In this document: positions 1-64,000 of the stretch, piece by piece
How the letters are laid out: each line of letters opens with the position of its first letter
How positions within the stretch are numbered: the first letter of the stretch is position 1
From: Coprococcus comes ATCC 27758
GTDB taxonomy: Bacteria > Bacillota > Clostridia > Lachnospirales > Lachnospiraceae
Assembly (NCBI RefSeq): GCF_025149785.1
Contig: NZ_CP102277.1
Location: forward strand, 496,001 to 560,000
Reading direction: 5' to 3'
Length of the DNA stretch: 64,000 nt
Position numbers and translations under genes: made by a program
The notes under the pieces: model-generated
The model's input: the letters and a program-made list of their open reading frames with translations, nothing else
The model's database searches: none
Told to the model about the DNA's origin: nothing

Positions 1-122
1 GGATGAGTGATAACTGGACGGTGGTGACGGCAGACAGAAAAGAATCAGCACATTATGAAAATACAATTCTGATCACAAAAGACGAACCGAAGATCCTGTC
101 GATTGCAGATGGAAATATATAA
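1..122 (+). CDS. map: Methionine aminopeptidase type I, C-terminal end (partial)
   Basis: The frame whose stop is at 120-122 encodes about 39 residues containing WTVVTADRKESAHYENTI, which matches the end of bacterial type I methionine aminopeptidases (the usual W-x-V-x-T-x-D-x-x-x-S-A-x-x-E-x-T pattern). The enzyme removes the initiator methionine from nascent proteins in the cytoplasm, using metal ions. The glutamate of SAHYENT corresponds to a conserved metal-ligand position. Only the tail lies in the window. Gene order map-KOW protein-infA-rpmJ is normal for Clostridia and supports the call. Confidence 0.85.
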   Translation, partial: MSDNWTVVTADRKESAHYENTILITKDEPKILSIADGNI

Positions 123-141
123 CAGAACAGAGGAACAGAAA

Positions 142-402
142 ATGGATAGATGGGAAACAGGAATGCTTGCGAAATCTCTGGTCGGTCATGATAAAGATAA
201 GGTATATGTGATCGTCGGACTGGATGAACAGTTTACATATCTTGCAGACGGGGAGAGGAAAACGCTTCAGAGTCCAAAGAAAAAGAAAAAGAAACATGTA
301 CAGCTCATTAGAGAACAGCATGAGATTTCCGAAGCGGATGATGTAAAGCTGAAACGGATATTAAAAGAATATAAGATGTCAGAAAAGAAGGAGGACAAAT
401 AA
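142..402 (+). CDS. KOW domain RNA-binding protein (L14e-like)
   Basis: Encodes 86 residues if started at ATG 142; an upstream in-frame ATG at 103 would overlap map and has no better ribosome binding site. The N-terminal half (ETGMLAKSLVGHDKDKVYVI) has the hydrophobic-then-Gly pattern of a KOW fold, and the centre is a run of six lysines (PKKKKKKH). The stop codon abuts the infA start. Proteins of this kind occupy this place in many clostridial ribosomal operons and are thought to bind RNA or ribosomes; the exact role is unknown. The family call is good, the function is inferred. Confidence 0.75.
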   Translation: MDRWETGMLAKSLVGHDKDKVYVIVGLDEQFTYLADGERKTLQSPKKKKKKHVQLIREQHEISEADDVKLKRILKEYKMSEKKEDK

Positions 403-621
403 ATGTCTAAAGCAGATGTAATTGAAATCGAAGGAACAGTAGTAGAAAAACTTCCGAATGCCATGTTTCAGGTAGAACTGGAAAATGGACATCAGGTACT
501 TGCACATATCAGCGGAAAGCTGCGTATGAACTTTATCAAAATTTTACCGGGTGACAAGGTTACTCTGGAACTGTCACCATACGATTTATCTAAAGGAAGA
601 ATTATCTGGAGAGATAAATAA
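403..621 (+). CDS. infA: Translation initiation factor IF-1
   Basis: 72 residues, the standard length. It is a single OB-fold protein that binds the 30S A site during initiation and cooperates with IF-2 and IF-3. Seen: [20 protein letters not shown], then [28 protein letters not shown] and LSKGRIIWR, all typical of IF-1. The ATG directly follows the stop of the KOW gene, with a strong AAGGAGG upstream, so the two genes are translationally linked. Nothing unusual. Confidence 0.97.
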
Positions 622-629
622 AATATTAC

Positions 630-659
630 TTGACAAAACTAAAATCCAGGTGATATAAT
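630..659 (+). promoter_or_regulatory. Consensus sigma-A promoter before rpmJ
   Basis: TTGACA at 630-635 and TATAAT at 654-659 with an 18-base spacer. It lies between infA and rpmJ and would start a transcript near 666 running through rpmJ, rpsM, rpsK, rpsD, rpoA and rplQ. Both hexamers match consensus perfectly. Confidence 0.8.
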
Positions 660-740
660 TTTATGCGAACTGTGCGAGGGACTTTTTCTGCGCACAGGGG
701 GAAAATGCAGACCAGGCAAGGTATGAAAGGAGGATTTGAC

Positions 741-854
741 GTGAAGGTTAGATCATCAGTAAAACCGATTTGCGAAAAATGCAAAGTTATCAAGAGAAAA
801 GGAAGCGTCAGAATTATCTGCGAGAATCCGAAACATAAACAGCGTCAGGGATAG
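741..854 (+). CDS. rpmJ: 50S ribosomal protein L36
   Basis: 37 residues from GTG 741: [20 protein letters not shown], then [17 protein letters not shown]. Three cysteines and one histidine (C-x2-C, C, H) form the L36 zinc site. The GTG is preceded by GAAAGGAGG at 724-732, which decides this start over the longer reading frame from 663; the extra N-terminal residues of that frame match no L36. L36 is a late-assembling 50S protein. Confidence 0.95.
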
Positions 855-862
855 GTTCTGAA

Positions 863-980
863 CACTTAATGAAAGCAAGCCACAGGCGCAGCTTGAATTT
901 AGTGAAAAGACCGCTCCCAAGCCTTAGTGACGACGAGCCGTAGGCGACAGAGGAACTTAGGCGCACGGAGCAGCGAAAGA
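863..980 (+). repeat. Dispersed palindromic repeat, family A, copy 1
   Basis: CACTTAATGAAAGC, AGGCGCAGCTTGAATTTAGTG and a second partial unit (CTTAGTGACGACGAGCCGTAGGCGACA) match the element at 18541-18650, which has CACTTAATGAATGCGAGCCG and TGAATTTAGTG. The outer CACTTAAT/ATTTAGTG pair is a near inverted repeat. It lies between rpmJ and rpsM and contains no convincing gene. It looks like a REP-like element of this lineage. Confidence 0.55.
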
Positions 981-984
981 CAGA

Positions 985-1305
985 TTTATGTAAACTTAAT
1001 TAGGCGGCTGATAGAGGATACGCCAGGGTGTGTGTAGAGCGTTATCCACTATTTAATATACATGAACACCACGGGCAAGTGGTTTCTAGTATATTGCTTA
1101 AAAACCGGCGGTCATTAGCCGAGAGATCGGTTGCCGGAAAGGATGCGGATACCGAACCGCATCTGGGCTGGGATATCGGACGTGTCTGAGGCATTGGATA
1201 CATTTTGAAAAGTCCGGTAGGGCTCTTTTTGATAACGGGATGCCCGCAGCCTCATTATAGGACAATGTGAAACCAAAAAAAGAAAGAAAATGGAGGAAAT
1301 CACAA
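985..1305 (+). other. Long structured untranslated leader before rpsM
   Basis: About 320 bases without a gene. Several pairings are visible: CCAC/GTGG near 1071-1084, CCGGC/GCCGG in 1105-1140, and GATGCGG/CCGCATC at about 1142-1165. The stretch sits just before rpsM. In E. coli the same operon is controlled by S4 binding to a leader at this position, and rpsD is in this operon here too. A ribosomal-protein leader RNA is therefore plausible, but no known motif was recognised. Confidence 0.4.
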
Positions 1306-1674
1306 ATGGCTCGTATTGCAGGTGTAGATTTACCAAGAGACAAACGTGTAGAAATCGGATTGACTTATATCTATGGAATTGGAAGAACAAGTGCAACCCG
1401 TATTCTCGCAGAAGCAGGAGTTAATCCTGATACTCGCTGCAGAGATCTTACAGATGACGAAGTTAAAAAGATCAGTGCAGTGATCGATGAAACTCAGACA
1501 GTTGAAGGTGATCTTAGAAGAGAGATCGCTCTTAACATCAAGAGACTTCAGGAAATCGGATGCTATAGAGGAATCCGTCACAGAAAAGGACTTCCGGTTC
1601 GTGGTCAGAAGACAAAGACCAATGCAAGAACAAGAAAAGGTCCTAAGAGAACAGTAGCAAACAAGAAGAAATAA
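1306..1674 (+). CDS. rpsM: 30S ribosomal protein S13
   Basis: 122 residues, typical length. S13 sits in the head of the 30S subunit and contacts the P-site tRNA and the 50S bridge. Start chosen at ATG 1306 ([20 protein letters not shown]) because TGGAGG lies just before it and S13 proteins begin with MARIAGV; an in-frame upstream start at 1267 adds unrelated residues. The C-terminal basic tail ([18 protein letters not shown]) is normal. First of the rpsM-rpsK-rpsD-rpoA-rplQ series. Confidence 0.97.
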
Positions 1675-1714
1675 TTTCGACAAATAATAAAAAGGAAAGT
1701 GTAGGTTAGTTTAA

Positions 1715-2110
1715 ATGGCTAAGAAAGTTACAAAAAAAGTGACAAAAAAACGTGTCAAGAAAAACGTTGAACGCGGACAGGCACATATCCAGTCATCTTT
1801 CAATAATACAATCGTTACTTTGACAGATGCACAGGGAAATGCTTTATCATGGGCAAGTGCCGGTGGTCTTGGTTTTAGAGGTTCAAGAAAATCTACTCCA
1901 TACGCAGCTCAGATGGCAGCTGAAACAGCAGCTAAAGCAGCTCTGCCGCATGGTCTTAAATCAGTAGACGTATTCGTAAAAGGACCAGGTTCAGGAAGAG
2001 AAGCAGCAATCCGTGCTCTTCAGGCATGCGGAATTGATGTAACAAGCATCAGAGACGTAACACCGGTACCACATAATGGATGCCGCCCGCCGAAGAGAAG
2101 AAGAGTCTAG
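1715..2110 (+). CDS. rpsK: 30S ribosomal protein S11
   Basis: 131 residues. S11 forms part of the 30S platform and binds the 690/720 region of 16S rRNA. Seen: a basic start ([20 protein letters not shown]), [19 protein letters not shown], and the conserved end [15 protein letters not shown]. Spacing to rpsM is 40 bases and to rpsD 26 bases, consistent with one transcript. Confidence 0.97.
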
Positions 2111-2136
2111 TCGAATTATTATAGGAGGATACGAAC

Positions 2137-2730
2137 ATGGCAGTAAATAGAGTCCCGGTTCTTAAAAGATGCCGTTCCCTTGGAATGGATCCGGTATATC
2201 TTGGAATTGATAAAAAGTCTAACAGACAGTTAAAGAGATCCAATAGAAAAATGAGCGAGTATGGTCTTCAGTTGCGTGAAAAGCAGAAAGCTAAATTCAT
2301 CTATGGTGTATTAGAAAAACCGTTCCTGAACTACTTCAAGAAAGCAGATCAGATGAGCGGAATGACAGGTGAAAACCTGATGGTTCTTCTTGAATCAAGA
2401 CTGGATAACGTAGTATTCCGTCTTGGATTTGCAAGAACAAGACGTGAAGCAAGACAGATCGTTGATCACAAACAGGTTCTTGTTAACGGAAAACAGGTTA
2501 ACATCCCTTCTTACCTCATTAAAGCAGGTGATGTGATCGAGATTAAAGAAGGTAAAAAATCTTCACAGAGATACAAAGATATCGTAGAAGTTACAGGTGG
2601 ACGTCTTGTTCCAGAATGGCTTGAATCAGATATCGAAAACCTGAAAGGAACAGTTAAAGAACTTCCTACTCGTGAAGCAATCGATGTTCCAGTTGACGAA
2701 ATGATGATCGTCGAGTTATATTCTAAATAG
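2137..2730 (+). CDS. rpsD: 30S ribosomal protein S4
   Basis: 197 residues. S4 is a primary 16S rRNA binder at the 30S body, and in many bacteria it represses its own operon. Seen: an N-terminal S4 region with SLGMDPVYLG, then an S4 RNA-binding domain (about residues 87-150) with SRLDNVVFRLGFARTRREAR and VLVNGKQVNIPSYL. It starts with MAVNRVPVLKRCRSLG, so this is the zinc-ligand-poor (C-minus) form. A GGAGG lies upstream at 2123-2127. Two hairpins follow before rpoA. Confidence 0.96.
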   Translation: MAVNRVPVLKRCRSLGMDPVYLGIDKKSNRQLKRSNRKMSEYGLQLREKQKAKFIYGVLEKPFLNYFKKADQMSGMTGENLMVLLESRLDNVVFRLGFARTRREARQIVDHKQVLVNGKQVNIPSYLIKAGDVIEIKEGKKSSQRYKDIVEVTGGRLVPEWLESDIENLKGTVKELPTREAIDVPVDEMMIVELYSK

Positions 2731-2754
2731 AACGCATTCGTATAAAATGCAATA

Positions 2755-2825
2755 CTTAACGAACCTGATTTCTGGGTTCGTTAAGGTTCTGTTAGGAAAT
2801 ATCCTGTTTTTTATCGAAAACAGGA
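2755..2825 (+). other. Two hairpins between rpsD and rpoA
   Basis: The first is an 11-bp perfect stem CTTAACGAACC/GGTTCGTTAAG (2755-2765 and 2775-2785). The second is TCCTGTTTT/AAAACAGGA (2802-2810 and 2817-2825). Neither is followed by a long T run, so they look like an attenuator or processing site rather than a strong terminator. They would lower or stabilise rpoA relative to the ribosomal genes. Confidence 0.5.
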
Positions 2826-2876
2826 CAAAAACTGACACCCTCAACATACAAAAACCCATAAGGAGGGACCAAAATA

Positions 2877-3836
2877 GTGTTTGATTTTAATAAACCTAAT
2901 ATTGAAATTGCAGAAATTTCAGATGATAAGAAGTATGGCAGATTTGTTGTAGAACCACTTGAAAGAGGATATGGTACAACACTTGGAAACTCTCTGAGAA
3001 GGATTATGCTTTCTTCTCTGCCGGGAGCTGCAATCAGCCAGATTAAAATCGACGGAGTATTGCATGAGTTCAGTTCTATTCCGGGCGTAAAGGAAGACGT
3101 AACTGAAATTATCATGAACTTAAAAACACTCGCAATTAAGAATTCTTCCGAGACAGATGAGCCGAAAACAGCTTACATCGAATTTGAGGGAGAGGGCGTA
3201 GTTACAGCTGCTGATATTCAGGCAGATTCTGATATTGAAATCATGAATCCGGAAACTGTAATCGCTACACTTAACGGCGGTGCAGACAGCAAGCTTTATA
3301 TGGAACTGACTATCACAAAGGGAAGAGGATATGTAGGTTCTGATAAGAATAAGACAGAAGATATGCCGATTGGTGTGATTCCGATCGACTCTATCTATAC
3401 ACCGGTTGAGCGTGTAAATCTTACAGTTCAGAATACTCGTGTCGGACAGATTACCGATTATGATAAACTCACACTTGATGTTTATACAAATGGTACTCTT
3501 GCACCGGATGAAGCAGTCAGCCTTGCTGCAAAAGTATTAAATGAACATCTCAAGCTCTTTATTGATCTTTCTGAAGTTGCTCAGTCAGCGGAAGTTATGA
3601 TTGAAAAGGAAGACGATGAAAAAGAAAAAGTTCTTGAAATGAGTATTGATGAACTTGAACTTTCTGTTCGTTCATATAACTGTCTGAAGAGAGCAGGAAT
3701 CAATACTGTAGAAGAACTTACAAACAGAACATCAGAAGATATGATGAAAGTTCGTAACCTTGGACGTAAATCTCTTGAAGAAGTTCTTGCTAAATTAAAA
3801 GAACTTGGTCTTGAACTCAGCCAGGGAGACGAATAA
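2877..3836 (+). CDS. rpoA: DNA-directed RNA polymerase subunit alpha
   Basis: 319 residues, standard length. The alpha dimer nucleates polymerase assembly. The N-terminal domain (to about residue 230) carries [20 protein letters not shown]. The C-terminal domain (about 250-312) carries [35 protein letters not shown] and [12 protein letters not shown], the helices that bind UP elements and activators. The start is GTG 2877 with AAGGAGGGA 9 bases upstream. Encoded between rpsD and rplQ as usual. Confidence 0.97.
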
Positions 3837-3982
3837 GGAGTTCCCGTTTCGCATGTGAATACAGGCAGAAACACTGACGCACGATCTGGCTAGTAAGCCC
3901 GATGAAAGCATAACCAGATGGCATATCCGCAGTAAGACCGAAGGTGCATGCCGGTATGTCCCGAATAATGGAGGATAAAAAA
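3837..3982 (+). other. Structured non-coding stretch before rplQ
   Basis: 146 bases separate rpoA from rplQ, longer than elsewhere in the operon. ATCTGG/CCAGAT pair around 3882-3920, and GGCAT/ATGCC pair just downstream, giving at least two stem-loops. The final GGAGG before ATG 3983 belongs to rplQ. It may be a regulatory leader for L17; no known family was recognised. Confidence 0.4.
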
Positions 3983-4519
3983 ATGGCAAAGTATAGAAAA
4001 CTTGGAAGAACAGCAAGTCAGAGAAAAGCATTACTGAGAAATCAGGTAACAATGCTTCTTCAGCACGGAAAAATCAGAACAACAGAAGCTAAAGCTAAAG
4101 AAATCCGTAAGATCGCAGAAGGTCTTATCGCTTCAGCTGTAAAAGAAAAAGATAACTTCGAAGAAGTTACAATCAAAGCTAAAGTTGCTAAGAAAGATGC
4201 AGAAGGCAAGAGAGTTAAAGAAGTAGTAGATGGTAAGAAAGTTACTGTATACGAAGAAGTTGAAAAGACAATCAAAAAAGACAATCCGTCAAGACTTCAT
4301 GCAAGACGTCAGATGCTGAAAGTACTTTACCCTGTAACAGAAGTTCCGACTGCTGCAGCTGGAAAGAAGAAAAATACAAAAGAAGTTGATCTGGTAGACA
4401 AACTGTTTACAGAGATCGCTCCGAAGTATGCAGACCGCAACGGCGGATATACAAGAATCATCAAAATTGGACAGCGTAAAGGTGACGCTGCAATGGAAGT
4501 TATTCTTGAGCTTGTATAA
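3983..4519 (+). CDS. rplQ: 50S ribosomal protein L17, with a lineage-specific insert
   Basis: 178 residues from ATG 3983 ([20 protein letters not shown]), preceded by GGAGG; the in-frame ATG at 3944 is rejected. L17 lines the polypeptide exit tunnel opening. The ends match L17 ([46 protein letters not shown]). The family is usually about 115-130 residues. The extra length is a Lys/Glu/Val-rich insert between about residues 50 and 100 ([20 protein letters not shown]). A terminator follows, so this is the last gene of the operon. Confidence 0.95.
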
Positions 4520-4533
4520 TCAAATGAGATCGA

Positions 4534-4565
4534 AAGCCACAGGCATTTATGCCTGTGGTTTTTTG
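4534..4565 (+). terminator. Terminator after rplQ
   Basis: Stem GCCACAGGCA/TGCCTGTGG with a TTTA loop, followed by TTTTTTG. Classic Rho-independent terminator closing the ribosomal operon. Confidence 0.9.
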
Positions 4566-4599
4566 TGTATATAGTGAGCTGGTCTGCTCGATTTCTACC

Positions 4600-4628
4600 T
4601 TTCTTTCTGATAAAAGTCAGTGTATAAT
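4600..4628 (+). promoter_or_regulatory. Possible promoter of the sugar-sensing operon
   Basis: TATAAT at 4623-4628 with a poor -35 (TTTCTT, 4600-4605) at a 17-base spacer, about 50 bases before the sensor-protein gene at 4679. Confidence 0.4.
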
Positions 4629-4678
4629 AGAAAACATCTGAAAAGAATGTCCTTTAACAGACGTAAAGGAGGAACGAC

Positions 4679-5908
4679 ATGGGACGTGTAGGACGATTTA
4701 TTTTAAAGGTTGCGGCAGTATTGATATTGACTGTATCGGCGGGTACATTTGCACTTTCTTTATTTACAGGAGAGACAAGAAATGGGGATAATCTGCAAAG
4801 CGAGTTCGATTATCTGATCACAGTGGGAATTTCACAGAGTGGAGAAGAAAGCTCATGGAAGGATGCAAATACAGCGTCTTTTATGGATACATTTGTCAAA
4901 TCAAACGGTTATGAAGCGGTGTATGCAGATGCAGGTAGCGATCAGGAAAAACAGATTGAAGATGTGGAAGGATTTATAAAACAGGGTGTGGACTATATCA
5001 TTCTGAATCCGATTTCTGAAATTGGCTGGGATGATGTGCTGGAAGATGCAAAAAAGGCACATATTCCTATAATCCTTGTGAATAACGGTGTAGATACGGA
5101 TGACAGCAGTCTGTATTCGTGCATGCTTGGAAGTGATTACGGAAAACAGATGAAAAAGGCAGGAAAATGGTTGGATGAATATCTGAAAGAAGAGGACGAG
5201 AAAAAGGCAGAGAAAGAAAAGGCGGCTTCTGAGGCACCGACTCAGGAAGAATCGGAACAGACGGACAGTGAAGATACGGAAGTAAATACAGACAGTTCAA
5301 AAGCGACAGATAGCAGTGCATCCATTTTTGATAAAATTATGAAAAGCAGTTCAACGGCGAAGGATGAGACGGATTCGACAGAGGAGGAGCAGACAGAAGA
5401 AGACTTTACCATCAAGATCGCCGCGATTCAGGAATCCATCGGCTCGGAGGAGCAGCTGATGAGAGCGCAGGGATATCAGACTATGCTGGAAAGGTATTCG
5501 GACTGGGAGATGGTGGCACAACAGACCGGTGACAATTCCAGAGAAGAGGCAGAGAAAGTCATGAAACTATTTCTTGAGCAGGAACCGGATTTACGGGTAG
5601 TGTTTGCTGAGAGTGACGAGATGGCACTGGGAGCCATCGATGCGATCGAGAAATCAGGAAAGACCTGTGGAGAGGACGGAGATATTATTGTGATTTCATT
5701 TGGTGGAAGCAAAGCGGGGATCGAAGCTGTAAAAGAAGGTAAATTGAATGTAACCTTTGAATGCAATCCTGGCCAGGGACCGAAAGCGGCAGAACTGATC
5801 CAGAGACTGGAATCGGATATTTCCATTGATAAGGAACAATACGTGGAAGAAACATATTTTGATGGAACTATGGATTTGGATGAAATTATAGAAAACAGAA
5901 CATATTAA
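4679..5908 (+). CDS. Membrane-anchored sugar-binding protein of a three-component sensor
   Basis: 409 residues. An N-terminal hydrophobic segment (about residues 8-28) without a lipobox suggests a membrane anchor. The rest is a type I periplasmic-binding fold (ITVGISQSGEESSWKDANTA; EEAEKVMKLFLEQEPDLRVV; SDEMALGAIDAIE) similar to the transport protein at 9161-10258 and to YtfQ-like pentofuranose/galactofuranose binders. About 75 extra Glu/Ser/Thr-rich residues (about 165-245) interrupt the fold between the lobes. Followed at 14 bases by a response regulator and then a histidine kinase, so it most likely senses sugar outside the cell for them, as AraP does in the AraPST system of Geobacillus. 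Fold certain, ligand inferred. Confidence 0.8.
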   Translation: MGRVGRFILKVAAVLILTVSAGTFALSLFTGETRNGDNLQSEFDYLITVGISQSGEESSWKDANTASFMDTFVKSNGYEAVYADAGSDQEKQIEDVEGFIKQGVDYIILNPISEIGWDDVLEDAKKAHIPIILVNNGVDTDDSSLYSCMLGSDYGKQMKKAGKWLDEYLKEEDEKKAEKEKAASEAPTQEESEQTDSEDTEVNTDSSKATDSSASIFDKIMKSSSTAKDETDSTEEEQTEEDFTIKIAAIQESIGSEEQLMRAQGYQTMLERYSDWEMVAQQTGDNSREEAEKVMKLFLEQEPDLRVVFAESDEMALGAIDAIEKSGKTCGEDGDIIVISFGGSKAGIEAVKEGKLNVTFECNPGQGPKAAELIQRLESDISIDKEQYVEETYFDGTMDLDEIIENRTY

Positions 5909-5922
5909 AGGCAGGAAGAAGA

Positions 5923-7539
5923 ATGATAAAAGTATTTTTGGTTGAAGATGAAATTATTATCAGAAATGGGATCAAGAACAGTATTAATTGGGAAATGCAT
6001 GGATATGACTTTGTCGGAGAGGCAAGTGATGGAGAACTTGCGTTACCGATGATTCTCGAAAAGAAACCAGACATCCTGATCACGGATATTAAGATGCCTT
6101 TTATGGATGGACTGGAACTCAGTGAGCAGGTTAAAAAAGTACTTCCGGCTACGAAAATCATGATTCTGAGTGGATATAATGAGTTTGATTATGCAAAGAT
6201 GGCGATTAAGATTGGTGTAACCGATTACCTTCTGAAGCCAATTTCTTCAGAAAAATTGTTGGATGCAGTTAACAAAGTAGCAGAAGAAATCCGGAAAGAG
6301 CAAAGTGAAAAAGAGCAGATGAATCAATATGCCCGTGAAATGCAGGAAAACAAAGAAAGTGAAAAGTTTCAGTTTTTCAATCAGGTGTTTGCAGGAAGTA
6401 TGCCATTTGGAGAATGTCTGGAGCAGGGAAAGCAGCTGGGAATTGAAATCAGTGCAGAGGGATATTGTGTGATCCTCTTTAAGATCATTATGATTGATCA
6501 TCCGATGGATTATAGCGAGGATATTGTAAGTGCAACTGAAGATATAGAAAATCTGAGTGAGCAGACAGAAAAGCTCCTGTGGTTCCGGAGAGGTGTAGAA
6601 GGATGGGGATTTATTGCACAGGGAGCTGTTGGTGAAGAACTGACTGCGAGAGCTCAGACATTTAGGGAAGATCTGGAAAAAGTTCTGGAAAAATATAAAA
6701 ATCTGGAATATTTTGGAGGAATTGGAAGTCAGGTGGGGAGGTTCAGTGAGATTAAAAGATCCTACAATGATGCAAACAGAGCCTTTGCAGAGCGTTTTTC
6801 AAGAAGTTTGAGACAGTTTGTGAGTTATTCAGAGGTTCATCAAATGGGGGTTCAGAATGACGTTGAGATGCACAGACTCGGAACCATGGCGGAGAACCGG
6901 AAAATGCTGGAGCGTTTCCTGAAGACAGGAACGGAAAATGAAGTAAAAAGCTTTATGGATGCATATTTTGATGCAATTGGTGAGCAGAACCTGCAGTCGA
7001 TGATGTTGAGACAGTATATTGTAATGGATACTTTTATCAGCGTCCAAAGTCTGGGAGACAGTTTGAACATTGAAAAAGAAGATATTGAAAGAGAGCTTGG
7101 CGATGTGCAGGAGGTATCGCAGTATGTGCAGGAACTGGAGGCAACGAGGAAGTACCTGGAAAATATAGTCAGACGAATGATCCGGTTAAGAGAGCAGGCA
7201 TCGGGCAGACGCTATTCAGAAATTATTGAAAAAGCGAGAGATTATATCGGACAAAATTATATGTCAGAGAATATTTCACTGAACCTGGTGGCTTCGAGCG
7301 TCAACATCAGTCCGAGCTATTTCAGCTCTTTGTTTAGTCAGGAGGTTGGCTCAACCTTTGTAGAATATCTGACGGGTGTTCGTATGGAAAAAGCAAAAGA
7401 GCTTCTGATGTGTTCGGATAAGAGGACATCGGATATGAGGTGGGATACAAAGATTCCCATTATTTCAGCTATATATTCAAAAAGACACAGGGATGTTCGC
7501 CGAAGGAATTCCGTTCAAGAGGAAGGGGATAAAATATGA
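5923..7539 (+). pseudogene. AraC-type response regulator, frameshifted near its C-terminus
   Basis: 538 residues as read. A receiver domain (about 1-120) has acidic VEDE, phospho-acceptor Asp55 in LITDIKMP and Lys in LLKPIS; a middle region of about 300 residues follows; the first AraC helix-turn-helix is near 445-500 (ISLNLVASSVNISPSYFSSL, RMEKAKELL). From about residue 504 the frame is wrong: the expected second helix-turn-helix (KDSHYFSYIFKKTQGCSPKE) is found in the -1 frame and would end at 7530-7532, four bases before the kinase start. Family spacing fits loss of seven bases at the ATAT of 7433-7436. Normally such YesN/AraT-like proteins activate sugar transporter promoters. Whether the shortened protein still works is unknown. 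Confidence 0.8.
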
Positions 7540-9023
7540 AGGTGAAATATAAGAACTGGTCGATCAATAAGAAACTGCTTTCCATTTCGCTGTCAGCATT
7601 TCTGCCAATGGTAATTCTGGCCGCCTATTTGATCGCGTCTTTAAATAATGCGGCATCAGCTTATTCTGAGATTACAAAAAGTATTGCCTATGCCAACCGT
7701 TATGTGAAAGACTTTAAAAGTCGGCTGGACTATAGTGTGTATCTTGCTGTGGTAAGTAATAAGCAGCTTAAGGAGGTCGGAGATGGAGTTACAACGGTAA
7801 ATGGAGTAGTGACGGTGAATCCATACGACTATATTACGGAGATGGAAGAGGCGTGTGATAAGATGACGCAAAATGCGACGGTTCCGCTCACCCAGTCACA
7901 GGCGGGACGTATTAAAAATTCACTGTCTTCACTCCGTTTTTGTGTACAGGATCTGGATAAACAGATTAAAGAACGGACTTCTTATGATGAGAGAATGGAA
8001 TATTTTAACAGTAATGTCAAAGATCTGACGACACTGGTACAGACCGGAATCCAGGACTATGTCTATCTGGAAACTTCCAATTTTGTGACTGTACAGACGG
8101 AACTGAACCGGAATAACCGTAATTCGACCATTTTGGCGGTCGGAGTAGCAATTGTTGCGATGAGTATTTCCCTGCTGCTCAGTGGACGAGCAGCACGAAG
8201 TGTGACAAGACCGATCCGCGATCTGTGTGATCTGACAGAGAAGGTTGCCGGCGGTGATTTCTCTGTAAAAACACAGGTCGAAGCAGGGGACGAGATTGCG
8301 GTGCTCACGCGGAGCTTTAACGATATGACAGAGGAAATCGGGATTCTGGTAGATGATATCCGGAAAAAACAGGAAAATCTCAGAATTATTGAGAACCGAC
8401 TTCTGCAGGAACAGATCAATCCACATTTCCTTTACAATACTCTTGATGCCATTGTCTGGCTTGCTGAGGAAAATAAAAGTGCAGAGGTTGTGAAAATGGT
8501 AACCTCGCTCTCTGATTTTTTCCGCACAACCTTAAGCAAAGGACATGATTATATTACAGTGAAAGAAGAGCGGACGCATATTGAGAGCTATCTGGAGATC
8601 CAGCAGTTCCGCTATCAGGATATCCTGGACTATGAGATCCAGATGGATGAGGAGATCTATGGCTACATTATACCGAAGCTTACACTGCAGCCTCTTGTCG
8701 AAAATGCGCTTTATCATGGAATTAAGAATAAGCGGGGGAAAGGTAAAATCCTGATTACCGGTAAAAAGCAGGGAGATAAAATCATTTTCCAGGTCATTGA
8801 CAATGGAAAAGGTATGACAGAGGAAGAACTGAACAGTCTCCGGAAAAAGATGGCAGGGACGGATACAGGAGATGAAGCGAAGGGCTTTGGTGTATCGAAT
8901 GTGAACCAGAGAATCAAGTATTATTACGGGGAGGAATACGGAGTGTTCTTTGAAAGCAAGGAAAATGAAGGCACAAATGCGACGATCATCATAGCAGCTA
9001 AAAATATTCAACTTCTATCATAA
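7536..9023 (+). CDS. YesM-type sensor histidine kinase
   Basis: 495 residues. First membrane segment about 15-35, an extracellular region of about 150 residues, second segment about 192-214, HAMP domain (about 215-268), then the His_kinase domain with phospho-acceptor His297 in EQINPHFLYNTLDAIVWL, and a C-terminal ATPase domain (PLVENALYHGIKNK; DNGKGM; GFGVSNVNQRI). The ATG overlaps the stop of the regulator gene (ATGA). With the sensor protein at 4679 and the regulator at 5923 it forms a three-gene sensing module for the sugar importer downstream. The family is certain; the sugar (probably arabinose) is inferred from neighbours. Confidence 0.9.
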   Translation: MKVKYKNWSINKKLLSISLSAFLPMVILAAYLIASLNNAASAYSEITKSIAYANRYVKDFKSRLDYSVYLAVVSNKQLKEVGDGVTTVNGVVTVNPYDYITEMEEACDKMTQNATVPLTQSQAGRIKNSLSSLRFCVQDLDKQIKERTSYDERMEYFNSNVKDLTTLVQTGIQDYVYLETSNFVTVQTELNRNNRNSTILAVGVAIVAMSISLLLSGRAARSVTRPIRDLCDLTEKVAGGDFSVKTQVEAGDEIAVLTRSFNDMTEEIGILVDDIRKKQENLRIIENRLLQEQINPHFLYNTLDAIVWLAEENKSAEVVKMVTSLSDFFRTTLSKGHDYITVKEERTHIESYLEIQQFRYQDILDYEIQMDEEIYGYIIPKLTLQPLVENALYHGIKNKRGKGKILITGKKQGDKIIFQVIDNGKGMTEEELNSLRKKMAGTDTGDEAKGFGVSNVNQRIKYYYGEEYGVFFESKENEGTNATIIIAAKNIQLLS

Positions 9024-9160
9024 AAAAACTAACTTTTTCACAGAAAAGCAGAAAATATTCTACCAAAAGAGGAAGATTTTCCGTTTTAAAAGTATGAAAA
9101 TTTTATTATTATAAGTACATCAAGAGGTTAAGAAAACCCAATGAAGGAGGAACATGTAAA
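9024..9160 (+). promoter_or_regulatory. Probable regulated promoter region of the sugar importer
   Basis: 137 AT-rich bases before the binding-protein gene. GAAAATATT and AAGATTTTC form an interrupted inverted pair, and GGAAGATTTTCC is a near palindrome (about 9070-9083). No good -35/-10 pair is evident, which would fit an activator-dependent promoter for the upstream response regulator. Confidence 0.3.
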
Positions 9161-10258
9161 ATGAAAAAAAGAAAAGTGTTAGCAGTATTGTTATGTGCAG
9201 CGATGACAGCAGCTTTAGCAGTTGGATGCGGTGGAAGCAAAGGATCTGACAGCAGCGACAAGAGCAGTGATTCATCAAGCTCATCCGATGATGTGATCAC
9301 AGTAGGCTTCTCGCAGGTAGGTGCAGAATCTGACTGGCGTACAGCAAACTCTCAGTCAATGAAAGACACATTCAGCAAAGAAAACGGATATGACCTGATC
9401 TTTGATGATGCTCAGCAGAAACAGGAAAACCAGATCACAGCAATCCGTAACTTCATCCAGCAGGAGGTTGATTACATTCTTCTTGCACCTGTTACAGAGA
9501 CAGGATGGGATACAGTTCTTCAGGAAGCAAAAGATGCAGACATCCCGGTAATCATCGTTGACCGTATGGTTGATGTATCTGATGACAGCCTTTACACAAC
9601 ATGGATCGGAACCGATGCTCTTTGTGAAGGTCGTAAAGCAGCTGAATGGCTGAACGGATTTGCAGAAGCAAAAGGAATCGCAGCATCTGATATCCATATC
9701 GCTGATATCCAGGGAACAATCGGATCTACAGCTCAGATCGGACGTACAAAAGGTCTTGAAGAAGGCGTTGATAAATACGGATGGGATCTTGTAGCTCAGC
9801 AGACAGGTGAATTTACACAGGCTAAAGGTCAGGAAGTTATGGAGTCTATGCTGAAACAGTATGACAACATCAACGTAGTATACTGCGAGAACGATAACGA
9901 AGCATTCGGAGCAATCGATGCAATCGAAGCAGCAGGTAAGACAGTTGGATCTGATATCGCTAACGGCGAAATCATGGTAATTTCTTTCGATACAACACAT
10001 GCAGGACTTCAGGATGTTCTTGATGGAAAGATCGAATGCGATGTAGAGTGTAACCCACTTCACGGACCACGTGCTGAAGAACTTATCAAAAAACTTGAAG
10101 CTGGCGAAGACATTGATAAACTGAACTATGTAGATGAAGAAATCTTTGCTCATGATGACACAGTTAAATCTGTAAAAGCTACAAACAGTTTAGACGAAGA
10201 AAAAGATTTTGATGTAACACCACTTACACAGGATATTCTTGACAAACGTGCATACTAA
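9161..10258 (+). CDS. Sugar ABC transporter substrate-binding lipoprotein (YtfQ-like)
   Basis: 365 residues. Lipoprotein signal peptide with Cys23 in LAVGCGG, a Ser/Asp-rich tether, then a type I periplasmic-binding fold: VGFSQVGAESDWRTANSQSM, DYILLAPVTETGWDTVL, DIQGTIGSTAQIGRTKG, NDNEAFGAIDAIEAAGKTVG. These segments resemble YtfQ of E. coli, which binds galactofuranose and related pentofuranoses, and arabinose-binding proteins of Firmicutes. It captures sugar outside the membrane for the ATPase and permeases encoded next. With araA, araB and araD downstream, L-arabinose is the likely ligand; this is inference. Confidence 0.9.
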   Translation: MKKRKVLAVLLCAAMTAALAVGCGGSKGSDSSDKSSDSSSSSDDVITVGFSQVGAESDWRTANSQSMKDTFSKENGYDLIFDDAQQKQENQITAIRNFIQQEVDYILLAPVTETGWDTVLQEAKDADIPVIIVDRMVDVSDDSLYTTWIGTDALCEGRKAAEWLNGFAEAKGIAASDIHIADIQGTIGSTAQIGRTKGLEEGVDKYGWDLVAQQTGEFTQAKGQEVMESMLKQYDNINVVYCENDNEAFGAIDAIEAAGKTVGSDIANGEIMVISFDTTHAGLQDVLDGKIECDVECNPLHGPRAEELIKKLEAGEDIDKLNYVDEEIFAHDDTVKSVKATNSLDEEKDFDVTPLTQDILDKRAY

Positions 10259-10313
10259 AATGCATTAGGAAAGTCGGATATATAATTTGACAGACACATA
10301 AGGGTGGATGAAT

Positions 10314-10372
10314 AGAGAGGCGTGGTAGATAATAATCGGAATGTGCCGGATATTTATACTACGCCCTCTTTA
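10314..10372 (+). other. Hairpin between binding-protein and ATPase genes
   Basis: AGAGAGGCGTGGTA pairs imperfectly with TACTACGCCCTCT across a 30-base loop region, followed by TTTATT. Such intercistronic stems commonly make the binding protein more abundant than the membrane parts. Probable leaky terminator. Confidence 0.5.
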
Positions 10373-10400
10373 TTGAAAAAAGGAAAGCAGGTGGAAGAGT

Positions 10401-11912
10401 ATGGAGGGTAATGTTGTACTTACAATGCGGGATATTTCCAAGACATTTCCCGGTGTAAAAGCATTGCAGCATGTTGATTTTACACTTCGCAAGGGCGAAA
10501 TTCACGCTCTGATGGGTGAGAACGGTGCAGGTAAATCTACACTGATCAAGGTTCTTACCGGTGTACATGAATTTGAAAATGGCGAGATCCGTCTGGATGG
10601 AAAAGACGGTCCGATTATTAATAAATCACCTCAGGACGCACAGAACAATGGTATCAGTACTGTATATCAGGAAGTTAACCTTTGTCCGAACCTGACGGTG
10701 GCAGAAAATCTGTTTATTGGACGCGAACCAAGAAAAGCAGGATTTATTGACTGGCGTACAATGAACAAACGTGCAACAGAATTGCTTAAGAGTCTTGAAA
10801 TTGATGCTTCAGCTACACAGAAGCTGGAAGAGGTTTCTCTGGCAAGACAGCAGATGATCGCAATTGCACGTGCAGTTGATATGAAATGTAAGGTTCTGAT
10901 CCTTGATGAGCCAACTTCATCTCTGGACGATGATGAGGTTGCAAAACTGTTCAAACTGATGAACAGACTGAAAAATGAAGGTGTAGGTATTATTTTCGTA
11001 ACACACTTCCTGGAACAGGTATATGAGGTCTGTGACAGAATCACAGTTTTACGAAATGGGGAACTGGTTGGCGAATACGAAGTCAAAGATCTGCCAAGAG
11101 TTATGCTTGTTGCCAAGATGATGGGTAAAGACTTTGATGATCTTGCAGATATCAAGGGAGATCATGCAGAACTCAAAGAATTCATCCCGGTTATCGAGGC
11201 AGAAGGACTTAGCCATAAAGGAACGATCAAACCGTTTGATATGACGATCAACAAAGGTGAGGTTGTCGGATTTACAGGACTTCTTGGATCCGGACGTTCG
11301 GAACTTGTCCGTGCAATTTATGGAGCTGATAAAGCGGATTCCGGTAAACTGAAAGTTAACGGAAAAGAAGTAAAGATTCATGCTCCGATCGATGCAATGA
11401 AGCTTGGTATGGCATATCTTCCGGAAGACAGAAAGAAAGATGGTATCATCGCAGATCTGTCTGTCCGTGAAAATATTATTATCGCACTTCAGGCGAAAAA
11501 AGGTATGTTCCATCCAATGAGCAGAAAAGAAATGGATGAAGCAGCAGATAAATATATTAAGATGCTTCAGATTAAGACAGCAAGCCGTGAAACTCCGATC
11601 AAGAGTCTGTCAGGTGGTAACCAGCAGAAGGTTATCATTGGTAGATGGCTTCTTACCAATCCGGATTTCCTGATCCTGGATGAACCTACAAGAGGTATTG
11701 ATATCGGAACCAAGACAGAGATCCAGAAACTGGTACTTGATCTTGCAGATCAGGGAATGGCGGTTGCATTTATTTCTTCAGAAGTAGAAGAAATGCTCCG
11801 TACCTGTTCACGTATGGCAGTTATGCGAGACGGTAAGAAGGTTGGAGAAATTTCCGGTGATGAATTATCACAGGAAGGTATCATGAAAGCAATCGCAGGA
11901 GGTGAAGAGTAA
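10401..11912 (+). CDS. Sugar ABC transporter ATP-binding protein (two nucleotide-binding domains)
   Basis: 503 residues with two ABC domains, as in YtfR, MglA, RbsA and AraG. First domain: Walker A GENGAGKST (about 38-46), Walker B VLILDEPTSSL, with the signature degenerate (VSLARQQM). Second domain: modified P-loop GLLGSGRSEL, canonical signature LSGGNQQKV, Walker B FLILDEPTRGI. It energises import through the two permeases downstream. The stop overlaps the next start (TAATG), indicating translational coupling. Cytoplasmic, membrane-associated. Confidence 0.95.
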   Translation: MEGNVVLTMRDISKTFPGVKALQHVDFTLRKGEIHALMGENGAGKSTLIKVLTGVHEFENGEIRLDGKDGPIINKSPQDAQNNGISTVYQEVNLCPNLTVAENLFIGREPRKAGFIDWRTMNKRATELLKSLEIDASATQKLEEVSLARQQMIAIARAVDMKCKVLILDEPTSSLDDDEVAKLFKLMNRLKNEGVGIIFVTHFLEQVYEVCDRITVLRNGELVGEYEVKDLPRVMLVAKMMGKDFDDLADIKGDHAELKEFIPVIEAEGLSHKGTIKPFDMTINKGEVVGFTGLLGSGRSELVRAIYGADKADSGKLKVNGKEVKIHAPIDAMKLGMAYLPEDRKKDGIIADLSVRENIIIALQAKKGMFHPMSRKEMDEAADKYIKMLQIKTASRETPIKSLSGGNQQKVIIGRWLLTNPDFLILDEPTRGIDIGTKTEIQKLVLDLADQGMAVAFISSEVEEMLRTCSRMAVMRDGKKVGEISGDELSQEGIMKAIAGGEE

Positions 11913-12979
11913 TGAGCACAAATAAATCAACATGGAAAAAGCTTACCTCTATGAGGCTTTTCATGCCACTGGTGTGTCTGCTTGCAATCATTATCGTAGC
12001 TACAATTACAATTCCGGGCTTCTTAAGCATGTCTCTTAAGAATGGAGTTCCATACGGATATCCGGTCGATGTGATCAACCGTGCATCCGAGCTGGTTATT
12101 TTGTCAGTTGGTATGACACTTGTTACAGCAGCTTCCGGAGGACAGGACATCAGTGTCGGAGCTGTTATGGCAGTCGCAGGAGCCGTATGCTGCCAGATCC
12201 TTTCCGGTGGGGAAGTATCTGTAAACTCTCTGTCAGCACCGATTATCGTTGCATTCCTTGCAGCACTGGTTGCTTCAGGAATCTGCGGTGCATTTAACGG
12301 ATTTCTGGTTGCAAAGCTGAATATTCAGCCGATGGTTGCGACATTGATCCTTTACACAGCAGGACGTGGTATCGCCCAGCTGATCACAGACGGACAGATT
12401 ACATATATCCGTGTGAAATCTTATCAGGTATTCGGAAGCTATGTCGGAAAATTCCCGATTCCGATGCCAGTTGTAATTGCAATTATCGTAGTTATCATTG
12501 CATATGTTATTTTGAAAAAGACAGCTCTTGGACTTTATATCGAGAGCGTTGGTATTAACGGAACCGCATCCAGACTGGTCGGACTTAATTCAACCATGAT
12601 CAAGTTCCTTACTTACCTGATCTGTGGTGTACTTGCAGGTGTTGCAGGATTTGTGGCTTCCAGCCGTATCTACTCAGCAGATGCCAACAACATTGGTCTG
12701 AACCTTGAAATGGATGCCATCCTTGCAGTTGCCCTTGGTGGAAATGCCCTTGGTGGTGGTAAGTTCAGCCTGATGGGGTCTGTGATCGGAGCTTATACAA
12801 TCCAGGCACTTACAACTGTTCTTTACGGATTGAATGTATCAGCCGATCAGCTTCCGGTCTATAAGGCAATCGTTGTTGTAGTCATCGTTGTCCTTCAGAG
12901 CCCGGTATTCAAGAAATTTATTGCAGTGCAGAAAGAAAAAAGAACATCAAAGGCTGCAGTGAAAGGAGGAGCTAACTAA
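11912..12979 (+). CDS. Sugar ABC transporter permease (YtfT-like)
   Basis: 355 residues, a multi-pass membrane protein of the BPD_transp_2 family (RbsC/AraH/YtfT). Seen: GMTLVTAASGGQDISVGAVM near residue 70, many hydrophobic helices, and LAVALGGNALGGGKFSLMGS near the C-terminus, the characteristic loop contacting the ATPase. It shares TAATG overlaps with both neighbours. With the second permease gene it forms a split heterodimer like YtfT-YjfF. Confidence 0.92.
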   Translation: MSTNKSTWKKLTSMRLFMPLVCLLAIIIVATITIPGFLSMSLKNGVPYGYPVDVINRASELVILSVGMTLVTAASGGQDISVGAVMAVAGAVCCQILSGGEVSVNSLSAPIIVAFLAALVASGICGAFNGFLVAKLNIQPMVATLILYTAGRGIAQLITDGQITYIRVKSYQVFGSYVGKFPIPMPVVIAIIVVIIAYVILKKTALGLYIESVGINGTASRLVGLNSTMIKFLTYLICGVLAGVAGFVASSRIYSADANNIGLNLEMDAILAVALGGNALGGGKFSLMGSVIGAYTIQALTTVLYGLNVSADQLPVYKAIVVVVIVVLQSPVFKKFIAVQKEKRTSKAAVKGGAN

Positions 12980-14004
12980 TGAAAGCAAAAGTATCCGGAA
13001 CAAAAAAGAAAATTAACGGAACGACATTCCTCCTTATGATTACAATTTTACTGTTTGTTGTAATGTACGCAGCAGGTATGATCGTATTTAACGACAAAGG
13101 TTTTGCAAAACCGCAGATGTTCCTGAATCTGTTCATTTCCAATGCAGGTCTTCTGGTTATCGCGATGGGCGAAACGATCGTTATGATCACAGCTGGAATC
13201 GATATCTCAGTTGGTTCTGTTACAGCACTTGTATGTATGGTTGCTGCAAACCAGATGGAAAATCACGGTGCAAGCGCTTATACCGCACTTCTTATGGCAC
13301 TGGTGATCGGACTTCTCTTTGGTCTGGTTCAGGGATTCCTGGTATCTTATCTGGAGATCCAGCCATTCATTGTTACACTGGCAGGTATGTTCTTTGGACG
13401 TGGTATGACATCAATCATCAGTACAGATATGATTTCTATCAAAAATGCAACTTTCATGGCATGGGCTAAATACAAAATTTACATGCCGTTTGGTTCTTAC
13501 AGTAAGAGGGGAAAATTCCTCCCGGCATATATTTATCCGACAGTTATCATTGCAATCATCGTTCTGATCGTAATCATAATCGTTATGAAGTATACAAAAT
13601 TCGGACGTTCTGTATATGCGATCGGTGGAAATGAACAGAGTGCACTTATGATGGGACTGAATGTTAAGAGAACAAAAATGGCTGCATACCTTCTGGACGG
13701 CTTTCTTGCAGGACTCGGCGGATTCCTTTTCTGTATGAACAGCTGTGCCGGATTCGTAGAACAGGCAAAAGGTCTTGAGATGGATGCGATTTCAGCAGCC
13801 GTTATCGGGGGTACACTACTTAGTGGTGGTGTCGGAACTCCATTCGGAACCCTGTTCGGTGTACTGATCAAAGGAACGATTTCCAGTCTGATCACTACAC
13901 AGGGAACACTTTCAAGCTGGTGGGTACGAATCGTACTTTCCGCACTCCTCTGCTTCTTCATCGTTCTGCAGTCTGTATTTGCAAGCCTGAAGAAGAAAAA
14001 CTAA
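12979..14004 (+). CDS. Sugar ABC transporter permease (YjfF-like)
   Basis: 341 residues of the same permease family: LVIAMGETIVMITAGIDISV near residue 55, LDGFLAGLGGFLFCMNSC, and AAVIGGTLLSGGVGTPFGTL. It partners the preceding permease; a pair of different permeases is typical of the YtfQRT-YjfF system rather than AraFGH, which has one. A terminator follows at 14101-14139. Confidence 0.92.
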   Translation: MKAKVSGTKKKINGTTFLLMITILLFVVMYAAGMIVFNDKGFAKPQMFLNLFISNAGLLVIAMGETIVMITAGIDISVGSVTALVCMVAANQMENHGASAYTALLMALVIGLLFGLVQGFLVSYLEIQPFIVTLAGMFFGRGMTSIISTDMISIKNATFMAWAKYKIYMPFGSYSKRGKFLPAYIYPTVIIAIIVLIVIIIVMKYTKFGRSVYAIGGNEQSALMMGLNVKRTKMAAYLLDGFLAGLGGFLFCMNSCAGFVEQAKGLEMDAISAAVIGGTLLSGGVGTPFGTLFGVLIKGTISSLITTQGTLSSWWVRIVLSALLCFFIVLQSVFASLKKKN

Positions 14005-14100
14005 AGAAAGAACAGTACTTGAAACATTACAGGCGAAAAGAGAAAACGACGGGTATTGACGGAAACTTTTTAATTGCCTATAATAAAAAAGTAGGATTTA

Positions 14101-14139
14101 AACACCGGATGTTCATATCGTACATCCGGTGTTCTTTTT
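14101..14139 (+). terminator. Terminator after the sugar importer
   Basis: Perfect 11-bp stem ACACCGGATGT/ACATCCGGTGT (14102-14112, 14122-14132) followed by TCTTTTT. Confidence 0.9.
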
Positions 14140-14178
14140 GTAAGTATTGAGTATAAAGGGGAAGGAGGAAGATGAGAT

Positions 14179-14622
14179 ATGAAAATAGGGATTGCGAATG
14201 ACCATTCTGCAGTGGATATGAAAAAGCAGGTGGTAGAGTATCTTGTGGAAAAAGGATATGAAGTTGTCAATTACGGAACTGATTCTTATGAGAGCTGTCC
14301 TTATCCGAAATATGGGGAAAAGATTGGAAAAGCAGTTGCAGACGGAGAAGTGGATCTCGGAGTTGCAATCTGTGGAACCGGTCTTGGAATTTCCATGGCA
14401 GCCAATAAGGTTCACGGTGTCCGCGCAGCGGTGTGTTCTGAACCATATACGGCAAAGATGGCAAGAGAACATAATAATGCAAATGTGATTGCGTTCGGTG
14501 CAAGAGTAATTGGAATCGAGATGGCAAAGATGATCCTTGATACATTTCTTGGTGCAGAGTTCCTTGGGGGACGTCACCAGGATCGTGTAGATATGATTAT
14601 GGCGATCGAAGAAAATCAATAG
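14179..14622 (+). CDS. rpiB: Ribose 5-phosphate isomerase B
   Basis: 147 residues, standard length. It interconverts ribose 5-phosphate and ribulose 5-phosphate in the pentose phosphate pathway. Seen: IGIANDHSAVDMKKQVVEYL, then the active-site cysteine in VAICGTGLGISMAANKV, and HNNANVIAFGARVIG. GGGGAAGGAGG lies upstream. Its position between the pentose importer and the ara catabolic genes fits feeding arabinose carbon into the pentose phosphate pool. Some RpiB relatives isomerise allose or galactose phosphates, but the context favours pentose. Confidence 0.92.
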   Translation: MKIGIANDHSAVDMKKQVVEYLVEKGYEVVNYGTDSYESCPYPKYGEKIGKAVADGEVDLGVAICGTGLGISMAANKVHGVRAAVCSEPYTAKMAREHNNANVIAFGARVIGIEMAKMILDTFLGAEFLGGRHQDRVDMIMAIEENQ

Positions 14623-14636
14623 TGCGGATGAAAAAC

Positions 14637-14684
14637 AACAAGAGCGGATAAAGGCAATGAAAAAGCTTTTATCTGCTCTTGTTG
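14637..14684 (+). terminator. Hairpin after rpiB
   Basis: AACAAGAGCGGATAAA pairs with TTTATCTGCTCTTGTT (one mismatch) around a 13-base loop. There is no T run after it on the plus strand, so it may work as a processing or weak terminator structure. Confidence 0.55.
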
Positions 14685-14742
14685 TGTATATGGTGAGCCA
14701 AGTGCAGATTGGCGCCTGCACAAGGTTCTGCATTTGGTGAAG
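14684..14742 (+). repeat. Dispersed structured repeat, family B, copy 1
   Basis: About 57 bases (TGTATATGGTGAGCC, AAGTGCAGATT, TGCACAAGG, CTGCATTTGG) match the reverse complement of 57087-57144 with about 7 differences. Within it CCAAGTGCAG pairs with CTGCATTTGG to give a stem-loop. It sits just after the rpiB hairpin. No gene content. Confidence 0.7.
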
Positions 14743-14980
14743 GGAAGAGGTTACAGTAGTACGTGAATCGAAAAAAGCTTGTTATACTTGTTTTGGTGGC
14801 ATCAAAAAACAATACCATATTATTTGATGTTTTAGAAGAAGTGCACAAAAGATACAAAAAGAAGAATACAAGTTAGGACCTCGATGAAAAACAAATATGT
14901 ATTCAAGTTGTACACATATGATAAATACAACTTAGCAAAAATATACAAAAGTTGTACGATAATTTGTAACATATTACGGG
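14743..14980 (+). promoter_or_regulatory. AT-rich operator region before the AraR-like gene
   Basis: Contains AAGTTGTA/TACAACTT, an 8-bp perfect inverted repeat at 14905-14912 and 14926-14933, and TACAA/TTGTA at 14944-14956. Further half-sites (ATACAAGTT near 14866, GTTGTACG near 14951) are present. AraR of Bacillus recognises TTGTAC-containing palindromes, so these are likely AraR-type operators. Confidence 0.5.
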
Positions 14981-15010
14981 TTGAAAATCAGGTGTTTCTT
15001 AAGGTATATT
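14981..15010 (+). promoter_or_regulatory. Promoter of the AraR-like gene
   Basis: TTGAAA (14981-14986) and TATATT (15005-15010) with an 18-base spacer, about 22 bases before the TTG start. Confidence 0.5.
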
Positions 15011-15030
15011 AGAGGTAAGGAGAGCAGGGG

Positions 15031-15046
15031 ATTTGTACGTAAATCA
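15031..15046 (+). promoter_or_regulatory. AraR box overlapping the regulator's start codon
   Basis: ATTTGTACGTAAATCA matches the first 11 bases of the Bacillus AraR consensus ATTTGTACGTACAAAT (12 of 16 overall). The TTG start codon lies inside it, which suggests autoregulation. Confidence 0.4.
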
Positions 15047-16160
15047 GGTGGAAAAGAAGAAAAAAGTGAAAGAAACATCAGCAAAATATGAAGGAATTGT
15101 AAGATGGATTCGAGAACAGATTGAAGCGGAAAAACTGCAGCCGGGAGAGCGGATAGAGTCGGAATACCAGCTTTGTGACCGGTTTGGGGTAAGCCGTCAG
15201 ACTGTCAGACATGCGATCGCTGTTCTGGAAAAAGAAGGTATGATCGAGAAACGCCGTGGAAGTGGGACTTATATAAAGGAAAGTGGCATCATCGGGGTCA
15301 GACGAAAAAAAACGATGCAGATCGCAGTGATGACAACTTTTGTTCAGGAATATATTTTTTCTGGTATTATTCAGGAAATCGAGAACAAGATGTCACGCGC
15401 CGGATATGGAATCCAGATTTCCATCACCAACAATTCTGTAGACAAAGAACGTTTTATATTGAAAAGCATTCTGGATAAGAAAAGAGTGGATGGAATTATA
15501 GCGGAACCGACAAAGAGTGGCCTTCCTAATCCAAATCTCAATCTGTACAGGCAGATCATGGAGCAGGGAATCCCGGTGATCTTTATCAACAGCTATTATC
15601 CGGAACTGAAAGCGCCGCATGTAAGTCTTGATGATAAGATAGCAGGGAAGATGGCGACGAAATATCTGATCCAGTGCGGACACCGTGAGATCGCAGCGAT
15701 TTTCAAGGCAGATGACGGGCAGGGACACAGAAGGTATGCCGGTTATATCGAAGCTTTAATGGAAGCAGATATCAGGATCGAAGATAAACGGATTGTCTGG
15801 ATTGATACCGAGGATGTGCGCAATCGCAATATGCGTGAGGAGAGCAGCTGGATTTTAAGAAGGATTCAGGGATGTACGGCATGTGTATGCTACAACGATG
15901 AGGTTGCGAGCAACCTTGCGGCGACATGTCTGGAACAGAAGATCAAAGTGCCGGACAAGATGTCGATCATTGGAATCGATGATTCTGATCTGGCAAATTA
16001 TTGCGAAGTACCGCTTGCTTCTGTGAAGAATCCGATCCGGGAGCTAGCGAAGAAGGCAGCAGAAGAGATCCTTGATCTTATGCAGGAGAAAGAAGTGCCG
16101 GACAGTGTGGAACTGAAACCGGAGATTATCAACCGGAGTTCTGTAAAAATCATCAAATAG
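15033..16160 (+). CDS. araR: AraR-like transcriptional repressor (GntR DNA-binding domain + LacI-type sensor)
   Basis: 375 residues from TTG 15033, the only start served by the AAGGAG at 15017-15022. N-terminal GntR winged helix (about 18-88: [49 protein letters not shown]). The C-terminal part (about 100-375) is a periplasmic-binding-like sensor ([52 protein letters not shown]). This fusion is the hallmark of AraR, which represses arabinose genes until L-arabinose binds. It lies directly before ribulokinase, araD and araA. Confidence 0.9.
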
Positions 16161-16210
16161 AAATATTTATCAAATCAATTATATTTTATGAAAGGAAAGG
16201 TAAAGAAAAA

Positions 16211-17806
16211 ATGAGTGATGTAAAAAGTATGATCGAAGCGGGAAAGACTTCCCTTGGAATCGAGTTTGGTTCCACACGAATCAAAGCAGTTCTGGTAGGA
16301 GAAGATAATGCACCGATTGCTTCGGGAAGCCATGAATGGGAGAACCGTTTTGACAACGGTGTCTGGACTTACACGTTAGAGGATATCTGGACAGGTCTTC
16401 AGGACTGCTACAGAGATCTTGCTGTAGATGTGAAGAAGCAGTATGACGTAGAGCTTACTACTGTCGGAGCACTTGGATTCAGTGCCATGATGCATGGATA
16501 TATGGTATTTGACAAAGCAGGAGAACAGCTTGTACCGTTCCGTACATGGAGAAATACAATGACAGAGCAGGCAGCAAAAGAACTGACAGAATTATTCCGT
16601 TTCAATATGCCACAGAGATGGAGCGGAGCGCATCTGTATCAGGCAATTCTGAACAAAGAAGAGCATGTAAAGGATATTGATTTTATTACAACGCTTGCAG
16701 GTTATGTACACTGGAAACTGACAGGAGAGAAAGTCCTTGGCGTTGGTGACGCATCCGGAATGTTCCCGATCGACAGCACAACACGTAACTGGAATAAAGA
16801 GATGCTTGCCAAGTTCGATGAACTGGTTGCACCGAAAGGATATCCTTGGAAAGTAGAAGATATCCTTCCAAAAGTCTTGGTTGCAGGTGAAAAGGCAGGA
16901 ACACTTACCGAAGAAGGTGCAAAGCTTCTGGACCCAACAGGAAAGCTTCAGGCAGGCATTCCGGTATGCCCTCCGGAAGGTGATGCAGGAACCGGTATGG
17001 CAGCTACGAATAGCGTCAGAGTCCGCACCGGTAATGTATCAGCAGGAACCAGTGTATTTGCAATGGTTGTTCTTGAAAAAGCACTTGAGAAAGTACATGA
17101 AGAGATCGATATGGTAACAACACCTGCAGGAGATGCCGTGGCAATGGTTCACTGCAACAACTGTACTTCAGATCTGAATGCATGGGTAAATATTTTCAAA
17201 GAATTTGCAGAAGCATTCGGTATGAAAGTCGATATGAACGATCTGTTCGGAACTCTTTACAACAAAGCTCTGGAAGGTGATGCAGACTGTGGCGGTCTGA
17301 TGTCTTATAACTTCTTCGCAGGAGAACCGGTTGTTGGACTTGATGAAGGACGTCCGTTATTTGTTCGTATGCCAGACAGCAAATTCAATCTTGCAAACTT
17401 CATGAGAGCAAACTTATATGCATCTCTGGAAGTCCTGAAAGTCGGAATGGACATTCTTCTGAAAGAAGAGAAGGTAGCCGTTGATGAGATTCTCGGACAC
17501 GGTGGACTCTTTAAGACAAAAGGCGTTGGACAGAGCATCCTGGCAGCAGCACTTGACACACCGGTATCTGTTATGGAGACAGCCGGAGAAGGCGGAGCAT
17601 GGGGAATCGCACTTCTTGCATCTTACATGAACAACAAGGCAGAAGACGAAGCCCTGGATGATTATCTGGATGCAAAAGTATTTGCAGGACAGAAGGGTAC
17701 AAAGATGGATCCGGATCCGAAGGATGTAGAAGGATACAATACATTTATCGAACGCTTCAAGAAGACGCTTCCGATCATGAAAGCTGCAACAGAGACTATG
17801 AAATAG
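16211..17806 (+). CDS. araB: Ribulokinase-like FGGY carbohydrate kinase
   Basis: 531 residues. FGGY kinases phosphorylate sugars with ATP; in this locus the expected reaction is L-ribulose to L-ribulose 5-phosphate. Seen: N-terminal phosphate-binding [19 protein letters not shown] (about 15-33), [31 protein letters not shown], and the ATP-binding FGGY_C region with [20 protein letters not shown]. It is distinct in detail from Bacillus AraB but matches the form common in Clostridia next to araD and araA. Cytoplasmic. RBS GAAAGGAAAGG lies upstream. The substrate is assigned mainly from context. Confidence 0.85.
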
Positions 17807-17848
17807 AACCCGAAATATTTTACATAAACACAGTAGGAGGCTAAAGCA

Positions 17849-18538
17849 ATGTTAGAAGAACTGAAAAAAGAGGTTTATGAAGCCAATATGCTTCTGCCTA
17901 AGTATGGACTTGTCACATTTACCTGGGGCAATGTCAGCGGAATCGACCGCGAAAGCGGGCTTGTTGTGATCAAACCGAGCGGTGTGGATTATGACAAAAT
18001 GACAGCAGATGACATGGTTGTTGTAGACCTGGAAGGAAACCGCGTGGAAGGCAACTTAAATCCGTCTTCTGATACGGCAACACATCTGGAACTCTACAAA
18101 GCGTTTCCGGATATGGGTGGTATCGTCCATACACATTCCCCATGGGCAACCAGTTGGGCACAGGCAGGAAGAGGAATCCCTTGCTACGGAACCACACATG
18201 CCGACTATATGTACGGTGAGATCCCATGTGTCCGCAATCTGACAAAAGAAGAAATCGACGAAGCATATGAGAAGAATACAGGAGTTCTCATTGTGGAACA
18301 TTTCAAAGGTACAGAATACATGGCAATGCCTGCAGTACTCTGCAAGAACCACGGACCATTCACCTGGGGAACCGATCCACACAATGCAGTACATAATGCA
18401 GTCGTACTCGAAGAAGTAGCTAAAATGGCAGCTCGCTGCGAAATGATCAATCCAGACGTAAAACCTGCCCCACAGGAATTACAGGATAAACACTACTACA
18501 GAAAACACGGTAAAGACGCGTACTATGGACAAGGCTAA
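17849..18538 (+). CDS. araD: L-ribulose-5-phosphate 4-epimerase
   Basis: 229 residues, standard length for this class II aldolase-fold enzyme. It converts L-ribulose 5-phosphate to D-xylulose 5-phosphate. Seen: [20 protein letters not shown], zinc ligands in [31 protein letters not shown], and a third histidine near [17 protein letters not shown] precedes the ATG; 42 bases separate it from the kinase. Followed by a family A repeat element, then araA. Confidence 0.95.
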
Positions 18539-18540
18539 AG

Positions 18541-18650
18541 CACTTAATGAATGCGAGCCGTAGGCGACACATGAATTTAGTGCGTTGCCTGTTCGGCGCA
18601 CTTAGCGAGCGGGAGCATGTGCGACTGCGAGCTTAGTAAGACCGAACTTG
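18541..18650 (+). repeat. Dispersed palindromic repeat, family A, copy 2
   Basis: CACTTAATGAATGCGAGCCG, TAGGCGACACATGAATTTAGTG, then CTTAGCGAGCGGGAGC. It matches the repeat at 863-980. It starts three bases after the araD stop and fills the araD-araA gap. The GC-rich inner parts can pair, so the transcript of the operon would carry a structured insert here. Confidence 0.6.
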
Positions 18651-18698
18651 TATTGGGAAGATAGAGTAAATCAATTAAACAAAAAGGAGAATAAAAAC

Positions 18699-20198
18699 AT
18701 GTTAGTACAGAAAGATTACAAATTTTGGTTTTGCACAGGATCACAGGATTTATACGGAGATGAATGCCTCGCACACGTAGCAGAACATTCACAGATCATC
18801 GTAAAAGCCCTCAATGAATCAGGAATTCTTCCATACGAAGTAGTCTGGAAACCAACCCTGATCACGAATGAAGTAATCAGAAGAACTTTCAACGAAGCAA
18901 ATACAGATGAAAACTGTGCAGGTGTTATTACATGGTGCCATACATTCTCACCGGCAAAATCATGGATTCTCGGATTAAAAGAACTGAGAAAACCATTACT
19001 TCACCTTCATACACAGTTCAACCGTGAAATCCCATACGACACCATCGATATGGACTTCATGAATGAGAATCAGGCAGCTCATGGTGACCGTGAATTCGGA
19101 CATATTTTCACACGCCTTCATAAGAACCGTAAAGTCATCATGGGTTACTGGGAAGACAAAGAAACACAGGAAAGAATCGGTGACTGGATGCGTACAGCAG
19201 TTGGTGTCATCGAAAGCAGTCATGTACGTGTTATGCGTGTAGCTGACAACATGAGAAACGTTGCCGTAACAGAAGGTGACAAAGTAGAGGCTCAGATCAA
19301 ATTCGGATGGGAAGTTGATGCTTACCCGGTAAATGAAGTTGCTGACGCAGTAGCTCAGGTTGGACAGGGTGATGTAAATGCACTTGTTGAAGAATACTAT
19401 GACAAATATCAGATCCTTCTGGAAGGAAGAGATGAAGCTGAATTCAGAAAACATGTGGCAGTTCAGGCTCAGATCGAACTTGGATTTGAAAGATTCCTTG
19501 AAGCAAACAATTATCAGGCAATTGTTACACACTTCGGAGATCTTGGATCACTTCAGCAGCTTCCGGGACTTGCAATGCAGAGACTGATGGAAAAAGGATA
19601 TGGTTTCGGTGCGGAAGGTGACTGGAAGACAGCAGCTATGGTTCGTGTAATGAAGATCATGACACAGGGCAAGAAAGATGCAAAGGGAACTTCCTTCATG
19701 GAAGACTACACATACAACCTTGTACCTGGAAAAGAAGGTATCCTGGAAGCTCATATGCTGGAAGTTTGCCCGACAATCGCAGATGGACCGATCAGCATCA
19801 AGTGCCAGCCGCTTAGCATGGGTGACAGAGAAGATCCTACACGTCTTGTATTTACAGCCAAAGAAGGACCGGCTGTCGCAACATCACTTGTTGATCTTGG
19901 CGACAGATTCCGCCTGATCATCAACAGTGTAGACTGCAAGAAAACAGAAAAACCGATGCCGAAGCTTCCGGTTGCAACTGCATTCTGGACACCACAGCCA
20001 GACCTCAGAACAGGTGCAGAAGCTTGGATCCTGGCAGGTGGAGCTCACCATACAGCATTCTCTTATGACCTGACACCGGAACAGATGGGTGACTGGGCAG
20101 AAGAAATGGGAATCGAAGCTGTTTATATCGATAAAGATACAAAGATCAGAGATTTCAAAAATGAATTAAGATGGAATGAAGCTGCGTATAGAAAATAA
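18699..20198 (+). CDS. araA: L-arabinose isomerase
   Basis: 499 residues, standard length. It isomerises L-arabinose to L-ribulose, the first intracellular step. Start at ATG 18699 (MLVQKDYKFWFCTGSQDLYG), served by AAAAAGGAGA; an in-frame ATG at 18648 adds unrelated residues. Seen: VVWKPTLITNE, CAGVITWCHTFSPAKSWI, HLHTQFNREIPYDTIDMDFM, GAEGDWKTAAMVR, and AGGAHHTAFSY with a metal-ligand histidine. It is separated from araD by the repeat element and closed by a terminator at 20229-20272. Confidence 0.97.
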   Translation: MLVQKDYKFWFCTGSQDLYGDECLAHVAEHSQIIVKALNESGILPYEVVWKPTLITNEVIRRTFNEANTDENCAGVITWCHTFSPAKSWILGLKELRKPLLHLHTQFNREIPYDTIDMDFMNENQAAHGDREFGHIFTRLHKNRKVIMGYWEDKETQERIGDWMRTAVGVIESSHVRVMRVADNMRNVAVTEGDKVEAQIKFGWEVDAYPVNEVADAVAQVGQGDVNALVEEYYDKYQILLEGRDEAEFRKHVAVQAQIELGFERFLEANNYQAIVTHFGDLGSLQQLPGLAMQRLMEKGYGFGAEGDWKTAAMVRVMKIMTQGKKDAKGTSFMEDYTYNLVPGKEGILEAHMLEVCPTIADGPISIKCQPLSMGDREDPTRLVFTAKEGPAVATSLVDLGDRFRLIINSVDCKKTEKPMPKLPVATAFWTPQPDLRTGAEAWILAGGAHHTAFSYDLTPEQMGDWAEEMGIEAVYIDKDTKIRDFKNELRWNEAAYRK

Positions 20199-20228
20199 AT
20201 AGTAGCAGATGAATTCTAAGAAATAAAC

Positions 20229-20272
20229 AACCGGGCAGAATCACATTTAAAAGTGAACTGCCTGGTTTTTTG
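20229..20272 (+). terminator. Terminator after araA
   Basis: AACCGGGCAG pairs with CTGCCTGGTT, with an inner TCAC/GTGA pair, followed by TTTTTT. Confidence 0.85.
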
Positions 20273-20317
20273 CAACGTATAAAGTTCTAGGTAAAAGTAA
20301 AAGTTGAAAAACAGAGC

Positions 20318-20339
20318 AGTAAAAAAGTTAAATTTTACT
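20318..20339 (+). promoter_or_regulatory. Candidate LacI-family operator upstream of its own gene
   Basis: AGTAAAA (20318-20324) and TTTTACT (20333-20339) form an inverted repeat. The same GTAAAA/TTTTAC half-sites flank the promoter of the binding-protein gene at 21790. Confidence 0.45.
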
Positions 20340-20346
20340 AAAGTTA

Positions 20347-20374
20347 TTTATTTCTCCGAAATGTGTGCTATAAT
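20347..20374 (+). promoter_or_regulatory. Promoter of the LacI-family regulator
   Basis: Extended -10 TGCTATAAT (TATAAT 20369-20374) with a weak -35 TTTATT (20347-20352) and a 16-base spacer. Confidence 0.5.
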
Positions 20375-20458
20375 GAATTAAATAAATTGCAAAGGAAAGT
20401 CATCAAGGGAAAATGCATTAAGGCAATATTGAAAGAAAATAAAAAGAAAGAGAAATAA

Positions 20459-21460
<1,002 letters not shown>

Positions 21461-21716
21461 TAAGGTAAAAAAGTAAGAGGCTATGGAACGGAGAATGTCC
21501 TATAGTCTCTTTATGTATACAGATTGAGTGATGACAGATTGTTTTGTTATGATTTTTTAGCTAAAAATAAAGAGTTAAAATCAACCAAGTAAAAACAGAC
21601 AACTTTATTTGAAATAAAAATATAATTTTACCAAGATAAAAATTGTGAAAAGTATATAAAAATATGGTGTAAATAATAGGTAAAATAGAGAAAAAATATT
21701 TATAGGGTAAAAAGTA
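21461..21716 (+). other. AT-rich intergenic region with repeated TTTTAC/GTAAAA motifs
   Basis: No gene seen. Several TTTTACC and GGTAAAA words occur (near 21627, 21679 and 21705), all like the half-sites proposed as operators on both sides of this region. Confidence 0.35.
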
Positions 21717-21754
21717 TTTACATTTAACCAGTAAAATAGTATAGTGGTTTTACC
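21717..21754 (+). promoter_or_regulatory. Promoter and operator of the CUT1 importer operon
   Basis: TTTACA (21717-21722) and TATAGT (21740-21745) with a 17-base spacer. GTAAAA (21731-21736) and TTTTAC (21748-21753) form an inverted repeat straddling the -10, as expected for repression by the LacI-family protein. Confidence 0.6.
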
Positions 21755-21789
21755 AAATAAAATAAGTGAATCAAAGGAGGAAATGATTT

Positions 21790-23028
21790 ATGAAGAGGAA
21801 AATTGCAGTAATGTGCGTACTTGCACTTACAGGAACAATGATGCTGACTGCTTGTGGAAACAAGAAAGACAGTAATAATGGAAAGACAAGTGACGGAAAG
21901 ACAGCAATACGTTTTGCAACATGGGATGTAGCTGATGATGTAGATGCTCAGCAGAAACTTGTAGATAAATTTAATGAGGAACATGATGACATTGAAGTAA
22001 CACTGGAAGCATACGGAAGTGATTTTGATACAAAGATCAGTGCAGGTATGGGATCTGGAGATACACCGGATGTTATGTATATGTGGAACTACCCGGCATA
22101 TGCAGATGGTCTTGAACCTCTGGATGAGTATATCGACAAAGAAGGCGATGACTATAAGAATGATTTCTACAGCACACTGTGGAATTACAACTCATTAGAC
22201 GGAACAACATATGGTATTCCAGTGGGATTTACAACACATTCACTTTTCTATAACAAAGACCTTTTTGTACAGGCTGGTGTAGAAGAACCTACAGATGACT
22301 GGACATGGTCGGATCTTCAGGCAGCTGCCAAGACAATTGAAGAAAAGACAGGTCAGAAAGGTTTTGCATTCCAGATGAAACCAGATCCGTATGATTTTGA
22401 AATGTATCTGTGGAGCAATGGAACTGCTTATTGTGACGAAGACGGACAGATGGCAGGTCAGATTGATTCAAAAGAATCTCAGGAAGTATTTAAAATGTTC
22501 CAGGATATGGAAAAAGACGGATATGCAATTGCAACAGAAAAGAACGGAACTGATGAATTCCGTGCCGGTACAGTAGCAATGTATGTATATGGATCATGGT
22601 CAATTGCTTCGCTTAATGAGGATGGAATGAATTATGGTGTGGCAAAAATTCCTTCTTTTGACGGAAAGACCTCTGTAAGTATTCTGAGCTCTTCAGGACT
22701 TTCTATTTCAAAGGACAGCAAGAATAAAGATGCTGCATGGGAATTTGTAAAATACTGGACAGGCGAAGAATGCAACAAAGCAAGAATCGGTATGGAACTT
22801 CCGGTACTTAACAGTGTTGTAGAATCTGAAGGTATTATGGATGAACCAGAATATGCACCATTCTATGAGATGCTTGAGCAGAGTGATGGACATACTCCGG
22901 CAAGCTTCCTGATTGAAGACTGGTCAGAAATTTCAGAAAACCTCAGCTTATCATTTGAACAGATTTTCAATCCAAGCTCATACATGGATGTAAAAGATGT
23001 TTTAAAAGAAGCAGCAGACGCACAGTAA
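21790..23028 (+). CDS. Carbohydrate ABC transporter substrate-binding lipoprotein (CUT1)
   Basis: 412 residues. Lipoprotein signal with Cys22 in MMLTACGNKK. The mature part is an extracellular solute-binding family 1 protein (TAIRFATWDVADD; VDKFNEEHDDIEVTLEAYGS; GSGDTPDVMYMW; YGIPVGFTTHSLFYNKDLF). CUT1 importers take up oligosaccharides. The genes that follow (two MalF/MalG-type permeases, a beta-galactosidase and a GH65 phosphorylase) point to a galactoside or glucoside oligosaccharide. No ATPase gene is present, so a shared MsmK-type ATPase elsewhere probably serves it. Confidence 0.92.
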   Translation: MKRKIAVMCVLALTGTMMLTACGNKKDSNNGKTSDGKTAIRFATWDVADDVDAQQKLVDKFNEEHDDIEVTLEAYGSDFDTKISAGMGSGDTPDVMYMWNYPAYADGLEPLDEYIDKEGDDYKNDFYSTLWNYNSLDGTTYGIPVGFTTHSLFYNKDLFVQAGVEEPTDDWTWSDLQAAAKTIEEKTGQKGFAFQMKPDPYDFEMYLWSNGTAYCDEDGQMAGQIDSKESQEVFKMFQDMEKDGYAIATEKNGTDEFRAGTVAMYVYGSWSIASLNEDGMNYGVAKIPSFDGKTSVSILSSSGLSISKDSKNKDAAWEFVKYWTGEECNKARIGMELPVLNSVVESEGIMDEPEYAPFYEMLEQSDGHTPASFLIEDWSEISENLSLSFEQIFNPSSYMDVKDVLKEAADAQ

Positions 23029-23044
23029 TAGCATACAAACAAAC

Positions 23045-23076
23045 CGGCGCCGGAACAATTTATGATTCCGGCGCCG
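23045..23076 (+). other. Strong intercistronic hairpin after the binding-protein gene
   Basis: Perfect 11-bp stem CGGCGCCGGAA/TTCCGGCGCCG without a following T run. It probably protects the binding-protein mRNA or partly stops transcription before the permease genes. Confidence 0.65.
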
Positions 23077-23096
23077 ATAAATAGGAGAGAAGAAAA

Positions 23097-24032
23097 ATGA
23101 AGCAGAGAAAATTCCTGAAGACGGCCACACCGTATTTGTTTATTATGCCGTGGATTATCGGGTTCCTTGTATTTACAATCGGTCCCCTGATTCTGTCTTT
23201 GATCATGAGCTTTTTTGACTGGCCGCTTACCACAGCACCAACATTCAGGGGACTTGGAAACTATATTGATATGTTTACAAAGGACAAACAGTTCTGGAAA
23301 TCCCTTATAATCAGTTTGAAATATGCGGCAATTTTCGTACCGCTTAACATGATTATTGCATTGTTCCTTGCAATGCTGATTACACAGCCGGTTAAAGGAG
23401 TAAAAGTATTCCGTACAATTTTCTATATTCCGGCAGTTATCTCAGGTGTAGCGGTTTCTATCATCTGGGGATGGATCCTCAACGGAGATTATGGCGTACT
23501 GAATTATCTGTTATCTCTTCTGGGAATCAAAGGACCGAAGTGGCTGGTTGATCCGGCATGGGCACTCCTTGCAGTTATAATTGCAAGTGCGTTTGGTGTT
23601 GGAACGATGATGCTTATCTTCTACACAGATATCAAAAATATTCCGGTTGATGTATACGAAGCTGCATCTATTGATGGAGCAGGTCCTGCAAGAAAATTTT
23701 TCAGTATTACACTTCCGATTATTACACCTACAATTTTATTTAACCTGATTACGTCAATTATCAGTTCTTTCCAACAGGTAACATTGGTTATGCTTCTTAC
23801 CGGAGGCGGACCGCTTAAATCTACCTACTTCTATGGACTGTATACATACAATAACGCATTCAAACATCACAAACTTGGATATGCCAGTGCAAACGCATGG
23901 GTAATGTTTATCATCATTCTGCTGCTGACTGCCGTGGTATTCAAGTCATCATCCGCATGGGTATTCTATGAGACAGAAGCTAAAAACAGCGGAGCAAAGA
24001 AAACAAAAAAGAAAAAAGGGGGTAGAAAGTAA
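23097..24032 (+). CDS. Sugar ABC transporter permease, MalF type
   Basis: 311 residues, about six membrane helices. The EAA loop reads EAASIDGAGPARKFFSITLP near residue 200, the ATPase docking motif of binding-protein-dependent permeases. PYLFIMPWIIGFLVFTIGPL at the start is typical of CUT1 UgpA/MalF-type proteins. The C-terminus is lysine-rich (KKTKKKKGG). The stop overlaps the next gene (TAATG). Confidence 0.93.
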   Translation: MKQRKFLKTATPYLFIMPWIIGFLVFTIGPLILSLIMSFFDWPLTTAPTFRGLGNYIDMFTKDKQFWKSLIISLKYAAIFVPLNMIIALFLAMLITQPVKGVKVFRTIFYIPAVISGVAVSIIWGWILNGDYGVLNYLLSLLGIKGPKWLVDPAWALLAVIIASAFGVGTMMLIFYTDIKNIPVDVYEAASIDGAGPARKFFSITLPIITPTILFNLITSIISSFQQVTLVMLLTGGGPLKSTYFYGLYTYNNAFKHHKLGYASANAWVMFIIILLLTAVVFKSSSAWVFYETEAKNSGAKKTKKKKGGRK

Positions 24033-24853
24033 TGAAGATGTCTAAAAAATCAAAAATTGTAATTTACATATTACTCGGACTGGTAGCCATTTACTTTCTT
24101 GCACCGTTTATTTACATGCTGTTTTCTGCATTTAAGACAGAAGGAGAAGCAATTGCATATCCGCCGAAACTTCTGCCGGCAGAATGGCATTTTGAGAACT
24201 TTATTAATGCATGGAAATCACAGCCGTTTGGAACATATCTTTGGAATTCAATTCTTGTAACAGTTCTGACAACAGTCGGACAGGTTCTTTCATGTTCACT
24301 GGTTGCTTATGGATTTGCAAGATTTAACTTTAAAGGAAAAAATATCCTCTTTATGATCCTGCTTTCAACAATGATGATTCCATGGGATGTTACCATGATT
24401 CCGCAGTACATGGAATTCAACTTATTCGGATGGATCAATACACTGAAGCCGCTGATCGTGCCGGCATGGTTCGGATCTGCCTATTATGTATTCCTGATGA
24501 GACAGTTCCTTATGGGAATCCCGAAGGATTTTGAGGAAGCAGCACGAATTGACGGCGCAAATCAGTTCCAGATTTACTGGAAGATTTTCATGCCGATCAT
24601 GAAACCTTCATTGATTCTTGTCGGTGTACTTAATATGCTGACTGTATGGAATGACTATCTTGGACCACTCATTTTCTTACAGGACAGAAGCAAATATACA
24701 TTGGCACTTGGACTTGCTTCATTTAAAGGAGTTCACAGTACACAGATTATTCCGATGCTTTGTATTACGATTATTATGATTATTCCGCCGATCATTATTT
24801 TCATTATCGCGCAGAAATATATTGTTGAAGGAACCAGTGGTTCTATCAAATAG
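24032..24853 (+). CDS. Sugar ABC transporter permease, MalG type
   Basis: 273 residues, about six membrane helices. EAA loop EEAARIDGANQFQIYWKIFM near residue 170, and the C-terminal IIFIIAQKYIVEGTSGSIK is typical of MalG/UgpE proteins. It forms the channel with the preceding permease. A stable hairpin follows at 24866-24898. Confidence 0.93.
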   Translation: MKMSKKSKIVIYILLGLVAIYFLAPFIYMLFSAFKTEGEAIAYPPKLLPAEWHFENFINAWKSQPFGTYLWNSILVTVLTTVGQVLSCSLVAYGFARFNFKGKNILFMILLSTMMIPWDVTMIPQYMEFNLFGWINTLKPLIVPAWFGSAYYVFLMRQFLMGIPKDFEEAARIDGANQFQIYWKIFMPIMKPSLILVGVLNMLTVWNDYLGPLIFLQDRSKYTLALGLASFKGVHSTQIIPMLCITIIMIIPPIIIFIIAQKYIVEGTSGSIK

Positions 24854-24865
24854 ACAGGCGTATGG

Positions 24866-24898
24866 AGCGGTCAGGCAGACTGTATCTGTCTGACCGCT
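24866..24898 (+). other. Hairpin between permease and beta-galactosidase genes
   Basis: AGCGGTCAGGCAGA pairs with TCTGTCTGACCGCT (one G-T pair), loop of five bases, no T run. Likely an mRNA processing or stability element. Confidence 0.55.
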
Positions 24899-24927
24899 GT
24901 TGCTGTCTTATATGGGATACCACTTGA

Positions 24928-27933
<3,006 letters not shown>

Positions 27934-27954
27934 GAATAAAGGAGACAATCATAT

Positions 27955-30267
27955 ATGAGCAGAGAAATGTTTTCAGGAAATCTGAGAAACAGATTACATA
28001 GCGATGAATGGCTCATCTGGCAGGATCAGTATGAGGCAAAAGAGAATCTCAAATATGAGAGTTTGTTTGCACTTTCCAATGGCTACCTCGGAATCCGGGG
28101 AAGTCATGAGGAAGGAACAAAGATTACACTTCCATATCTTTATATCAATGGAGTGTTTGACAAGTCAGAGACATTTATGCGTGAACTTTCCACACTTCCG
28201 AACTGGCTTGGAATCAGACTTTATGTAGAAAAAGAATTGATTGGAATTGAAGACTGTGAAATTTTGGAATTTTCAAGAGTGCTTGATATGAAAGGAGCTT
28301 TTCTTGGAAAGAGAGTTCGTCTGAAGGACTCAAAAGGAAGAGAGACTTTGATCGAAGGAATCCGGTTTGTGAGCAGAAACAATGTACACAGGATGGGAAT
28401 CCGGCTTTATGTGACACCGCTCAACTACAGTGGAATTATTGAAGTAGAAAGTATTATTGATGGTACGATCATTAATTTTTATGATGCACCACGCTTTAAG
28501 GTAAAACATACTTATATGACAGCGAATGAAAAGCTGGCAGCAGATGGATGTTATGTGGAAGTTGCAACCAGAGAAAATCATCTGCATGTAGGTTGTGGAT
28601 GCCGTATCGAAGCTTATGCAGATGGAAAACAGATTCTTGGAAACAGAATGATAAGCAGATTTGGTGAGCAGAGTGTGGAATTTGGTGATATCCATGTAGA
28701 AGAAGGAAAAGAAGTAGAAATCGTAAAATATGTTTCGATGTATACAGAAAGAGAATGTCCGGCTTATGCTCTTCATACAACAATCGAAAAAGAAATTGAA
28801 GGATTTGTTGAAACGGGATTTGATCAGGAACTGAAAGCGCATGAAGATGTTTATAAGAAGATGTGGGAAAATGCAGATATTCAGATTACAGGGGATGATG
28901 AATTGAACCGTGCAGTCCGTTTTAACATCTTCCATCTGATGAGTACGGGAAACGAACATGATGACAATGTGAATGTTGGGGCAAAGCTTTTAACAGGAGA
29001 AGAATATGGTGGACATGCTTTCTGGGATACCGAACTTTTTATGCTTCCGTTTTTCTCATGGGTATTTCCGAAGACTGCACAGAATCTGGAAAATTACAGA
29101 TACCATCTTCTGGATGCAGCGCGTGCAAATGCACATAAGAATGGATATAAAGGAGCACAGTATCCGTGGGAGTCAGCAGATGATGGTACAGAGCAGTGTC
29201 CGGACTGGACCATTGAGCCGGATGGAACCTGTTATAGATGTTATGTTGCGGTATATGAGCATCATGTAACAGCAGCAGTTGCTTATGGAATCTATAATTA
29301 TGTTAAGATCACGCAGGATATGGATTTCCTTTACAGCAAAGGAGCGGAGATTCTGACAGAGACAGCAAGATTTTGGGCAAGCCGTTGTGAGTACAACAAA
29401 GAGCAGGATCGTTATGAAATCAATCAGGTAACGGGACCGGATGAATGGCATGAACCGGTTAATAATAACCTCTATACCAATTATCTGGCGAGATGGAATC
29501 TCGGATATGTTCTTTCACTGCTTGCATCAATCAAGAAAGAGAATCAGGAAGCGTATGATATCCTGATCGAAAAGACAGGACTTACAGAGGCGGAAACTGC
29601 ACACTGGAAAGAAGTGCAGGAAAAGATGTATCTGCCAAGAAAAGAAGGCACAAGACTTCTGGAACAGTTTGAAGGATATTTCGAGCTTGATAATGTAACA
29701 ATCGAAAAATATGATGAGAATGACTGGCCAGTACGTCCGGATGCACTTAAGACAAAAAGAGCAAGAGAGACACAGATCAATAAGCAGGCAGATGTTGTTA
29801 TGCTGTTACACCTTATGGGAAATGAATTTGATGAAGAAACGATTAAAGAAAACTACGCTTATTACGAAAAGCGTACACTTCATGGTTCTTCATTGAGTCC
29901 GAGTATTTTCTCTGTTATGGGGCTTAAAGTAGGGGATGATTCAAAAGCATATCGGTATCTTCGCCGCGCAGCCTTTATTGACCTGTTGAATATGCAGGGA
30001 AATACAAGAGAAGGAATCCATGCGGCAAATACTGGTGGAGTATGGCAGACAATTGTATTTGGGTTTGCAGGTGTAGCGCAAAGAGAAGATGGTATGTTGA
30101 AAGTTCATCCGAATATGCCAAAGGAATGGCAGGGATTAACATTCCGTCTGCATTATAGAGGGGCATGGCTTGAAATTACGGCAGATGGAAGTAATCAGGC
30201 AAAGGTCATTCGTCTTGCAGGAGAACCTGTAGAAGCTGAAATAAATGGAAAAGTAACAACAATCTAA
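27955..30267 (+). CDS. GH65 disaccharide phosphorylase
   Basis: 770 residues, standard for GH65. The catalytic acid is Glu497 in TGPDEWHE. HAFWDTELFMLPFFSWVFP, QYPWESADDGTEQCPDW, KQADVVMLLHLMGNEFD and HGSSLSPSIFSVMG are conserved family blocks. GH65 enzymes split alpha-glucosides such as maltose, trehalose, kojibiose or nigerose with phosphate, giving beta-glucose 1-phosphate. The beta-phosphoglucomutase gene two places downstream is the expected partner. The exact substrate cannot be told from sequence. It lies 21 bases after the beta-galactosidase gene, with AAAGGAGACA as RBS. Confidence 0.92.
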   Translation: MSREMFSGNLRNRLHSDEWLIWQDQYEAKENLKYESLFALSNGYLGIRGSHEEGTKITLPYLYINGVFDKSETFMRELSTLPNWLGIRLYVEKELIGIEDCEILEFSRVLDMKGAFLGKRVRLKDSKGRETLIEGIRFVSRNNVHRMGIRLYVTPLNYSGIIEVESIIDGTIINFYDAPRFKVKHTYMTANEKLAADGCYVEVATRENHLHVGCGCRIEAYADGKQILGNRMISRFGEQSVEFGDIHVEEGKEVEIVKYVSMYTERECPAYALHTTIEKEIEGFVETGFDQELKAHEDVYKKMWENADIQITGDDELNRAVRFNIFHLMSTGNEHDDNVNVGAKLLTGEEYGGHAFWDTELFMLPFFSWVFPKTAQNLENYRYHLLDAARANAHKNGYKGAQYPWESADDGTEQCPDWTIEPDGTCYRCYVAVYEHHVTAAVAYGIYNYVKITQDMDFLYSKGAEILTETARFWASRCEYNKEQDRYEINQVTGPDEWHEPVNNNLYTNYLARWNLGYVLSLLASIKKENQEAYDILIEKTGLTEAETAHWKEVQEKMYLPRKEGTRLLEQFEGYFELDNVTIEKYDENDWPVRPDALKTKRARETQINKQADVVMLLHLMGNEFDEETIKENYAYYEKRTLHGSSLSPSIFSVMGLKVGDDSKAYRYLRRAAFIDLLNMQGNTREGIHAANTGGVWQTIVFGFAGVAQREDGMLKVHPNMPKEWQGLTFRLHYRGAWLEITADGSNQAKVIRLAGEPVEAEINGKVTTI

Positions 30268-30286
30268 AAAAGAGACGGGAGGATAT

Positions 30287-31195
30287 ATGATGAAAAAATG
30301 GCTGGCAATCGGAGGACTTATACTGGTTACGGTCATATGGGGAGGCGGCTTTGTCGCAAGTGATATGGCACTGGGAAGCATGAAGCCTTTCCAGATTATG
30401 ATGGTAAGATTTTTGTTGGCATCTGTGCTGATGGGGATGATCAGCATGGGACAGCATAAAAAAGAAGGGAAACTTGAGAAGCGTGCAGGTGCAATAAAAG
30501 CAGGTATTCTGATGGGAATTGCACTTTTTGCAGGATTTGCACTTCAGATTATCGGTCTGCAATATACAACACCTTCCAAAAATGCATTCCTTACAGCACT
30601 GAATGTAGTTATAGTGCCGTTCATTGCATTTATAATTTTGAAGAAGAAAGTAGGCATGAAAGGAATCATTGGAGCAATCATGTCCGTTATTGGAGTAGCA
30701 CTGCTTTCTTTGAATGGAAATCTTACACTGAGTCTGGGAGATGGTCTTACACTTCTCTGTGCGGTAGGATTTGCGTTCCAAATCTTTTTTACCGGAGAAT
30801 TTGTGAAAAAATATCCGGCATCTGTACTGAACATGGTGCAGATGATCACAGCATTTGTATTATCGGCAGTCAGTCTTGTGATTTTTGGAGAGAACGATTT
30901 TCAGGTTACAACACAGGGATGGTTAAGTGTTTTGTATCTGGGAGTAATCAGTACGACTGTATGTTATCTGCTCCAGACCGCATGCCAGAAGTATGTAGAT
31001 GAGACAAAAGCAGCGATTGTACTTTCAATGGAATCTGTATTTGGAACGATTTTTTCTATCATCATTCTGCATGAAGTGATTACACTTCGCATGGTGATCG
31101 GATGTGCGATCATCCTAGCCGCTGTCATCATTTCTAACTTGTCTGAAACAGAAGGAGAAGCAAAAGATGAAGAAATACAATGCAGTAATTTTTGA
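30287..31195 (+). CDS. EamA/DMT-family transporter
   Basis: 302 residues with about ten membrane helices in two EamA repeats (LVTVIWGGGFVASDMALGSM near the start; LLQTACQKYVDETKAAIVLS in the second half). The drug/metabolite transporter superfamily moves amino acids, sugars or metabolites; the substrate here is unknown. It sits between the phosphorylase and beta-phosphoglucomutase genes and overlaps the latter by 29 bases, so it is made with them. A role in exporting a by-product of the pathway is possible but unproven. Confidence 0.85.
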   Translation: MMKKWLAIGGLILVTVIWGGGFVASDMALGSMKPFQIMMVRFLLASVLMGMISMGQHKKEGKLEKRAGAIKAGILMGIALFAGFALQIIGLQYTTPSKNAFLTALNVVIVPFIAFIILKKKVGMKGIIGAIMSVIGVALLSLNGNLTLSLGDGLTLLCAVGFAFQIFFTGEFVKKYPASVLNMVQMITAFVLSAVSLVIFGENDFQVTTQGWLSVLYLGVISTTVCYLLQTACQKYVDETKAAIVLSMESVFGTIFSIIILHEVITLRMVIGCAIILAAVIISNLSETEGEAKDEEIQCSNF

Positions 31196-31811
31196 TTTGG
31201 ATGGGGTAATCTGTCATACAGATAAATATCATTATCAAGCATGGAAAGCAGTTGCAGATGAACTGGGAATCTATTTTGATGAAGAAATCAATAATCGACT
31301 CAGAGGGGTGAGCCGTATGGAAAGTTTTGAAATTATTCTGGAACGCTATGAAGGAGAAATGAGCGAAGAAGAGAAAGAATGCTGGACAACAAAGAAAAAT
31401 GATATCTATAAAGAACTTCTGAAAAATATGAGTCCTGCAGATCTGTCTGCAGAAGTAAAGGAAACATTGGATGATCTTCGTGCGAATGGATATAAACTGG
31501 CGATTGGATCATCCAGTAAAAACGCAAGATTTATTCTCGGGCAGTTGGGACTTGGAGAGTATTTCGATGCAATTTCAGACGGAAATAATATTTCAAAATC
31601 AAAGCCGGATCCGGAAGTATTTGTGAAAGCAGCAGAGTATGTAGACGAACAGGTTGATAAGTGTTTGGTTGTAGAAGACGCAAAAGCAGGACTGCAGGCA
31701 GCAATCGCAGGGGGAATGGATTGTGCTGCTATCGGGGATGCAGTTGCAAGCGGACTTGGAACCTATAATCTGTCTGCATTTGCAGATCTTCTGAAAGTTA
31801 CGGCTAAGTAA
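31167..31811 (+). CDS. pgmB: Beta-phosphoglucomutase
   Basis: 214 residues, a HAD-family phosphomutase. It converts beta-glucose 1-phosphate to glucose 6-phosphate. Seen: nucleophile motif FDLDGVICHTDKYHYQAWK (nucleophile Asp and acid/base Asp), RLRGVSRMES, GSSSKNARFILGQLGL, and SKPDPEVFVKAAEYV with VVEDAKAGLQAA. These match PgmB rather than generic HAD phosphatases. The GH65 phosphorylase upstream supplies its substrate. Confidence 0.93.
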   Translation: MKKYNAVIFDLDGVICHTDKYHYQAWKAVADELGIYFDEEINNRLRGVSRMESFEIILERYEGEMSEEEKECWTTKKNDIYKELLKNMSPADLSAEVKETLDDLRANGYKLAIGSSSKNARFILGQLGLGEYFDAISDGNNISKSKPDPEVFVKAAEYVDEQVDKCLVVEDAKAGLQAAIAGGMDCAAIGDAVASGLGTYNLSAFADLLKVTAK

Positions 31812-31819
31812 GAAAGAAG

Positions 31820-32845
31820 ATGACTAGAATGAATGAAAAATTTTTAAATAACCTTCTTAACAGTATTTCGGTATCGGGTTATGAGGAGCAGGTGCAGGAT
31901 ATTGTAACAGAAGAAATGAAAGAATATACAGATGAGATTTGCCGTGATGAGATGCAAAATCTAACATGTATTCTGAATCCGGAAAACGATGTACGTATCA
32001 TGCTTTCGGCACATGCAGATGAAATCGGACTTATGATTTCGAACATCCGGGAAGATGGAAGACTGCAGGTGATTGACCGAGGCGGAATTGTTCCGGCAAC
32101 TTATCCGGGACGTCAGGTGCGTATCAAGACAAAAAACGGAGAGGTTTACGGTGTTGTCGAAGCATATCGTGATTTGTTCAAAGAAGAAAATCTGGGAACA
32201 AAGCATTTTCTGATCGATATTGGGGCGAAAGATAGAGAAGATGCTTTAAAGAATGTAAGTCTGGGAGATCCGATTGTTCCGGATACACATATTCGTAAGA
32301 TGAAAAATGGTAAATTTACAGCCAGAGCATTGGATGACAGACTTGGTGTTTATATCATTATGGAAGCAATCAAGAGAGCGAAAGAGCTTGGATGTAAAGT
32401 TGGTGTCTATGGAGCTTCTACAACTGGAGAGGAGACAACGAAAACCGGAGCTTTCTGGACAAGTACACGGATTAATCCGACACTTGCGATTGTTGTGGAT
32501 GTGACTTACACAAGCGACTGCAGTGGAATGAATCCGGCTGAGATGGGAACGGTTCTTCTGGGGGGTGGACCGGTTCTTTGCAACAGTCCGATCGTGGTAA
32601 AAACTTTAAATGCCAAAATGGAAGAATGTGCAAAAAAAGTAGGAATTCCAGTTCAGAGAGAAGCTGCAAGCAGGCTTAGTTATACGGATGGAGATAAGAT
32701 TCATTTTTCAAATCAGGGTGTACCGATGGTATTGGTATCAATCCCGCTTCGTTATATGCACATGCCTGCAGAGGTAGCAGATGAAAAAGATGTGGAAGGT
32801 TGTGTGGAATTGATAGCACAGTTTCTTGCAAACTATAATGCGTAG
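31820..32845 (+). CDS. M42-family metallo-aminopeptidase
   Basis: 341 residues. M42 enzymes are large cytoplasmic complexes that trim N-terminal residues from peptides; some show cellulase-like annotations by history. Metal-ligand motifs: SAHADEIGLM, ALDDRLGV, TTGEETTKTGA, DVTYTSDC and YMHMPAEV. The start at ATG 31820 is eight bases after the pgmB stop; ATG 31829 is an alternative. It is probably carried by the same transcript, then ends at a strong terminator. Confidence 0.9.
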   Translation: MTRMNEKFLNNLLNSISVSGYEEQVQDIVTEEMKEYTDEICRDEMQNLTCILNPENDVRIMLSAHADEIGLMISNIREDGRLQVIDRGGIVPATYPGRQVRIKTKNGEVYGVVEAYRDLFKEENLGTKHFLIDIGAKDREDALKNVSLGDPIVPDTHIRKMKNGKFTARALDDRLGVYIIMEAIKRAKELGCKVGVYGASTTGEETTKTGAFWTSTRINPTLAIVVDVTYTSDCSGMNPAEMGTVLLGGGPVLCNSPIVVKTLNAKMEECAKKVGIPVQREAASRLSYTDGDKIHFSNQGVPMVLVSIPLRYMHMPAEVADEKDVEGCVELIAQFLANYNA

Positions 32846-32848
32846 AAA

Positions 32849-32898
32849 ATAAAAAACGGTATTTACTCGTGAAAATGAGTAAATACCGTTTTTTTTAT
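32849..32898 (+). terminator. Bidirectional terminator between M42 and SleB-type genes
   Basis: AAAAAACGGTATTTACTC pairs with GAGTAAATACCGTTTTTT around an eight-base loop, with runs of A before and T after. It serves both convergent genes. Confidence 0.92.
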
Positions 32899-32942
32899 TC
32901 TGTCCTGTGAATGAATCGAACGTACATCCGCAGGGACAGGAT

Positions 32943-34076
32943 TTAGAAAAATACATTTCCCCCAACGTTGATCCCGGACATTCCGGTACTTGCGCTTCGG
33001 AACTGGTAACATCCGCTTACGGATGCAAGCCGTGCTCCGCCGAGCGCTTCCTGAGCGACCTGATAGCATAAGGATACAGGTCCGCTTTGCAAGACGCGGC
33101 TTAAGCTTCCGTCCCAGGTTGGAGCAAACTGACCGCTCTGGTAGACGACACCGCTGATCGTATTCGGATACAGCGGACTCGCTACACGGTTCATGATGAC
33201 TGTAGCAACGGCAAGAATACCGTCATAATTGTAACCGCCGGCTTCACACTGCAGAATTGCAGCAAAGAGAACCAGATCTGTGGTCTCGGCAGGAGTATCC
33301 GGAACTGTAATCGTCGTATTGCCGCCGGAACTACCGGAATCCGTGTTCCCGGAGCTGCTTGAAGTATTATTGGCAGCAGTCTGTGCAGCTTCTGCCTGTC
33401 GTTGTTGTTCTGCAGCTTCTTCTTCCTGTTTTTTCTTAAGTGCGGCAGCAGCGGCTGCCTGTGCTTCTTTTGCTTTTGCCAGTGCTTCGGATGAAGCCTG
33501 AAGTTCACCGGAAGTAGAGGAAATCTTATCATTCAGTTCCTGTTCCTGTTGGTCGAGATTTGTTTTCATCTCTGCCAGAGAAGCCTGCTCTGCTTTCAGA
33601 TCAGAGTCCTTTTTAGCGACAAGCTCGTGAACCTTCTGTAATTCATCCAGCATATTTCTGTCGTATTCTGTAATGTTCTTGACAAATTCTGCTTTGTTTA
33701 AGAAATCTCCCATGCTTTCAGAAGAAAAGATGATCTGCAAGAGTGACGTATTTCCTGTTTCGTACATATATTTGATTCTTTTCTTCATAGCATCATACTG
33801 TAACTGCTCGTCCAGTTTTGCGGCGGCAAGATCCAGTTCTGCTTTCTGTACGGAAGCATCCGTATCCTCAATTTTTGATGCAAGATCTGTGATCTCAGCG
33901 CTGAGACTAGTAAGGTCCTGATTCAGAGAGTCGAGCTGGTTCTGAAGACCGTTTGTCTGCTTTTCGAGAGAGTCTACAGTGTCATCGGCGTAAGCTTTTG
34001 TAAACGGGGAACAGACCAGGGCAGCGGTAAGGAGTGCGATGGTTGTCCTTGAAAATGCTTTTAACCTTTTCTTCAT
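32943..34076 (-). CDS. Coiled-coil cell wall hydrolase with SleB-type domain
   Basis: 377 residues from ATG 34076, chosen because AAAGGAAG precedes it; a TTG at 34094 is less likely. Signal peptide ([20 protein letters not shown], cleaved after about AYA). Then a long coiled coil of PcsB/CwlO type (about 35-230: LEKQTNGLQNQLDSLNQDLT, IKYMYETGNTSLLQIIFSS), an Ala/Ser/Gly linker, and a C-terminal Hydrolase_2 (SleB) domain (AAILQCEAGGYNYDGILAVA, VIMNRVASPLYPNTISGVVY, GQFAPTWDGSL). Such proteins cut peptidoglycan during growth, division or spore germination. The conserved Glu of QCEAGG is the probable catalytic residue. Confidence 0.88.
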   Translation of the reverse strand: MKKRLKAFSRTTIALLTAALVCSPFTKAYADDTVDSLEKQTNGLQNQLDSLNQDLTSLSAEITDLASKIEDTDASVQKAELDLAAAKLDEQLQYDAMKKRIKYMYETGNTSLLQIIFSSESMGDFLNKAEFVKNITEYDRNMLDELQKVHELVAKKDSDLKAEQASLAEMKTNLDQQEQELNDKISSTSGELQASSEALAKAKEAQAAAAAALKKKQEEEAAEQQRQAEAAQTAANNTSSSSGNTDSGSSGGNTTITVPDTPAETTDLVLFAAILQCEAGGYNYDGILAVATVIMNRVASPLYPNTISGVVYQSGQFAPTWDGSLSRVLQSGPVSLCYQVAQEALGGARLASVSGCYQFRSASTGMSGINVGGNVFF

Positions 34077-34109
34077 AATTCTTCCTTTCTTCAAAATTGA
34101 GCTTTTATC

Positions 34110-34138
34110 AGTATACTACAAAATGCCTGAATCCGCAA
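34110..34138 (-). promoter_or_regulatory. Promoter of the SleB-type hydrolase gene
   Basis: On the minus strand TTGCGG (34138-34133) and TATACT (34115-34110) with a 17-base spacer. Confidence 0.65.
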
Positions 34139-34145
34139 ATTTTGT

Positions 34146-34174
34146 TATACATACACGGGGAATCGTGTTATACT
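34146..34174 (+). promoter_or_regulatory. Promoter of the Cof-type phosphatase gene
   Basis: Extended -10 TGTTATACT (TATACT 34169-34174) and TATACA at 34146-34151 with a 17-base spacer. It is divergent from the promoter at 34110-34138. Confidence 0.5.
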
Positions 34175-34222
34175 AAGATTTGAAATGTATTTTTAGCTTT
34201 ACCATAAATGAGGGAATTATTC

Positions 34223-35065
34223 ATGAAAAAGATAAAAATGATAGGGCTTGATCTGGATGGTACTTTACTGAATGATAAGAAAGAACTGACCAGTCATACA
34301 AGAGAAATACTTACACGTGCGATCGACCAGGGGGTAACAGTGCTGGTCGCAACAGGGCGTCCGGTGACAGGGATCCCGGAAGTGCTCCGGAATTTCCCGG
34401 GGATGCGGTACGCATTGACATCGAACGGCGGAAGGATCCTGGATTTACAGGAAGAAAAAGTACTTTATGCCAATATGCTCTCTTATGAGATGGGAGCAGC
34501 GATCCTTAAGATTTTTGGAGATTATGATACGTTCAAGGAGATCTATTTTGATGGAAGAGGTTTCGTACAGGCAGATGAACTTTTGAAAGTCGGAGAGTAT
34601 CTGCGGAATCCTGCGATGGCAGATTATATCCGAACCACCCGCAAAGGCATTACGAGTCTCTGGGAGAAGATGGAAGAGATGAATGGGCATGAGATGGATA
34701 AGATCCATGCACTTTTTAAGAGCCAGGACGAACGGCTGGAAGCAAAGCAGCGGATCATGGAGCTTGGGGATTTAAGCATCAGTGATTCGATGGGAACGAA
34801 CCTGGAGATCAATGCACCGGGAGTCAACAAAGGAATGGGACTGATTCAGCTTGGCAGGCTTCTTGGAATTGAACGAGAAGAGATCATGGCATGCGGGGAT
34901 GGCAACAATGACCTGATGATGTTAAAAGAAGTCGGATTTGGTGTTGCGATGGCAAACGGAGCAGATGAAGTAAAAGAGGTGGCAGATTATATCACATTGT
35001 CCAATGAGGAGGATGGTGTGGCGGCTGCCATTGAAAAATTTGTATTGAATCCCGAGAGGGGATAG
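34223..35065 (+). CDS. Cof-type HAD phosphatase
   Basis: 280 residues from ATG 34223; GAGGGA lies eight bases before this ATG, and the earlier in-frame ATG at 34208 overlaps that site. HAD motif I GLDLDGTLLNDKKELTS, motif II VATGRPVTG, and motif IV GDGNNDLMMLKEVGFGVAMA with the Cof cap domain between. These cytoplasmic enzymes remove phosphate from sugar phosphates, cofactors or nucleotides; the substrate is not predictable. Followed after 12 bases by uppP. Confidence 0.9.
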   Translation: MKKIKMIGLDLDGTLLNDKKELTSHTREILTRAIDQGVTVLVATGRPVTGIPEVLRNFPGMRYALTSNGGRILDLQEEKVLYANMLSYEMGAAILKIFGDYDTFKEIYFDGRGFVQADELLKVGEYLRNPAMADYIRTTRKGITSLWEKMEEMNGHEMDKIHALFKSQDERLEAKQRIMELGDLSISDSMGTNLEINAPGVNKGMGLIQLGRLLGIEREEIMACGDGNNDLMMLKEVGFGVAMANGADEVKEVADYITLSNEEDGVAAAIEKFVLNPERG

Positions 35066-35077
35066 AAAGAGGTCAAA

Positions 35078-35896
35078 ATGTTAGATGTTTTAATTGCTGT
35101 CATTCTGGGTATCGTGGAAGGTATCACAGAATGGCTTCCAATCAGTAGTACAGGGCATATGATTCTGGTAGAGCAGTTCTTACATATGAGTACAAGTCAT
35201 GAATTCAACAGTATGTTCCGTGTTGTGATCCAGCTCGGTGCAATTATGGCGGTCGTTGTTCTGTATTTCAATAAGCTGAATCCGTTTTCAAAGAGAAAAT
35301 CAGCGAAGCAGAAGAGAAATACAATCAACCTGTGGTGCAAGATCGTTGTGGCTTGTCTGCCGGCAGCTGTGATCGGGCTGTTATTTGATGATATCCTTGA
35401 CAAGTATCTTTACAATTATGTAGTTGTTGCACTGATGCTGATCATTTATGGTATCTTCTTCATTCTGATCGAGAAAAAGAATGAACACACCAGACCGCAG
35501 GTTACAAAGCTGACAGAGCTTACCTATCAGATGGCACTGATCATCGGAGGCTTCCAGGTCCTGGCACTGATCCCGGGTACTTCACGTTCAGGAGCAACCA
35601 TCCTTGGAGCACTGCTCATCGGAACTTCCCGCTATGTGGCAACAGAATTTACCTTCTACCTTGCAATCCCGGTTATGTTCGGAGCAAGTATCTTAAAGGT
35701 TATCAAATTCGGATTCCATTATACCGCGATCGAAGTGGTCATTTTGCTTGTGGGATGCCTGGTAGCGTTCTTCGTATCCGTATTTGCAATCAAGTTTTTG
35801 ATGGGATATATCAAGAAGCATGACTTTAAGGCATTCGGTTATTACCGTATTGTACTTGGAGTTCTGGTACTTCTTTATTTCCTGATTTTCGGCTAA
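35078..35896 (+). CDS. uppP: Undecaprenyl-diphosphatase
   Basis: 272 residues with about eight membrane helices. It removes one phosphate from undecaprenyl diphosphate to recycle the lipid carrier for wall synthesis, and gives bacitracin tolerance. Seen: the family motif GIVEGITEWLPISSTGHMIL (about 11-30) with catalytic Glu, and PGTSRSGATILGALLIGTSR near residue 168. A terminator-like hairpin follows at 35912-35964. Confidence 0.96.
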   Translation: MLDVLIAVILGIVEGITEWLPISSTGHMILVEQFLHMSTSHEFNSMFRVVIQLGAIMAVVVLYFNKLNPFSKRKSAKQKRNTINLWCKIVVACLPAAVIGLLFDDILDKYLYNYVVVALMLIIYGIFFILIEKKNEHTRPQVTKLTELTYQMALIIGGFQVLALIPGTSRSGATILGALLIGTSRYVATEFTFYLAIPVMFGASILKVIKFGFHYTAIEVVILLVGCLVAFFVSVFAIKFLMGYIKKHDFKAFGYYRIVLGVLVLLYFLIFG

Positions 35897-35911
35897 AAGA
35901 GAATAATCACG

Positions 35912-35964
35912 AAAAAAGGTGGGAATTTATGCAGAAAAATGTATAAAAACCCACTTTGTTTTTT
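35912..35964 (+). terminator. Probable terminator after uppP
   Basis: AAAAAAGGTGGG and CCCACTTTGTTTTTT pair with one bulge around a 26-base loop containing a smaller TATGCA/TGTATA pair; T-rich end. Confidence 0.55.
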
Positions 35965-35983
35965 CTTTATAACATGATAGAAT
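35956..35983 (+). promoter_or_regulatory. Promoter of the amino acid importer operon
   Basis: TTGTTT (35956-35961) and TAGAAT (35978-35983), 16-base spacer, about 34 bases before the start codon. Confidence 0.5.
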
Positions 35984-36016
35984 AGGGGAAATGGATAAAA
36001 TTTGGAGGTTGGTATT

Positions 36017-36790
36017 ATGAAAATGAAAAAAGTAATCAGTGTTGTACTTGCATGTGCATGTGTATTCAGTTTTGCAGCTTGTGGATCAAAGAGTGATTCA
36101 TCAAAGAGTGACTCTGCAAAATCAGACAAGAAAGAAAAGCTTGTTATGGCTACAAACGCAGAATTCCCGCCATTTGAATACTATGACGGAGACGAAGTTG
36201 TCGGAATCGATGCAGAATTCGCAGCAGCGATCGCTGACAAGCTTGGAATGGATCTGAAGATCGAAGATATGGCATTTGACTCTATTATCCCGGCTGTTCA
36301 GAGCGGAAAAGCAGATATCGGAGCAGCAGGTATGACTGTAACAGAAGACCGTGCTACACAGGTTGATTTTTCTGACAGCTATTATACAGGAGTTCAGGTT
36401 ATCATTGTAACAGATGACAGTGATATTACAGAACCGGATGATCTGAAAGGAAAGAAGATTGGTGTTCAGCAGGGAACAACAGGGGATATTTATTCTACAG
36501 ATGATTTCGGTGATGATAATGTAGAGCGTTTCAACAAAGGTATGGAAGCTGTACAGGCTCTGCAGCAGGGCAAGATCGATGCAGTGATCATTGATAACCA
36601 GCCGGCTAAGACATTCGTAGAAGAAAATGAAGGTCTGAAGATCCTGGAGACTTCTTATGTAGAAGAAGACTATGCACTGGCAATCAAAAAAGGTAATGAT
36701 GATCTGGTTAAGAAAGTCAATGATGCGATCAAAGAGTTAAAAGAAGATGGAACATTTGATAAAATCGTTGCAAAATATATTACAGACTAA
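36017..36790 (+). CDS. Polar amino acid ABC transporter substrate-binding lipoprotein
   Basis: 257 residues from ATG 36017 (TGGAGG upstream; the TTG at 36002 is rejected). Lipoprotein signal ending FSFAACGSKSD (Cys22 by this start), Ser/Lys/Asp tether, then an SBP_bac_3 domain (EKLVMATNAEFPPFEYYDGD; VGIDAEFAAAIADKLGMDLK; GAAGMTVTEDRATQVDFSDS; GKKIGVQQGTTGDIYSTD). Family members bind glutamine, arginine, lysine or cystine; the ligand is not predictable. First gene of a three-gene importer. Confidence 0.93.
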   Translation: MKMKKVISVVLACACVFSFAACGSKSDSSKSDSAKSDKKEKLVMATNAEFPPFEYYDGDEVVGIDAEFAAAIADKLGMDLKIEDMAFDSIIPAVQSGKADIGAAGMTVTEDRATQVDFSDSYYTGVQVIIVTDDSDITEPDDLKGKKIGVQQGTTGDIYSTDDFGDDNVERFNKGMEAVQALQQGKIDAVIIDNQPAKTFVEENEGLKILETSYVEEDYALAIKKGNDDLVKKVNDAIKELKEDGTFDKIVAKYITD

Positions 36791-36814
36791 TCGGGTACAG
36801 ACTGGTGGTGTCTT

Positions 36815-37504
36815 ATGAGTGATTTTAAAGCAAGATTTATAATGAATTTTATAAAAGATGACAGATGGCACTACATTGCAGACGGACTTAAGGTTACATT
36901 AATTGTAACCTTTTGTGCTGTCCTGATCGGTGTAGTTCTCGGATTCCTTCTGGCAATTGTCCGTTCCACATATGATAAGACCGGCAAGCTGAAGCTCCTG
37001 AATCTGATCTGCCAGATTTACATCACGGTCATCCGTGGTACACCGGTTGTTGTACAGCTGCTTATCATTTACTTTGTAATTTTTGCAAGTGTGGATGTCA
37101 GTAAGACGATCGTAGCGATTCTGGCATTTGGTATGAACTCCAGTGCTTATGTTGCTGAGATTTTCCGTTCCGGTATTATGGCAGTTGATAACGGACAGTT
37201 TGAGGCAGGACGAAGCCTTGGATTTAATTATCGTCAGACAATGATCTATATTATCATGCCGCAGGCGTTTAAAAATGTCCTTCCGGCACTTGGAAACGAA
37301 TTTATCGTTCTCTTAAAAGAGACTTCTGTTGCCGGATATATTGCCCTTCAGGATCTGACAAAGGGTGGAGATATCATCCGAAGCAGAACCTACGATGCGC
37401 TTATGCCGCTGATGGCAGTTGCGATCATTTACCTGGTTATGGTTATGATCTTCAGTAAACTGGTAAGTATGCTGGAAAGGAGGCTAAGGAACAGTGACCA
37501 CTAA
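36815..37504 (+). CDS. Amino acid ABC transporter permease
   Basis: 229 residues of the HisM/GlnP family. [20 protein letters not shown] at the start, [19 protein letters not shown], and the EAA loop [20 protein letters not shown]. It forms a homodimeric channel for the preceding binding protein. It overlaps the ATPase gene by 11 bases. Confidence 0.94.
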
Positions 37505-38237
37505 TGGAGATGTATTGATCCGTGTAGAAAATCTGCAGAAAGCATTTGGCGATTTTCATGCACTGAATGGAATTACAGAAGAGATCCACAAAGGAGAAGT
37601 TGTGGTAATCATCGGACCGTCAGGATCCGGAAAATCTACATTCCTCCGTTCCCTGAACCTTCTGGAGGTGCCGACCGGAGGTCATATTTATTTTGAAGGT
37701 GTGGACATTACAGATGCAAAGGTAGATATCGACAAACATCGTCAGAAGATGGGAATGGTGTTCCAACACTTTAATCTTTTCCCACATAAGACGATTCTTG
37801 AAAATATCACACTGGCTCCGATCAAGCTCCTGAAAAAGGATAAAGCAGAGGCAGAAAAAGAAGCAAGAGTACTTCTTAAGAGGGTTGGACTGGAAGAGAA
37901 GGCAGATTCTTATCCGTCACAGCTTTCCGGTGGACAGAAGCAGCGGATCGCGATCGTGCGTTCCCTTGCCATGAACCCGGATGTAATGCTCTTTGATGAG
38001 CCGACATCCGCACTGGACCCGGAGATGGTTGGAGAGGTTCTGGAGCTGATGAAACAGCTTGCCCAGGAAGGCATGACCATGGTTGTTGTTACACATGAAA
38101 TGGGATTTGCAAGAGAGGTTGCTGACCGTGTCATGTTTGTGGATGAAGGAAGAGTAAAAGAGCAGGGAACTCCGGAAGAGTTCTTTGCAAATCCTAAGGA
38201 TGAGCGTTTAAAGGAATTCCTGTCAAAGGTTCTGTAA
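37494..38237 (+). CDS. Amino acid ABC transporter ATP-binding protein (GlnQ-like)
   Basis: 247 residues from GTG 37494, served by GAAAGGAGG upstream. Walker [10 protein letters not shown] (about 43-51), Q-loop in [20 protein letters not shown], signature [16 protein letters not shown], Walker [21 protein letters not shown], switch His in [18 protein letters not shown] complete ATPase that drives the importer. The operon's terminator region downstream is occupied by an IS1182-type element. Confidence 0.95.
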
Positions 38238-38381
38238 AAATAAAGAAATATAAAAGAAAAAAGGGCGTGTGAAAAAACGAAAGTTTTTTCATGCGTCCTT
38301 TGCTTATGAATACAACAGTAGTTATAGTTCATAAAAAAGTGTATAACTCCCCTTTCCCCATAAGAAAGCTATTATGGAATC

Positions 38382-39956
38382 CTATGCGGCAGTTGCAACT
38401 TTTTTCTGTTTGTTGTGATATTTATAAAGATTGTGTCCAATAGAAACAAGAAATACTTCCAGCAGAACAGATTTTATTCCTCTTCGGACAATTCTTTTGT
38501 ACCAACGGTCGTTTTTGATGATGCCAAATGTACCTTCTGCCTGAATAGATCTATTCATTCTTAGAAGTGCTCCCTGGATACTTTCAAGATTTTCAATTAC
38601 TTCCTGATGCATCGCTGTAAGTTCACGGTTGATCCGAACGATACGGTTTTTATCTGTCTTTTTACATTGTTCTGCGTATGGACATCCGGAACAGTCTTCA
38701 CACTGGTAGTATTCTTCCTGACGTCCATACTTGTTTCCCTTTACGTTTTTTCGATACCGAAGATAAAAGTTTTTCCCGTTTGGACAACGCATGATTCCGT
38801 CTTCACCAATTGGAAAATTTACCGCTCGGAATGGATCTTCACGATACTTCCTGTCAGTAGTCTCTTTCTTGAACATGGTGAATTTCATATACTTTTCCAT
38901 TCCATGCTGTTCACAAAAGATGTAATTGTTGTAAGAACCATATCCGGCATCTGCCACTGGATACTTCGGATAAAAGCCATATGTAGTATAAAACTCGTTC
39001 ATCAACGGAATAAAACAATCCATGTCTGAGCGATACTGATTTACATCAACAACAGCAATGTATTCATCCGCAACACCAACCTGCACATTGTAAGCTGGAA
39101 GCAGCTGGTCATTTCCCATATAGTCCGTCTTGATCCGCATAAAAGTGGCTGAATGATCTGTCTTTGAGTAGCTGTTGCGTTCCTTCCCACAGATTTTGAT
39201 TTTTTCCACGTATTCTTCTAGTTTTACAGCATACTCCCTAAGTTTCTCATAATGACGTTGCTGCGTGGTTTTGCGATGTCCCCTCCCATGAACAAACATC
39301 GTTTCATCAATCTGCCAGGCTTCTGCATACTGTTCAGTCGCTTTCTTCAGATACTCAGGTGCATACTCACTATTGATACAAAGCTTTATCCCTGTACATG
39401 ACAGTTCTTCATTGATTTCCTCAAAGAGTGTAGTAATCTTATCAAAGAGACGGTATCTGGATTTTTCTGTGGCTTTTTTCCACACCCAGGAATATTTATT
39501 TGTATTTGCTTCAAACTTGGAGCCATCGATGTATAGATGTTGGAGATCCACATGTTCTGTCTCGAAGATTTTTTTATTTATGTCTTGAAATATTTCTTTA
39601 ATGGAATCAGCAAGTACCTCGTTAATGAAGTAGCCGAAGGTACGATAAGAAGGTGTTTGATGATCCATGAGATACATGAAGCGGAGATTGACTTTACACT
39701 GGTCCTCCAACTCACGTAATGATATATAGCCATTCGCCATAAATCCGAACAAAACTGTCTTCAGCATGCTGACCGGGTCATATCTGAGTCTTCCTGTATA
39801 ATGTTGTGGAATATTTTTCAGATACTTCTCCAGTTCAATTTCTCCCATAAATTTGTCAAAAGTCAGCACTGGATCACAGATGTCCAGATAATCTTGAATT
39901 AGCAGTGGCAAAACTGCCTGTTTTGGGTTAGAATAGATTATGTTATTAATTTTCAT
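38382..39956 (-). CDS. IS1182-family transposase
   Basis: 524 residues, full length. N-terminal DUF772-type region (IPQHYTGRLRYDPVSMLKTV, LFGFMANGYISLRELEDQCK) and a DDE catalytic region (DLQHLYIDGSKFEANTNKYS; YPVADAGYGSYNNYIFCEQH; FGIIKNDRWYKRIVRRGIKS) with a cysteine cluster CEDCSGCPYAEQCKKTD typical of the family. It would cut and move the element; no frameshift is visible, so it may be active. Confidence 0.92.
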   Translation of the reverse strand: MKINNIIYSNPKQAVLPLLIQDYLDICDPVLTFDKFMGEIELEKYLKNIPQHYTGRLRYDPVSMLKTVLFGFMANGYISLRELEDQCKVNLRFMYLMDHQTPSYRTFGYFINEVLADSIKEIFQDINKKIFETEHVDLQHLYIDGSKFEANTNKYSWVWKKATEKSRYRLFDKITTLFEEINEELSCTGIKLCINSEYAPEYLKKATEQYAEAWQIDETMFVHGRGHRKTTQQRHYEKLREYAVKLEEYVEKIKICGKERNSYSKTDHSATFMRIKTDYMGNDQLLPAYNVQVGVADEYIAVVDVNQYRSDMDCFIPLMNEFYTTYGFYPKYPVADAGYGSYNNYIFCEQHGMEKYMKFTMFKKETTDRKYREDPFRAVNFPIGEDGIMRCPNGKNFYLRYRKNVKGNKYGRQEEYYQCEDCSGCPYAEQCKKTDKNRIVRINRELTAMHQEVIENLESIQGALLRMNRSIQAEGTFGIIKNDRWYKRIVRRGIKSVLLEVFLVSIGHNLYKYHNKQKKVATAA

Positions 39957-39975
39957 TGCAAGCTAATTATAACAG

Positions 39976-40024
39976 AAAGAAGGACCTTAGGGTTTATAAT
40001 AAACCCTTGGTCCTTCTTTTTTTC
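39976..40024 (+). terminator. Terminator near the right end of the IS
   Basis: AAAGAAGGACC and AGGGTTTA pair with TAAACCCT and GGTCCTTCTTT, followed by TTTTTT on the plus strand. It would stop plus-strand transcription leaving the IS and, read on the other strand, shield the transposase gene from outside transcription. Confidence 0.8.
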
Positions 40025-40112
40025 GGGACTATGCTTTTTTCACAGCCCCTTTTTTCTTTAAGAATTGCGAAAGACTATTGCTATTTTTTTATTTATGTAT
40101 AGTATAGATTGT

Positions 40113-40790
40113 ATGAAGAAAATAAAAACTATAATTCCACTTATTATTACATTTTGTATGAATGCTGTGGTATATTGGGGAGTGCCGCTATTACGGACGG
40201 GAATCAAGACTCATAATCTTTCTGGTCCGGCGGATGAAGTGATTCCTTTTATGCCACAGTTTATTATTATTTATTTTGGGTGTTATCTTTTCTGGGTAGT
40301 GAACTATTTCATGGCATCGATGCGGGAGGAGAAGGTGAAATACCAGTTTTTTACTGCGGATTTTTATGCGCGGCTGGTATGTATGCTGTGCTTTATTTTT
40401 TATCCGACCACGAATACGAGGCCGGTTCTGACAGGGACGGATATCTGGACGCAGGCAGTACGGTTTTTGTATACAGTTGATAAGCCAATCAACCTGTTTC
40501 CGTCCATTCACTGCATGGCAAGCTGGTTCAGCTGTATTGCGGTCAGGAAGAACCGGAAGATTTCCAACTGGTATAAAGCTTTTTCTGTCCTGATGACGGT
40601 ACTGGTCGTGATATCGACACTGGCGCTTAGGCAGCATGTATGGCAGGATGCAGCAGCAGGAATTCTTCTTGCAGAAGTAACCTGGCAGATCAGCAGACGG
40701 ACAAATGGATGGCAGATTTATCGGCGTCTGACAGAAAAAATAGCAAATAAACTTGGAAACCGGATAGGAATGAGGAGAGATGGAAAATAA
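40113..40790 (+). CDS. PAP2-superfamily membrane phosphatase-like protein
   Basis: 225 residues from ATG 40113 with about six membrane helices. PAP2 signature residues are in NLFPSIHCMASWFSCIAVRK and LALRQHVWQDAAAGILLAE (the SxxxH and H-x3-D parts); the first K-x6-R-P part is weak (FYPTTNTRP). Such proteins dephosphorylate or exchange headgroups on lipid phosphates. It leads an operon with UPF0104, pssA and psd. No ribosome binding site is visible before this ATG, and a TTG at 40065 is unlikely. The IS ends only 63 bases upstream, so its original promoter may be lost. Confidence 0.75.
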   Translation: MKKIKTIIPLIITFCMNAVVYWGVPLLRTGIKTHNLSGPADEVIPFMPQFIIIYFGCYLFWVVNYFMASMREEKVKYQFFTADFYARLVCMLCFIFYPTTNTRPVLTGTDIWTQAVRFLYTVDKPINLFPSIHCMASWFSCIAVRKNRKISNWYKAFSVLMTVLVVISTLALRQHVWQDAAAGILLAEVTWQISRRTNGWQIYRRLTEKIANKLGNRIGMRRDGK

Positions 40791-41814
40791 AAAGAAGACG
40801 ATCTTCAATGTCATATTTTTGCTGGTGGTATTTACCGGTACAATGTATGGCGTATTTCATGGGGAAGATATTGGTGAGATTGTGAAGATCCTGGAACAGG
40901 TCAATGTATTATGGCTGATTCCGGGAGTGATCTGTGTTGTGGTTTTTATCTGGGGAGAATCGATCATTATCTATTATATGATGCGGACACTGAAAATCCG
41001 GCTGAAAAAATGGACATGTTTTCTGTTTTCATCGGTTGGATTCTTCTTCAGCTGTATCACACCTTCGGCATCTGGAGGACAGCCGGCACAGATTTATTAT
41101 ATGAAAAAAGAAAAGATACCAATACCGGTTTCGACGCTGGTGCTGATGATCGTTACGATCACTTATAAACTGGTACTGGTGGTTGTCGGATTGTGGCTGG
41201 TACTGTTCGGACAAGGATTTATCCATAAATATCTCTGGAGTATCCGGCATATCTTTTATCTGGGGACAGCTCTGAATGTTTTCTGCGTGACAGCGATGCT
41301 GGTGCTGGTGTTCCATCCGCGGCTTGCAAGAGAAATTCTGGTAAAAGGAATGGCACTGCTTGAAAAGCTGCACTTTCTACACCATAAGGAGGCGCGTATT
41401 GAAAAGCTGAATGCATCCATGGATCAGTACCGGGATACAGCAGTTTTTCTGAAGGAACACAAGCAGGTGATCGTGAATGTATTTGCGATCACCATGTTCC
41501 AGCGGTTTGTGCTGTTTACAGCTACATGGTTTGTATATAAGGCATTTGGGCTTGGAGGTGCAAAAGCAGTCGCAGTCATTACACTGCAGGCGGTCATTGC
41601 GGTATCGGTAGATATGCTTCCTCTGCCGGGAGGTATGGGAATCAGTGAAAAATTATTTGCCATGATTTTTATTCCGGTATTCGGAAAACGGCTTCTTTTG
41701 CCGGGAATGATCCTGAGCCGTGGGATTGGATATTATACAGAGCTGGGGCTGAGCGCCTTGCTTACGATCGTAGCAAATTTTACAATTGGAAGAAAGAGGG
41801 AGATAGAATGTTAG
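40780..41814 (+). CDS. UPF0104 / lysylphosphatidylglycerol synthase-like membrane protein
   Basis: 344 residues with about eight membrane helices. FFFSCITPSASGGQPAQIYY, near residue 90, and MLPLPGGMGISEKLFAMIF, near residue 280, are typical of the flippase-like domain shared with MprF and the Aglb/YbhN group. The soluble aminoacyl-transfer domain of MprF is absent. It probably binds or flips phospholipid. It overlaps the PAP2 gene by 11 bases and pssA by 7, so all are co-translated. Confidence 0.8.
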   Translation: MENKKKTIFNVIFLLVVFTGTMYGVFHGEDIGEIVKILEQVNVLWLIPGVICVVVFIWGESIIIYYMMRTLKIRLKKWTCFLFSSVGFFFSCITPSASGGQPAQIYYMKKEKIPIPVSTLVLMIVTITYKLVLVVVGLWLVLFGQGFIHKYLWSIRHIFYLGTALNVFCVTAMLVLVFHPRLAREILVKGMALLEKLHFLHHKEARIEKLNASMDQYRDTAVFLKEHKQVIVNVFAITMFQRFVLFTATWFVYKAFGLGGAKAVAVITLQAVIAVSVDMLPLPGGMGISEKLFAMIFIPVFGKRLLLPGMILSRGIGYYTELGLSALLTIVANFTIGRKREIEC

Positions 41815-42449
41815 GGGTTTATGATTATACGGTAGTACTTACATATGTCAGTTTGATGGTATCAATTGGAGGAATGATGTTTGCAGTAAACGGGCATCTG
41901 CATCTGGGCGTGATGTGTCTTGCAATCTCCGGTCTTTGTGATATGTTTGATGGAAAGATTGCAAGAACAAAAAAGAACCGGACAGAAGTGGAAAAGCGTT
42001 TCGGAATCCAGATTGATTCGTTAAGCGATATTGTTTGCTTCGGAGTTGCGCCGGCTGTCCTTTGTTACTGTTTCGGAATGCGCGGTGTGATCGGTGTGGC
42101 AATCCTGATGTTTTATGTACTTGCAGGTCTGATCCGTCTTGCGTGGTTCAATGTGATGGAAGAACAGCGTCAGGAAGAAACAGCAGAGAAAAGAGAATGT
42201 TATCAGGGGCTCCCGATCACATCCATGGCAATCGCACTTCCGCTTGTGGTTGTATTAAAACCATTTTTAGGTTGTGAATTTATGCTTGCAATGCATGTTG
42301 TGATGCTGGTAGTCGGCATTTTATTTATTACAAATTTTAAGTTCAGGAAGCCAAAGAATCTAACAATGGGAGCAATTGTAGTAATCGTAGCAATGGCAGT
42401 AATTGGCATCCTGGTCAGACATTATATGCGTTATATGAGTATGATTTAG
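41808..42449 (+). CDS. pssA: CDP-diacylglycerol-serine O-phosphatidyltransferase
   Basis: 213 residues, an integral membrane enzyme making phosphatidylserine from CDP-diacylglycerol and serine. The CDP-alcohol phosphotransferase motif is visible: CDMFDGKIARTKKNRTEVEK followed by FGIQIDSLSDIVCFGVAPA, with the required Asp, Gly, Ala-Arg, Gly and Asp residues. The following psd gene decarboxylates its product to phosphatidylethanolamine. The start ATG overlaps the preceding gene. Confidence 0.93.
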   Translation: MLGVYDYTVVLTYVSLMVSIGGMMFAVNGHLHLGVMCLAISGLCDMFDGKIARTKKNRTEVEKRFGIQIDSLSDIVCFGVAPAVLCYCFGMRGVIGVAILMFYVLAGLIRLAWFNVMEEQRQEETAEKRECYQGLPITSMAIALPLVVVLKPFLGCEFMLAMHVVMLVVGILFITNFKFRKPKNLTMGAIVVIVAMAVIGILVRHYMRYMSMI

Positions 42450-42482
42450 CAGGCAGACGGTCAGCGGCAGAGGAGGAATGAA

Positions 42483-43373
42483 ATGTATTACATGGACAGA
42501 GAAGGTCATCGGATAAAAAAGACAACCAGTCAGGATAAGTTTTTAAAATTTGTGTATACCCATACAGCAACCAGAGTACTGATGCGCCCGCTTCTTTTAC
42601 CGGCAGTATCCAGACTGGGAGGGAAGCTGTTGAATACAAAAGTGTCCGCTGTTTTTGCCGGACTATTTGCCAGAACACACGGGATCGATCTGAACAAATA
42701 TGAAAAACAGAAATTTGATTCCTATAATGATTTCTTTACCAGAAAAATAAAAGCTGAGGAACGCCCGGTTAACAGGGAAGATACCGTACTGATCAGTCCA
42801 TGTGACGGGAAAGTGAGTGTCTATCCAATTCACGAAAACGGACAATTCTTCATTAAACATACTCCATATACAACACACAGCCTCATTCGCGATGCAAAGC
42901 TTGCCAGACATTATATGGGAGGCTGGGCGGTAGTAATCCGTCTTACAGTAGACGATTACCATAGATACTGTTACGTGGCAGATGGAGAAAAGACCTATCA
43001 GAGAAGGATTCCGGGAATTTTTCACACTGTAAATCCGATTGCAAATGATATCTGCCCGATCTACAAAATGAACAGCAGAGAATACTGTCTTGTAAAAAAT
43101 GAAAAACTTGGCACCATCCTGATGATGGAAGTCGGTGCACTGATGGTCGGAAAGATCCGGAATTATAAAAAAGAACGCTGCCAGGTAAAACGCGGCGAAG
43201 AAAAAGGAAGATTTGAATTCGGAGGTTCAACGGTTGTGCTGCTCCTGGAACCAGATAAAGTCTTGCCAGACAGTGATCTGATCCGGAACACGTTGCAGGG
43301 AGCAGAAACCATTGTGAAGATGGGAGAACGCATAGGGGGAGTTGTCTGTCTTGAAAAAAACAGCTCCATATAA
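42483..43373 (+). CDS. psd: Phosphatidylserine decarboxylase proenzyme
   Basis: 296 residues. It forms phosphatidylethanolamine from phosphatidylserine at the membrane and uses a pyruvoyl group made by self-cleavage at the Ser of FEFGGSTVVLLLEPDKV near the C-terminus (GST motif). SPCDGKVSVYPI and VIRLTVDDYHRYCYVADGEK are conserved catalytic blocks. AGAGGAGG precedes the ATG. The last codons and the stop lie inside a 23-bp perfect inverted repeat that forms the terminator. Confidence 0.95.
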   Translation: MYYMDREGHRIKKTTSQDKFLKFVYTHTATRVLMRPLLLPAVSRLGGKLLNTKVSAVFAGLFARTHGIDLNKYEKQKFDSYNDFFTRKIKAEERPVNREDTVLISPCDGKVSVYPIHENGQFFIKHTPYTTHSLIRDAKLARHYMGGWAVVIRLTVDDYHRYCYVADGEKTYQRRIPGIFHTVNPIANDICPIYKMNSREYCLVKNEKLGTILMMEVGALMVGKIRNYKKERCQVKRGEEKGRFEFGGSTVVLLLEPDKVLPDSDLIRNTLQGAETIVKMGERIGGVVCLEKNSSI

Positions 43374-43430
43374 AGAATTGGACTGGTAACATTTGGAAGA
43401 ATATTATCAGTCCAATTCTTTATATGGAGC
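43363..43430 (+). terminator. Long perfect inverted repeat, bidirectional terminator
   Basis: Arms of 23 bases at 43363-43385 and 43408-43430 are perfectly complementary (left arm begins GCTCCATATAAAG, right arm ends CTTTATATGGAGC). The left arm contains the psd stop codon. It lies between convergent psd and the HAD gene. Confidence 0.85.
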
Positions 43431-43445
43431 GTCCCCATTTTTACT

Positions 43446-44228
43446 CTACAACAACCCCTGCATCACCGGCAAAGGTGATTCCACAACGTAATCTGCCGCC
43501 TTCTTGGCGAGAGGGTGGCCGGTTGCCATGACATACGCTGTTCCCGCAGCTTTCAGCATCTCGATATCATTCTGTTGGTCTCCGAAGCAGATGCATTCCT
43601 CTTTTTTGATCCCGAATTTTTCCATTAGAACTTTCAGTGCCGTTCCTTTATTTGCATTTGGCGCAATAAAATCAATCCAGTGATCCGCAGAAGTTACAAC
43701 GCGGATTTCATCCCCGATTCTTTTGTGGAAGAAGGGTTCCAGATTCTTTGTGCCACCAAAATCACAGATGGCTGCTTTGATGATCGGTTCTTTAATCGCA
43801 TACAGATCCGGCACGTAGGTAACGATGTTATGCATATCATTTTCCATATAATCAATGAAACGTTCATCGGTTGAGTCGCTGTAATAAGTATCTTTTACAG
43901 AAAGGATACAGTGTCCGGTGTGATAGATCTTCCGGTATTCCATCAGGGCATCCAGAATATGCCGGATGGTTTTGGATGGAGTCAGACCGGTGGCGAGTAT
44001 CTCTTCTTTATAGACGCACATGGAACCATTTTCAGCGATATATGGAATGTCGAAGCCGAGAGGAGCGAAAAGCCTGCGGATATTGGCATACTGGCGTCCG
44101 CTTGCGGCAGTGAAGATGATTCCTTTTTCATGAAGTGCTTTAATCGTATCATATATTTCTTTCGGCACAGTCTGCTGATAGTTGTGAAGCAGAGTGCCGT
44201 CCAGATCACTTGCAACTAATTTGATCAT
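43446..44228 (-). CDS. Cof-type HAD phosphatase
   Basis: 260 residues. HAD motifs: SDLDGTLLHNYQQTV at the start, TAASGRQYANIRRLF, and CFGDQQNDIEMLKAAGTAYV near the end, with a Cof-like cap between. Cytoplasmic sugar- or cofactor-phosphate phosphatase of unknown substrate. TGAGGAAATTT gives the RBS. It is only distantly like the other Cof protein at 34223. A good promoter lies at 44290-44318. Confidence 0.9.
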   Translation of the reverse strand: MIKLVASDLDGTLLHNYQQTVPKEIYDTIKALHEKGIIFTAASGRQYANIRRLFAPLGFDIPYIAENGSMCVYKEEILATGLTPSKTIRHILDALMEYRKIYHTGHCILSVKDTYYSDSTDERFIDYMENDMHNIVTYVPDLYAIKEPIIKAAICDFGGTKNLEPFFHKRIGDEIRVVTSADHWIDFIAPNANKGTALKVLMEKFGIKKEECICFGDQQNDIEMLKAAGTAYVMATGHPLAKKAADYVVESPLPVMQGLL

Positions 44229-44289
44229 AAATTTCCTCCTGAGTCAAAATAACGATACGCCGGAAACTATGGCGCAAAACTACATTGAC

Positions 44290-44318
44290 AGTATAGCAAA
44301 AATGAGAAGGGCAGGCAA
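44290..44318 (-). promoter_or_regulatory. Promoter of the HAD phosphatase gene
   Basis: On the minus strand TTGCCT (44318-44313), 17-base spacer, and extended -10 TGCTATACT (TATACT 44295-44290). Confidence 0.6.
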
Positions 44319-44385
44319 TGCAGAGCTGAAAAGAGAAAAAACAAATGCTAAAATTTGAGAAAGCGGATAAGCAGAAGGTGACGAA

Positions 44386-44832
44386 ATGCAGCAAAGCGGA
44401 AAAGGTGTAAAACGGACACTGGGACAGAAGACAGAGGATCGACTGATGAAATATATTCTGGATAAACCGGTAAAAATAGGAGAGAGGATACCTACTGAAG
44501 GTGAACTGACAGAATTATTTGAAGTTGGACGAAGTACGGTAAGAGAGGCGGTTAAAGGGCTGGTCACAAGAGGCGTGCTGGAAGTGCGCAGAGGAGACGG
44601 AACTTATGTCATCAGTACCATTTATATGGAAAATGATGTTCTCGGGTTTGGAAACATGGAGGACCGTTATCGGTTGGCACTGGATCTGTTTGATGTACGT
44701 CTGATGATCGAACCGGAGATTGTAACCTGGGCGTGCAGAAAAGCAACGGATATGATGAGATGGATAGGATTGATGAATAACATTCGAGCCTGTGCCGATG
44801 AGATTGTATTGAATGATATTGTGTATTCCTAA
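44386..44832 (+). pseudogene. Truncated GntR/FadR-family regulator
   Basis: 148 residues; full FadR-type regulators have about 230. The winged helix is intact (about 12-75: RTLGQKTEDRLMKYILDKPV, LFEVGRSTVREAVKGLVTRG, EVRRGDGTYVIS). The FCD effector domain begins (RYRLALDLFDVRLMIEPEIV, ACRKATD) and then departs from the family after about residue 122 and stops. The closest functional type is a sugar-acid regulator (UxuR/KdgR-like), in keeping with the KDPG aldolase fragment at 47266. It is probably a deletion remnant; it might still bind DNA. Confidence 0.7.
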
Positions 44833-44842
44833 CTGATACCAA

Positions 44843-44888
44843 CCGAAGAAGAACTGCTGTCAAACCGATGGCAGTTTTTCTTTTTCGG
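44843..44888 (+). terminator. Terminator-like hairpin after the truncated regulator
   Basis: CCGAAGAAGAACTGC pairs with GCAGTTTTTCTTTTTCGG (two bulges or mismatches). It may belong to the inserted accessory segment rather than to the regulator. Confidence 0.5.
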
Positions 44889-44979
44889 CAAGTATTCAAG
44901 AAGTCATTAAGTCGTGAGTATAATCGAAGTGGTAGAAAAGTTATCTCTTATATCGGTTGTAACTTTTTTATGAACTCTA

Positions 44980-45008
44980 TTGACAAGAAAACTTGGTATG
45001 TGTATAAT
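44980..45008 (+). promoter_or_regulatory. Consensus promoter of the DUF6442-HTH cassette
   Basis: TTGACA (44980-44985), 17-base spacer, TATAAT (45003-45008). Confidence 0.85.
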
Positions 45009-45035
45009 TAAAATATGCAAAGAAAACTTGGTATG
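44985..45035 (+). promoter_or_regulatory. 16-bp direct repeat, probable operator
   Basis: AAGAAAACTTGGTATG occurs at 44985-45000, within the promoter spacer, and again at 45020-45035, just before the RBS. The spacing is 35 bases. The Xre-type protein at 45373 is the likely ligand and would repress its own operon. Confidence 0.65.
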
Positions 45036-45046
45036 GAGGTGTTTTT

Positions 45047-45376
45047 ATGAAAAAGGACGAAATCTTAAATGCAAGCAGAAAAGAACATCGCAATAAGGAC
45101 TTGGCTGAAATGGAAGTGGTATATCAAGCCGGAAGTCACGCAAGTAGAGTTGGTGCTTTAGTGTGTTGTTTGCTTTCGCTGTTATCTTCTGTGCTTGCTC
45201 ATACTATGATTTACAGTCCGTGGGTTATATACTTCAGCATTATTGCAACACAATGGTTAGTTCGTTTTATCAAAATGAAGCGAAAGAGCGATTTGGTCTT
45301 GACTGTTCTGTTTTTTGTGCTTTCCATTTTGGCATTTGTTGGATTTGTTAGCCACCTTTTAGAGGTGAGAATATGA
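45047..45376 (+). CDS. Small membrane protein, DUF6442-like
   Basis: 109 residues. A charged N-terminus (MKKDEILNASRKEHRNKDLA) followed by three predicted membrane helices. Proteins of this type are usually encoded beside an Xre-type regulator, as here: the stop overlaps the next start (ATGA). Function unknown. The region is more AT-rich than neighbouring metabolic genes, suggesting acquisition. Confidence 0.65.
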   Translation: MKKDEILNASRKEHRNKDLAEMEVVYQAGSHASRVGALVCCLLSLLSSVLAHTMIYSPWVIYFSIIATQWLVRFIKMKRKSDLVLTVLFFVLSILAFVGFVSHLLEVRI

Positions 45377-45579
45377 AAGAACAATTACAACTGAAAAATC
45401 ACTTAAAGGAAGTTCGCACAGAAGCAAATCTTTCTCAAGCTCAGCTTGCAGAAATGGTAGGGGTATCAAGAAATACCATTAGTTCTATTGAAACAGGACA
45501 GTTTAATCCAACTGCAAAATTGGCTCTAATTCTTTGTATTGCATTGGACAAAAAATTTGAGGAACTATTCTATTTTTAG
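45373..45579 (+). CDS. Xre-family HTH regulator
   Basis: 68 residues, essentially one helix-turn-helix domain: NHLKEVRTEANLSQAQLAEM, VGVSRNTISSIETGQFNPTA, KLALILCIALDKKFEELFYF. This short form is common beside small membrane proteins in Firmicutes. It probably binds the 16-bp repeats in the promoter of its operon. GAGGTGAGAAT serves as RBS inside the preceding gene. Confidence 0.9.
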   Translation: MKEQLQLKNHLKEVRTEANLSQAQLAEMVGVSRNTISSIETGQFNPTAKLALILCIALDKKFEELFYF

Positions 45580-45588
45580 GAGGTCATT

Positions 45589-45891
45589 ATGGAAAATATT
45601 ATAATGTTGATTTTGGGAGTGTTCATATCTGTTTTGGGAATTGTAAATATCAAAGGCAATATCAGCACAATTCACTCTTATAACAGGCGAAAAGTAAAGG
45701 AAGAAGATATACCAAAGTATGGAAAAACAGTCGGCACAGGAACGCTGATTATAGGAATATCTCTTGTATTAGGTTTTATTGTTTCGTTTTGGAGTGAAAT
45801 AATTATAGATTATATCATTCTTCCAGCAGTTATTGTCGGATTAGGCTTTATATTGTATGGACAGTTCAAATACAATAAAGGAATTTTTTGA
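45589..45891 (+). CDS. Small membrane protein, DUF3784-like
   Basis: 100 residues with three predicted membrane helices separated by a charged loop (NRRKVKEEDIPKYGKTVGTG). The pattern resembles DUF3784 proteins of Firmicutes. Function unknown. TAGGAGG precedes the ATG, nine bases after the HTH gene, so it belongs to the same cassette. Confidence 0.65.
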   Translation: MENIIMLILGVFISVLGIVNIKGNISTIHSYNRRKVKEEDIPKYGKTVGTGTLIIGISLVLGFIVSFWSEIIIDYIILPAVIVGLGFILYGQFKYNKGIF

Positions 45892-45910
45892 GAATCAGGG
45901 AGATATAAAG

Positions 45911-46708
45911 ATGGAATTGAACACAATATCAGGTCTGGCGATAGCGGGAGTTATCTGCTCCGTTGTCCTCTCGATGGGGGTACCGATTGCTTTGTTCATT
46001 GCAGGGAGGGTGAAACTTAAGGCAAGGATTTCCTCGTTCTTTATCGGAGCAGGAACCTATCTGCTGTTTGCCATACTGTTGGAGCAGCAGCTGCATGTTC
46101 TTGTCATTCAGTTCTGCGGACTGAACGCACAGAGCAGGCCATGGCTTTACTATGTGTACGCGGCTTTGGCTGCAGCGGTTTTTGAAGAGACCGGAAGACT
46201 GATTGCCATGAAGTTCTGGATGAAGAAATGGCTGGATTTTCCAAATGCACTGATGTATGGAATCGGGCATGGCGGTGTGGAGGCCATTCTGATCGGAGGA
46301 CTCTCCGGAATCAGCAATCTTGTGTCCATGCTGATGATCAACAGCGGAGCCATGCAGAATACGCTGGCGGCACTTCCTGCTGAGTCTGCAAACCAGACCG
46401 TGTCACAGCTGTCGGCCCTATGGACAACACCGGCACCACTCTTTTTTGTAAGCGGAATCGAAAGAATCAGTGCCATCATTCTGCATATCGGGTTGTCACT
46501 GCTGATCTACCGGGCGGTAAAGGCAGGCAAATGCAGGACAGCGGCTTTTACAGCGGTTCTTGCATATGGGATTCATTTTATCGTGGACTTCTTTGTCGTG
46601 GCAGGTCCGGCGCTTCTTCCCATCTATGTGATTGAAATTGGTGTCTTTATGATGGCAGCCGGAACTCTTGTTATGGCGCTGAAGATGGGAAGGATGGAAG
46701 AACTGTGA
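45911..46708 (+). CDS. YhfC-family intramembrane protease-like protein
   Basis: 265 residues from ATG 45911, served by AGGGAGAT; the longer reading frame from 45857 overlaps the preceding gene. About seven membrane helices. Putative metalloprotease residues: AVFEETGRLIAMKFWM (EE-x2-R type), YGIGHGGVEAILIG and AYGIHFIVDFFVVAG. YhfC is related to PrsW/CPBP proteases, but its substrate is unknown. Last gene of the cassette; terminator at 46753-46779. Confidence 0.8.
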   Translation: MELNTISGLAIAGVICSVVLSMGVPIALFIAGRVKLKARISSFFIGAGTYLLFAILLEQQLHVLVIQFCGLNAQSRPWLYYVYAALAAAVFEETGRLIAMKFWMKKWLDFPNALMYGIGHGGVEAILIGGLSGISNLVSMLMINSGAMQNTLAALPAESANQTVSQLSALWTTPAPLFFVSGIERISAIILHIGLSLLIYRAVKAGKCRTAAFTAVLAYGIHFIVDFFVVAGPALLPIYVIEIGVFMMAAGTLVMALKMGRMEEL

Positions 46709-46752
46709 ATTCCAGTTTTCTGCTATCATAAAACAGAATATATCTGACAGAA

Positions 46753-46779
46753 CGCACCGTAGAAATACGGTGTTTTTTG
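46753..46779 (+). terminator. Terminator after the YhfC gene
   Basis: CACCGTA/TACGGTG with GAAA loop, followed by TTTTTT. Confidence 0.9.
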
Positions 46780-47060
46780 TTACCCAAAACCCATAATTCA
46801 ATACATAACCACAGGTTAGTACAAATAACTTATGTGCTTTTTTGAAAGGCTTAGAAAGGGATATTTACCCCTATTTTCGCCCCGAGAAATGACACAAATA
46901 AGGATTAATGTATCTTTTCTGTGGTTTTTATATTTTCGGCAGGAAAACCTACTAATAAAAAGTCAAGTACTTTTTGAAGAAATTTAAGAGTTGAAAAATA
47001 GGCACAAGAAATAGGCTACCCAAAACGGCTAGCTTAACGGAGGTGATAATCGTTTGATAT
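46780..47060 (+). other. Intergenic remnant region, no gene seen
   Basis: About 280 AT-rich bases with no usable reading frame. It lies between the YhfC gene and an IS110 fragment and is probably decayed mobile DNA. Confidence 0.4.
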
Positions 47061-47222
47061 TTAAGACTCTTCGATTTGAGATTGCTCTAAGTTGTGTAAG
47101 CACTCCTTAACCTTGCCATAGTAGATTCGTAAGAATTTATTGGTACCAGCGGTCATGTAAACAAGGTATGGTTTTCTTTCAGCGCGTTTTCTATCAAGGA
47201 ACTGATAGACAGGTTCGTTTAC
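47061..47222 (-). pseudogene. IS110-family transposase C-terminal remnant
   Basis: Read on the minus strand, the last about 54 codons of a transposase remain (PVYQFLDRKRAERKPYLVYM, TAGTNKFLRIYYGKVKECLH) before a stop at 47063-47061. Upstream the frame is closed by stops. The wording fits the Transposase_20-containing IS110 group. No element ends could be set. Confidence 0.65.
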
Positions 47223-47265
47223 AGGCTTGGAGAAAACTTAGAGGAACTCAAGGAAAACGGATTTT

Positions 47266-47682
47266 ATGAGAAATGCTGCTGTTAAGGAAGGAGCAAAATT
47301 CATCGTAAGTCCTGGATTTGATACTGAAATCGTAAATTACTGTCTGGAAAAAGAAATTCCGATCTTCCCGGGATGTGTGACACCATCCGAAGTGGCACAG
47401 GCAGTAAAAAGAGGACTGAAAGTAGTTAAATTCTTCCCGGCAGAACCTGCAGGTGGAGTGGCTATGATCAAAGCAATGGCAGCACCATACAATCAGCTTC
47501 GTTTTATGCCGACAGGTGGAATCGGAACACAGAATCTGAAAGATTATCTGGGATTTGACAAGATCATCTGCTGCGGCGGAAGCTGGATGGTAAAAGCAGA
47601 TCTGATCAAAAACGGCGAATTCGAGAAAATCTGTAATCTGACAAAAGAAGCGAAAGAACTGGCAAAGAGCATTCGCCCTTAA
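47266..47682 (+). pseudogene. KDPG/KHG aldolase, N-terminally truncated
   Basis: 138 residues remain of an enzyme normally about 210 long. The Schiff-base lysine is kept in VVKFFPAEPAGGVAMIKAMA, as is MPTGGIGTQNLKDYLGF, but the N-terminal strands with the catalytic glutamate are missing. The family splits 2-keto-3-deoxy-6-phosphogluconate into pyruvate and glyceraldehyde 3-phosphate. The fragment begins right beside the IS110 remnant, so IS-mediated deletion is likely. Probably inactive. Confidence 0.8.
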
Positions 47683-47811
47683 TGAACTGAGCCCTTTTAT
47701 CAAGGGGGACACATGACCTCTGAGGAGGTACTAATCTATCCTTTATAATATACAAAAAAGAACAGAAAAGATTTTGGTATCTGAGAATCTTTTCTGTTCT
47801 TTTTGTTTTGA

Positions 47812-48723
47812 TTAAGTAGCATTTCTGTTTTTCCTGACCTCGGTAGGTGTCATCTCGAAATGTTCAAAGAACATTCGGCGGAATAATTTATAATTTGTAA
47901 ATCCATGGCGCTCCAAAATATCTTTGATGGAATCATCAGTCGAAAGAATATCCTGGTAAATATAAGAAAGTCTTAATTCGTTCTGATATTCTAGAAAGGT
48001 AATTCCCATACATTTTTTAAAGAAACGGCAAAAATAGCCGGATTGCAAATAGGCAACATTTGCAATTTCCTCAATACTGATATGTTGTTTATAGTTTTGA
48101 CGGATGTAATTTAAGATCGTGTCAAGTCTTGCGCGGTCTTTATCTCTCTGTGTCTGATTTCCATGAACAACACGGATACTGAAATTATGATATAGCTGGA
48201 AAAGAATTTCAAAGAGCAGACTGTTGAAACGCAGGATAAAGCCTTCCGGACGGATATCATTTGCAATCTGCATCTGAACCAGCGTCTCTTTGAAGATATC
48301 GAGTTTTGTCCGGCGGACAGCACTTTCTTCCGGGTTTTCCAGATTGAATACCAGCTGGTCGGCATCCGGGAGATACAGAGAAAGAAAGGAGAGTGGTATC
48401 TGAAAGAGAATTGCTTTGTTCGGAGAGGTACACTTTGTAGAATGAATAATATCCGAATTGATCAGGATACACTCCCCGGCATGATACTCACGAACAGAAG
48501 ATTCCATGATGACAGTCAGATTTCCTTCTAATAGATAAATGATCTCTATTGCATGATGTAAATGAGCCGGAACATAGCTTCCGGGATCAATAGAGGTTCG
48601 AAAATGGACACCCGTTGATTCTAAAGTAGAGATGACTTCATAAGAGAAGGAATGATTGTTTTCGTTGCTGTTGCTTTTCTTTTTGGGACTGAAAAGCAGA
48701 TGAGGAGAATGCGTTGATGACAT
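47812..48723 (-). CDS. AraC-family regulator with cupin sensor domain
   Basis: 303 residues. N-terminal cupin-like domain (YVPAHLHHAIEIIYLLEGNL, EYHAGECILINSDIIHSTKC) and a C-terminal double helix-turn-helix (about 200-300: ISIEEIANVAYLQSGYFCRF, FLEYQNELRL, ILERHGFTNYKLFRRMFFEH, EMTPTEVRK). It is divergent from the GPH symporter gene and most likely activates the symporter-GH5-GH43 operon in response to a sugar. GGAAGGAAAA upstream gives the RBS. Confidence 0.9.
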   Translation of the reverse strand: MSSTHSPHLLFSPKKKSNSNENNHSFSYEVISTLESTGVHFRTSIDPGSYVPAHLHHAIEIIYLLEGNLTVIMESSVREYHAGECILINSDIIHSTKCTSPNKAILFQIPLSFLSLYLPDADQLVFNLENPEESAVRRTKLDIFKETLVQMQIANDIRPEGFILRFNSLLFEILFQLYHNFSIRVVHGNQTQRDKDRARLDTILNYIRQNYKQHISIEEIANVAYLQSGYFCRFFKKCMGITFLEYQNELRLSYIYQDILSTDDSIKDILERHGFTNYKLFRRMFFEHFEMTPTEVRKNRNAT

Positions 48724-48839
48724 AAATTTTTTTTCCTTCCTGTTTTAGAAAACACTGATCTTACTAAAGCCAAGTATATCATAATTTTAGAGAAATAAAA
48801 AGAGAATATCGACCTATATTTTGCAGAGGATAAGACCTA

Positions 48840-48869
48840 TTCACACCAGATGGGATATGATACTATAAT
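48840..48869 (+). promoter_or_regulatory. Promoter of the GPH symporter operon
   Basis: TTCACA (48840-48845), 18-base spacer, TATAAT (48864-48869), about 75 bases before the symporter start. Confidence 0.6.
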
Positions 48870-48944
48870 AGCGTAAACAAAAGGATGTTCAGTGCGCAAA
48901 GAACAAAACGGATGAAAAAAATATGCTGAAAGAGGAATAGAGAG

Positions 48945-50315
48945 ATGAATTCAAAGAACAAATTGACCTTTTCAAAGGTGGTGGAAAGATTTTCCTACGG
49001 ATGTGGGGATTTTGGATGCAATATTATTTATACGGCGATGTCAGCTTTCTTACTGTTTTATTATACAGATTATGCAAAGGTAAGTGCACTGGCTGTTGGA
49101 ACCATCATGATGGTGTCGAGAATTTTCGATGGTATCAGCGATATTATCATGGGTGTGATCGTGGATCGTACAAAATCAAGATTCGGTAAAGCAAGACCAT
49201 GGCTTCTTCGTATGTGTATCCCATTTGCAATTTCAGGGATTTTACTTTTTTCTGTACCGACAAGTTGGGCGGCAACACCGAAATTAGTTTATGTCTTTAT
49301 TACGTATAATCTGGTATCTACCGTTATTTATACAGCAATCAATGTACCATATTCTGCATTGAACGCACTGATGACACAGGATCCATATGAAAGATCGGTA
49401 TTAAGTATTTTCAGAAACCTGCTGGCAACTGCAGGAACCCTGACGATCAATACATTTACGTTACCTTTAGTTGAAACATTTGGAAATAATGCTTCTGCAT
49501 GGACAAAGACCTTCTGCGTATTCGGTCTGGTAGCCGTTGCAGCTTTCCTGATCAACTTCTTCGGAACAAAAGAACGTGTAAAACCGGCATCGGCAGGGGA
49601 AGACGGAAAGGTAGAAGATGTACCGTTTAAAGAAGGAATCAAAGCTTTATTTAAGAATAAATACTGGATCATGATGACCGGAATGCTTGCATTATTCTTC
49701 TTAATGTACTCTGTAAATGGTGGGGCAACCGTTTACTATGCAAAAGATATTTTAGGTGACAGAAATCTGGTATCAACGATCAACGGAATTTTCAATGTAG
49801 TACAGATTCTTGCAATGTTCTTCATTGCAATGCTGGTAAAACGTCTTGGTAAGAGAAATGTATTTGCAATCGGTCTGGTACTTGATATTATCGGAATGCT
49901 GCTTTTGAATTTCGTGGGTGGCTCTATGGCAGGAATCGTGGTCTCCAGTGTGATACGTGGAATCGGTAATGCATGTGGCGGAGCAACTATGTGGGCAATG
50001 GTTTCAGATACCATCGATTATGGTGAGTGGAAGACCGGATATCGTACAGAAGGTCTGGTAAACAGTGCATGCAGCTTTGGATATAAGATTGGAAATGGTA
50101 TTGGTTCTGCACTTCTTGGAATGATCCTGGAGGTTGGCGGATATGTAGGAGATGCAGCTGTTCAGAGTGCATCCGCACTCCGTTCAATCGAAGTCTGCTT
50201 CGTATGGATTCCGATCGCTGTTTATGTATGTGGTCTGATCATCATGAAATTCTGGAAACTGGATAAAGAGTTCCCGCAGATCATTGCAGACTTAAAAGCA
50301 CGTCAGACAAAATAA
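48945..50315 (+). CDS. GPH-family sugar/cation symporter
   Basis: 456 residues with about twelve membrane helices. The glycoside-pentoside-hexuronide signature is present: DGISDIIMGVIVDRTKSRFG followed by KARPWLL, plus YSALNALMTQDPYERSVLSI and the C-terminal DTIDYGEWKTGYRTEGLV. It imports a sugar or short oligosaccharide with H+ or Na+. With GH43 and GH5 enzymes downstream, xylo- or gluco-oligosaccharides are likely. Confidence 0.92.
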   Translation: MNSKNKLTFSKVVERFSYGCGDFGCNIIYTAMSAFLLFYYTDYAKVSALAVGTIMMVSRIFDGISDIIMGVIVDRTKSRFGKARPWLLRMCIPFAISGILLFSVPTSWAATPKLVYVFITYNLVSTVIYTAINVPYSALNALMTQDPYERSVLSIFRNLLATAGTLTINTFTLPLVETFGNNASAWTKTFCVFGLVAVAAFLINFFGTKERVKPASAGEDGKVEDVPFKEGIKALFKNKYWIMMTGMLALFFLMYSVNGGATVYYAKDILGDRNLVSTINGIFNVVQILAMFFIAMLVKRLGKRNVFAIGLVLDIIGMLLLNFVGGSMAGIVVSSVIRGIGNACGGATMWAMVSDTIDYGEWKTGYRTEGLVNSACSFGYKIGNGIGSALLGMILEVGGYVGDAAVQSASALRSIEVCFVWIPIAVYVCGLIIMKFWKLDKEFPQIIADLKARQTK

Positions 50316-50392
50316 AAAAATCATTGAATGAAAAGAGGCATCGGCGAAAGGCGGGTGCCTCTGCGGATAAAGAAGTAAGAGAGGTAAGGATC

Positions 50393-51559
50393 ATGAAAGT
50401 TAAAGGAGTCAATCTTGGAAACTGGCTGGTACTGGAAAAATGGATGAGTCCGGCGTTATTTGCAGGAACAACAGCGGAAGATGAGTACTATCTGCCGAGA
50501 CAGCTTTCCAAAGAAGTGTATGAGGCAAGAATTAAGATTCACCGTTCCGAATATATTACAGAACGTGATTTTGTGACGATCAAATCGATGGGAATGGAAG
50601 CTGTCCGGATTCCGGTTCCGTATTTTATATTTGGCGACAGAGAACCATTTATCGGATGTATCGAAGAACTGGACAAGGCATTTAACTGGGCAGAAGCGTA
50701 TGGCTTACAGATTCTGATCGATCTTCATACCGCTCCGCTTGGTCAGAATGGATTTGACAACGGAGGAATTTGCGGCGTATGTAAATGGTCAAAGCATCCG
50801 GAAGAGGTTGAATTTGTCCTGTCTGTACTGGAGCGTCTGGCAGAGCGTTACGGGGAAAGAAAAGGCTTATGGGGAATTGAAGTGATCAATGAACCGGTGA
50901 CAGAAAATATGTGGGAAACCATGAAGGTACCGGAGAGATATCCTGCAGTTGATCCTGAGCTGGCAGAGGGTTCCGGTCCGGTGACACTTGATTTTCTCAG
51001 AGGATTTTACAAAGACGCATACGACAGAATCCGGAAATATATGCCGGAAGAGAAATATGTGGTCATTCACGACGGATTTGAACTGAAAGCATGGAAGGGC
51101 TACATGCAGGAAGAAAAGTACAAGAATGTAGTCCTGGATACCCATCAGTATCTGATGGTTGCAGAGGCAAATGGCTGCGAGCAGACAATGGAAGGATATC
51201 TGAAGTATATCAGAGAACATTTTCAGAAAGATATTCAGGAAATGGAAGAATATTTCCCGGTGATCTGCGGAGAATGGTGCCTGTTCAATTCTCTGGCTTG
51301 TGGATGGGATACCAAAGGAGGACAGTCCGTATTGAATGGTCTGGACGGGGAAGTGGAAAGCTCCGTAAGTGATGAAGAAAAGAAAAAAATCTATCAGGCA
51401 GTGGCAGAAGCGCAGCTTGCGGCATGGAATACAGGAAGCGGATATTTCTACTGGAGCTATAAGCTGCTGACCGATACGGTTAATGACAAAGGCTGGACCG
51501 GATGGGACAGCTGGGATCTTGGAAGATGTGTGGACTTTGGCTGGTTCCCGAAGGTGTAA
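50393..51559 (+). CDS. GH5-family glycoside hydrolase, cytoplasmic
   Basis: 388 residues from ATG 50393 (GAGGTAAGGA upstream; the ATG at 50324 lacks such a site). Seen: VKGVNLGNWLVLEKWMSPAL at the start, acid/base Glu167 in GIEVINEPVTEN, nucleophile Glu294 in FPVICGEWCLF, and TGSGYFYWSYKLL at the end. This resembles the exo-beta-1,3-glucanase branch of GH5. There is no signal peptide, so it acts on imported glucosides or oligosaccharides inside the cell. The exact linkage is not predictable. Confidence 0.82.
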   Translation: MKVKGVNLGNWLVLEKWMSPALFAGTTAEDEYYLPRQLSKEVYEARIKIHRSEYITERDFVTIKSMGMEAVRIPVPYFIFGDREPFIGCIEELDKAFNWAEAYGLQILIDLHTAPLGQNGFDNGGICGVCKWSKHPEEVEFVLSVLERLAERYGERKGLWGIEVINEPVTENMWETMKVPERYPAVDPELAEGSGPVTLDFLRGFYKDAYDRIRKYMPEEKYVVIHDGFELKAWKGYMQEEKYKNVVLDTHQYLMVAEANGCEQTMEGYLKYIREHFQKDIQEMEEYFPVICGEWCLFNSLACGWDTKGGQSVLNGLDGEVESSVSDEEKKKIYQAVAEAQLAAWNTGSGYFYWSYKLLTDTVNDKGWTGWDSWDLGRCVDFGWFPKV

Positions 51560-51671
51560 AGGCAGAAGGATATTTGGAATCCAGAAATGTTCTGACCGAT
51601 TTTAATAGCAAGGTGATAATGGGATGCCAGAGAAAAAGAGAACGGCATCTGGTCATATAGGAGGAGAAATC

Positions 51672-53321
51672 ATGATTCATAACCCGATTTTCAAAGGATT
51701 TAACCCGGACCCGTGCATTTGCAGAAAAGGGGACGATTATTATATAGCAGTATCAACATTTGAATGGATGCCTGGAATCCCGGTTTACCATTCCAAGGAT
51801 ATGAAGAACTGGGAACTGTACACACATGTACTGACAGATGACGAAGAAGTCGATCTGAAAAAGCTTCCGTCAGCAAAGGGAATCTGGGCACCGTGCCTGA
51901 CTTATTGCGAGCAGGAGGATCTGTTCTATGTCGTATATGGAGTGATGAATTCCATGAACGCAAGATACTTTGATGTGGACAATTATGTGATTACGGCAAA
52001 AGACATCCGCGGACCGTGGAGCAAACCGGTCTATCTGCATTCAGCAGGATTTGATGCTTCCATGTTCCACGATGATGACGGAAGAAAATGGGTAGTATCT
52101 CTGGAGTGGGAGACCCGTGAAGGCTATGAGAAGCCGGGAGCAATCTGCATGATCGAATATTCACCAGAGAAGCAGGAAGTGATCGGATATCCAAAGCGTA
52201 TCTGGAACGGTGGGACCGACCGGGGATGTATCGAAGCACCACATCTGACCAAGAGAAATGGTTATTATTACATTATGTGCGCAGAAGGTGGAACCGGATA
52301 CAATCACTGTGTTACCATGGGACGGTCAAAAAATGTATGGGGACCATATGAAGGCGATCCGATGAACCCAATCGTAACGAGTGTACCGGGCATATCTTAT
52401 GAACGTCAGGATCCGGATCATCTGAAACCGAAATATTATAATCCGGACAGCGTTCTTCAGAAATCCGGTCATGCAAGCTATGTGGAAACTTCCCTTGGAG
52501 AAGTGTATCTTGTCCATCTGTGCGCAAGACCATTTGCACCGGAGCTGCGCTGTACACTGGGACGTGAGACTGCAATCCAGAAAATGAAGTGGACAGAAGA
52601 CGGATGGCTTCGGATGTATGATGATGACAATCTTGCAAAAGAGTATGTGGAAGAGAGCGGGCTTCCGGAGTACCCGGTTCCGCAGATTCCGTCATTCGAT
52701 GATTTCGATGGAGAAGAGCTTGGCAACTGGTACTATGCGCCGAGAATCATGCCGCAGAGATTTGCAGATGTGAAGGCTCGCCCGGGTTATGTGAGAATTC
52801 GCGGACAGGAATCCAGAACCTCTCTGAACAAAGTAAGTATTCTGGCAAGAAAGCTGACCAGCGTCTATGCAAGGGTGACAACCAAAATGGAATTCAAGCC
52901 GGAAACCCATCAGCACAGCGCCGGACTGATCATGTATTATGACAACATGAACTACATCAACCTTCGTAAATATTACAGCCAGACACTGGGACAGAGTGCA
53001 CTTTCCATCATCCATCTGGAAAATGGAACCAAGACAGAACTTCTGAATACCCGTATTCCGGTAGAGGATGTGCCGATCTATCTGCGGCTGAATATTGAGG
53101 GGAGAAAGTCCTGGTTCGAGTGGAGCTATGACGGAGAGCAGTTTGTGAAAATCGGCGGACCATTTGATACAACAAAATTCTCGGATGAATACTGCAAATA
53201 TGGTGAGTTTACAGGAACATTTGTAGGACTGACCTGCGCGGACAGAGTGCTGCATAAGCATTATGCGGACTTTGATTTCTTCGAGTATGTTGCGGATGAG
53301 GAGAAAGGGATGCCGAGATAA
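51672..53321 (+). CDS. GH43-family beta-xylosidase
   Basis: 549 residues from ATG 51672 with TAGGAGGAG upstream; the longer reading frame from 51624 is rejected. Five-bladed propeller domain: base Asp13 in FNPDPCICRKGDDYYIAVST, YHSKDMKNWELYTHVLTDDE, and an acid Glu in VETSLGEVYLVHLCARP. The C-terminal jelly-roll domain (about 340-545) is typical of xylosidases of this family. There is no signal peptide; it removes xylose from imported xylo-oligosaccharides, or arabinose from arabinoxylan pieces. Confidence 0.9.
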   Translation: MIHNPIFKGFNPDPCICRKGDDYYIAVSTFEWMPGIPVYHSKDMKNWELYTHVLTDDEEVDLKKLPSAKGIWAPCLTYCEQEDLFYVVYGVMNSMNARYFDVDNYVITAKDIRGPWSKPVYLHSAGFDASMFHDDDGRKWVVSLEWETREGYEKPGAICMIEYSPEKQEVIGYPKRIWNGGTDRGCIEAPHLTKRNGYYYIMCAEGGTGYNHCVTMGRSKNVWGPYEGDPMNPIVTSVPGISYERQDPDHLKPKYYNPDSVLQKSGHASYVETSLGEVYLVHLCARPFAPELRCTLGRETAIQKMKWTEDGWLRMYDDDNLAKEYVEESGLPEYPVPQIPSFDDFDGEELGNWYYAPRIMPQRFADVKARPGYVRIRGQESRTSLNKVSILARKLTSVYARVTTKMEFKPETHQHSAGLIMYYDNMNYINLRKYYSQTLGQSALSIIHLENGTKTELLNTRIPVEDVPIYLRLNIEGRKSWFEWSYDGEQFVKIGGPFDTTKFSDEYCKYGEFTGTFVGLTCADRVLHKHYADFDFFEYVADEEKGMPR

Positions 53322-53361
53322 GTGATGAGATAGAAATATAAGTGTGTTTTTGTGAGATGAT

Positions 53362-53421
53362 AAAAAGATCCTGCTAAAATCAAAGCTTGTTTAGGCAGTG
53401 GTTTTATACAGGATCTTTTTT
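53362..53421 (+). terminator. Terminator after the GH43 gene
   Basis: AAAAAGATCCTG and CAGGATCTTTTTT form the outer stem around a 36-base loop with inner AAAATC/GGTTTT pairing; T run after. Confidence 0.75.
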
Positions 53422-53482
53422 AGAAAATGAGATTTTTCATTAATTACACGGTGTAATGGATAAAATAACCATAATGTGCTGA

Positions 53483-54418
53483 TTATGCACTTTTTTCAAT
53501 TTTCTCGATAATGTTATTGATTATGGAAATATCTGTTTCCAGTTCATCTGCTATCGTGTCTGGAGTTTTATTTTTGGCAAGTTTTTTTTCAACCATTTCG
53601 GTAAGCAGTTTTTCTTTTCCGGATTCTATTAATTCATCTAAAGCTGTACACATATTAAATTGACCTCCTTCTTTTTCTGACGCTGCATAGTTTATCAGTT
53701 CCTGCGAGCCGGTGATTGCGCCAATTACAATTCCTAACTCATTTGTAAGATTTTGATCTTTGTAGATACTTGTAATTTTGCCATAATTTTTGCCATAAAT
53801 CAACCGGCTTACATCAAATATTGTCTGGACATCTTTATTTTTGAATTTTAGATTTTCGCTGTTTCTGAGCTGTAATAGGTTCATCTTATAATCGGGCACA
53901 AGATTCTCAAGATAGTCTGGCAGTTCCAGCATTTCTTTCAAACTGGTTGCCCCGTCCCATTCCTTTTCTCCGTAATAAATGCACAGAGTGATTACAGGAT
54001 GCAGCCGGTCTGTTTTTTTGAATCTGGATAGAAATTCATCTTTTGTATTTGTGGTCTTTTCATCCAGATTCTTTTTTGCAATTTCATTATACTCTTTTAA
54101 GTATGAAAGTGCATCCTCTATCATATGTCTTAGTGGCATTGCATAGTGGATTTTCTGTTGGTTTTCAATACCCCAGATCACAAAATCCATTCCATAGGCT
54201 GTCTTTTTTACGACATCTCTCAGCCGCTGGATTGTTTCTATATGTCCGTTGAATTTCAGGACAGATGAAAGATCTACATCAGCTTCCCTGAGATCTTCCG
54301 GGTGCAGCTTTTGTTCCCCGTCAAACAAGACTGCATTGAACAAATCTGCGAAATGCGCATTGTCTTTCCAGAAATTTTTCAGGACAATATCCGCTTTCGC
54401 TGTGTTTCTCGGTGACAT
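53483..54418 (-). CDS. Rpn-family recombination-promoting nuclease / transposase-like protein
   Basis: 311 residues from ATG 54418, chosen because GGAGGAAAA precedes it; 22 extra residues from 54484 lack an RBS. N-terminal PD-(D/E)XK-like region: KADIVLKNFWKDNAHFADLF (about 8-27), NAVLFDGEQKLHPEDLREAD, YGMDFVIWGIENQQKIHYAM with the D/E-Q pair, then VITLCIYYGEKEWDG. C-terminal helices. E. coli RpnA relatives are DNA endonucleases promoting recombination. Many Clostridia carry several copies, as single genes like this one. Confidence 0.85.
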   Translation of the reverse strand: MSPRNTAKADIVLKNFWKDNAHFADLFNAVLFDGEQKLHPEDLREADVDLSSVLKFNGHIETIQRLRDVVKKTAYGMDFVIWGIENQQKIHYAMPLRHMIEDALSYLKEYNEIAKKNLDEKTTNTKDEFLSRFKKTDRLHPVITLCIYYGEKEWDGATSLKEMLELPDYLENLVPDYKMNLLQLRNSENLKFKNKDVQTIFDVSRLIYGKNYGKITSIYKDQNLTNELGIVIGAITGSQELINYAASEKEGGQFNMCTALDELIESGKEKLLTEMVEKKLAKNKTPDTIADELETDISIINNIIEKIEKSA

Positions 54419-54589
54419 ATCATTTTCCTCCTTTGTTTTTTGTGTTTGGTATATAAGTATAAAACCCGTTGTTATTGAAAGCAATCTCGAAAAATTTCGT
54501 TTTGAATGGAATATCTTTGGTGTCCGGGATAAGACATGAAAATATTATTTTATACTCAAAACTTTTTTGAGAATAACGAGTAAAAAGAT

Positions 54590-55588
54590 TCAGACTTCTT
54601 CAGAAAAGCTCACGATCACAGTTGGATATCCGCTCTGTTTTAGTCTTCGTTCCATCATGGCAGCATCATTCAATACATCGAACTGACCGACCAGAACCCG
54701 GTCATACTGGCTGCTGTCATCAATCCGGGCAGGGAAATCCATTTCGGTCAGTTCATTAAGAAGCCGTCTGGCATACGCCGGATTTCGGAATGCACCGACC
54801 TGCACACTGTAGGTTACAGATGGAGAAGAATTAGGAAATTCGGAGTCTGTATTTTCATCAGACGGATTCATGTGAGCAGAGTCTGACGTACAAGGAGAAT
54901 CAGGGACTGAGCCTGAATTTGTCAGGGTACCAACATCTGATTTTGCAGAACCGTCAGCAGGAGAAACGGAATCAGAAGTATCTGCATCAGAAGAAGTCCT
55001 TCCGGATTCCGATGCGGTCGAACTGTTTCTTGCGCCTTCTGGTTTCCAGAGCCCTTTTTCTTCCAGCGTATCCAGGATTCCATCTGCAATTGCCTGCGCA
55101 ATATCATTGAAGTTCTTATCGAAAAGAGTGTTGTCAGAATCAGAATTGATAAAACCGACTTCGATCAGAAGCGCCGGCATTTTTGTACGGCGAAGGACAA
55201 CCAGATTTGGGCGCGCCTTTACTCCGAGATCCTTGAACCCAACTGTCTCCAGCTGTGCATTGATATTTTCCGCCATCTCATATTTGATACCGGAAAGGTT
55301 ATAGATCAGGCTTTCCACACCCATGTACTGATTGGCAAGAGGACTGGAATTCCGGTGGATCGATATGAAGAAATCCACACCGGCTTCGTTTGCCTCTGTT
55401 GCTTTCTGGAAAGGTGTCTCATAAATATCCGTTGTCCGTGTGTATTCCACATCAATTCCGCTGTTTTGTAAAATTTCTCCGATCGCAAGCACCAGCTTCA
55501 GTACATCATCCTTTTCCTGGCGACCATTATACACAGCTCCCGGATCACGTCCTCCGTGACCGGCATCGAGCATGATAGATACAGGCAT
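54590..55588 (-). CDS. N-acetylmuramoyl-L-alanine amidase with SPOR domain
   Basis: 332 residues. Amidase_3 domain (about 1-175): zinc-ligand motifs SIMLDAGHGGRDPGAVYNGR and FFISIHRNSS, catalytic Glu in ALLIEVGFINSDSDN. A Ser/Asp/Thr/Pro-rich linker (about 185-255) is followed by a SPOR domain (VTYSVQVGAFRNPAYARRLL, YDRVLVGQFDVLNDAAMMER). It would cleave the amide between MurNAc and L-Ala in peptidoglycan. The ATG follows GAGGT and there is no signal peptide, which is odd for a wall enzyme; release may be by another route, or it acts inside the mother cell. Confidence 0.88.
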   Translation of the reverse strand: MPVSIMLDAGHGGRDPGAVYNGRQEKDDVLKLVLAIGEILQNSGIDVEYTRTTDIYETPFQKATEANEAGVDFFISIHRNSSPLANQYMGVESLIYNLSGIKYEMAENINAQLETVGFKDLGVKARPNLVVLRRTKMPALLIEVGFINSDSDNTLFDKNFNDIAQAIADGILDTLEEKGLWKPEGARNSSTASESGRTSSDADTSDSVSPADGSAKSDVGTLTNSGSVPDSPCTSDSAHMNPSDENTDSEFPNSSPSVTYSVQVGAFRNPAYARRLLNELTEMDFPARIDDSSQYDRVLVGQFDVLNDAAMMERRLKQSGYPTVIVSFSEEV

Positions 55589-55790
55589 AGATATACCTCA
55601 AAAAATGAACTTTATATAATATATGTCGGATATCCTGAAAAGTGAAAATGAGAAATCGATTAAGAAAAATATGCTACGTGCTGATTTAACAAACATTTAA
55701 ACCAACCATGATAGTTCTGCACCCGTAGATTTAATACAATAAAACTGTCAAAAGAAACCCACATAAACAAAAACAGAAGGAATGACAGTT

Positions 55791-55907
55791 ATGGCACCAT
55801 TTATCATCGGAATCATCGGAGGCACCACAATCATAGCAGGCGGCACATATCTCTTAGAAAAAATAGCTGAATATATCGAACAAAACAATCAGACAAAAAG
55901 CATTTAG
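55791..55907 (+). CDS. Small 38-residue membrane peptide
   Basis: ATG 55791 follows AGAAGG by about ten bases and the frame runs to a TAG at 55905-55907: MAPFIIGIIGGTTIIAGGTY, then LLEKIAEYIEQNNQTKSI. One Gly/Ile-rich membrane helix followed by an amphipathic acidic tail. No family recognised; such short peptides are often toxins, chaperones or regulators of membrane proteins. A nearby ATG at 55782 is too close to the RBS. Confidence 0.5.
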   Translation: MAPFIIGIIGGTTIIAGGTYLLEKIAEYIEQNNQTKSI

Positions 55908-56032
55908 TTGCTCTTGATACCAGATTGCAGAAAAATAAATTGTCAGGTAGGAAATATAATGTTATGATAAATCTGTAGCGATATGCTACAGGAAAGCAAT
56001 CATTAGTTTGTTGATTACGTTTCTTGTCTTTC

Positions 56033-56060
56033 TTGACCGGAAGAACAAGAAAAATATATT
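56033..56060 (+). promoter_or_regulatory. Promoter of the sigma-like gene
   Basis: TTGACC (56033-56038), 16-base spacer, TATATT (56055-56060). The spacer and -35 overlap a TTTCTTGT/ACAAGAAA inverted pair (about 56019-56052). Confidence 0.5.
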
Positions 56061-56090
56061 CATACATTATAGAATCGGGAGAATCAAAAT

Positions 56091-56780
56091 ATGGCAGAAA
56101 GATTAGAATTTCGTGAAAAACTTGCAGGGATCCTTACCCTGTGTGAAAGCCAAAATAACATCACAGACAAAGCCACAGTCGAAGCTTACTTCGCAGAAGA
56201 CAATTTATCAGCAGAACAGATGGAGCTTGTATTTGATTATCTTCTTTCCAAGAAAGTAATCGTAAAAGGCTACGTCAAAGCCGGTGGTTCGATCAAAAAT
56301 GCAGAAAACACCGAAGAACCGATCCGATATACCCAGGAAGAACAGGATTATTTAAACCTTTACGAGCAGGATCTGAAAGGATTAAGAGATGGGGATCCAT
56401 TAAAAGAACTCCTACCGGCAATCCTCACCATGGCAAAAGAGATGCACAGGGCAGATATCTACATCGGAGATCTCGTCCAGGAAGGCAACATGGGACTCAT
56501 GCTCGCCATGGAAGACCATGCAGATGATACTGAAGCCCTTTTAAGCATGGCAAAAGAAAGTATGCAGGCACTTCTTGAATCTCAGGAAGAGACTAAAAAA
56601 CAAGATAACCGCATGGTAGAAAAAGTCAACGACCTTGATGAACAGATCAAAAAACTTTCCGATGAACTCGGCCGAAAAGTCAGCGTAGACGAGCTGGAAG
56701 AATTCGCCGGCATCACCGAAGATGAGATCAGCAACATCTTAAAACTAGCCGGTGAAGAACTTCCCCCGGAAGAGAAGTAG
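56091..56780 (+). CDS. Sigma-factor-like protein lacking promoter-recognition segments
   Basis: 229 residues. Residues 8-60 resemble sigma-70 region 1.1 (EDNLSAEQMELVFDYLLSKK). Residues 103-141 resemble regions 2.1-2.2, the core-polymerase binding part (LLPAILTMAKEMHRADIYIG, DLVQEGNMGLMLAMED). Residues 175-222 resemble region 3.0 (KLSDELGRKVSVDELEEFAG, ITEDEISNILKLAGEE). The aromatic FSTYA-WWIRQ segment that opens and reads the -10 is replaced by an acidic/glutamine-rich stretch, and region 4 is missing. It may bind polymerase core or otherwise regulate sigma function, but this is inference. AATCGGGAGAAT precedes the ATG. Confidence 0.65.
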   Translation: MAERLEFREKLAGILTLCESQNNITDKATVEAYFAEDNLSAEQMELVFDYLLSKKVIVKGYVKAGGSIKNAENTEEPIRYTQEEQDYLNLYEQDLKGLRDGDPLKELLPAILTMAKEMHRADIYIGDLVQEGNMGLMLAMEDHADDTEALLSMAKESMQALLESQEETKKQDNRMVEKVNDLDEQIKKLSDELGRKVSVDELEEFAGITEDEISNILKLAGEELPPEEK

Positions 56781-56893
56781 AAATATACTGCAGAAAAAAA
56801 TTATTTTACATAAATACATGTAGTTGATATTACACTATCGTCATACTCTAAAAGTACGAAAAGAATATCTGCAACCAACAAACTTCAACAGTC

Positions 56894-56932
56894 AACAGAA
56901 CCCACAGCCCGAAGATGGCTGTGGGTTCTGTT
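56894..56932. terminator. Strong 16-bp hairpin
   Basis: AACAGAACCCACAGCC and GGCTGTGGGTTCTGTT pair perfectly around a seven-base loop. T runs are short on both strands, so it may be a weak bidirectional terminator between convergent genes. Confidence 0.6.
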
Positions 56933-57086
56933 TCTCATAAATCATTCCATTCTGTTTTGTCTTGAAAAACCAGAGGGAGAGGTTATTGCAGCCTCTCCAT
57001 CGTCCCTTCGCACAATCGAGTAAGCTGACGCCTACTCGATTGGTATACTTTGTACACCATCTCGCTTGACAGCTCGATGATGTACA

Positions 57087-57144
57087 TTCGCCAAATGCAG
57101 ATCCTTGTGCAAGCACAAATCTGCACTTGGCTCATCGTATACAT
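57087..57144 (-). repeat. Dispersed structured repeat, family B, copy 2
   Basis: Reverse complement of 14684-14742 with about 7 differences in 57 bases. It keeps the CCAAGTGCAG/CTGCATTTGG stem arms, so the structure is conserved. Confidence 0.7.
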
Positions 57145-57182
57145 AAAAAAATGGATGCAGGAGAAACTCTCCCACATCCATC
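57145..57182 (-). terminator. Terminator of pckA
   Basis: Read on the minus strand, GATGGATG-GGGAGA pairs with TCTCC-GCATCCAT, followed by TTTTTT. Confidence 0.85.
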
Positions 57183-57196
57183 TTCTAATTTCGCAT

Positions 57197-58801
57197 TTAA
57201 GCCTGCGGTCCAGCAGATACAAGTGCTTTACCAGCAGCATTTCCTTCATATTTAGCGAAGTTCTTAACAAATCTTGCAGCAAGATCCTTAGCTTTTTCTT
57301 CCCATTCAGAAGCATCAGCATATGTGTCACGAGGATCAAGGATTCCTGAATCAACTCCCGGAAGTTCTGTAGGTACTTCGAAGTTGAAGTAAGGAATCTT
57401 CTTGGTCGGTGCATTTAAGATGTCTCCGTTCAGGATTGCATCGATGATACCACGAGTATCCTTGATAGAGATACGTTTTCCTGTTCCGTTCCATCCTGTG
57501 TTAACGAGGTAAGCTTTTGCTCCGCTCTTTTCCATCTTCTTAACAAGTTCTTCTGCATATTTTGTCGGATGCAGTTCAAGGAATGCCTGTCCAAAGCAAG
57601 CAGAGAATGTTGGTGTCGGTTCTGTGATTCCACGTTCTGTACCGGCAAGCTTAGCTGTGAATCCAGACAGGAAGTAGTACTGTGTCTGTTCCGGAGTCAG
57701 TACAGATACCGGTGGAAGTACTCCGAAAGCGTCTGCAGACAGGAAGATTACATTCTTAGCTGCCGGTGCAGAAGAAACCGGACGTACAATATTTTCAATG
57801 TGGTTAATCGGATAAGATACACGTGTATTTTCTGTTACACTCTTATCAGCGAAATCAATTTTTCCTTCTGCATCAAGAGTTACGTTCTCAAGAAGAGCGT
57901 CACGTCTGATTGCGTTGTAGATATCTGGTTCAGATTCTTTGTCAAGGTTGATAACCTTAGCGTAGCATCCACCTTCAAAGTTGAATACTCCGTTGTCATC
58001 CCAGCCGTGTTCGTCATCACCGATGAGGAGACGCTTCGGGTCTGTAGAAAGTGTAGTTTTACCTGTTCCTGAAAGACCGAAGAAGATAGCTGTGTTTTCG
58101 CCGTTCAGATCAGTGTTTGCTGAGCAGTGCATAGCAGCGATTCCCTTAAGTGGGAGGTAGTAGTTCATCATAGAGAACATACCTTTCTTCATCTCTCCGC
58201 CGTACCATGTATTAACGATAACCTGTTCTTTGCTTGTGATATTGAATAAAACAGCTGTTTCAGAGTTAAGTCCAAGTTCTTTGTAGTTTTCAACTTTTGC
58301 TTTAGAAGCGTTGTATACTACAAAGTCTGGTTCGAAGTTCTCAAGTTCTTCAGCTGTTGGTTTGATGAACATGTTTGTTACAAAATGAGCCTGCCAGGCA
58401 ACTTCGACGATGAAACGGATTGCCATACGTGTATCTTTGTTAGCGCCGCAGAATGCATCTACAACATAAAGTTTCTTGTTAGAAAGTTCTTTCTTGGCGA
58501 TCTCCTTTACAGCTTCCCATGCTTCCTGTGAAGCCGGATGGTTGTCATTCTTATATTCGTCTGAAGTCCACCATACAGTGTCTTTAGAGTTTTCATCAAC
58601 TACGATGAATTTGTCTTTAGGGGAACGTCCGGTGTATACACCTGTCATTACGTTCACAGCACCGAGTTCGCTGACCTGACCTTTTTCAAATCCCTCAAGA
58701 CCTGCTTTTGTTTCTTCTTCAAACAGTAATTCGTAAGAAGGGTTGTGCACGATTTCTGTTGTTCCAGTAATACCATACTTGCTTAAATTGATTTCTGCCA
58801 T
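57197..58801 (-). CDS. pckA: Phosphoenolpyruvate carboxykinase (ATP)
   Basis: 534 residues, standard length. It interconverts oxaloacetate plus ATP and phosphoenolpyruvate plus CO2; in fermenting gut bacteria it often runs toward oxaloacetate for succinate or anaplerosis. Seen: [15 protein letters not shown] near residue 50, [20 protein letters not shown] followed by [20 protein letters not shown] (P-loop and metal Asp), and [20 protein letters not shown]. It starts at ATG 58801 with a strong promoter 110 bases upstream. Confidence 0.97.
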
Positions 58802-58908
58802 TGCAATTAACCTCTTTCTCCTAATTCTAGTTAAATGGTTAAATGATAAAAGCTGTGAGCGCAGATTTTATCATCTGATGAAGTAAAATCCTTCACCCAT
58901 TTACCATA

Positions 58909-58936
58909 ATTATACATAATTACGCAATAAAATCAA
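58909..58936 (-). promoter_or_regulatory. Promoter of pckA
   Basis: On the minus strand TTGATT (58936-58931), 16-base spacer, TATAAT (58914-58909). Confidence 0.7.
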
Positions 58937-58984
58937 TAAAAAACCAATATTTCTTAAAAAAATTGTTTAAAAAATAACGAAATC

Positions 58985-59018
58985 CGAAAAAGAAAAAGGC
59001 AGTCCACTTTGGACTGCC
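58985..59018 (-). terminator. Terminator of the CNNM/CBS protein gene
   Basis: GGCAGTCCA/TGGACTGCC (58998-59006, 59010-59018); on the minus strand it is followed by TTTTTCTTTTTC. Confidence 0.85.
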
Positions 59019-59087
59019 CTGAAATTATTGTATATCCTGCAAAATATAAAGAAAAAATCTGTCAGGATTTCTTCCCGGGAGGTCTGC

Positions 59088-60380
59088 TTAGTCGTCAGTT
59101 TCCAACGAGTCAGACGTATGTTCGCGGTAATTCTCCGGAAGATACAGATGAACTGTCTCAATCCGGTTTTTATCGAGCTTTTCTACGACCATACGGATTC
59201 CGTCTTCGGTGGAAACAGAGTCACCGGCTTTTGGAAGACGATCCAGCTTTTCGATGATAAAGCCTCCGAGAGAATCATAATCTTCCGATTCCAGATTCAG
59301 ATCCAGGGAATCATTGAGATCGTCAAGATTGGTAGAACCTTCAATAATATATTCGTGTTTGCCTACCGCTTTGATATTTTCTTCTTCATTCTCATCATAT
59401 TCATCGTGGATTTCGCCAACAATCTCTTCAAGGATATCTTCCAAGGTGATCAGACCGGATGTTTCACCGTATTCATCCAGGACAATTGCGATATTGAAAG
59501 AGGCCTGGCGCATTTCAACAAGAAGCTCGGAAATGCTCTTGTATTCATAAGTGAAGTAGGCTTCACGGAGAATGTCTTTAATCTGGAACTCACTTTTCTT
59601 ACTGTCATAAAGAAGAAGATCTTTCATATTGATCGTTCCGACAACATTATCTTTTGTCTCCTGGTAAACCGGAAGACGGGTGAATTTGTCTTCCCGGAAC
59701 AGGTCGATCAGTTCGTCGTAACTGCTGTCAATATCAGCAAAAGTTACGTTGACACGGGGAACCATGACGTCTTTGGCAATGGCATCACCGAGATCAAACA
59801 CATTGTAGATCATCTCTTTTTCATCTGATTCGATCACGCCGTCCTGATGGCTGACATTTACCACACTTCGGAGTTCAGCTTCGGTCATGGTATTGTCTTT
59901 GGCATTCGGATCGATGCGAAGAAGCATCAGAAGACCGGTGGAGAGACCGTTTACAATGAAGATAAACGGAGTCATGATCTTCATGAAAATATTGATAACC
60001 GGTGCGTAGAAAAGAGACATCTTCTCAGCATGAATGGTTGCCATCGTCTTCGGAGTAATCTCTCCGAAAAGGATGATGAGAAGCGTCATAAGCCCACTTG
60101 CGATCGCGACGGCGGTTCCACCAAGGCGGTATGCGATTGTGGTGGCAAGGGAAGCTACCGCAGTATTAACAATGTTGTTGCCGATGAGGATCGCGCTAAG
60201 CATTTTACCTGAATTCTCAGTTACGGCAAGTACGGTGCTGGCACGCTTGTTACCCTCGTCTGCAAGGGCACGCATCCGGATTTTGTTGTAGGTTGTAAGT
60301 GCTGTCTCGGCTGACGAAAATATGCCGGATAAGAGCAGCAGGACTAGCAAAATAAGTATTTGCGAGACACTCGAGTCCAC
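59088..60380 (-). CDS. CNNM/CBS-domain membrane protein (hemolysin C family)
   Basis: 430 residues from GTG 60380, served by AAAGGAGTGA. N-terminal CNNM domain with four hydrophobic segments (about 1-180: FSSAETALTTYNKIRMRALA, ILFGEITPKTMATIHAEKMS), a pair of CBS motifs (about 205-330: VMVPRVNVTFADIDSSYDEL, GETSGLITLEDILEEIVGEI) and a C-terminal CorC_HlyC domain (about 345-420). Family members are linked to magnesium or cobalt export; hemolysin is a historical name. Confidence 0.93.
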   Translation of the reverse strand: MDSSVSQILILLVLLLLSGIFSSAETALTTYNKIRMRALADEGNKRASTVLAVTENSGKMLSAILIGNNIVNTAVASLATTIAYRLGGTAVAIASGLMTLLIILFGEITPKTMATIHAEKMSLFYAPVINIFMKIMTPFIFIVNGLSTGLLMLLRIDPNAKDNTMTEAELRSVVNVSHQDGVIESDEKEMIYNVFDLGDAIAKDVMVPRVNVTFADIDSSYDELIDLFREDKFTRLPVYQETKDNVVGTINMKDLLLYDSKKSEFQIKDILREAYFTYEYKSISELLVEMRQASFNIAIVLDEYGETSGLITLEDILEEIVGEIHDEYDENEEENIKAVGKHEYIIEGSTNLDDLNDSLDLNLESEDYDSLGGFIIEKLDRLPKAGDSVSTEDGIRMVVEKLDKNRIETVHLYLPENYREHTSDSLETDD

Positions 60381-60470
60381 AGTTAAAAATCACTCCTTTT
60401 TGAAAATATTGATAAAATTTCTATGTTATGCCTTACTATATCGCATTTCACTTAATTTTGCAAGAGCGCG

Positions 60471-60499
60471 TTGAACTTGCATATTTTTTGGTGTATCAT
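60471..60499 (+). promoter_or_regulatory. Promoter of murB operon
   Basis: TTGAAC (60471-60476), 17-base spacer, TATCAT (60494-60499). The -10 is the start of a long inverted repeat. Confidence 0.55.
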
Positions 60500-60574
60500 A
60501 TGATGTAAGTGCCAAAATTTATTTTTGACACTTACGTCATATGAGGATGATATTAAAACGTGCTTTGGCACGTA
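60497..60574 (+). other. Two hairpins in the murB leader
   Basis: A 21-bp imperfect inverted repeat (CATATGATGTAAGTG... at 60497-60517 and 60523-60543, two mismatches) is followed by ACGTGC/GCACGT with a TTTG loop (about 60559-60574). The murB start is about 95 bases further. Either a terminator-like control element or protein binding sites. Confidence 0.5.
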
Positions 60575-60600
60575 GTAACTTCTATTTGGCGGGAGGTCCA

Positions 60601-60618
60601 ATGGCAATTTCCTGTTAA
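60601..60618 (+). other. Five-codon mini reading frame in the murB leader
   Basis: A strong site (GCGGGAGGTCC) is followed by ATG at 60601 and five codons (MAISC) to a TAA at 60616-60618, 50 bases before murB. It may be a leader peptide or chance. Confidence 0.3.
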
Positions 60619-60668
60619 ATAAAAAGAGAAGAATGGCATAGAATATTTATAGATACTAGGAGAAGAGA

Positions 60669-61580
60669 ATGGAACAGAATTTTGAGACATGTTTGTATAA
60701 TGTGGTCGATGCAGCCAAAATACAGAAGGATGAACCGATGAAGAAGCATACAACCTTCCGGATCGGTGGTCCGGCAGATTATTTTATCATGCCATCGAAT
60801 GAAAAGGAACTGGCAGAGACAATTCGGGTGTGCCGGGAATTTTCGATACCTATATATATAGTAGGAAATGGAAGCAACCTTCTGGTTGGAGACAAAGGCT
60901 TCAGAGGAGCGATTATCCAGCTTTATAAGAGTATGGGAACATTTCAGGTAGAAGGAAATCAGATCACGGCGCAGGCAGGATGTTCGCTTGCGCAGATTGC
61001 AAATGCAGCACTTGATGCAGCACTGACCGGATTTGAGTTCGCAGCAGGTATTCCGGGAACGCTTGGCGGAGCGGTTGTGATGAACGCCGGCGCGTATGGC
61101 GGAGAGATGAAGGATGTACTGACGAGTGTCAGGGTTATGACAGAAGAGGGCGAGATCATGGAGCTTCCGGCAGAAAAACTGGGACTCGGATACCGTACAA
61201 GCATTATCCCGGAGAAAAGATATATCGTTTTGGGTGCCGTGATTTCGCTTACAGAAGGCAAAAAAGAAGAAATAAAAGCGCAGATGGATGACCTCCGTCA
61301 GAAGCGGGTATCGAAGCAGCCGCTGGAGTATCCGAGTGCAGGCAGCACCTTTAAGCGTCCGGAAGGATATTTTGCAGGAAAACTGATCCAGGACAGTGGT
61401 CTGAAAGGATTTACAGTAGGTGGAGCACAGGTTTCTGAAAAACACAGTGGATTTGTGATCAATAAAGGAAATGCGACGGCGGCTGATGTGATGGAGCTGA
61501 TCCGGCAGGTAACAGCGAAAGTGAAAGAAGATACCGGTGTTACAATGGAACCGGAAGTGAAACAAATAGGAGAATTTTAG
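60669..61580 (+). CDS. murB: UDP-N-acetylenolpyruvoylglucosamine reductase
   Basis: 303 residues, a FAD flavoenzyme. It reduces UDP-GlcNAc-enolpyruvate to UDP-MurNAc with NADPH in the second step of wall precursor synthesis. Seen: TTFRIGGPADYFIMPSNEKE, VGNGSNLLVGDKGFRGAIIQ, GIPGTLGGAVVMNAGAYGGE, catalytic Ser in LEYPSAGSTFKRPEG, and the C-terminal Glu near EPEVKQIGEF. The AGGAGAAG RBS and the two-base gap to rapZ indicate an operon. Confidence 0.97.
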   Translation: MEQNFETCLYNVVDAAKIQKDEPMKKHTTFRIGGPADYFIMPSNEKELAETIRVCREFSIPIYIVGNGSNLLVGDKGFRGAIIQLYKSMGTFQVEGNQITAQAGCSLAQIANAALDAALTGFEFAAGIPGTLGGAVVMNAGAYGGEMKDVLTSVRVMTEEGEIMELPAEKLGLGYRTSIIPEKRYIVLGAVISLTEGKKEEIKAQMDDLRQKRVSKQPLEYPSAGSTFKRPEGYFAGKLIQDSGLKGFTVGGAQVSEKHSGFVINKGNATAADVMELIRQVTAKVKEDTGVTMEPEVKQIGEF

Positions 61581-61582
61581 GG

Positions 61583-62464
61583 ATGAGATTCGTAATTGTA
61601 ACGGGAATGTCCGGAGCAGGGAAAAGTACAACTTTGAAAATGATGGAAGACATGGGATATTTCTGTGTGGATAATATGCCAATTCCTTTAATGACAAAAC
61701 TGACAGAACTTTTGATCGTTCCAAATGGTGAGATCACGAAAATCGCTTTGGGACTTGATATTCGCAGTGGACAGAATCTGCGTGCATTGGACCAGGTTCT
61801 GGACGAACTTGAAAAAGCCAAGATACCACTGGAGATTCTTTTCCTTGAATCGAATGATGATACACTGGTGAAAAGATATAAAGAGACAAGAAGGAACCAC
61901 CCACTCTCAAAGGGCGGCAGAATTGAAAACGGGATTGCCAAAGAACGTAAGAAAATTGCCTTTTTAAAAGAAAGGGCAGATTATATCCTGGATACAAGCC
62001 GGATGCTGACCAGGGAGCTGCGCAGTGAACTGAACCGTATTTTTGCCGAGAATAAAGAATACAAGAATCTGTACATTACTGTGTTATCTTTCGGATTTAA
62101 ATATGGAATTCCGAGTGATGCAGACCTGGTATTTGATGTCAGATTCCTTCCGAATCCGTATTATATTGATGAACTTCGCCCGCAGAGTGGCAATGACAAG
62201 CCGGTCAGGGATTACGTGATGAATAACGATATTTCAAAAGAATTCCTGAAGAAGCTGGTCGACATGGTTGAGTTCCTGATTCCGAACTATGTTGCAGAAG
62301 GAAAGAACCAGCTTGTGATCGCAATCGGATGTACCGGCGGAAAACACCGCTCCGTGACACTTGCCAATGAGTTGTATGAACGGCTGTCTGTGGCAGAGAA
62401 AGAGTACGGTGTAAGAAAAGAGCATCGTGATATCGAGAAAGATGCAATTATGAAAGCAAAATAG
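61583..62464 (+). CDS. rapZ: RNase adapter protein RapZ / YvcJ nucleotide-binding protein
   Basis: 293 residues. Walker A VTGMSGAGKSTTLKM (about 5-19), Walker B-like region, FDVRFLPNPYY and IAIGCTGGKHRSVTLANELY near the end, all hallmarks of RapZ/YvcJ. In E. coli it delivers small RNAs to RNase E to tune GlmS; in Firmicutes the role is unclear (GTPase activity known). It lies between murB and whiA, as in other Firmicutes clusters. Confidence 0.95.
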   Translation: MRFVIVTGMSGAGKSTTLKMMEDMGYFCVDNMPIPLMTKLTELLIVPNGEITKIALGLDIRSGQNLRALDQVLDELEKAKIPLEILFLESNDDTLVKRYKETRRNHPLSKGGRIENGIAKERKKIAFLKERADYILDTSRMLTRELRSELNRIFAENKEYKNLYITVLSFGFKYGIPSDADLVFDVRFLPNPYYIDELRPQSGNDKPVRDYVMNNDISKEFLKKLVDMVEFLIPNYVAEGKNQLVIAIGCTGGKHRSVTLANELYERLSVAEKEYGVRKEHRDIEKDAIMKAK

Positions 62465-62472
62465 GTGATAGT

Positions 62473-63432
62473 ATGTCTTTTTCTGGAAATATTAAAGAAG
62501 AAATATCGCGTCAGCTAAGTCCTGCAAGACATTGCCGGATTGCAGAACTTGCAGCGATCATCAGCATGTGTGGGGCTGTCATGATCGACAGCAGAGGTCA
62601 TGCAGCACTTAAGATTCATACGGAAAATCTGGCAGTTGCAAGAAAAAGCTTTACTTTATTGAGAAGAACGTTTAATATAGTGGTTGATATCGCTATTCGG
62701 GTGAACCGGGAAAAAGGCAGCAGCTACTATTATATAGTTGTAAAAAAACACAAAGATGCTATCAGGGTGCTTCAGGCGGCAAAACTGCTCAATCCTTATG
62801 GAGACGTGGAAGAAGAGCTTTCTGTAGTAAAGAATGTCGTGATTCAGGAGACTTGCTGTAAGCGGTCTTTCCTGCGTGGCGTTTTTCTTGCATCGGGATC
62901 CATGAGCGACCCGGAGAAGTCCTATCATTTTGAAATTGTCTGTGCGTCGATGGGAAAAGCGCAGCAGATTCAGAAGATAATGAGATGCTTTGCTCTGGAC
63001 GCAAAGATTGTATCAAGGAAGAAATCATTTGTGGTTTATCTGAAAGAAGGAGCTCAGATCGTGGATGTGCTGAATGTGATGGAGGCACATCAGTCACTGA
63101 TGGAGTTGGAGAATATCCGTATATTGAAAGATATGAGGAATACGGTGAATCGAAAAGTGAACTGCGAGACTGCGAATATCAATAAAACGGTTTCCGCTGC
63201 TGTAAAGCAGATCGACGATATAAGATATATTGAGGAAACAAAAGGACTCGATAAGCTGCCGGAAGGATTGAAGGACATGGCCCTTACAAGACTTACATAT
63301 CCGGAGGCATCTTTAAAAGAGTTAGGCGCACTTCTGCAAAATCCGGTAGGCAAGTCCGGAGTGAACCACAGATTGCGCAAGTTAAGTGAAATGGCGGAAG
63401 AGATAAGGGCTAAGCAAGGAGGAACATTATGA
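62473..63432 (+). CDS. whiA: DNA-binding protein WhiA
   Basis: 319 residues. An N-terminal homing-endonuclease-like fold of two lobes (ISRQLSPARHCRIAELAAII; KKHKDAIRVLQAAKLLNPYG; CCKRSFLRGVFLASGSMSDP) and a C-terminal helix-turn-helix (LTYPEASLKELGALLQNPVG, KSGVNHRLRKLSEMAEEI). WhiA acts in cell division, chromosome segregation and sporulation control. It overlaps the HPr-like gene by four bases (ATGA). The usual yvcK gene between rapZ and whiA is absent here. Confidence 0.96.
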   Translation: MSFSGNIKEEISRQLSPARHCRIAELAAIISMCGAVMIDSRGHAALKIHTENLAVARKSFTLLRRTFNIVVDIAIRVNREKGSSYYYIVVKKHKDAIRVLQAAKLLNPYGDVEEELSVVKNVVIQETCCKRSFLRGVFLASGSMSDPEKSYHFEIVCASMGKAQQIQKIMRCFALDAKIVSRKKSFVVYLKEGAQIVDVLNVMEAHQSLMELENIRILKDMRNTVNRKVNCETANINKTVSAAVKQIDDIRYIEETKGLDKLPEGLKDMALTRLTYPEASLKELGALLQNPVGKSGVNHRLRKLSEMAEEIRAKQGGTL

Positions 63433-63692
63433 TCAAAAAACCTGTTAAGATTCAATTGTCCGAGGGATTAGACGCCAGACCGATTGCACTTCTTGTTCAG
63501 GAAGCTAGTCAGTATTCAAGTTCGGTATATATCGAAGTTGACCAGAAGCAAGTCAATGCAAAGAGCATTATGGGGATGATGAGTCTGACACTGATGCCGG
63601 GAGAGGAAATCACCGTTGTTGCGAACGGAACAGATGAAAAGGAAGCAGCAGCTGGTATCGAAAGGTTTCTTGTGAACGTTAAGAACAGATAA
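63429..63692 (+). CDS. HPr-like protein with Asp at the phospho-His position (Crh-like)
   Basis: 87 residues, full HPr length. The normal HPr phospho-acceptor His15 is Asp15 here (SEGLDARPIALL), while the HPr-kinase target Ser46 is kept (NAKSIMGMMSL). This is the state of Crh in Bacillus (Gln15, Ser46), a regulatory relative of HPr that cannot pass phosphate in the PTS. It is encoded after whiA as crh is in B. subtilis. It probably works as a catabolite-control cofactor of CcpA. A terminator follows. Confidence 0.88.
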   Translation: MIKKPVKIQLSEGLDARPIALLVQEASQYSSSVYIEVDQKQVNAKSIMGMMSLTLMPGEEITVVANGTDEKEAAAGIERFLVNVKNR

Positions 63693-63707
63693 TTGCATAA
63701 AACTTTG

Positions 63708-63733
63708 AAGAGTCTGCCGAAAGCAGGCTCTTT
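63708..63733 (+). terminator. Terminator after the HPr-like gene
   Basis: AAGAGTCTGC/GCAGGCTCTTT with CGAAA loop. Confidence 0.7.
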
Positions 63734-63734
63734 A

Positions 63735-63743
63735 TGCTATAAT
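63735..63743 (+). promoter_or_regulatory. Extended -10 promoter before the lipid kinase gene
   Basis: TGCTATAAT (TATAAT 63738-63743), no clear -35. Confidence 0.55.
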
Positions 63744-63813
63744 GCATGTATCCGTAAGGAGCTGTGGGGACAGCCCTTATAGAGAAAAGAACAGATAACA
63801 GGAGGACGGACGT

Positions 63814-64000
63814 ATGAAAAAAGCATTGTTTATTTATAATCCGAATGCAGGAAAGGGACTTTTAAAACCGAAGCTTTCTGATATTATTGACATTATTGTA
63901 AAAGCAGGATATGAAGTGGTTGTATATCCGACGCAGAAATATAAAGACGCTTATTATAAAGTAAAGACATTTACAGAGGAGTATGACCGTGTGATCTGCA
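63814..64000 (+). CDS. Diacylglycerol/lipid kinase family protein, N-terminal part
   Basis: ATG 63814 after CAGGAGGACGG. About 62 residues are present: MKKALFIYNPNAGKGLLKPK, then KAGYEVVVYPTQKYKDAYYK. The N-P-N-A-G-K-G motif is that of the DAGK catalytic domain (YegS/DgkB/BmrU family), which phosphorylates diacylglycerol or related lipids with ATP. The gene continues beyond the window, so nothing more can be said. Confidence 0.85.
   Translation, partial: MKKALFIYNPNAGKGLLKPKLSDIIDIIVKAGYEVVVYPTQKYKDAYYKVKTFTEEYDRVIC

Follow-up and report, generated by a model that had tools for sequence, protein, structure and literature searches.

The gene described here occupies bp 56091 to 56780 on the plus strand of the window, by which we mean the whole 64,000 nucleotide stretch of Coprococcus comes ATCC 27758 DNA that was analysed. 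It begins with an ATG codon and encodes 229 amino acids plus a stop. The open reading frame call, its sigma profile matches and an alignment of the family profile with the strain's own SigA led us to annotate it as a putative promoter-blind paralogue of SigA, called the short form below. Ahead of it, a possible sigma-70-type promoter of its own (TTGTCA-17-TATGAT, with TG ahead of the -10 element) was found on the plus strand at bp 55940 to 55968 by consensus scan only, and the scan of the region returned 8 sites, against 4.4 (sd 2.4) in shuffled sequences. An N-acetylmuramoyl-L-alanine amidase with a SPOR domain, identified by Pfam, is encoded upstream on the minus strand (bp 54590 to 55588). 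Between this divergent amidase gene and the sigma-like gene, a 41 amino acid open reading frame with a hydrophobic stretch is located on the plus strand at bp 55782 to 55907; at three other loci (L089, L091 and L092) another small hydrophobic open reading frame, 73 amino acids long in L089, lies directly past the amidase. Downstream, Pfam matches identified a CNNM/CorC-type CBS protein on the minus strand and murB, rapZ and whiA on the plus strand (bp 59088 to 63432), a block that recurs downstream of the gene in relatives.

The genome of this strain (G000) is complete at 3.37 Mb, and a search of it with the window protein at E 0.001 returned SigA as the sole other match. With scores that all lie under the curated cut-offs, the window protein matched RpoD_Cterm (E 1.4e-8, aa 111-222) and four other sigma models (E 7e-9 to 2.3e-8) in NCBIfam, and Sigma70_r3 (E 6e-5, aa 177-220) and Sigma70_r2 (E 0.015, positions 4-40 of 71, which is the first half only) in Pfam. 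Among solved chains it matched RpoD/SigA with an E value of about 2e-7. When the family profile was compared to the strain's own SigA using hhalign, the two aligned (99.9%, E 1e-31) over SigA residues 6-267 and window protein residues 5-227, nearly the whole length of the latter. RpoD models matched all 38 of the family members scanned, and a Pfam scan of 48 members gave region 3 in 42, region 1.1 (PF03979) in 35 and region 2 in 29. Judged by these profile scores, the sigma similarity of the window protein is beyond chance. A sequence-only reading of this DNA had described sigma-like segments that included regions 1.1 and 2.1-2.2, and these are borne out both by the sigma models, which match the window protein and the family alike, and by the alignment to SigA from residue 6 onwards.

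The domain layout follows that of SigA as far as region 3.1. A region 1.1-like domain is found at aa 1-62 (bp 56091 to 56276, plus strand), based on the hhalign alignment, the PF03979 matches among the members and a model of the N-terminal domain. Pfam region 1.1 gave no match to the window protein taken singly. A Foldseek search with the N-terminal domain model ranked a SigA chain first and the solved B. subtilis sigma-A 1.1 domain third, both weakly (E 0.5 and 2). The alignments place a remnant of region 1.2 at aa 82-100 (bp 56334 to 56390, plus strand), in which Tyr91 is invariant (alignment A1); the remainder of region 1.2 is deleted in the window protein and retained in, for example, L005. 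Regions 2.1-2.2, which contain the predicted core-binding helices, span aa 106-143 (bp 56406 to 56519, plus strand) according to the NCBIfam match, the alignment and the AF2 fit. The slot of regions 2.3-2.4 at aa 144-175 (bp 56520 to 56615, plus strand) is acidic and has lost its aromatics, and AF2 predicts it as part of one long helix (aa 147-193). Regions 3.0-3.1 follow at aa 176-222 (bp 56616 to 56756, plus strand) by the Sigma70_r3 match, and the protein ends soon afterwards, ahead of the sigma finger (region 3.2) and region 4. The segment KLSDELGRKVSVDELEEFAG had been labelled region 3.0; its assignment to sigma was correct, and its extent needs amendment, since it corresponds to Pfam region 3 (3.0-3.1) and not to region 3.0 alone. 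The AF2 model as a whole had a mean pLDDT of 78.5 and a pTM of 0.48. About 80 of its residues superpose on sigma domain 2 at 2.2-2.5 A, the match to C. difficile SigA being 80 residues at an rmsd of 2.2 A, so the predicted fold retains the domain 2 that the earlier reading had expected.

The family was examined using a set of 87 members, obtained by reducing 95 collected rows to 73 by near-identity and adding 14. Residues were numbered according to E. coli sigma70, with the WW pair as an anchor. The excerpt of PMC8321222 that we consulted names positions 403, 406, 407 and 409 in connection with four residues of region 2.2 that make contact with the beta' coiled-coil. All four contact residues are present in the window protein, where the motif DLVQEGN at aa 127-133 (bp 56469 to 56489, plus strand) corresponds to sigma70 D403-N409. 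Among the 87 members D403 was kept in 85, Q406 in 62, E407 in 85 and N409 in 81. Between sigma70 383 and 460, 74 positions are near-invariant across the 31 SigA proteins; at the median one of these, 11% of the members kept the residue, whereas the four core contacts were kept in 71-98%, above the other positions (rank test p 0.0009); since the members were gathered by similarity, this retention is partly built into the search, which is not the case for the loss of aromatics described below. From this pattern the window protein probably binds core RNA polymerase through the clamp helices. Its affinity for core may be low, as the charge of segment 383-417, which is +2 in 31 of 31 SigA proteins, is mostly negative in the family, and N383 and R385 are mostly lost. 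Glycine replaces Q406 in 22 of the 87 members, so that DLIQEGN reads DLIGEGN in L110, L112, L114, L117, L120, L121, L125 and others; this is a lineage-wide change in members of the membrane-protein/M16 peptidase context described below.

The promoter-reading half of the protein is affected very differently. The part of PMC8321222 available to us states that region 2.3 has seven conserved aromatics for melting, and we took these to be the ones at 419-434 of SigA. With the reservation that residue positions 419-427 rest on a gapped alignment, none of the seven was kept in 39 members, one in 35, two in 9 and three in 4 (n=87), whereas 30 of 31 SigA proteins had all seven. The promoter-melting pair W433/W434 was retained in 0 of 87 members. 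Replacement of the aromatic melting segment by a Glu/Gln-rich one, which had been reported for the window protein, is thus real and general. Together with 437 and 440, which we take to be -10 recognition positions, the seven aromatics were kept in 0-10% of members, below the other positions (p 0.003). The net charge of segment 419-458 had a median of +4 (2 to 4) in SigA versus -5 (-12 to +3) in the family, and three members had a charge of +2 or more in this DNA-facing segment. P453 was changed to Asp in 31 of 38 members and R448 to Glu or Asp in 29 of 38. As the replacing residues are themselves conserved, these changes point to a new role and not to decay.

The regions that follow 3.1 in SigA are also lost. 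The tail past region 3.1 has a median length of 10 residues in the 87 members, in agreement with the absence of region 4 that had been noted for the window protein. Sigma70_r4 matched in 2 of the 48 members scanned, weakly (best E 0.0024). Two members have tails of more than 60 residues, one acidic and one rich in Cys and His, and no region 4 was visible when these two tails were read. Thus no relative among the 87 carries the -10 tryptophans or a convincing region 4. The anatomical part of the earlier reading is therefore supported, and none of the outcomes named there as refuting it appeared; its functional part, contact with core polymerase and competition with or redirection of sigma factors, is a proposal. 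Cys/His-rich C-terminal tails of the CGCGHEH type, which have a metal-binding look, were observed in L115 and L037. At the other end of the protein, the region 1.1 columns are filled in 82 of 87 members and missing in 5. Taken together, the window protein almost certainly descends from SigA as a strongly diverged old paralogue and has lost promoter reading.

The distribution of the short form was determined in 45 Lachnospiraceae genomes, one per genus and each at least 97% complete, using a 48-row profile. It was found in 31 of these, and all 31 carriers were read whole or across the motif region. Region 1.1 is present in 26 of the carriers and missing in G015, G046, G059, G072 and G537, of which the G072 short form is very degenerate. 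Among the 14 family genomes without the short form, 13 had no such form at all and one (G071) had an odd full-length form. A draw of 59 genomes from the class included two that belong to the family, both with the short form. Judged by score and frame length, none of the other 57 had it: each had exactly one match of at least 95 bits, with a frame of 358-489 amino acids, that was taken as SigA without reading. The two groups cannot be told apart by frame length alone, since two short forms inside Lachnospiraceae reach open frames of 357 and 359 amino acids. The next outside match (G548, 77 bits, 312 amino acids) was read and proved to be an ordinary sigma factor with the WW motif, and weaker ones, at 48-62 bits, were assigned to other sigma factors unread. 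The difference between 31 of 45 and 0 of 57 gives a Fisher p of 1e-15, for genomes that are related and not independent. A single-protein search at E 1e-10 was positive in at least 130 of 397 family genomes, with seven candidates per genome scored and not each of them read, and at E 0.001 the same kind of search gave a match in 7 of 8 genomes of the genus.

The two groups, 73 short forms and 31 SigA proteins, are split by a single branch in a first tree (SH-aLRT 100), and the same split was recovered with a support of 95-96 when all 87 short forms were included. Both trees were built without positions 418-434. The short forms of Lachnospiraceae are accordingly set off from SigA by a single supported branch; because the tree branches are long, the root of the short forms may fall either inside or beside SigA. 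The odd form in G071 (L249, at G071:C63:231300-233100; context L268) was considered as a family member and left out of the 87, since it groups with SigA and sits at the sigA place. It is a 338 amino acid sigma factor with an eroded region 2/-10 segment and, by reading, a diverged region 4, and it is flanked by what we take from reading to be dnaG and trmK, as is SigA in the genome of the strain analysed here. L249 is a separate case of primary sigma erosion. A 390 amino acid sigma frame was observed on another contig of G071.

Selection was measured on close pairs by the Nei-Gojobori method. The dN/dS of the window gene versus C. comes L003 was 0.053 (dS 1.0), and three other pairs gave 0.084, 0.128 and 0.197; two more pairs yielded no ratio because of saturation. 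In the pairs measured, the family is kept under purifying selection. These values bear on the view that the short form is a decaying, functionless copy of SigA, for which one could cite the loss of several regions, the very degenerate L253 (E407 lost, and a stop codon within the matched stretch) and the separate erosion at the sigA locus of G071. Four observations speak against it, namely the open frames seen across 31 of 45 genera, dN/dS values of 0.05-0.20 in four pairs, a conserved replacement motif and the single branch between the family and SigA. We regard decay as very improbable indeed, and it is already contradicted by purifying selection in the measured pairs.

Gene order was laid out in 46 loci, of which 41 were tagged by automatic clustering and five were not (L006, L008, L100, L101 and L109). 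The amidase is nearby in 13 of the 41 tagged loci, including the window, followed mostly by the CBS protein, murB, rapZ and whiA. In the 12 other amidase loci both genes share a strand, with the amidase upstream and, in 9 of them, immediately next to the short form; the window differs in that the amidase is inverted and a PEP carboxykinase gene is located downstream. A second context, found in 10 of 41 loci, has an unnamed membrane protein upstream and usually a small protein, an M16 peptidase, era, recO and glyS downstream, while in 3 of 41 loci an S41 protease is upstream together with a block read as rho, prmC and prfA. The remaining 15 of 41 have other surroundings. Here era, recO, glyS, rho, prmC and prfA are presumed assignments from reading translations, and the remaining neighbours were checked by Pfam on one representative each. 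The unnamed membrane protein and its small neighbour gave no Pfam match. No anti-sigma gene and no region-4-only partner was recognised among the recurrent neighbours at the 41 tagged loci; as two neighbours in one context are without a Pfam match, an unrecognised partner is possible.

These contexts bear on two further explanations. The short form could be one half of a split sigma factor of the T4 gp55/gp33 or B. subtilis SigO/RsoA type, with a partner that supplies the promoter contacts. Precedents are described in the portions of PMC2988020 and PMC10141391 that we consulted, and gp55 is, like the short form, a short sigma-family protein; it docks on the beta' coiled-coil, and a second protein stands in for sigma 4 (PMC2988020, in part). 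However, gp55, the sigma 2 half of T4, recognises promoters according to the same portion of PMC2988020, whereas none of the 87 short-form members retains that recognition and melting stretch, which is mostly acidic in them, and a region-4-only partner was not recognised at the loci. We consider a split sigma highly improbable. Alternatively, the short form could imitate sigma to capture an anti-sigma factor, as PhyR does with NepR, and so free SigA or another sigma. PhyR of Alphaproteobacteria sets the precedent that a protein resembling sigma need not function as one (PMC4598750, as excerpted), and the short form is likewise sigma-derived and not expected to act as a sigma factor. In the same excerpt, PhyR consists of ECF-type sigma 2 and sigma 4 fused to a receiver and binds NepR, whereas the short form is derived from SigA, lacks sigma 4 and keeps the core contacts, and Pfam scans of the window protein and 48 members gave no receiver domain. 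Selection for an anti-sigma target would hardly be expected to preserve precisely the beta' coiled-coil contacts, and the recurrent neighbours include no recognised anti-sigma gene, with two of them lacking a Pfam match. This explanation is improbable, if somewhat less so than a split sigma. By its residues the short form is clearly a member of the sigma70 superfamily and not a working sigma factor, with an anatomy unlike that of PhyR or the split sigmas.

Compared to SigA/RpoD (group 1 sigma70), the short form is homologous over region 1.1, part of 1.2, 2.1-2.2 and 3.0-3.1, including the motif D-x-x-QEGN. It differs in lacking the -10 recognition and melting residues, region 3.2 and region 4, in having an acidic DNA face where that of SigA is basic, and in forming its own branch, found here in one bacterial family only. 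The best explanation for this anatomy, and one in which we place an even measure of confidence, is that the protein regulates RNA polymerase by binding core without reading promoters (a "sigma decoy"); its anatomy is observed, and from this we infer binding and regulation. Domain 2 would dock on the beta' coiled-coil (clamp helices), which is the site used by domain 2 of SigA itself, and the 1.1 domain could occupy the DNA channel, its position in SigA holoenzyme. Since such a complex would be unable to recognise or open a promoter, the consequence would be less SigA holoenzyme, free core held inactive, or core shifted to other sigma factors. The Lachnospiraceae short form is thus probably a brake or decoy on polymerase. 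Its net role may equally well be, or not be, that of a competitor or inhibitor of SigA, and with region 4 gone it could compete only weakly with full SigA. Also weighing against this explanation are the 14 of 45 family genomes that have no short form, the Gly at 406 in 22 of 87 members and the three members with +2 or more in the DNA-facing segment. According to the accessible part of PMC4598750, sigma 1.1 carries negative charge, mimics DNA and lies inside the channel of the polymerase holoenzyme. As region 1.1 is missing in 5 of 87 members, channel plugging is not the general function of the family. A core-sequestering (hibernation or sigma-cycle) factor that combines the sigma docking domain with a channel-plugging region 1.1 and an acidic DNA face is a tentative suggestion that we think unlikely on balance.

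Next in rank is an accessory factor bound to core, situated on the clamp helices of elongating or idle polymerase, that alters clamp movement, pausing or recycling. The clamp helices are also used by NusG-type factors, and the same docking motif is retained in the short form. The context shows no sign of being regulated or inducible, and the three recurrent contexts consist mostly of housekeeping genes, which would suit such a factor. However, nothing in the short form is specific to elongation, and regions 1.1 and 3 would be unexplained extras. We therefore regard an accessory factor as rather unlikely, and prefer a sigma decoy.

Competition between sigma factors is central in bacterial gene control. 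Known sigma antagonists, to our knowledge, bind sigma or else bind core with unrelated folds. A sequestering factor of the kind proposed would, if true, be a new kind of sigma regulator, that is, a sigma-derived antagonist that acts on core and not on sigma. A sigma paralogue that has shed promoter reading and is nevertheless inherited widely would demonstrate selection of the core-docking module by itself as a regulator. Via its reference 8, the portion of PMC10141391 consulted mentions bacterial competitors of sigma that target its core docking site. The short form, as proposed here, would resemble these competitors in occupying the sigma docking site. YlyA is one such protein, and competitors of this type are not known to be sigma-derived, in which they would differ from the short form. 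The short-form family appeared to be undescribed among the literature matches listed for the family, its traits and its possible relatives, a sample with few subscription papers, so that a description elsewhere is possible. A genome survey of Lachnospiraceae (PMC3971600, in part) contains a general mention only of shared sigma factors. The short form would offer a handle on transcription control in human gut bacteria, including Coprococcus/Allocoprococcus, Claveliimonas, Lachnoclostridium and others. As far as we know, the global regulators of these bacteria are little studied. Short forms may be given sigma-factor names by similarity alone, leading to misleading regulon predictions.

A possible link to mobile elements and to sporulation was also considered. 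No plasmid match to the family was found at 1e-10. A phage origin was considered from MT837372.1 (L269), an unverified 7 kb entry named 'Bacteriophage sp.', and rejected, as the relative there lies amid ordinary bacterial genes, which we take from their translations to be MutY-, ribonucleotide reductase- and dUTPase-like. This gene content indicates that the entry is probably a bacterial scaffold. A scan of viral contigs gave at least 80 loci with 23-34% identity over the sigma core, and these were taken as ordinary sigma factors by identity and coverage. Spo0A_C (PF08769) was found in 23 of 31 genomes with the short form versus 8 of 14 without it (Fisher p 0.31), so a strict link to sporulation was rejected.

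The gene for 6S RNA, a sequestering agent of SigA polymerase, is located downstream of the short form on the same strand in three genomes, about 199 bases away in G008 (L261), 70 in G043 (L262) and 168 in G047 (L263). These are 3 of the 45 genomes surveyed, and all three are carriers. The structure of 6S RNA in complex with sigma70 holoenzyme has been solved, according to the title of entry 5vt0. In 80 further carrier genomes, where positions were compared by eye, not all carriers were read and draft contig ends could hide cases, no such adjacency was seen; the nearest 6S gene was about 27 kb away (G133), and two genomes were without a 6S match. The gene on the other side of the short form is also common to G008, G043 and G047, and as these three share this neighbour and fall in one drawn clade of four, the adjacency is probably the result of one event. 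It is therefore only a hint, from one lineage. As a separate observation on sigma gene arrangement, locus L212 (G067:C2:379000-382200) contains two full-length SigA genes in tandem.
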